Shown: positions 1 through 34,349 of the stretch, one piece after another | Layout: every line of letters begins with the position of its first letter | How positions within the stretch are numbered: position 1 is the first letter of the stretch | Origin: Acidimicrobiia bacterium | Lineage (GTDB): Bacteria > Actinomycetota > Acidimicrobiia > Acidimicrobiales > Aldehydirespiratoraceae | Direction: 5' to 3' | DNA length: 34,349 bases | Assembly (NCBI GenBank): GCA_030432715.1 | Contig: JAUIML010000008.1 | Location: 1 to 34,349, forward strand | The notes under the pieces: generated by a model | The model's input: only the letters and a program-made list of their open reading frames with translations | What the model was told of the DNA's origin: nothing | Databases searched by the model: none | Program-made: the position numbers and the translations under genes

Positions 1-342
1 GACGACTTCGCGATGGACCCCGACATCTGGGAGGGCAAGGTGTGGCCGGTGCTGGCCCACCGCGTCCCGGCGTTCGAACGCGTGAAGCTCATCAGTCGAT
101 GGGTCGGGCACTACGCCTACAACACCCTCGACCAGAACGTGATCGTCGGGCCCCACCCCGAGGTCGACAACTTCGTGTTCATGAACGGCTTCTCGGGCCA
201 TGGCCTCCAGCAGTCGCCGGCCATGGGGCGAGGGGTCGCGGAGTACCTCACCTACGGCGAGTACCGGTCACTCGACCTGCGGCCGCTCGGCTACCACCGC
301 GTCGTCGCCGACGAGCCGTTCACCGAGACCGCCGTCATCTAG
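1..342 (+). CDS. FAD-dependent oxidoreductase (DAO/FOXRED1-like), C-terminal fragment, truncated at window start
   Basis: Frame 1 is open from base 1; 'VGHYAYNTLDQNVIVGPHPEVDNFVFMNGFSGHGLQQSPAMGRGVAEYL' resembles the C-terminal FAD-binding part of DAO-family oxidoreductases. Confidence 0.75.
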   Translation, partial: DDFAMDPDIWEGKVWPVLAHRVPAFERVKLISRWVGHYAYNTLDQNVIVGPHPEVDNFVFMNGFSGHGLQQSPAMGRGVAEYLTYGEYRSLDLRPLGYHRVVADEPFTETAVI

Positions 343-352
343 GGTCCGCGAC

Positions 353-2011
353 ATGGCCGCGGATCCGACAACGCATCGCACCGGGGGCCGAGCCGTCGTG
401 GAGTCGCTCGTCGCCCACGGGGTGACGACGACGTTCGGGGTCCCGGGTGAGAGCTATCTGGCCGTGCTCGACGCCCTCCACGACACCGACATCCGGGTCG
501 TCACGTGTCGCCAGGAAGGCGGCGCCGCCTACATGGCCGAGGCCTGGGCGAAGCTGACCGGCGCCACCGGCGTGTGCCTCGTCACCCGCGGCCCCGGGGC
601 CACGAACGCGTCGATCGGTATCCACGCCGGCCACCAGGCGTCCACGCCGATGCTCCTGCTCGTCGGCCAGGTCGCCACCCACCAGCAGGGGCGAGAGGCC
701 TTCCAGGAGGTCGACTACGAGCTGATGTTCGCGGGGCTCGCCAAGTGGGCGACCGAGATCCGTACCGCCGACGACGTACCCGCCGCCATGGCCGAGGCGT
801 TCCACCGCGCCCGCTCCGGGCGGCCCGGCCCCGTCGTTGTCGCGCTGCCCGAGGACGTGCTCACCACCGCCACCGACGCGGCGCCGGTCGCGCCGCTCGC
901 CGTCGACGAGCAGCCCCCGACCCACGACGAGATCGACGCCGTCGTGGCCCGGCTCGATGCCGCCGAACGACTCGTGCTGTTGGTCGGGGGCGGCGCCTGG
1001 ACCGACACGGCCCGTCGTGCCCTCGCCGCCTTCGCCGAGCGCAACAACATCCCGGTGGTCTGCGCCTTCCGCTTCCACGATCTCATGGACAACCACAGCC
1101 CGGCCTACGTCGGCGAGGCGGGTGTCGCGATGCCACCAGCGGTCCGCGAAACACTGGCTTCGGCCGACTGTGTGGTTGCCGTCGGCGCGCGGTTCGGGGA
1201 GATGACCACTGCCGGCTGGGATCTCTGGCCCGTCCCCGACCCCGGCGTCACCATGGTCCACATCCATCCCAGCGGCGCCGAACTCGGCAAGGTCTACACC
1301 CCGACCCTCGGCATCGTCGCCCGTCCCGAACCGTTCCTGCGGGCCCTGGGTGACCGATCGCTGCGACCCCGATCGCGCAGCTGGTCCGACGACCGTCGCG
1401 CCGCCTTCCTCGCCTCGCTCGACTGTCCGCCCCAACCCGGCCCGCTCGACATGGGTCGGGTCATGGCCTGGCTACGGGACCACCTCCCCGACGACGCGGT
1501 GCTCACCAACGGGGCCGGCAACTTCACCGTCTGGCCGAACAAGTACTTCCTCTACGGCCACGAGGCGCGCCTGCTCGCCCCGCAGAGCGGCTCGATGGGC
1601 TACGGGCTCCCGGCCGCCGTTGCCGCGAAGATCGCCGACCCCGACCGCACGGTCGTGTGCTTCGCCGGCGATGGCGACGTCCAGATGAACCTCCAGGAGC
1701 TCGGCACCGGGATGCAGGAAAGCGCCCAGCCGATCGTGCTGGTGATCGACAACGGGATGTACGGCACGATCCGGATGCACCAGGAGCGCCACCATCCGGG
1801 CCGCGTGGTCGGAACCGACCTGGTGAACCCCGACTTCGTCACCCTCGCCGGCGCCTACGACCTCCACGCCGAGCGGGTCGAGCGGACCGACGACTTCCCG
1901 GCGGCGTTTGCACGGGCGATGGCGTCGCCCACCGGCGCGCTGCTGCATCTGGTCGTCGATCCAGGGCAACTCACCCCGACCCAGTCGATCGAGCAGGCCC
2001 GAGCGACATAG
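353..2011 (+). CDS. Thiamine-pyrophosphate-dependent enzyme, acetolactate synthase large subunit-like
   Basis: N-terminal 'GVTTTFGVPGESYLAVLDAL' and C-terminal TPP-binding 'GDGDVQMNLQELGTGMQESAQPIVLVIDNGMYGTIR'; ATG at 353 is preferred over the ORF-track start at 200, which overlaps the upstream gene. Confidence 0.85.
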   Translation: MAADPTTHRTGGRAVVESLVAHGVTTTFGVPGESYLAVLDALHDTDIRVVTCRQEGGAAYMAEAWAKLTGATGVCLVTRGPGATNASIGIHAGHQASTPMLLLVGQVATHQQGREAFQEVDYELMFAGLAKWATEIRTADDVPAAMAEAFHRARSGRPGPVVVALPEDVLTTATDAAPVAPLAVDEQPPTHDEIDAVVARLDAAERLVLLVGGGAWTDTARRALAAFAERNNIPVVCAFRFHDLMDNHSPAYVGEAGVAMPPAVRETLASADCVVAVGARFGEMTTAGWDLWPVPDPGVTMVHIHPSGAELGKVYTPTLGIVARPEPFLRALGDRSLRPRSRSWSDDRRAAFLASLDCPPQPGPLDMGRVMAWLRDHLPDDAVLTNGAGNFTVWPNKYFLYGHEARLLAPQSGSMGYGLPAAVAAKIADPDRTVVCFAGDGDVQMNLQELGTGMQESAQPIVLVIDNGMYGTIRMHQERHHPGRVVGTDLVNPDFVTLAGAYDLHAERVERTDDFPAAFARAMASPTGALLHLVVDPGQLTPTQSIEQARAT

Positions 2012-2021
2012 TCGACGGGAA

Positions 2022-2048
2022 GGCGAAGCCCTCTTGTCAGGCTTCGCC
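2022..2048. terminator. Hairpin between convergent TPP-enzyme gene and livF
   Basis: Perfect 9-bp stem GGCGAAGCC / GGCTTCGCC with 9-nt loop; includes the livF stop codon. Confidence 0.55.
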
Positions 2049-2768
2049 GAGGTAGCTGGCCCGCAGGTCGGGGTTGGCCAGGAGGGCGTCGGCGGTGTCG
2101 TCGAGCACGACCCGGCCGGTCTGGAGCACCCAGCCCCGATCGGCGATGGAGAGCGCCATGTTGGCGTTCTGTTCCACCATGAAGATGGCGACGCCCGCTT
2201 GGTGGATCTGCTGGATCAGCTCGAAGTTCGTCTGCACCAACGCGGGCGCGAGGCCCATCGAGGGTTCGTCCATGAGCAGCACACGCGGTCGCGCCATCAG
2301 GGCACGACCCATCGCCACCATCTGCTGCTCACCGCCCGAGAGTGTGCCCGACTTCTGGCCGAGCCGTTCCTTGACCCGGGGGAACATGTCGTAGATCCGC
2401 TCGAGATCGGCCTCGATGCCGTCGCGATCGTTGCGGAGGTAGGCGCCCAGCTCGAGGTTCTCCTTGACCGTCAGCCGCTTGAAGAGCCGTCGGTTCTCGG
2501 GGACCATCGTGACTCCCCGCTCGACGCGGTACGACGTGGGCTTGTCGTTGACCACTTCGCCGTCGAGCACGACCTCGCCCGTCGTCGGAGTGACCATGCC
2601 GAGCAGGGTCTTGAGGGTCGTCGACTTGCCCGACGCGTTGCCGCCGAGAAGGCAGACGAGCTCGCCCGGATAGATGGCGAGATCGACGTCCTTGAGGATG
2701 TGCACCGCGCCGTAGTGGGTGTTGATCCCCCGGAATTCGAGGAGCGGTGTCGCACCGTTGTCCGTCAC
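2037..2768 (-). CDS. livF: Branched-chain amino acid ABC transporter ATP-binding protein LivF
   Basis: Walker A 'GGNASGKST', signature 'LSGGEQQMVAMGRALMARPRVLLMDEPSMGLAP'; start (GTG) overlaps livG stop. Confidence 0.92.
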   Translation of the reverse strand: MTDNGATPLLEFRGINTHYGAVHILKDVDLAIYPGELVCLLGGNASGKSTTLKTLLGMVTPTTGEVVLDGEVVNDKPTSYRVERGVTMVPENRRLFKRLTVKENLELGAYLRNDRDGIEADLERIYDMFPRVKERLGQKSGTLSGGEQQMVAMGRALMARPRVLLMDEPSMGLAPALVQTNFELIQQIHQAGVAIFMVEQNANMALSIADRGWVLQTGRVVLDDTADALLANPDLRASYLGEA

Positions 2769-3559
2769 GAGGCCCCCTCCACCGGTCGACCGAGATAGGC
2801 CTCGATCACTTCGGGGTCGGTCGAGACCTCCTCGAAGGAGCCCTGCGCGATTGTCTCGCCGTGGTCGAGCACGACCACGCGGTCGGAGACGTCGCGCACA
2901 ACGTTCATGTCGTGTTCGATCATGACGATCGTGAACCCCCACTCGCTGCGGAGCTTGCCGATGAGCCCGGTGAGTTCCTCGGACTCCTTCGGGTTCATGC
3001 CGGCCACGGGCTCGTCGAGGAGGATGATGGTCGGCTTCGTGGCCATCGCCCGAGCGATCTCGAGCCGGCGCCGGTTCGCGTAGGAGAGCACCGAAGCCGG
3101 CTGATGGAGTCGGTATCCGATGAGACGCGTTCCGAAGAAGCCGAGCACCTTCTCGGCGTGCGCACGGATCTCCTCTTCTTCACGACGGAAGCCCGGCGTG
3201 TTGAAGAGGGCACCGAAGACGCCCTGCTTGGTGCGGCAGTGCTGGGCGACCATCACGTTCTCGAGGATCGTCATGTTGGCGAAGAGCCGGACGTTCTGAA
3301 ATGTCCGGGCGATGCCACGGGCGGTCACCTGGTTCGGGTCGAAGCCGAGCAGCGACTCGCCCCGGAACACGATGTCGCCGGCGGTGGGAGCCACCATGCC
3401 CGAGATCATGTTGAAGAACGTCGTCTTGCCGGCCCCGTTCGGCCCGATCACCGAGACGATCTCGCCCTCGTCGACGTGGAAGTCGAGGTTCTTCAGGGCG
3501 TCGAGCCCACCGAAGGTGACGCTCAGCGAGTCGATGGTGAGGAGTCGTTCGCCGCTCAT
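2765..3559 (-). CDS. livG: Branched-chain amino acid ABC transporter ATP-binding protein LivG
   Basis: Walker A 'GPNGAGKTT', LivG-type 'ARTFQNVRLFANMTILENVMVAQH', 'LLDEPVAGMNPKE'. Confidence 0.93.
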   Translation of the reverse strand: MSGERLLTIDSLSVTFGGLDALKNLDFHVDEGEIVSVIGPNGAGKTTFFNMISGMVAPTAGDIVFRGESLLGFDPNQVTARGIARTFQNVRLFANMTILENVMVAQHCRTKQGVFGALFNTPGFRREEEEIRAHAEKVLGFFGTRLIGYRLHQPASVLSYANRRRLEIARAMATKPTIILLDEPVAGMNPKESEELTGLIGKLRSEWGFTIVMIEHDMNVVRDVSDRVVVLDHGETIAQGSFEEVSTDPEVIEAYLGRPVEGAS

Positions 3560-5376
3560 GCCGTCGCCCCTCCGGTCGTGTTGCCCTCTTCGTCGGCATC
3601 GACCTGCCCTCGGAGCCAGGCGTCCTGGAGGAACTCCTCCTGGTGCAGTTCACGGCTGCGGCGCACGTTGGGGATCAGTCCCTCGGGCCGCTTGAGCATC
3701 ATCCACACGAGCAGGGCGCCGTAGATCAGCAGCTTGAACTCGGAGAACTCGGCCAGAAGGCCGGGCTGATTGGGCCCGCCGAGCACGCCGATCAGCACCA
3801 CCGCACCCGCGATCACCCCGGCGATGCGGCCCATGCCGCCGACGATCACGACCACGAGGATCACGATCGACACCAGGATCTTGAAGCTCGACTCGAACAC
3901 GCTGCCCACCTTCGCCGCGAAGATCGCACCGGAGAACGAGGCCAGGATGGCGCCCACCACGAACGCCATCAGCTTGACGTTGACGGTGTTGATGCCCATC
4001 GCCTCGGCGACCGATTCGTCCTCCCGGACGGCCATCCAGGCCCGGCCCAACCGGGAGCGTTCGAGCCGCCAGCTCACGTAGATGGCGACGGCACAGAAGA
4101 AGGCCACCAGGTAGAAGACCGCCTGGGGATCGATGCCACGCACTTCCGCGACACCGAAGATCCCGGCCCCCGGGATGCCGGTGATGCCCTGGGCCCCGCC
4201 GGTCAGGCCGCTGGCCCAGTCGGACCGAACCGTGAGACGGATGATCTCACCGAAGCCGAGCGTCACGATGGCCAGATAGTCGCCCCGCATCCGGATCACC
4301 GGCGCACCGATGAACAGACCGGCCAGCGTCGCCATGCCGATCACGACGACCAGGGCGACGAGCCACGGCAACTCGGGCGAGAGTCCCGGCGACTGTGGTG
4401 AGGTCAGGATCGCGGTGGTGTAGCCGCCGACGGCGAAGAAGGCCACGTAGCCGAGGTCGAGGATGCCGGCCAGACCGACGACGATGTTCAGCCCCAGCGC
4501 GAGCAACAGGAACAGCCCGACGTTGGCCAACAGCTCGTTGGTGAGCTTGCCGAGGAACATCGGCAACACGACGACGGCCACACCGGCGAGCACCAGCAGC
4601 GCGGCATTGGCCCTCGTGCGCTCGACCGTCGGCATGGCGTCGTAACGCTGGCGCACGGCCTTCGCCCGGCTGCGTCCGAAGACCACGTACCCCGCGGCGA
4701 CAACGGCGACGGCGATCGCACCCTTGGGTGTGAGTCCGCCCCGGGCCTCGAACAGCCACTCGAACAGCCACTCGAGGCGGAAGCCCTCGGAGATGTCGTC
4801 GAGGGCCGACTCGAGCGCCGACACCAGGAAGACGGCGAGGAGCGCGGTGAGCACGGCCCGCGTCGCCGTGCGAGGCAGTAGGTGGAGCAGGCCGCCGAGG
4901 AGCCCGAGTCCGGTGGAGATGCCCAGCCAGACGAGCATGCCGTAGCCGACCGTCTCGTTGAACGTGAGCAACCCGAGCAGGTTGTCGCCCCAGTTGACGA
5001 GGGGGTCCGAGAGGTCACGGGTGTCGAGACCCCAGATCAGCAGTGCCAGCCCGGCGCCGCCGACGAGGCCGACGATCGCGCCGGCGACCAGTTCGTGGGC
5101 GCCGCGGGCATGGCTGGCCATCCCCTCCAGTACCTTCTCGGCGCTGACGGTGTAGCCCAGCAGCGCGGGGAGCCACAGCAGCGACAGGTAGCCCATGCTG
5201 ATGTAGGGCTCGACCACGATGCGGCTGTCGAGCTTGACCGGCATGCCGATGAGGGAGACGAAGACCAGCACGAGGGCGAGGAGCCCTCCGTAGCGCAACA
5301 GCTTGCGCCAGTTCTGGTCGAGGCCGCCGCGGGCCGGGATCACCTCGTGGGTTCCGGACTCGAGATGGGCGGTCAT
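3556..5376 (-). CDS. livM: Branched-chain amino acid ABC transporter permease LivM with long N-terminal membrane extension
   Basis: C-terminal ~340 aa LivM-type 'LGLNIVVGLAGILDLGYVAFFAVGGYTTAIL ... GMGRIAGVIAGA'; extra hydrophobic N-terminal ~255 aa; ATGA overlaps with neighbours. Confidence 0.9.
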   Translation of the reverse strand: MTAHLESGTHEVIPARGGLDQNWRKLLRYGGLLALVLVFVSLIGMPVKLDSRIVVEPYISMGYLSLLWLPALLGYTVSAEKVLEGMASHARGAHELVAGAIVGLVGGAGLALLIWGLDTRDLSDPLVNWGDNLLGLLTFNETVGYGMLVWLGISTGLGLLGGLLHLLPRTATRAVLTALLAVFLVSALESALDDISEGFRLEWLFEWLFEARGGLTPKGAIAVAVVAAGYVVFGRSRAKAVRQRYDAMPTVERTRANAALLVLAGVAVVVLPMFLGKLTNELLANVGLFLLLALGLNIVVGLAGILDLGYVAFFAVGGYTTAILTSPQSPGLSPELPWLVALVVVIGMATLAGLFIGAPVIRMRGDYLAIVTLGFGEIIRLTVRSDWASGLTGGAQGITGIPGAGIFGVAEVRGIDPQAVFYLVAFFCAVAIYVSWRLERSRLGRAWMAVREDESVAEAMGINTVNVKLMAFVVGAILASFSGAIFAAKVGSVFESSFKILVSIVILVVVIVGGMGRIAGVIAGAVVLIGVLGGPNQPGLLAEFSEFKLLIYGALLVWMMLKRPEGLIPNVRRSRELHQEEFLQDAWLRGQVDADEEGNTTGGATA

Positions 5377-6479
5377 GCGCGATCCTCCGACGAGAGCCGC
5401 TCACCGAAGAGACCGGTGGGCTTGACGAGCAGGACGAAGATCAGCACGAGGAACGCCACCGCGTCCTTCAACTGCGTGTGGCCCGTGACGCCGAGAGGCT
5501 CGAGCACCATCTGCGGGGCCAACGATTCGGAACTGCCGAGCGTGAGCCCGCCCGCCATTGCCCCACCCAGGTTGCCGATACCGCCGACCACGGCCGCACT
5601 GAATGCCTTGATCCCCGGCAGGAAGCCCGTGAACTCGGTAACGGAACCGAAGAGAATGCCCCACAGGATTCCGGCCACACCGGCCATGGCGCCGCCGACC
5701 GCGAACGTCGTCACGATGGTGCGGTCGACGTCGATGCCCATCAGCGAGGCGATCTCCTTGTCCTCGGCGACCGCCCGCATGGCCTTGCCGGTCTTCGTCC
5801 GCTCGACCAGGTACCAGAGTCCGGCCATCGAGACGGCGGCGACCACGAGCACGACGATCTTCTTGCCTTCGATGCCCAGCCACGGGATGTCGTCACGGAG
5901 CCAGTCGGGAAGCTGGGGGTAGCTCTTGGCGCCCGGGCCGAGCAGCAGGGCCGAGGTGTACTGGATGAAGAACGAGACGCCGATGGAGGTGATCAGCGGT
6001 ATCAGCCGGGGAGAACCGCGGAGGGGGCGGTAGGCCACCCGCTCCATCAACACCGCGGTCATCGTCGAGCAGAGCACGGAGACGATGATGGCGATCAGGA
6101 TGGCGAGGACGAAGTTGCTCTCCCAGAGCCCGCCGTCGGCGAGCTTGTTGGAGGTGATCATCCCCGTCATGGCCCCGACCATGAACACCTCGCCGTGTGC
6201 GAAGTTGATGAAGCCGAGCACGCCGTAGACCATCGAGTAGCCCAGGGCGATCAGCCCGTACATGGCACCCTGCGACAGACCCGAGACCACGAGGTCCTTG
6301 ATCGACTCCCACGACAGACGGGAGGCGTCGTCGTTGACCGCACGGGCGAAGAAGTTGTCGGGGTCGATCTGCTGACCGATGAAGGCCAGCAGCCCGACGG
6401 TCACGAGCGCGGTCAGGGAAAACCGAAGGAATGTGAGGAACCAGTCGACACGCGTCCGTGGCGCGTGTCTGACTCGCAT
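5373..6479 (-). CDS. livH: Branched-chain amino acid ABC transporter permease LivH
   Basis: 'GLSQGAMYGLIALGYSMVYGVLGFINFAHGEVFMVGA ... GGIGNLGGAMAGG'; start chosen at internal ATG (MRVRHAPRT), uncertain. Confidence 0.9.
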   Translation of the reverse strand: MRVRHAPRTRVDWFLTFLRFSLTALVTVGLLAFIGQQIDPDNFFARAVNDDASRLSWESIKDLVVSGLSQGAMYGLIALGYSMVYGVLGFINFAHGEVFMVGAMTGMITSNKLADGGLWESNFVLAILIAIIVSVLCSTMTAVLMERVAYRPLRGSPRLIPLITSIGVSFFIQYTSALLLGPGAKSYPQLPDWLRDDIPWLGIEGKKIVVLVVAAVSMAGLWYLVERTKTGKAMRAVAEDKEIASLMGIDVDRTIVTTFAVGGAMAGVAGILWGILFGSVTEFTGFLPGIKAFSAAVVGGIGNLGGAMAGGLTLGSSESLAPQMVLEPLGVTGHTQLKDAVAFLVLIFVLLVKPTGLFGERLSSEDRA

Positions 6480-6565
6480 CGCAGTGGTCAACGATCCCCC
6501 CTGGTCTCCAGAAAGGCCAGAGGCTAACCCATTCCCACCGGTGATGGCACAGGTGGAAAACCGCA

Positions 6566-6599
6566 AAGGGCCCCGCCTCCTCGCGGAGGCGGGGCCCTT
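6566..6599 (-). terminator. Strong hairpin between substrate-binding-protein gene and livH
   Basis: AAGGGCCCCGCCTCC-TCGC-GGAGGCGGGGCCCTT, perfect 15-bp stem with tetraloop. Confidence 0.8.
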
Positions 6600-6613
6600 C
6601 TCGGATCAGATGA

Positions 6614-7915
6614 CTACGCCGGGGCGTACTCGAAGACCACGTTGGCCTTGGAGGCCTCGATGTCGGTCGAGTCGAGATGCTCGACGATGGTGATCTTCTG
6701 TGAACCGCAGTCGCCGAAGGCGTCGCAGTTGATGGTGCCGATGAGGCCGGAGTAGCCCGAGATGCCGTTCAGGTACTCGCGGATGCCGGCCTTGTCGATG
6801 ACGAGGTTGCCGTCGCCGTCGACCTCGCTGGCCGCGTCGATCGCGTCGAGCAGCATCGCGGTGGCGTCGTAGCTGTGACCCCAGAACGCGGCGGAGGGCG
6901 GCTCGCCGACCTTCTCCTCGTAGGCCGCGAGCACCTCGGCAGCGGACTTGCCGGTGGACTCGTTGACGTTCTCACCGAAGCGGGTGTCGGGGCCCGAGAA
7001 GTACATGCCCTCGGACTGCGGCAGCTCCAGGAAGCCGTCGACCAGGAGGCCGTCGGCGGCGAGCAGCTGCGTCTCCTCGAGGCCGCTCACGCCCGACGCC
7101 TGATCGGCGATGAAGTCACCGGCCGGCTGGAAGATCGGGAAGAACAGGGCCTGGGGGCTCGCCGCGGCGACCTCGGTGAGGACGGGCACCATGTCGGTGT
7201 CTTCCTTGTTCACACCGGTGAAACCGACCATCTCGCCACCGAGCTCCTCGTAGGCATCCGAGAACGCCTGAGCGAGACCCTGGGTGTAGGGGTCGCCGTC
7301 GTGGATGGCGGCCGCGGTGGTGAGACCCAGGTCGTTGTACACGAAGTCGGCCATGGCCGCGCCCTGGAAGAGGTCGTTGTGCGCCGTGCGGTAGTAGCCG
7401 GGGGCGTAGCTGATGGCGGCGTTGCCCTGGAGATCCGACGTGAGGTCGGGCGAGGTGTTGGATCCGGAGATCATCACCAGGCCGTTCTCACCGATCAACG
7501 GTGCTGCGGCCGCGGCCGCGCCCGAGCACGAGGTGCCGATGACACCGGCGACCTGCTCGTCGGCGACGATCTGCTGCGCGGCCGCCTGGCCACCCTCGGC
7601 CGAGCAGAGGTCGTCGAGACCCTCGCCCGAGGTGACGTCGAAGCCCTTGATCTGGCCGTAGTCGGCCACGGCGAGCTCGATCGCCGCCTGGTTCGGAATG
7701 CCGAGGAACGACACGTCGCCGGTGATGGCGTTGAGTGAACGGATCTGCACTTCGGTGCCGGCCTCGACCACGATCGTGCCGAGTTCGGTGTCTCCGCCGC
7801 CGTCGCCGCCGCCGTCGCCTGCGTCGCCGTCGTCGTCATCGCCGCATGCGGCGGCGACGAGCGAGAACGAGAGCAGCACGGCAAGCAGCATGAGGAGCTT
7901 GCGTGAAAGCTTCAT
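6614..7915 (-). CDS. Branched-chain amino acid ABC transporter substrate-binding lipoprotein
   Basis: Lipoprotein signal 'LLAVLLSFSLVAAACGDDDDGDAG', periplasmic-binding fold sequence 'VAGVIGTSCSGAAAAAAPLIGENGLVMISGSNTSPDLT'; adjacent to livHMGF. Confidence 0.9.
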   Translation of the reverse strand: MKLSRKLLMLLAVLLSFSLVAAACGDDDDGDAGDGGGDGGGDTELGTIVVEAGTEVQIRSLNAITGDVSFLGIPNQAAIELAVADYGQIKGFDVTSGEGLDDLCSAEGGQAAAQQIVADEQVAGVIGTSCSGAAAAAAPLIGENGLVMISGSNTSPDLTSDLQGNAAISYAPGYYRTAHNDLFQGAAMADFVYNDLGLTTAAAIHDGDPYTQGLAQAFSDAYEELGGEMVGFTGVNKEDTDMVPVLTEVAAASPQALFFPIFQPAGDFIADQASGVSGLEETQLLAADGLLVDGFLELPQSEGMYFSGPDTRFGENVNESTGKSAAEVLAAYEEKVGEPPSAAFWGHSYDATAMLLDAIDAASEVDGDGNLVIDKAGIREYLNGISGYSGLIGTINCDAFGDCGSQKITIVEHLDSTDIEASKANVVFEYAPA

Positions 7916-8065
7916 TGGGTGATTCCCCTCCATTGGGATCGTGCGCGGAAGAGCGGCTCCACGCAGCCGGATTACTTCGGGGAAGTGTAGGTCGGGTGGC
8001 GCCGGAAAGGGGCCGACCCGTCCTCTGACAGTCACGTTCCGTGGCCATTCGGCCACACGTGCCTC

Positions 8066-8743
8066 TCAGGCCGTGCGGGCGAGGATCTCCTCGACCGGGC
8101 CGACCAGGCCCGTGTAGAACGCGCCGAACTCGGCGTAGACGGCCGACGCCGTGTCGTAGCGCATCGTGTAGACGGTGTCCTTCAGATCGTCGAGCTTCAC
8201 CCCGAACAGGGTGACGCCCCACTCCCAGTCGTCGAGACCGGTCGACGCCGTGATGAGCTGGACGATGCGTCCCGCGAACTTCCGACCCGACGTGCCGTGC
8301 TCCATCATGAGCGCCTTGCGGTCGTCGTAGGGCAGCGCGTACCAGTTCTGGTCGACGTTGCGCCGCTTGGTCATCGGATAGAAACACCAGGCGTGCTTCC
8401 CCTCGGGCGGTAGATCGGGATGGAGACGCATGTTGGCCATCTCCTCCGGCAGACCCTGGGCGTACTCGGAGAGCTCGGTGATCGACACGAAGCTGTCGAC
8501 CACCATGAGTCCGGCGGCGACCAGCCCGGTCTGCAGGTCGCGCAGCTTCCACCCGTCGGCGTGCAGGGCCATGAAGCACAGCGATGCCTTGTGGCCGAGT
8601 ACGGCCACGGTCACCACCTGCACCTCATCGGCCTCGGCGGTCTTCACCGCGGCGATGACGGCGGCGTCGTCGGTGTCGGGGGTGCGCTCGCAGAAGAGGT
8701 GGACGACGGCCACGCCCTGCGAAGTGGTCACGGGATCGAGCAT
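8066..8743 (-). CDS. hemQ: Chlorite dismutase-family coproheme decarboxylase (HemQ/ChdC)
   Basis: 'YPMTKRRNVDQNWYALPYDDRKALMMEHGTSGRKF ... STGLDDWEWGVTLF' characteristic of HemQ. Confidence 0.9.
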   Translation of the reverse strand: MLDPVTTSQGVAVVHLFCERTPDTDDAAVIAAVKTAEADEVQVVTVAVLGHKASLCFMALHADGWKLRDLQTGLVAAGLMVVDSFVSITELSEYAQGLPEEMANMRLHPDLPPEGKHAWCFYPMTKRRNVDQNWYALPYDDRKALMMEHGTSGRKFAGRIVQLITASTGLDDWEWGVTLFGVKLDDLKDTVYTMRYDTASAVYAEFGAFYTGLVGPVEEILARTA

Positions 8744-8787
8744 GATCGAAGTCTAGGGAGGCGGTCCGGCAGAGCTAGCGTCGGCCC

Positions 8788-9708
8788 ATGTCCAGAAGCA
8801 CCCACCAGGCGTTGGCCAACGAGCGCAACGCCACGGTCGAGATCTACATCAACGGCGAGTTCTTCCCGAGGGACGAGGCCAGGATCTCGGTCTTCGACAG
8901 TGGCTTCCTCGTGGGCGACGGCATCTGGGAGGGCATCCGGCTGCACCACGGAGTGTTCGCGCACCTCGACCGCCACCTCGATCGGCTCTTCGCCAGCGCC
9001 GCCGCCATCGATCTCGACATCGGCCTCGATCGGGCCGGGATCACGGCCGCCCTGCGCGAGACCGTCGACCGCAACGGGATGGACGACATGGTCCACATCC
9101 GACTCATGGTCACGCGGGGCGACAAGAAGACGCCGTCGCAGCATCCGTCCAACAATGTCGGTGGCCCCAACATCGTGATCATCGCCGAGCACAAGGCCGC
9201 CGATCCCGAGGTGCGCGATCGTGGCATCTCGCTCTTCACCGCCACGGTGCGCCGTCCCCCGCCCGACACGCTCGACCAGAAGCTCAACTGCCATTCGAAG
9301 CTCCACGAGGTCATCGCCCTGATCCAGGCGACCAAGGCCGGTGCCGACGAGGCCCTGATGCTGGACCCGACCGGTGCCGTGGCGACCTGCAACGCCACGA
9401 ATTTTTTCATCGTGCGCAAGGGCGGCCTGTGGACCGCAACCGGTCAGTACAACCTCAACGGCATCACCTCGGCCCTCGTGTGCGAGGTGGCCGAGGCCGC
9501 GGGCATCCCCGTCCACAAGGCGCCGTTCTCGTTGACCGACGTCTACGCGGCCGATGAGGCGTTCGTCACCGGCACGTTCGGCGGATTGACGCCGGTCCAC
9601 ACCATCGACGGTCGCACGATCGGTGACGGGTCGCAGGGTCCGATGACCATCCGCTTGCGCGAACTCTACGAAGCCGAGATCGAGCGGTCGATCTCGGACG
9701 GCTCGTGA
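8788..9708 (+). CDS. Class IV PLP-dependent aminotransferase (branched-chain aminotransferase-like)
   Basis: 'ISVFDSGFLVGDGIWEGIRLHHG', 'LDQKLNCHSKLHEVIALIQATKAGADEALMLDPTGAVATCNATNFFIV' class IV aminotransferase motifs. Confidence 0.9.
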   Translation: MSRSTHQALANERNATVEIYINGEFFPRDEARISVFDSGFLVGDGIWEGIRLHHGVFAHLDRHLDRLFASAAAIDLDIGLDRAGITAALRETVDRNGMDDMVHIRLMVTRGDKKTPSQHPSNNVGGPNIVIIAEHKAADPEVRDRGISLFTATVRRPPPDTLDQKLNCHSKLHEVIALIQATKAGADEALMLDPTGAVATCNATNFFIVRKGGLWTATGQYNLNGITSALVCEVAEAAGIPVHKAPFSLTDVYAADEAFVTGTFGGLTPVHTIDGRTIGDGSQGPMTIRLRELYEAEIERSISDGS

Positions 9709-9736
9709 ACTCGCCGAGCACACTCAGGGTCTGCGC

Positions 9737-10459
9737 ATGCAGGACGTGAAGCGCATTCAGTGCTGGTCGGGGCCGCGCAACATCTCGACCGCGCTCATGT
9801 ACTCCTGGCGCCAACGGGCCGACACCACCGTGGTGGACGAGCCGCTCTACGCCCACTATCTGCACAACGACGACCGGGGGCATCCCGGTGCCGACGAAAC
9901 GATGGCGAGCCAGTCGACCGACGCCGACGCCGTGATCCGCGACGTCATCCTCGGGCCCTGTCCCACACCGGTGCTCTACCTGAAGCAGATGGCCCACCAC
10001 CTGCGTGGTGTCGACCGCAGTCATCTGGCCCACACCGAGAACCTCATCCTGACCCGGCACCCTCGCGACATGCTGGCGTCGCTCTCGGTCCAGCTGCCCG
10101 AGTGCGACCTGCGCGACACCGGACTCGTCGAGTGCGTGGAGCTGCTCGACGCAGTGCTCGCCGAAGGCGGACGGCCCGTCGTGATCGACTCCCAGGCGCT
10201 GCTGCGCGACCTGGCCGGCGTGCTCGCCCAGGTATGCGAACGGGTCGGGCTCGACTTCGACGAGGCCATGCTCTCGTGGCCCGCGGGCCCGAAGCCTGAG
10301 GACGGGGTGTGGGCGCAGTACTGGTACGACAACGTCCATTCCTCGACGGGCTTCGGACCGCCGACCTCGACCAGCCGCCCGCTCCCCGCCCGCCAGCACG
10401 CCGCCCTCGAACAGGCCCTCCCCCTCTACGAACGCCTCGCCGCCCACGCCGTCCACTAG
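9737..10459 (+). CDS. Sulfotransferase-fold P-loop protein
   Basis: N-terminal PAPS-loop-like 'CWSGPRNISTALMYSW', 'LILTRHPRDMLAS', 'VIDSQALLRDLAGVLAQVCERVGLDFDEAMLSWPAGPKPEDGVWAQYWYDNVHSSTGF'. Confidence 0.75.
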   Translation: MQDVKRIQCWSGPRNISTALMYSWRQRADTTVVDEPLYAHYLHNDDRGHPGADETMASQSTDADAVIRDVILGPCPTPVLYLKQMAHHLRGVDRSHLAHTENLILTRHPRDMLASLSVQLPECDLRDTGLVECVELLDAVLAEGGRPVVIDSQALLRDLAGVLAQVCERVGLDFDEAMLSWPAGPKPEDGVWAQYWYDNVHSSTGFGPPTSTSRPLPARQHAALEQALPLYERLAAHAVH

Positions 10460-10481
10460 CCCGTCACTGCGGTGTGACGGG
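10460..10481. terminator. Bidirectional hairpin between convergent genes
   Basis: CCCGTCAC-TGCGGT-GTGACGGG perfect 8-bp stem in the 22-bp gap between the two stop codons. Confidence 0.65.
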
Positions 10482-11203
<722 letters not shown>

Positions 11204-11204
<1 letters not shown>

Positions 11205-12076
11205 CAGCGCTCTCCCTTGCGATCGCGAGTCATCCGCTCCTCGAGCTTGGTGAGCAGGAACGACAGGAACAGCACCAGGGTCACGTAGATGAAGACGAGC
11301 ACCACATAGCTCTCACGGAACTTGAAGCTGCCCGACGAGTACTGACGGGCCAGCCGGGTCACATCCGCGACCGCGAGCACCGACAGCAGCGAGGAGTCCT
11401 TGAGGATGGCGATGAAGTCGTTGCCGAGCGGCGGGATGATCGACCGCATCGCCTGCGGGAGGATCACCGAACGCATGGTCTGCAAACGGCTCAGCCCAAC
11501 GGATCGTCCGGCCTCCATCTGCCCCTTCGGAATCCCCTGCACACCGCCGCGGATGACCTCGGCGATGTAGGCGCCGTAGATGATCGACAGGGCGATCACA
11601 CCGCGCCAGAACTCGTCGACGGTCTGGCGGGAGACGCCGAGCCAGTCGGTCACATCGGGGATGATGACGAGGGCGAGGAAGAAGATCAGCGGCAGGATCG
11701 GCACGCCGCGCACGAACTCGATGTACGTCCGGCTGAGGTTCCGACCGAGCGTGGCCGCAAGCCGCACCGGGGCCGACGCCGTGTGATCGGCTTCGGCGAT
11801 CCGGCCCAGGCCGAGGACCACCCCGAGCGACAACGAGATCGCGAAGGCCCAGAGAGTGATCCGGATGGTCATCCAGATGCCTTCGGAGATGCGTTCCCAC
11901 GCAATCTCGTAGGCCTCGTTGAAGAGGGCGAGGTAGCCGAGATACCCGACGATGCCGGCGAGGATCAGGATCCAGTAGGGGAAGGTCTCCCAGCGCGAAT
12001 CGGCGTCGAGCGGCTTCTCGGGATGCGCGATCCCCTCGAAGCGATGCCCTTCCGGGGCGCCGGCAGCTCGGGCCAC
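11204..12076 (-). CDS. Polar amino acid ABC transporter permease
   Basis: HisMQ/GlnP-type '[19 protein letters not shown] ... [71 protein letters not shown]'. Confidence 0.93.
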
Positions 12077-12097
12077 TGTGTCTCTCCTCAGAACGCA

Positions 12098-12129
12098 GAC
12101 GGGGCGCCGGCTCGCGCCGACGCCCCGTC
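12098..12129 (-). terminator. Hairpin between SBP gene and its permease gene
   Basis: GACGGGGCGCCGGC-TCGC-GCCGACGCCCCGTC, long GC-rich stem with near-complete pairing. Confidence 0.65.
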
Positions 12130-12169
12130 ATCAGATCACATCGAGTCGGAATTCACCGGCTCGGCCGGA

Positions 12170-13183
12170 TCACTCGCTGTCTTCCTCGAAGCCCTCGGGC
12201 AGCACGGCGTCCTCATACTCCGGGAAGGAGAGGTCGTCGTAGCTGATGCTGAAGGCGTCGTCGAAGTAGCGACCCGAGATCTCCTCGAGCGACCCGTCGG
12301 CCTTCATGCTGTTGAGGGCGTCGTTGAACGGGCTCACGAGATCGGAGCCGGGCACGAAGATGAAGCCGAGCGCGTCGGACGACAACGAGTCGCCGATGAG
12401 CTCGAGCTCGTCGGCGTTCTCACCCTGGTAGCCCTGACCGGCGGTCTCATCGATGATCACCGCATCGACGTCGCCGGCGATGAGGGCCTGAATGGTGAAG
12501 CCGAACTCGTCGTAGGGCTTGACGCGATCCTCGCCGACGAGGTCGACGGCGGTGTCGTAGTTGGTGGTGCCGATCTGCGAACCGAGCGTGAAATCGCCCG
12601 CCGCGAGGCTGGCGGAGTCGGTGAAGCGGTCCTCGCCGAGACGAACGAGCATGCGCTGCTCGATGTTGATGTAGCCCTCGGAGAAGTCGACGATCTGGGC
12701 CCGCTCGTCGGTGATCGTGATGCCGTCGGCGGCCATGTCGAACTGGCCGTCGGCGCCGGCCTGGATCATCGGCTCCCAGGGGTATTCCTGGTAGTCGGGG
12801 ACACAGTTGAGGCGGTGACACAGCTCGTCGATGACCTCGTAGTCCCAGCCGGTCGGCTCGCCGGTTTCGGGGTCGATGTAGTTGAACGGCAGGTAGGCGT
12901 TCTCGACGGCGACGGTGACGGTACGACCCTCGAGGTCGGGCAGACCGAAGTCGACCATGTCGCCTTCGTCCATCTCGCCCTCGTCGTCCATCTCGCCCTC
13001 ATCGTCCATGTCGCCTTCGTCCATGTCGCCGTCGGCGTCCGTGCCGTCGTCGTCCATGTCACCGTCGTCGGCTGCAGCCGTGGTGGTGGTGTCGCCGGCG
13101 TCGGTGTCGTCGTCGCCGCACGCTGCGGCCAGCAGGCCGAACGTGAGCAGGAGCGCAAGGAGCGCCAGTAGTCGCTTGGACAT
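12170..13183 (-). CDS. Polar amino acid ABC transporter substrate-binding lipoprotein with acidic repeat linker
   Basis: Lipobox 'LLAAACGDDD', SBP_bac_3-like 'GRTVTVAVENAYLPFNYIDPETGEPTGWDYEVIDELCHRLNC ... MIQAGADGQFDMAADGITITDERAQIVDFSEGY'. Confidence 0.9.
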   Translation of the reverse strand: MSKRLLALLALLLTFGLLAAACGDDDTDAGDTTTTAAADDGDMDDDGTDADGDMDEGDMDDEGEMDDEGEMDEGDMVDFGLPDLEGRTVTVAVENAYLPFNYIDPETGEPTGWDYEVIDELCHRLNCVPDYQEYPWEPMIQAGADGQFDMAADGITITDERAQIVDFSEGYINIEQRMLVRLGEDRFTDSASLAAGDFTLGSQIGTTNYDTAVDLVGEDRVKPYDEFGFTIQALIAGDVDAVIIDETAGQGYQGENADELELIGDSLSSDALGFIFVPGSDLVSPFNDALNSMKADGSLEEISGRYFDDAFSISYDDLSFPEYEDAVLPEGFEEDSE

Positions 13184-13307
13184 GATTCCTCCAGGAATGG
13201 GTTGGATCAGCTCTTTCGAACGATCCGAAAAGGGTAACCAGTCCCGTCGGAGAGCGGTTCGCGTGTACCGGATTCAGTCTCGAGCGCGAAGGTTCGCCAG
13301 ATGACGT

Positions 13308-14096
13308 TCAGCCGGCGTAGACGGTCAGTTCGCCGTCGCGCGCGAATCCCGCGAGTTGCATGCCGGCCCGTTCGGCCGTGGCCACCGCGAGCGCGGTCGG
13401 CGCACTCACCGCGACCAGGGCCCGGAGGCCGGCCGCCCACGCCTTGTGGACCAGCTCGAAACTGGCCCGACCGGAGACGACCACCGCCCGACCGGTCAAC
13501 GGGACGGCACCGTCGAGAACCCCGCGGCCGACCAGCTTGTCGACCGCGTTGTGACGACCGACGTCCTCCCTCACCCACGACAGTGTTCCGTCGGGCTCGA
13601 CGAGGCCGGCGGCGTGGACTGCACCCGTCGCCTCGAAGAGCTGCTGCTGCTCACGCAGGGCCGCCGGCGCAGTGGCCAGGACGTGCCAGTCGAACGGGGT
13701 CCCGGCCACCGGGTCCAGCCGGGCCGCGAGTTCGTCGATGTCGTCGGTCCCGCAGAAGCCGCACGACGAGGTCGTCATCGCCAGACGGGGAACCGGCGTC
13801 GGCGCCTTGCCGCCCGTCACGACCTGCACGACGTTGAACGCGTTCTCGACGTCACCGTCCCGGCAGTAGGAGACGTCGAGCACCGGGTGACCGGCGAGAA
13901 GGCCCTCGTTGTGACAGAAGCCGACCGCGAGCTCGAAGTCGTCGCCCGGCGTCCGCATCGTGGTCGCCACCCTGATGCCGTCCAGCTCGATGGCCATCGG
14001 CTCCTCACAGGCCACCGTCGCCTCGACCGGCGGCTCATCGCCCCTCGCCGTCAGGCGCCGGACGAGATGCGATTCGCTTCGTGCTCTCGGGGCCAC
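13308..14096 (-). CDS. fdhD: Formate dehydrogenase accessory sulfurtransferase FdhD
   Basis: 'TSSCGFCGTDDIDEL' (CxxC motif), 'REDVGRHNAVDKLVG', 'VSGRASFELVHKAWAAG'. Confidence 0.92.
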   Translation of the reverse strand: MAPRARSESHLVRRLTARGDEPPVEATVACEEPMAIELDGIRVATTMRTPGDDFELAVGFCHNEGLLAGHPVLDVSYCRDGDVENAFNVVQVVTGGKAPTPVPRLAMTTSSCGFCGTDDIDELAARLDPVAGTPFDWHVLATAPAALREQQQLFEATGAVHAAGLVEPDGTLSWVREDVGRHNAVDKLVGRGVLDGAVPLTGRAVVVSGRASFELVHKAWAAGLRALVAVSAPTALAVATAERAGMQLAGFARDGELTVYAG

Positions 14097-14106
14097 GATG
14101 GGCAGG

Positions 14107-14595
14107 CTACGCCCGTGTCAGCTCCGCCCGGAGATGGTGGGTCAAGGGCTGACCCATGGCGGCCATCCACATCTCGGTGACGAGGGTGTCGCCGACCACC
14201 TCGATCCGGCGCCGCACCTCGGAGATCGGCTTCGCCGTGCGGGTGCCCTCGACACGTTCGGTCCGCAGGTCGACCACAACCGACCCCCCGACCTCGGCGA
14301 CCGACCCGATGTGGATCTCGACCACGCCGGTCGGCTGGGTGAGGACCATCTCCATTGCGGCATGCGGCTGCGGACGCAGGTAGCCGACCTCGCTGTGGAG
14401 CGGCGCATGGGTCTTCGGGTCGCGGGTCCGCTGCGTCATCGAGAGGAACGGCTTGCCGACGTGACCGAATGTCAACTCCTCGAGATACGAGAAGTCGGGG
14501 ATGGTGGGATAGTGCCCCTCCCCGGGACCACGCCAGGTGCCGACCAGCGGGGCCAGGGCCTCGCACGATGCATGAAGTTCCGCGCCGCTGCTCAT
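14107..14595 (-). CDS. Nitrobindin-like heme-binding beta-barrel protein (FABP-like/THAP4-C family; putative peroxynitrite isomerase)
   Basis: 'LAPLVGTWRGPGEGHYPTIPDFSYLEELTFGHVGKPFLSMTQRTRD ... GYLRPQPHAAMEMVLTQPTGVVEIHIG' matches nitrobindin motif pattern. Confidence 0.82.
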   Translation of the reverse strand: MSSGAELHASCEALAPLVGTWRGPGEGHYPTIPDFSYLEELTFGHVGKPFLSMTQRTRDPKTHAPLHSEVGYLRPQPHAAMEMVLTQPTGVVEIHIGSVAEVGGSVVVDLRTERVEGTRTAKPISEVRRRIEVVGDTLVTEMWMAAMGQPLTHHLRAELTRA

Positions 14596-14655
14596 CGCCT
14601 CGCACGCTACCGAGTTACCCCGGACGTCGCCCGGCACGGGGGGCGAAAACGACGA

Positions 14656-14679
14656 ACGGCCCCGCCGAAGCGGGGCCGT
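14656..14679 (-). terminator. groEL terminator hairpin
   Basis: ACGGCCCCGC-CGAA-GCGGGGCCGT, perfect 10-bp stem just 3' of the groEL stop; T-rich stretch follows on the minus strand. Confidence 0.75.
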
Positions 14680-14702
14680 CCTTCACCGATCGGTGAACGT
14701 GC

Positions 14703-16365
<1,663 letters not shown>

Positions 16366-16405
16366 TTCAACCCGGAGGCAACCGATTTCGCAACCACGAA
16401 GCCAG

Positions 16406-16519
16406 ACTCAGCCGCCCGCGGTATCCATGGGCGGACGGACTCAGCCGCCCGCGGTATCCATGGGCGGACGGACTCAGCCGCCCGCGGTATCCATGGGCGG
16501 ACGGACTCAGCCGCCCGCG
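16406..16519. repeat. 33-bp tandem repeat, three exact units plus 15 bp
   Basis: Unit ACTCAGCCGCCCGCGGTATCCATGGGCGGACGG at 16406, 16439, 16472, partial at 16505. Confidence 0.97.
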
Positions 16520-16782
16520 ACGGCCGGGACGATGCTCAGGGTCTCGCCGGCGGGTACCGCCGTGCCGAGACCGTCGAGGAAGCGGACGTCGTCGTCGCTC
16601 ACGAACACGTTCACGAAGCGACGAAGCGAACCCTCCTCGTCGAGAATCCGCTCCTTGAACCCAGGATGGGCACCCTCGAGATTGTCGAGCACGTCGGCGA
16701 CCGTCGCACCCTCGACCGCGATCTCCGCCTCCCCGGCGGTGAGGGTACGCAGGGTGGTGGGAACTCGAACGGTGACGCTCAT
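16507..16782 (-). CDS. MoaD/ThiS-family sulfur carrier protein (CysO-like)
   Basis: 91 aa beginning MSVTVRVPTTLR, 'RRFVNVFVSDDDVRFLDGLGTAVPAGETLSIVPAVAGG' with diagnostic C-terminal GG. Confidence 0.88.
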   Translation of the reverse strand: MSVTVRVPTTLRTLTAGEAEIAVEGATVADVLDNLEGAHPGFKERILDEEGSLRRFVNVFVSDDDVRFLDGLGTAVPAGETLSIVPAVAGG

Positions 16783-16831
16783 GAGGCTGCTCCAGTCAGT
16801 GGCGAATCGACACCGGCCACGGAGCCGGTGA

Positions 16832-16854
16832 ATCCCGACCAAGTTTATCGGGAT
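16832..16854. promoter_or_regulatory. Candidate operator: inverted repeat upstream of the MoaD/ThiS gene
   Basis: ATCCCGA-CCAAGTTTA-TCGGGAT, perfect 7-bp arms, ~50 bp upstream of the start codon. Confidence 0.5.
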
Positions 16855-16951
16855 AAGGACCCCGGCTCCAACGCCGACCCGTGGCCGCCCGGGAATCCAC
16901 GAAATCGCCACTTCAGCGCGGGGCCCGACGTCCCGATGCATGGGTACGGCG

Positions 16952-16969
16952 TCCGAACCCCGGTTCGGA
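16952..16969. promoter_or_regulatory. Perfect short palindrome, candidate operator or hairpin
   Basis: TCCGAACC-CC-GGTTCGGA in the divergent intergenic region; extends to a 10-bp stem GGCGTCCGAA/TTCGGATGCC allowing one G-U pair. Confidence 0.4.
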
Positions 16970-17013
16970 TGCCACAGCCCCGCCCCGCCCCAGAACGAAC
17001 CGCCCGTCAGGAG

Positions 17014-17223
17014 ATGACCATGAGCCTCGATTCCCGCGCCGTTGCACACGAACGCCTCGCCGAACTCGTGGGCAAACTCAGCGGCGCCCACCACGAGAAC
17101 GCCCGGGTCGCGCTCGACGAGGCCCTCGCCCGCAACGGCGACGCCGGCGACCAGCTCCTCAACATCGCGGACGCGATCATCACCCTGCGCAACGGTGCCG
17201 CGGAGATCACCACCGACGGGTGA
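17014..17223 (+). CDS. Hypothetical small protein
   Basis: ORF MTMSLDSRAVAHERLAELVGKLSGAHHENARVALDEALARNGDAGDQLLNIADAIITLRNGAAEITTDG with upstream 'caggag'; alternative ATG at 17020. Confidence 0.6.
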   Translation: MTMSLDSRAVAHERLAELVGKLSGAHHENARVALDEALARNGDAGDQLLNIADAIITLRNGAAEITTDG

Positions 17224-17237
17224 TCTACCCTGGCCCC

Positions 17238-17447
17238 GTGGAGATCGAGCGACAATCGCACGCGGCGAGCCGTCAGGGCATCTCGATGCCGGCGCGGGTG
17301 GCGATCGGCGCGCTGGCCATCTTCGGCGCACTCTCGCTCGTCCAGTGGGTCATCAGCGCGGTGGTGGGCACGATCAAGTTCGCCCTCGTGGTCGTCGTGG
17401 TCGTCGCGGTTGCGGGATGGATCATCGGCGCCAAGGGCTCACGCTGA
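17238..17447 (+). CDS. Small single-pass/two-helix membrane protein, hypothetical
   Basis: GTG start; hydrophobic 'VAIGALAIFGALSLVQWVISAVVGTIKFALVVVVVVAVAGWIIGAKGSR'; closely follows the previous small ORF. Confidence 0.55.
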   Translation: MEIERQSHAASRQGISMPARVAIGALAIFGALSLVQWVISAVVGTIKFALVVVVVVAVAGWIIGAKGSR

Positions 17448-18425
17448 GTCCAGCAGATCCCGGGTTGCCCGCGTGATGCATTCGAGGGCGGCGGTCATCG
17501 CCTCCTGCTCCCCGAACCGCGACGACAGGTCGACGACGGGTATCGGCGACTCGAGCCCCTGATCGGCCCGACCGACGATGGCCACCGCTGCGACGCCGGC
17601 GGCCGCGGCCAGATCCGCGACACCACCGACCACCTTGCCCTCGAAGGACGGGGCGTCGAGCCTTCCTTCTCCCGTGATCACCAGATCGGCCGACTCGATC
17701 ATGTCGTAGAGCTCGACCGCCTCCGCGATGAGGGTGAACCCGTCGGTCAGGGATGCACCAGCCACGGCGAGCGCGCCGCCGAGGCCGCCGGCAGCCCCTC
17801 CGCGTTCGAGCTCTCGCACGTCGACTCCGTGCTCTTCGGCATAGACCTGGGCGAGCCGCTCGAGGCGCCGACGCAACATCGCCACCTGCGCCGGGCTCGC
17901 GCCCTTCTGCGGGGCGAACACCTCGGCCGCGTCGACGAATCGGGTCCGGACGTCGCAGGCCGCCTCGATCGACACGCCCCGGTAGCGGGCCAGCGGCGCC
18001 ATCGCCCGTAGGGCACCGAGTCCGCCGTCGGTCGTCGCCGAACCGCCCAGGCCGACGATGATCCGGCGCGCGCCCGCCTCCGCTGCCGCGGCGATGAGCT
18101 CGCCGGTGCCGGCGGTGGTGGCCTCCATCGGGTCGTTGTGCTCGGCGCCGCCGGCGAGCACGAGCCCCGACGCCCGCGCCATCTCGATGACCGCGACCTG
18201 ATCGCGGAGAGCCCAGCCAGCGTCGACCGGTTCGCCGAGCGGTCCGGTCACGATCGAGGAACGATTCGCACCGCCGAACGCGTCGAGGGTGCCTTCGCCG
18301 CCATCGGCCATCGGCTGCACCACACACTCACCACCGACGGCGTGCACCGCGACCGCCACCGCGTCGCCCACCGATCGGGCCGACGCGGTCCCGCGGAACT
18401 TGTCGGAACAGACCACGACGCGCAT
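17439..18425 (-). CDS. Glycerate kinase (type I, GarK/GlxK-like)
   Basis: 'MRVVVCSDKFRGTASARSVGDAVAVAV ... QPMADGGEGTLDAF', 'IIVGLGGSATTDGGLGAL', 'DLVITGEGRLDAPSFEGKVVGGVADLA'. Confidence 0.92.
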   Translation of the reverse strand: MRVVVCSDKFRGTASARSVGDAVAVAVHAVGGECVVQPMADGGEGTLDAFGGANRSSIVTGPLGEPVDAGWALRDQVAVIEMARASGLVLAGGAEHNDPMEATTAGTGELIAAAAEAGARRIIVGLGGSATTDGGLGALRAMAPLARYRGVSIEAACDVRTRFVDAAEVFAPQKGASPAQVAMLRRRLERLAQVYAEEHGVDVRELERGGAAGGLGGALAVAGASLTDGFTLIAEAVELYDMIESADLVITGEGRLDAPSFEGKVVGGVADLAAAAGVAAVAIVGRADQGLESPIPVVDLSSRFGEQEAMTAALECITRATRDLLDSA

Positions 18426-18483
18426 GGCCCCATCGTGCACCACAACGCCGGGGACCGACGCCACGGGCCACTAACGTTGCGTC

Positions 18484-19869
18484 GTGCCGCCTCCCGTCGT
18501 GCTCGTGTCGAACCGGGGTCCGCTGTCGTTTCGCGACGATGGCGGCGAGCTGGTCGCCACCCGCGGTGGAGGTGGCCTCGTCTCGGGACTGGCCCCCCTG
18601 GTCGCCGACACCGATGCCCTGTGGATCGCCGCTGCCCTGAGCGAGGCCGACCGCACCGCCGCGGCCCGGGGTGTCATCGAGACCGACGGGCTCCGCGCCC
18701 GCACCCTCGCGATCGATCCCGAGACCCTCGCCCAGGCCTACGACGGTGTGTGCAACTCGATGCTCTGGTTCCTGCACCACGGACTCCACGACCTGAGCCG
18801 TCGTCCGGTCATCGATGCGGGGTTTCGCACCGCGTGGGCCGCCTACCGCCGCTACAACCTCGCGTTCGCCGATGTCGTCGTCGAGGAAGCACCCGAGGGC
18901 GCGGTGGTGCTCGTCCAGGACTACCACCTCGCCCTGCTCGGTCCCCTGCTACGGGAACGGCGTCCCGATCTCCGATCGGTGCACTTCTCCCACACTCCGT
19001 TCGCGCCACCGCACCTCATGCGGGTCCTCCCCCACGACCTGGCGGTCGAACTGCTCGAGGGCATGGCGGGCCACGACGCCTGTGGCTTCCACTCCGAACG
19101 CTGGGCACGCGACTTCCGGGCCGGATGTGCCGAGATCGCCGACATCGCCGACGCCACGACCTTCGTCTCACCCCTCGCCCCGGATGCGGCCGACATCCGT
19201 GGGGTCGCCTCGTCGTCGCGATGCGGCGACGAGGTGGACCGGATCGAAGCCGAGCTGGGCTCGCGGCGGCTCATCGTGCGGGTCGATCGCATCGAGCTCT
19301 CGAAAAACCTCCTTCGCGGCTTCCGGGCCTACGACACCATGCTGCGAAACCGTCCCGACCTCAGGGGAACGGTCGTGTTCCGAGCCCTCGGCTACCCGAG
19401 CCGGGAGGGCCTACCCGAGTACCTGGCGTACCGGTCCGAGATCGAGGCGCTGGCCGACGTCGTCAACCACCGATGGGCCACGCCGGACTGGCAGCCGATC
19501 GAGCTCGACCTCGTCGACGACTTCCCGAAGTCCGTCGCCCACCTTCGCCGCTACGACGTGTTGCTGGTGAACCCCATCCGCGACGGTCTGAACCTCGTCG
19601 CCGAAGAGGGGCCACTCGTGAACGAACGCGACGGCACCGTCGTCCTGAGCCGCGAGGCGGGCGTACACGATGTGCTGGCCGGCGCGGTGCGCTCGGTGAA
19701 CCCCTACGACATCGCCGATCAGGCCGACGCCCTCGCCGAGGCGCTCGACATGGATGCGTCGACGAGGACACGCACGGCGGCGGAGCTGCGACGGCGAGCC
19801 GAAGCGAGAGGCCCGGCCGACTGGCTGGCCGACCAACTCGCCGCGGTCGGGGTCGTCGACGGCGACTGA
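18484..19869 (+). CDS. otsA: GT20 family glycosyltransferase, trehalose-6-phosphate synthase-like
   Basis: 'VLVSNRGPLSF', 'VLVQDYHLALLGPLLRERRPDLRSVHFSHTPF', 'LVNPIRDGLNLVAEEGPLVNERDGTVVLSREAG'; next to otsB. Confidence 0.85.
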   Translation: MPPPVVLVSNRGPLSFRDDGGELVATRGGGGLVSGLAPLVADTDALWIAAALSEADRTAAARGVIETDGLRARTLAIDPETLAQAYDGVCNSMLWFLHHGLHDLSRRPVIDAGFRTAWAAYRRYNLAFADVVVEEAPEGAVVLVQDYHLALLGPLLRERRPDLRSVHFSHTPFAPPHLMRVLPHDLAVELLEGMAGHDACGFHSERWARDFRAGCAEIADIADATTFVSPLAPDAADIRGVASSSRCGDEVDRIEAELGSRRLIVRVDRIELSKNLLRGFRAYDTMLRNRPDLRGTVVFRALGYPSREGLPEYLAYRSEIEALADVVNHRWATPDWQPIELDLVDDFPKSVAHLRRYDVLLVNPIRDGLNLVAEEGPLVNERDGTVVLSREAGVHDVLAGAVRSVNPYDIADQADALAEALDMDASTRTRTAAELRRRAEARGPADWLADQLAAVGVVDGD

Positions 19870-19878
19870 CGACCGGCC

Positions 19879-20649
19879 TCAGGCCGCGGACTCGGCGACG
19901 GCCAGGATCTCCCGCAACAGTGCCTCGGCCCCGGCCGGACCGTCGACGACGAGATCGGCCCGCTGCCGCAGGATCGGCGGCACTTCGGGAGAGTCGACCG
20001 CCACCCGCAGGGTCGCCACACCGTGCCGGGCGAGCTGATCGAGACCATCGAACGCGGGCAGATCACCCAGGTCGTCACCGAAGTACGCGACCGGGTCGAG
20101 GTCCTCGGCCAGCTCGACGAGGGCGGTCCCCTTGTCGCGGGCGATCGGAGGGTGGAGCTCGAACGATCGCTTGGCCGGCCGCTGCTCCATGCCCGTGCGT
20201 TCGGCCTGGTCGATCACCCACGCCCGCATCGGGGCCGCCAGGGCGTCGTCGCGGCGATAGTGCACGGTGAGCGAAAGACCTTTCGGTTCGACGACATCGG
20301 GACCGAATCTCGCCTCGGCGTCGGCGACCATCTCGGCCACCGTGTCGCGATAGACCTCCGCCGCGTGCAGGGTGTGGTGAACGCCCCGCCGCCGCCACTC
20401 CAGCCCGTAGAGCCCGACCACGTCCACCGCAGCCGGCACCATGGCATCGAGATAGGCGACCGGGCGTCCGGAGATCACCGCCACGCGACCGAGCCGAGCG
20501 CTCAGCGCCACCAGCAACGCGTCCACGCCGTCACGCATCACCGCGGCGTCGGGCTCGGGGGCGATGTCGGCGAGGACACCGTCGAAGTCGAGGAACAGCC
20601 CGGCGCGCGAGGGGGCCCGCCCGAAGACGGCGAGCGAAGAGGACGTCAC
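19879..20649 (-). CDS. otsB: Trehalose-phosphatase (HAD family)
   Basis: 'GLFLDFDGVLADIAPEPDAA', 'RVAVISGRPVAYLDAMV', 'LYGLEWRR', 'YFGDDLGDLPAFDGL'. Confidence 0.88.
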   Translation of the reverse strand: MTSSSLAVFGRAPSRAGLFLDFDGVLADIAPEPDAAVMRDGVDALLVALSARLGRVAVISGRPVAYLDAMVPAAVDVVGLYGLEWRRRGVHHTLHAAEVYRDTVAEMVADAEARFGPDVVEPKGLSLTVHYRRDDALAAPMRAWVIDQAERTGMEQRPAKRSFELHPPIARDKGTALVELAEDLDPVAYFGDDLGDLPAFDGLDQLARHGVATLRVAVDSPEVPPILRQRADLVVDGPAGAEALLREILAVAESAA

Positions 20650-21317
20650 TTCAAGGCGTCGTCGGTACCCAGAACCACGATGATGTCGGCGGAACCGGCC
20701 TCGGCCAGTTCGCCGTCTTCGAGCGATGCCGGATCGTCGGGGGCGAGCTCGAGCACGCTGGCCGGCCCCGACAGGGCCTCGGCCACCACCGCGGCCTCGT
20801 CGGCGAAGCCGGTCACGAAGTAGACCTTCGACTCAACGATGTCGGGTCGACCGGCCGCATTGCCGGCGGTGGCCACATAGTTGAGGGCGACCAGGGTGTC
20901 GCGGCGCAGGCCGGCGAGACCGCCCACGTCGGTGCCGTTGAGCACCGCGACCCGGATCGACGACGGATCGTCGAGCTCCGCCGGGGCGGTGGTCGTCGTG
21001 TCGCCGTCGCCGTTGTCGCCGGCACCGTCATCGGGGACCGTCGTGGTCGTGTCGCCGTCGCCGTTGTCGCCGGCACCGTCATCGGGCACCGTCGTGGTCG
21101 AGTCGCCGTCGCCGTTGTCGCCCTGGTCGGTCTGGTCGCCGTCGGTGGACCCGCCGCCGGCGGCGACCTCGTCGTCGCCACCGTCGAAGCCCCACGCCAG
21201 CAACGCGAAGCCGATGACGACCGCGATCGCGATGAGGATGCCGCCGCGAGCCGCGGCCGAACCCGCCGACTTCGCGAACGATCCGTCGGATGCGGCATAA
21301 CGCCCTGGTGCAGTCAT
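20646..21317 (-). CDS. Membrane-anchored protein with LytR C-terminal-like domain
   Basis: N-terminal TM 'GGILIAIAVVIGFALLAWGF', Asp/Thr-rich linker, C-terminal 'IRVAVLNGTDVGGLAGLRRDTLVALNYVATAGNA' typical of LytR_C. Confidence 0.75.
   Translation of the reverse strand: MTAPGRYAASDGSFAKSAGSAAARGGILIAIAVVIGFALLAWGFDGGDDEVAAGGGSTDGDQTDQGDNGDGDSTTTVPDDGAGDNGDGDTTTTVPDDGAGDNGDGDTTTTAPAELDDPSSIRVAVLNGTDVGGLAGLRRDTLVALNYVATAGNAAGRPDIVESKVYFVTGFADEAAVVAEALSGPASVLELAPDDPASLEDGELAEAGSADIIVVLGTDDALK
21001..21122. repeat. 51-bp in-frame tandem repeat, about 2.4 copies
   Basis: TCGCCGTCGCCGTTGTCGCCGGCACCGTCATCGGG... at 21001 and 21052, partial at 21103; encodes GDNGDGD[ST]TTTVPDDGA. Confidence 0.9.
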
Positions 21318-21577
21318 CAGCTGTGCTCCTCGCTGGTCGCGCCCACGTGTTCGGCCCGTGACCGACGACGCCGGTCACGCATGCGTCGAAGCCGACGGAC
21401 GACGAGCGGATCGTGGTCCTCGGCCTCGGGTCGATCGATGAGCTCGTTGAGCAGTTCGTGATAGCGCGTCGTCGACATCTCGAGTCGTTCGTTGATCGCG
21501 ACGTCCTTCGGACCGGGCTCGGTCCACCACGATCGCTCGAAATCGAGCATTGCGCGTTCGCCCTCGGTGAGCTCCAT
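21317..21577 (-). CDS. DUF3263 family protein
   Basis: 'MELTEGERAMLDFERSWWTEPGPKDVAINERLEMSTTRYHELLNELIDRPEAEDHDPLVVRRLRRMRDRRRR' matches actinobacterial DUF3263 pattern. Confidence 0.82.
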   Translation of the reverse strand: MELTEGERAMLDFERSWWTEPGPKDVAINERLEMSTTRYHELLNELIDRPEAEDHDPLVVRRLRRMRDRRRRSRAEHVGATSEEHS

Positions 21578-21640
21578 CCGCACAGCCTTGCAGAAACGGG
21601 GGCATGGGTGGAGCCGGGTGGCCTCTAACCTGTCTCCTAC

Positions 21641-21713
21641 GCCCGAGTAGCTCAGTTGGTAGAGCAGCTGTCTTGTAAACAGCAGGTCGCAGGTTCGATC
21701 CCTGTCTCGGGCT
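21641..21713 (+). tRNA. tRNA-Thr (anticodon TGT)
   Basis: GCCCGAG acceptor / CTCGGGC, D arm GCTC..GAGC, anticodon arm GCTGT-CTTGTAA-ACAGC, T-loop GGTTCGATCC. Confidence 0.95.
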
Positions 21714-21728
21714 CCCCGCGACCGGTAC

Positions 21729-22661
21729 TCATCCTTGGCTGCGCCGCCGGACGACCTCGAAACACGCCACCGCGGCGGCCGCCGACACGTTGAGCGAGTC
21801 GAGCACCCCCAGCAGCGGGATCGAGGCGACGGTGTCGCACCGCTCCCGAACGAGGCGGGAGAGGCCGGGACCTTCGGCGCCGAGCACGAGAGCGACGGGC
21901 TCGTCGGCCACCGGTAAATCGTGGATCGGTCGGTCACCACCGGCGTCGAGCCCGACCGTCCACACCCCCGCACTCTTGAGGGTCTTCATCGCGGCGGGCA
22001 GACCGGCCACGAGCGCCATCGGCAGATGCTCGACCGCCCCGGCAGCCGCCTTCGCCACCGTGGGGGTGACGTGGGCGGCGCGGTGACGGGGCAGCACGAC
22101 GCCGGTGACCCCCGCGCACTCCGCCGTCCGCAGGATCGCGCCGAGGTTGCCTGGATCGGTGATGCCGTCGAGCAGGAGGAGGAACGGCTTCGTGCCGTCG
22201 TAGCCAGGCCGGAGCAGGTCCTCGAGGGGCGTGGGGCGCAGGGGTTGGGCCAGCGCAAGTACGCCCTGGCTGCCTTCCGTGCGGGTCATCGACTCGAACT
22301 TGGCCCGGCTGATCTCGGTGATGGTGACCTTGGCCTCGTCGGCCAGATCGATGATCTCGTCGAGGATGGGGGCCGGATCGAGATCACCGGCCAGCACCAC
22401 TTCCCGGGTCTTGCGGGTACCGGCGAGCAGCAGTTCGCGCACCGCGTGGCGGCCCTCGACCTGATCGCCACCGAGCGATCCACCCTTCGCGGCGGCACCG
22501 TCGCCGGGGCGGACCGGGGTGGTGCCCCGCTGACCCTCGCGGCCACGACCACCCGACGAACCGCTGCGGGGCCGGGGGTTGCGGGGCTGACCCTTGCCTC
22601 GCGAGGCCGCCTTGCCTCCTCGCGACCCACCCTTGGGGGTGCGCTTCGGGTTGCGGCTCAT
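21729..22661 (-). CDS. rlmB: 23S rRNA 2'-O-methyltransferase, SpoU family (RlmB/TrmH-like)
   Basis: 'VEGRHAVRELLLAG', 'LLLDGITDPGNLGAILRTAECAGVTGVVLP', 'LVLGAEGPGLSRLVRERCDTVASIPLLGVLDSLNVSAAAAVACFE'; basic low-complexity N-terminus. Confidence 0.93.
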   Translation of the reverse strand: MSRNPKRTPKGGSRGGKAASRGKGQPRNPRPRSGSSGGRGREGQRGTTPVRPGDGAAAKGGSLGGDQVEGRHAVRELLLAGTRKTREVVLAGDLDPAPILDEIIDLADEAKVTITEISRAKFESMTRTEGSQGVLALAQPLRPTPLEDLLRPGYDGTKPFLLLLDGITDPGNLGAILRTAECAGVTGVVLPRHRAAHVTPTVAKAAAGAVEHLPMALVAGLPAAMKTLKSAGVWTVGLDAGGDRPIHDLPVADEPVALVLGAEGPGLSRLVRERCDTVASIPLLGVLDSLNVSAAAAVACFEVVRRRSQG

Positions 22662-23143
22662 CGCGCCACCAGGGCCACGGCCCAGGCGACGACGCCCTCC
22701 CCCCGACCGAGCGCACCCACCCCTTCGGGCCGACGACCGGTCACCGTCACCGGGGCACCGGCGGCATCACTGAGGTTCGATTCCATCTGGTCCTTCACAG
22801 GGGCGATCTTGGGCCGATCGAGCACGACCGAGCAGTCGATGTTGCCAGGCCGCCAACCCGCGGCCCGCACGGCCTCGGCGGCCCGGCGGAGCAGCTCGAT
22901 GCTGTCGGCGCCGGCCAACGCCGGGTCGGTGTCGGGAAACATCTGACCGATGTCTCCGAGCCCGGCCGCGCCGAGCAGGGCGTCGATGCACGCGTGAGCC
23001 ACCACGTCGGCGTCGCTGTGCCCGACCAAGCCGGGCGCATCGGGGAAGGCGACCCCACCCAGCACCAGCGTCCGGGCGGGGTCTTCGCTGACGGCGTGCA
23101 CGTCGAAGCTCTGGCCGACCCGGAAGGGAATGGGATCGCTCAC
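22658..23143 (-). CDS. ispF: 2-C-methyl-D-erythritol 2,4-cyclodiphosphate synthase
   Basis: 'RVGQSFDVHAVSE', 'LVGHSDADVVAHACIDALLGAAGLGDIGQMFPDTD'. Confidence 0.95.
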   Translation of the reverse strand: MSDPIPFRVGQSFDVHAVSEDPARTLVLGGVAFPDAPGLVGHSDADVVAHACIDALLGAAGLGDIGQMFPDTDPALAGADSIELLRRAAEAVRAAGWRPGNIDCSVVLDRPKIAPVKDQMESNLSDAAGAPVTVTGRRPEGVGALGRGEGVVAWAVALVAR

Positions 23144-23823
23144 GAACCCGCGCCGTTCGCCGGACCGCCGTGCTCCAGGAACGCTCGCGCGACATCCATG
23201 TCGATCGGCGTCGTCAGTTTGAGGTTGCGTCGATCACCGTCCACGATCACCACTGTGCCACCGTCGTTTTCCACAACGGTCACGTCGTCGGTCGCGTCAC
23301 CACCGAAACGATGTGCCCGCCGCAGCGCTTCGGCTCGGAAGCCCTGCGGTGTCTGCACCGCAACCACGTCGTCGCGGTCGACCACGCCCCCACCGCGACG
23401 GCGAAGCGTGTCGGCGATCGGCACCGCCGGCGTTGCGGCATCGGCACCGGCGCGAACCGCAGCGATGACCCGCTCGTAGAGCTCGTCCGTGGCCAGCGGT
23501 CTGGCCGCATCGTGGACCAGCACGACGGCCGCCTCGTCGGGGACCGCGGCCAGCCCGGCCCGCACCGAACCGGCGCGGGACCCCGCGCCGGTCACGGAAC
23601 GGACCTCGACCCCCGGCGGGGCCTCGACCGGATCCGTCCCCGCGACGGGCTCGTCGGGCATCACCACGACCAGGCCGGCGCTGTGTCGCGCCGCGGTCGC
23701 CACCGAGCGGTCGATCACGCGAACGCCGGCCAGATCGAGGAACTGTTTGGGTGCACCGAAACGCGATCCTGCTCCCGCGGCGACCAGGATCGTCCACACC
23801 GGGCCTGCCACATGGCCACTCAT
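23140..23823 (-). CDS. ispD: 2-C-methyl-D-erythritol 4-phosphate cytidylyltransferase
   Basis: 'TILVAAGAGSRFGAPKQFLDLAGVRVIDRSV', 'VLVHDAARPLATDELYERVI', 'QTPQGFRAEALRRAH'; ATGA overlap with ispF. Confidence 0.95.
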   Translation of the reverse strand: MSGHVAGPVWTILVAAGAGSRFGAPKQFLDLAGVRVIDRSVATAARHSAGLVVVMPDEPVAGTDPVEAPPGVEVRSVTGAGSRAGSVRAGLAAVPDEAAVVLVHDAARPLATDELYERVIAAVRAGADAATPAVPIADTLRRRGGGVVDRDDVVAVQTPQGFRAEALRRAHRFGGDATDDVTVVENDGGTVVIVDGDRRNLKLTTPIDMDVARAFLEHGGPANGAGS

Positions 23824-23877
23824 GGGGTCGGCTTGGCTGCACGCGGTGAGATCACCTGTCTAGTGTGGTGCTCGCTC

Positions 23878-24537
23878 ATGCCTGACACCAGCACTCTCCG
23901 CGCCACGCTGCTCTTCGCCGACGTCAGCGAGGACCACCTGACGATGATCGCCGCCGCCGCGTCGGAGCGCACACTGCGCCGCGGCGACGTCCTGTTCACC
24001 GAGGGCGAGGAACCGGACCACATCTACATCGTCACCGCGGGACGGATCGCGATCGCCAACAAGTCGATCGACGGGCGCGAGTCGGTCGTCGCCCTCATGG
24101 AGCCGGGCGACCTCTTCGGCGAGATGCCCCTGTTCGACGGCCTCGGTCGGTCGGCCGAAGCCCGTGCGCTGGAACCATCGGGAGTGGTGGCCATCCCCTA
24201 TGCCCCCGTCCGCACCCTCTACGAGACCGAACCGGCCGAATTGTGGAACGTCGTCAAGCTCCTGGCCCAGCGGCTCCGGTCGATGGACGAGACCCTGGCC
24301 GACAGCGTGTTTCTCGATGTCACCGGGCGCACGGCCAAGCGCCTTCTCGAACTCGCCGGTGACGAGGACGAGTTCACCCTGCCCATCACCCAGGAGGAAC
24401 TCGCCGGCATGGTGGGCGCCAGTCGTGAGCGGGTCAACAAGGCGATCGCCTCGTTCGTGAAGCTCGGTTGGCTCGACCAGAGCGACCGTCGCTACGTGAT
24501 CACCAATCGCGAGCAGCTCTCGATCCGTTCGCGCTGA
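23878..24537 (+). CDS. Crp/Fnr family transcriptional regulator (GlxR-like)
   Basis: Cyclic-nucleotide-binding fold 'GDLFGEMPLFDGLGRSAEARAL' and HTH 'ITQEELAGMVGASRERVNKAIASFVKLGWL'. Confidence 0.92.
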   Translation: MPDTSTLRATLLFADVSEDHLTMIAAAASERTLRRGDVLFTEGEEPDHIYIVTAGRIAIANKSIDGRESVVALMEPGDLFGEMPLFDGLGRSAEARALEPSGVVAIPYAPVRTLYETEPAELWNVVKLLAQRLRSMDETLADSVFLDVTGRTAKRLLELAGDEDEFTLPITQEELAGMVGASRERVNKAIASFVKLGWLDQSDRRYVITNREQLSIRSR

Positions 24538-24540
24538 CGG

Positions 24541-25896
24541 CTACGACGGCCCGACGTCGGCCAGCTGCACGGCGGCGGCCAACGTGGGTGCCCGAAGGAT
24601 CTGCAGGCCCTCGGGCGCCTCTCCGGTGGCGTGCGGGACGATGGCACGCCGAAAGCCCATACGGGCGGCCTCGCTGAGTCGTCGGTTGATGTGGCTGACG
24701 TGGCGGAGCTCGCCGCCGAGGCCGACTTCACCGATGACCACGAGATCGTCGGCCAACGGATGCCCGGTGAGCGACGAGGTGACTGCCAGCGCCAACCCGG
24801 CGTCGGCCCCCGGGTCGACGATGCGGGCACCGCCCACAGCCAGGGCATAGACCTCGGCGCTCGACACCGGAAGCCCCACGCGACGCTCGAGCACGGCGAG
24901 CAGCATGGCGAGACGCCCCTGGTCGAGCCCCTGGGCGCTACGGCGCGGGGTGGCGAGCTGGGAGGGGGCGACCAGCGCCTGGACCTCGACCAGCAGGGGC
25001 CGATTGCCGTCGACGGTCGGCACGATCGCCGAGCCCGAAACGCCCGTGACGCGATCGGCCAGGAAGAGGCCACTCGGGTCGTCGACCGGCGCCAGCCCCA
25101 GCTCGTCCATCTGCAGGAGCCCCACCTCGGAGGTGGGGCCGAACCGGTGCTTGGAGGCACGGAGCAGGCGAAGACCGTGCTGGCGATCACCGTCGAACTC
25201 CAGCACCGTGTCGACCACGTGCTCGAGCACCCGAGGGCCGGCGAGCGTGCCCTCCTTCGTGACGTGGCCGACGAGGAGGAGGGCGATGCCGCGGCGCTTC
25301 GCCTCCTGCACCAGCTCGTGGGCGCACTCGCGGACCTGGGCCACCGAACCCGGTGCCGAGGTCAGCTCGGGATCGACCAGCGTCTGGATCGAGTCGATCA
25401 CGACGATCTCCGGCTTCACCTCGTCGAGATGGCCGAGCACGTGGGGCAGCACGGTCTCGCCGACGAGCCAGAGGTCGTCGTGGAGCGCCCCCAACCGGTC
25501 GGCTCGGGCCCGCACCTGCGACGCAGATTCCTCACCGGACACATAGAGGGCCTTCTGTCCGGCCTCGGCGACCGAGCCGGCGAGCTGGAGCAGCAGGGTG
25601 GACTTCCCGATACCGGGTTCGCCGCCGACGAGGGTGACCGAGCCGGGCACCAACCCTCCCCCCAGCACCCGATCGACCTCGGCCAGGCCCGTGCTGCGCA
25701 ATCGTGACGATTCGTCGACGACCTCGGCGATCGGCAACGCGACCGTGCGGGGTCCGCCGAGCACCGTGGGAGTGTCGCGGACGTCGAGTTCTTCGACGAG
25801 GGTGTTCCACTCGCCGCACCCGTCGCAGCGGCCCGCCCATTTGGGGGCGGCCGCGCCGCAGGCCGTGCATCGGTGGACGGTTCTCGTACGTGCCAT
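24541..25896 (-). CDS. radA: DNA repair protein RadA/Sms
   Basis: N-terminal zinc finger 'CTACGAAAPKWAGRCDGC', Walker A 'GGEPGIGKSTLL', 'LGEVGLGGELR'-like 'VIGEVGLGGELRHV' and Lon-like domain. Confidence 0.95.
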   Translation of the reverse strand: MARTRTVHRCTACGAAAPKWAGRCDGCGEWNTLVEELDVRDTPTVLGGPRTVALPIAEVVDESSRLRSTGLAEVDRVLGGGLVPGSVTLVGGEPGIGKSTLLLQLAGSVAEAGQKALYVSGEESASQVRARADRLGALHDDLWLVGETVLPHVLGHLDEVKPEIVVIDSIQTLVDPELTSAPGSVAQVRECAHELVQEAKRRGIALLLVGHVTKEGTLAGPRVLEHVVDTVLEFDGDRQHGLRLLRASKHRFGPTSEVGLLQMDELGLAPVDDPSGLFLADRVTGVSGSAIVPTVDGNRPLLVEVQALVAPSQLATPRRSAQGLDQGRLAMLLAVLERRVGLPVSSAEVYALAVGGARIVDPGADAGLALAVTSSLTGHPLADDLVVIGEVGLGGELRHVSHINRRLSEAARMGFRRAIVPHATGEAPEGLQILRAPTLAAAVQLADVGPS

Positions 25897-25910
25897 GGCC
25901 GCACCCTAGA

Positions 25911-25934
25911 GGGCCGGTGTGACAGCGCCGGCCC
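25911..25934. terminator. Candidate hairpin between radA start and the LppM-HAD gene stop
   Basis: GGGCCGG-TGTGACAGCG-CCGGCCC, 7-bp stem. Confidence 0.35.
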
Positions 25935-25939
25935 GGGAA

Positions 25940-27403
25940 TCAGCCGCCGCGACTGCGCAGCAGGTCCTCGAACCCCCGCACGACGGTGTGCTCGGTCTCC
26001 GGAGCGTTCTCGGTACCGGCCACGAACAGGCCGGTCGCCATGCCCATCGCCTTCGCCTCGTCGAGATGCTCCGGCACGTTCGAGAGGTAGAAGCAGTCGA
26101 ACAGGTCGACCGACATGGTGCGCCGGGTGGCCTCGAACAGGGCGGGCTCGGGAAGGACCGACCCCACGTCGCCACTGACCATCCAGGAGACGACCGCATC
26201 GTCGAGTGCCGCCATCCGCCGAAGGCGGTCGCCCCAGGCCCTCGGTTGGTTGCCGATCGCCGCGACCGGCAGTCGGCTGGTGGCCATGCGGTCGAGGAAC
26301 GGATGCAGCCCCGGCACGAGCCGGAACGACGACAGGTACTTCGTCTCGATCTTCTCGGCGACAGGGCCGAGACCGACCTCGGCCCAGAACTCCTCGACCG
26401 AGATCCGACCCAGGATCAGGCGTCGATGCAGCTCACGGACCCGATCGGGGTCGGCGTCGGGTTGCTCGGCGACGATCAGCGGCAGCAGGAGGCCCTCGAG
26501 CGGGTCGGTCGGACGGACCACGACCCCATGCACGTCGATGATGAGCAACCGCAACATCCGGCGCCGGGGCCGGTTGGCTTCCTCGGCGCGCGACGCCGCG
26601 TTCTGCTGGCGGCGGCGCACGTCCCGCCGACGTCTTCCCTTGGGGGTGCGGATCTTCGCCAACGCGAATCCCCCGAGGCGGGCCAACAGGATCCCCAGGA
26701 ACAGCAGGAAGGCGAGGAGCGCGACGATCGCCCACACCCGGGGAAGGATGTCGTCGACCGAGGACCGGGCGTCGAGCTGGATCAACTCGGTCGACCCGAA
26801 GGTGGTCTCCCACTCGATCGCCTCGCCGACCTTCTCGCCCGTGTCGCTCGACTCGCTCTCCGGGAGCCGGACTCGGACGAGCACCCGGTCGTCGCCGTTG
26901 CGTTGCTCGTCGATCTCCGGGATTCGACTGTCGATGCCGACCGTGGCGGGCAGGAACTCGTCGGTGAACACCTCGAGGGACGGGTTCGGGTCGATCTCGC
27001 CGCTCAAGCGATAGTCGGTCGTGGCGGGGGCGAGGCCGATCCGGTCGAAGGAGTGGGTTTTTTCGAGGACCACGTCGATGAAGACGCCCTCGGGGGCGAT
27101 CTCGGCCAGCACCGCCGGCAGGTCGTCGACCCCGGTGAAGGGCTTGGCAACGGAGATCGTCATCGCCCCCGACGCGTCGAGATCCGGGCCGTCGATGGTC
27201 CAGCCGGCGGCCTCGAGGTCGTCGAAGCGCAGCCCGTCGGGCGCGTCGGGGAGGGCGGCGACCGCCGCGGCGTCGGCGACGACGATCACCGTGACCGTCC
27301 CGGACCCGTCGTCGTCGACCGCGATGTCGACCGTGGTGTCGACACGGCACGCGCTCGCGAAGAGGATCAGGATCCCCAGGAGCAGTAGACGTACCCGGCG
27401 CAT
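25940..27403 (-). CDS. LppM-domain lipoprotein - TM - HAD-like domain fusion protein (487 aa)
   Basis: 'MRRVRLLLLGILILFASACRVDTTVDIAVDDDGSGTVTVIVVAD' (lipoprotein signal + LppM-like), TM 'VWAIVALLAFLLFLGILLARLGGFALAKI', basic stretch, then HAD-like 'MLRLLIIDVHGVVVRP...'; the ORF-track extension to 28528 is antisense-type sequence over clpC. Confidence 0.8.
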   Translation of the reverse strand: MRRVRLLLLGILILFASACRVDTTVDIAVDDDGSGTVTVIVVADAAAVAALPDAPDGLRFDDLEAAGWTIDGPDLDASGAMTISVAKPFTGVDDLPAVLAEIAPEGVFIDVVLEKTHSFDRIGLAPATTDYRLSGEIDPNPSLEVFTDEFLPATVGIDSRIPEIDEQRNGDDRVLVRVRLPESESSDTGEKVGEAIEWETTFGSTELIQLDARSSVDDILPRVWAIVALLAFLLFLGILLARLGGFALAKIRTPKGRRRRDVRRRQQNAASRAEEANRPRRRMLRLLIIDVHGVVVRPTDPLEGLLLPLIVAEQPDADPDRVRELHRRLILGRISVEEFWAEVGLGPVAEKIETKYLSSFRLVPGLHPFLDRMATSRLPVAAIGNQPRAWGDRLRRMAALDDAVVSWMVSGDVGSVLPEPALFEATRRTMSVDLFDCFYLSNVPEHLDEAKAMGMATGLFVAGTENAPETEHTVVRGFEDLLRSRGG

Positions 27404-27474
27404 TCCGTCGAAACTAGACGCCACGGGGACGACGCGGTGGCCAGCACCGCCCGAGAGGGCGCAACCGGTCGATG

Positions 27475-30030
<2,556 letters not shown>

Positions 30031-30193
30031 CGGTATTTGCCTCCCAGGTCTGGGTCGTTCAGGAGAGTGTATCGGTGGGATCCGGCCGGAAACGGTCGAA
30101 TCACGCAACTCCTGTCGACATCATCGGCACTTCGAGGGCGACTGTGAACTCCTCGGCTGCGCCCATCGGTCCGTTTTCCCGTAGCGTGTCGGC

Positions 30194-31213
30194 GTGGCCA
30201 CGTCCCCACTCTCCATCCTCCCGAGCATGGAAGACGACCTGAAGCGGGTCGAAGAGGAGTTGCTCCGCGTCGTGGCATCCGAGGGGGACTTCCTCACCGA
30301 GATCGCCAGCCACCTGATCCTCGCCGGCGGAAAGCGGGTCCGGCCCGGGTTCGCGATCGCCGCGTCCTCCGTGCTGGATCCCACCGGGGCCGCCGCTTCC
30401 ATCGAGGTCATCCGGGGCGGTTGCGCGGTCGAACTCGTCCACATCGGGTCGCTCTACCACGACGACGTGATGGACGACGCCACCACACGGCGCAGCGTCA
30501 AGAGCGTCAATGCCGAGTGGGGCAACCTGCGCGCGATCCTGGCCGGCGACTATCTGCTCGGCCGTTCGTCCGAGCTCGCCGCCGACCTCGGCACCGAGGT
30601 CGCCGGCATCCTCGCCACCACCATCACCGAGCTGTGCGAGGGGCAGATCCTCGAGCTCGAGTCGGCCTATCAGCCGGATCGCACCATCGACACCTACGAG
30701 CGCTCGATCGCCGGGAAGACCGCATCGCTGCTGGCCACTGCGTGTCGCATCGGCGCGATCGTCGGCGAACTGCCCCGACCCGTCGTCGAGGCCATGACCG
30801 AGTTCGGCGAGGCCTACGGCATGGCCTTCCAGGTCGTCGACGACATCCTCGACATCACCGCCACCGACGAGCAGCTCGGCAAGCCGGCCGGCGACGACCT
30901 CGTCGAGGGCATCTACACCCTGCCGGTGATCCACGCCCTGGCCGATCCCACCGTCGCGGCCGAGTTGCGGACCCTCCTCACGCCCACGATCACGACCGCG
31001 GAGCGAGACCGAGCCCGCGAACTCGTGCGCGCCAGCGACGGTGTGCGCATCGCCCTCGACGAGGCACAGGGGTGGGCCGACAAGGCCGCCGCAACGCTCA
31101 CCGACCTGCCCGACACCCCAGGGGCCCGCGCCCTGCGGGCCGCCGCCGATCACCTGATCGAGCGGGCCGCGGCGCCACTCGGTCGCAAGCGCTTCAGCCG
31201 CAAGGCCCGCTGA
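30194..31213 (+). CDS. Polyprenyl diphosphate synthase (trans-isoprenyl diphosphate synthase)
   Basis: 'GGKRVRPGFAIAASS', first Asp-rich motif 'LYHDDVMDDATTRR', second 'AFQVVDDILDITA'; GTG start. Confidence 0.93.
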   Translation: MATSPLSILPSMEDDLKRVEEELLRVVASEGDFLTEIASHLILAGGKRVRPGFAIAASSVLDPTGAAASIEVIRGGCAVELVHIGSLYHDDVMDDATTRRSVKSVNAEWGNLRAILAGDYLLGRSSELAADLGTEVAGILATTITELCEGQILELESAYQPDRTIDTYERSIAGKTASLLATACRIGAIVGELPRPVVEAMTEFGEAYGMAFQVVDDILDITATDEQLGKPAGDDLVEGIYTLPVIHALADPTVAAELRTLLTPTITTAERDRARELVRASDGVRIALDEAQGWADKAAATLTDLPDTPGARALRAAADHLIERAAAPLGRKRFSRKAR

Positions 31214-31261
31214 GCCGGTCGACTCATTGCGACCCGTCACGCGACCGTGTGTCATGGGTTG

Positions 31262-32572
31262 ATGGCCGCCGAGACGACCACCGGAGCGGCGCGCCGACGC
31301 CTGGGCCACGAACCCGCGCTCGACGGCGTCCGCGGCATCGCCGTACTGCTCGTGGTGCTGTGGCACTACCCGACGGACATCCTCGAGCGTCAGTTCTCGT
31401 GGTTGCGCTCCGGTCACCTCGGCGTCGACCTGTTCTTCGTGCTCAGCGGCTTTCTGATCACCGCGCTGATGCTCAACGAACACGCTGCCGACGGTTCGAT
31501 CAGTTTCGCGGGCTTCTACCGACGTCGGGTCTTCCGCCTCCTCCCCGCCCTCTTCGTCTTCCTGGCTGCGCACATCGTGTTCGCGAACCTCACCGACATC
31601 CCGAACGGTGGGCTCTTCAGCCCGGGCACCGACGGATCCGACCAGGTCGCGTCGATTCTCGGCGCCGCGTTCTTCGTCCTCAACTGGTTGGACGACATCG
31701 GCTCTGGCTACGACATCTCGCTCGGCCTGGGGCACCTCTGGTCGTTGTCGGTGGAGGAGCAGTACTACATCGTGTGGCCGGCGATCACCGTCGCGATGCT
31801 GACACCACGATCGGCGATCAACCGCGCGGCATCGGCCGGCGCCGGCGGAGCCGTCGTGATGGCCGGTCACAACTATGTGTGGAACGAAAGCGCCGACACG
31901 AGCCGATGGCTTGTCACGTTGGGCGTCTGGGCGGTCGTGACCGGGGTGCTGGAACTCATCCGTCGGAGTAGCCGACGATCGGTCTGGATCGTCTCGGTGA
32001 TCGCGACCACGATCGGCGCGACGCTCCTCTACCGCAACGGCAGCTACGAAGGCGGCCCCGAGGTGTTCAGGCTCTATGCCGGCACGTTCAGCCGGGCCGA
32101 TTCGCTCATGGTCGGGTCGGGCTTCGCCTTCCTCTGGGTCGAGGGGTGGGTGCCGCGACGATGCCCGACCTGGCTCTCCTGCGTCGCGTGGGCGTTCTTC
32201 GTCTGGGCGGTCACGGCGAGGAGCCTCAGCGAACCCTTCTTCTTCGAATTCGGCTGGACCCTCGTCGCGTTGTCCGGAGCCCTGATCCTCTGGGGCGCGC
32301 TCGGCGCCGAGGGCACCGTCTACGGGCGTGTGCTCTCGATGGCGTGGCTGCGCGGTGTGGGAAAGGTCGCCTACGGCCTCTACCTCTGGCACGCGCTGGT
32401 CTTCATCGCCGTACGGCACTGGTGGGGCGATGGATCGACGCTCTGGAAGACGGTCCTCGCCCTGGGACTCACCGCCCTCGTCACGGCGGCGTCGTGGTTC
32501 CTCGTCGAGAAGCCGATGCTCGCGTTCAAGACGCCGGCAAGGAGGCGCGACCGGTCCCCGTCGCGCGTCTGA
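31262..32572 (+). CDS. Acyltransferase 3 family membrane protein (OafA/YrhL-like)
   Basis: 'HEPALDGVRGIAVLLVVLWHYP', 'LGVDLFFVLSGFLITALML', 'FYRRRVFRLLPAL', 'LGHLWSLSVEEQYYIVWP'. Confidence 0.93.
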   Translation: MAAETTTGAARRRLGHEPALDGVRGIAVLLVVLWHYPTDILERQFSWLRSGHLGVDLFFVLSGFLITALMLNEHAADGSISFAGFYRRRVFRLLPALFVFLAAHIVFANLTDIPNGGLFSPGTDGSDQVASILGAAFFVLNWLDDIGSGYDISLGLGHLWSLSVEEQYYIVWPAITVAMLTPRSAINRAASAGAGGAVVMAGHNYVWNESADTSRWLVTLGVWAVVTGVLELIRRSSRRSVWIVSVIATTIGATLLYRNGSYEGGPEVFRLYAGTFSRADSLMVGSGFAFLWVEGWVPRRCPTWLSCVAWAFFVWAVTARSLSEPFFFEFGWTLVALSGALILWGALGAEGTVYGRVLSMAWLRGVGKVAYGLYLWHALVFIAVRHWWGDGSTLWKTVLALGLTALVTAASWFLVEKPMLAFKTPARRRDRSPSRV

Positions 32573-32615
32573 TCTCCGGTTTCGGAGCCCCTCGTCCATG
32601 CCCCAGGATGGAGGC

Positions 32616-33719
32616 ATGGCCGCCAACCCGTCCGTCCCCCGCACCATGCGGGCCGCCCTGCTGCTCGGCAACGGAGGCCCGGAGATGCTCGTCGTCCGCA
32701 ACGACGTGGCCGTGCCCGAACCGCAGGCCGGTGAGGCCCTGATCCGGATCGCCGCGTGCGGGGTGAACAACACCGACATCAACACGCGGGTCGGCTGGTA
32801 CTCACGGTCGGTCAGATCGGGCACGTCGGGCGACGGGTTCGCCGAGTCGCAGACCGACGACGCGACCTGGGGCAAGGGCGGCCTCGCGTTCCCGCGGATC
32901 CAGGGGGCCGACATCTGCGGCACCGTCGTCGCCGTCGGCGACGACGCCGATGCCGACCTGATCGGCCGGCGGGTGCTGGTCGACCCGTGGATCCGCGACG
33001 AGCACGACCCGGCCGACCGAACCCTGGCCGGCTATCTCGGCAGCGAACACGACGGAGGGTTCGCCGAGTACTGCGCCGTCCCCGTCCGCAACGTCCATCC
33101 GGTCGTGTCACGCCTGTCCGACGTCGAACTCGCGACCTTTGCGTGCTCCTGGTCGACCGCGGCGCACATGCTCCAACGCGTCGACCTGACGGCCGGACAG
33201 TCGATCGCCGTCCCCGGAGCCTCGGGTGGGGTGGGCAGCGCCCTCGTGCAGCTCGCCAAGGTTCGGGGTGCCCGAGTGGTGGCCGTCGCCGGCGCCGCGA
33301 AGCTCGACGAGGTTCGGGCGCTCGGACCCGACGAGGTCATCGCCCGAGAGACGCCGGATCTCGTCCGGGCCGTCGTCGAAGCCAACGGCGGCCCCCTCGA
33401 CGTCGTCGCCGACATCGTCGGTGGCCCCGGCTTCGTCGAGTGGCTCGATGCGCTGGTTCGTGGCGGCCGCTACGTGACCTCCGGCGCCATCGCCGGGCCG
33501 GTCGTGGAACTCGACCTGCGCACCCTGTACCTCAACGACCTCGAGCTCTACGGCGCCACCGTCTACGGGCCGCAGGTGTTCGCCGACCTCGTCGGCCACA
33601 TCGAGCGGGGCGAGGTCCGTCCCGTCGTCGCGGGCACCTATCCGCTCGAACGGATCGACGAGGCCCAGGCCGCGTTCGTCGAGAAACGCCACACCGGAAA
33701 CCTCGTGATCACGATCTAA
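32616..33719 (+). CDS. Medium-chain dehydrogenase/reductase (zinc-binding alcohol dehydrogenase/quinone oxidoreductase-like)
   Basis: '[24 protein letters not shown]', '[14 protein letters not shown]', nucleotide-binding '[30 protein letters not shown]'; alternative ATG at 32598. Confidence 0.9.
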
Positions 33720-34349
33720 TCGTCGACCGGCCCCTCGACCCCGGGGGTTTCGTTCGCCTCCGGGCGCAGCGTCGGGAAGAGCACCACATCGCGGATGGTG
33801 GTGGTGCCGGTGAGCAGCATGACCAGACGGTCGATGCCGATGCCGAGACCGGCCGTCGCCGGCAGCCCGTACTCGAGCGCCCGCAGGTAGTCCTCGTCGA
33901 CGACCATCGCCTCGTCGTCGCCGGCGGCTCCCTCGGCCTCCTGGGCCTCGAAGCGCTGGCGTTGCACGACCGGATCGGTCAGCTCGGAAAAGCCGTTGCA
34001 GAGCTCTCGGCCGGCGACGATCGCCTCGAACCGTTCGGTGTAGCCGGGCCGCTCCCGGTGCTCGCGAGACAACGGAGACACCTCGACCGGATAGTCGGTC
34101 ACGAAGATCGGGCCCCAGAGTTCGGGCTCGGTGGTCTTCTCGTAGATCTCGAGGATCAACTTGCCGGGTCCGTAGTGGTCCTTCACCTCGACGCCGAACC
34201 GGTCGCACAGCGCCCGCAACTCGTCGATCGGCGTGTCGAGGCTGACCTCCACACCGGCGTGTTCGAGGACCAGCTCCTCCATCGTGGCGCGGCGCCACGG
34301 GGTCGACAGATCGACCTCGCGGCCGTCGTAGTCGATCGTCGTCGAACCG
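33716..34349 (-). CDS. lysS: Lysyl-tRNA synthetase class II, C-terminal part, truncated at window end
   Basis: '[50 protein letters not shown]', '[37 protein letters not shown]'; frame open to the window edge. Confidence 0.94.

Follow-up and report, generated by a model that had tools for sequence, protein, structure and literature searches.

A sulfotransferase (ST) and a class IV aminotransferase-like protein (AT) that has lost the catalytic lysine of its fold are encoded side by side in the window, a stretch of 34,349 nucleotides from an Acidimicrobiia bacterium (contig JAUIML010000008.1). The two recur together across many bacterial phyla, and on balance they probably make up a two-component sulfation unit whose second subunit carries a re-purposed, lysine-independent PLP-fold site. 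The AT gene (8788..9708, plus strand) encodes a 306 aa lysine-less PLP fold-type IV protein of the type here called A, with an Aminotran_4 domain (PF01063, E=1.7e-40) that spans the whole domain and with 7z79 as its nearest PDB entry. The ST gene (9737..10459, plus strand) encodes a 240 aa protein that matches positions 2-225 of the 226 in Sulfotransfer_5 (PF19798, E=8e-49), an assignment shared by Pfam, the AF2 model with Foldseek and the motif residues. The ORF coordinates leave 28 bp between the genes (9709..9736, plus strand), a gap consistent with co-transcription, and in relatives the corresponding gaps measure 8-180 bp between homology matches. Up to this point the preliminary description of this DNA holds, as the coordinates, strand, 28-bp spacing, quoted residues and families of the two adjacent ORFs are all as it gave them. 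The NCBIfam models match AT only below their cut-offs (BCAT, DAAT and ADC-lyase models) and do not match ST at all. The source genome amounts to 3.68 Mb in 310 contigs, of which the window contig is C284, and is 83% complete.

AT was also described as a class IV aminotransferase, a label that its active-site residues contradict. Alignment with BCAT structures and with relatives places N167 (codon AAC, 9286..9288, plus strand) where the lysine that forms the Schiff base with PLP would stand (the K-site), and T200 (codon ACC, 9385..9387, plus strand) where BCATs have a glutamate in contact with N1, the pyridine nitrogen of PLP. The domain and the fold are thus those of fold type IV, whereas the Schiff-base lysine and the acidic residue at N1 are absent. 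The PLP-phosphate cup (R66, G225, T227, T261 and T263, the last four within GIT and TGT) and R105, which occupies the position of the carboxylate-recognition arginine of BCAT, are retained (8983..9576, plus strand) and are conserved in all the sets compared, namely types A and B, the plasmid-borne set A' and canonical enzymes. Lysine is found at the K-site in none of the 114 AT sequences of the ST-associated clade, which either adjoin an ST gene or come from ST-carrying genomes. These comprise 43 of type A, all with Asn at the K-site and Thr at the N1-Glu site, and 71 of the sister type B, all with Glu at the N1 site and His at a K-site placed by alignment alone. The K-site is Asn in 6/6 of the A' set, and the 18 canonical relatives used for comparison all have Lys and Glu. 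A single sequencing error as the source of N167 is excluded because the lysine-less state is invariant, Asn being present throughout type A. The window's genome has a canonical IlvE on another contig (C149, ...PPASKTTGNY...) with Lys and Glu in place, and such lysine-bearing paralogues sit elsewhere in the pair-carrying genomes; in one locus (L051) an unrelated, lysine-bearing DAAT-like gene is placed after the AT/ST pair. The ordinary transaminase reading of AT was rejected on these residues, and the label 'aminotransferase' is contradicted at residue level for the whole ST-partnered clade. Automatic annotation names such proteins class IV, branched-chain or D-amino-acid aminotransferases, and the ST-linked ones all lack the catalytic lysine.

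The altered site is highly conserved. Types A and B have in common a series of derived residues that canonical enzymes lack (S38, W47, H103, K113, K136, D163, N202, T204 and G265), with canonical counterparts that include His for S38, Phe for W47, Tyr for H103, Gly for K113, Asp for T204 and Ala for G265. Type A has more than 80 invariant columns over 25 sequences, among them N167, H169, S170, K171, H173 and E174. Across many phyla, what used to be the catalytic motif hardly varies in its altered form, which is LN[CS]HSKLHE in type A and has IH at the K-site in type B. Judged by this conservation, the site of the window AT appears re-purposed rather than decaying.

The maximum-likelihood tree groups the lysine-less sequences in a single clade (100/100) that excludes every canonical sequence and has two branches, B (100/99) and a second that unites A with A' (100/100). 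In the second branch the ST-linked type A proteins have a clade of their own (98/91) that includes neither 7z79 nor the plasmid A' proteins, and the A' set does not resolve as a single clade. The most economical reading would be a single loss of the lysine in the common ancestor of A and B, followed by divergence to the Asn/Thr and His/Glu states. The entry 7z79 is titled 'aminotransferase-like protein from Variovorax paradoxus' and is the closest solved structure to AT (337 bits). Its N174, the equivalent of N167 in the window protein, aligns with the Schiff-base lysine of the BCAT structures 5cm0 and 5mqz, and a further entry, 9j32, titled 'mutant N174K', differs from that chain by a single Asn to Lys change. 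Foldseek ranks 7z79 and 9j32 first for the AF2 model of AT (E 2e-37 to 7z79 and 6e-30 to a BCAT), a model that is weak precisely in the active-site loops. Like AT, the Variovorax protein has the fold-type IV architecture and Asn at the Schiff-base site, at about 53% identity, but it differs in having Ser at the N1-Glu position (Thr in AT) and Arg in place of K171. The nearest lysine-bearing solved relatives are the archaeal-type BCATs (5mqz, 5cm0, 5e25; NCBIfam PRK08320), which at about 38% identity share the fold and the phosphate cup but have Lys and Glu in place, and Tyr, Phe and His where the lysine-less clade has H103, W47 and S38. The open-access literature, which leaves out most subscription journals, yielded no paper that deals with the Variovorax structure or with fold-type IV proteins lacking the lysine, and no link of 7z79-type proteins to an ST was found in the literature searched.

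The A' proteins, to whose outlying set 7z79 belongs, constitute a second orphan branch of the lysine-less clade and are found on plasmids of Ruegeria, Agrobacterium, Pantoea, P. savastanoi and Dinoroseobacter (L116-L120). Unlike the window AT, none of the A' genes at these five loci has an ST gene beside it, nor was one found elsewhere on the same plasmids. Since the A' proteins share the loss of the lysine with no ST alongside, the lysine-less fold can do without an ST. Next to the A' genes lie genes for ABC transporters of polar amino acids, for a TRAP transporter or for phospholipid (phosphatidylserine) functions, and because of this company the lysine-less clade as a whole seems to deal with amino-acid-like ligands. 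The nearest plasmid-encoded ST lies outside the ST family, at 35% identity, and adjoins an APS kinase gene.

ST has a PAPS-type sulfotransferase fold, as judged from a confident AF2 model (pLDDT 93.8, pTM 0.91), and is predicted to be PAPS-dependent. Its best Foldseek matches (E 6e-6 to 1e-3) include PAP-bound tyrosylprotein sulfotransferases, the ST domain of an olefin synthase (4gox) and Stf0. By inspection, a 5'-PSB-like WSGPRNxST was assigned to residues 10-18, followed by K83, H87 and H88 and by a 3'-PB-like R107xP...S115. These motif residues, H87 included, vary little or not at all among homologues; W10, P13, R14, N15, S17, T18, K83, H88, R107, P109 and S115 are invariant in 30 diverse homologues. 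The fold and the PAPS-binding motifs are common to the known PAPS sulfotransferases (Sulfotransfer_5, the tyrosylprotein enzymes and 4gox), but the window ST represents a distinct family with only 11-18% identity to the best solved structures. APS kinase is the enzyme that forms PAPS, and its gene is carried by the window's own genome and by every one of the 13 Actinomycetota genomes that have the pair in the sample described below, against 101 of 199 overall (p=1e-4, genome relatedness ignored).

The distribution of the two genes supports one functional unit. A strong PF19798 homologue (E<1e-39) is present in 13 of 199 Actinomycetota genomes with an AT adjacent in every one, and a separate protein search for the lysine-less AT (E<=1e-50) recovered exactly the same 13 genomes and no others (p~1e-20, genome relatedness ignored). 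Among 199 Planctomycetota genomes the lysine-less AT occurs in 28 of the 29 with an ST, and an ST in 28 of the 28 with the AT (p~3e-33, again ignoring relatedness). A GTDB-wide scan found at least 579 relatives of ST, from which 80 loci were kept for neighbour analysis, and an AT is adjacent in 53 of them. The phyla with such pairs are Actinomycetota, Chloroflexota, Planctomycetota, Poribacteria, Verrucomicrobiota, Balneolota, Bacteroidota, Acidobacteriota, Pseudomonadota, Gemmatimonadota, Deinococcota and others. Adjacency by chance is excluded, since close relatives of the two genes are neighbours in every one of the 13 Actinomycetota genomes with an ST and at 53 of the 80 loci. Loci with an ST alone were considered as a counter-example to the pairing and rejected, as 21 of the 26 genomes searched carry a lysine-less AT elsewhere (19 of type B, two of type A), and the remaining ST-only genomes may be incomplete MAGs. 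The proposal that the two proteins act together, put forward in the preliminary description, is strongly supported by this co-occurrence and by one planctomycete fusion. Rare co-occurrence, named there beforehand as the finding that would speak against it, is the opposite of what the 13/13 Actinomycetota and 28/29 Planctomycetota ST genomes display.

The weaker PF19798 paralogues in the Actinomycetota sample, unlike the window ST family, have an adjacent lysine-less AT in 0/17 cases. Several of these paralogues (L016, L020, L021, L027, L029 and L031, family f20) have an APS kinase gene within about 3 kb, which suggests separate PAPS/sulfation operons.

The two AT types differ in gene order. 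As in the window, most type A genes precede ST, whereas most type B genes follow it, L049 being a type B exception. The fusion (L042), on a single MAG contig, is an uninterrupted 543-aa ST-AT protein of type B and is the only true one found; apparent in-frame fusions in three other Planctomycetota loci (L171, L172 and L174) were rejected, each having a stop codon between the genes. The ST tree has at least five changes of AT partner type on well-supported branches, so that A and B look interchangeable as partners, and therefore a property common to both would matter to ST and not the particular residue at the K-site. With Asn plus Thr in one type and His plus Glu in the other, on interchangeable partners, nature has also run an experiment on the capabilities of a PLP fold that lacks its lysine.

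These differences bear on the suggestion that the window pair is a simple split of a two-domain 'branched-chain aminotransferase-like' protein of plants. The plant proteins, which according to the preliminary description have the domain order ST-then-AT in one chain, would share that order with the L042 fusion and with the type B pairs, whereas the window has two genes in the order AT-then-ST and an AT of type A. A simple split is thus not what the window represents. The L042 fusion does demonstrate that the plant-type arrangement occurs naturally in this ST family with an AT of type B, and to that extent architecture lends the split-protein proposal partial support. The plant proteins presumably carry a KIHHNN-like motif, and if this is right they would be lysine-less and of type B. 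No plant match closer than other structures was found in the PDB and no plant counterpart in the literature searched; a scan of viral contigs returned one match only, a distant one. If the plant proteins are members of this clade, the question of what a conserved plant gene family does would be re-opened, and the label 'branched-chain aminotransferase' would be wrong if the present reading is true.

In the favoured reading ST would sulfonate a small substrate from PAPS. Its near-obligate AT-like partner would have abandoned Schiff-base transamination while keeping the phosphate cup and the carboxylate arginine and gaining new active-site residues. This partner would bind PLP, PMP or another phosphorylated amino- or keto-acid-like ligand non-covalently, and on the bound ligand it would either carry out a lysine-independent step coupled to sulfation or present the substrate to ST. 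If there is such a step, the favoured candidate, on the model of ColD and E1, would be of the PMP type, with a sulfated or hydroxylated keto acid undergoing elimination or amination; sulfate is a good leaving group. ColD and the E1 enzymes (AscC, DdhC) are PMP-dependent dehydrases of fold type I in which Lys is changed to His and a transaminase has been turned to elimination. They provide a precedent for the loss of the PLP lysine to His and for PMP-driven elimination, but differ from the AT-like proteins in their fold type, in their sugar substrates and in having no sulfotransferase partner. We infer a heteromeric AT/ST complex, and its ligand, reaction and substrate are proposed on the same footing. 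The loss of the N1 Glu in type A would weaken the electron-sink chemistry of PLP, and together with the apparent interchangeability of A and B this loss shifts the balance of the proposal from catalysis towards a role in binding or presenting. A bolder and distinctly more tentative version would have a widespread PAPS sulfotransferase working with a lysine-less PLP-fold enzyme in lysine-independent B6 chemistry in many bacterial phyla, and fused to it in land plants. A two-component enzyme of this kind is undescribed in the literature searched, most subscription journals lying outside it. Either way, an orphan ST family and an orphan pseudo-aminotransferase family are brought together into one testable biochemical question, and a clade of mis-annotated fold-type IV proteins is marked out together with its near-obligate partner and a natural fusion.

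The main rival explanation, which is plausible while falling short of probable, is that the AT-like protein is a pseudoenzyme subunit with no chemistry of its own, which regulates ST or presents its substrate and whose old site would bind either an amino acid or a B6 vitamer. Strict co-occurrence and the fusion agree with such a role as well, and type A has lost both the catalytic lysine and the N1 Glu while its ligand-binding residues stay; two AT types with different K-site residues that can stand in for one another would likewise be expected of a non-catalytic partner. The near-invariance of the former catalytic motif argues against it, as the motif is not relaxed, and suggests a demanding ligand or reaction.

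It is improbable that the Schiff base has merely moved and that AT is still a PLP aminotransferase acting through K113, K136 or K171. In favour of this, every A and B sequence has the lysines K113 and K136, which canonical enzymes lack, and type A never varies at K171. Type B, however, has Leu or Gln at position 171 and most A' proteins have Arg there, and K113 lies within an RGxK loop that we take to be the substrate-anion recognition loop of DAAT and BCAT structures. In addition, the depositors of the Variovorax relative introduced N174K, which implies an empty site in the wild-type protein. K165, two residues upstream of the K-site and the lysine of 'DSK' in type B, was tried as a shifted catalytic residue because the length of the loop from the lysine to the helix varies in BCATs, and was rejected as poorly conserved, being Arg in most of type A and Asn, Thr, Arg, His or Val in 9 of 71 type B sequences.

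A specific guess within the two-component sulfation reading concerns a sulfonated C3 amino acid. An algal metabolic model includes a PAPS:2-aminoacrylate sulfotransferase as a route from PAPS to cysteate (PMC7990286), and if ST were such an enzyme the AT-like protein would handle an aminoacrylate- or keto-like intermediate. The logic of an ST joined to a PLP fold fits, but the analogy is the whole of the argument and no genes of taurine, cysteate or DHPS metabolism lie among the ORFs flanking the pair, and this guess is very unlikely to be right. Least credible of all is the model of the preliminary description, an ordinary amino-donor aminotransferase and an ST in sequential steps of one pathway, which the class IV fold and the co-occurrence would suit but which the absence of the Schiff-base lysine from all 114 ST-linked ATs, with lysine-bearing canonical paralogues elsewhere in the genomes, speaks against.

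The surroundings of the pair point to no particular pathway. Among 99 flanking ORFs from loci outside the Acidimicrobiia, in which 109 Pfam families were matched, no recurrent third gene was found; the top family, GFO/IDH/MocA oxidoreductase, occurs in five. With no recurrent partner, inference of a pathway from the neighbours was rejected. In the window the pair is flanked downstream by an amino-acid-type ABC transporter (GlnQ, permease and SBP_bac_3, 10482-13183, minus strand), and a LivFGMHK-type ABC transporter is divergent from it (2037..8056, minus strand), the latter syntenic in several Acidimicrobiia and context only. The amino-acid transporter setting to which the preliminary description drew attention stands for some Acidimicrobiia, but as a general feature of the pair it does not, as no transporter recurs among the 99 flanking ORFs. 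Synteny of the Liv-type genes is limited to several Acidimicrobiia, and Liv ATPases also lie near some Poribacteria STs.

Some further features of the window may be recorded. The block around the pair, including both ABC transporters, a TPP enzyme and FdhD, is syntenic in L035. The divergent neighbour of the pair (8066-8743, minus strand) belongs to the chlorite-dismutase family (PF06778, E=1.9e-42) and is HemQ/coproheme-decarboxylase-like by family. Two very long putative ORFs of 862 and 940 aa on the minus strand (25940-32923) have no Pfam match and are accompanied by long antisense ORFs. A trehalose-6-phosphate synthase gene (plus strand) and a trehalose phosphatase gene (minus strand) converge at 18484-20649, and a glycerate kinase gene adjoins them.
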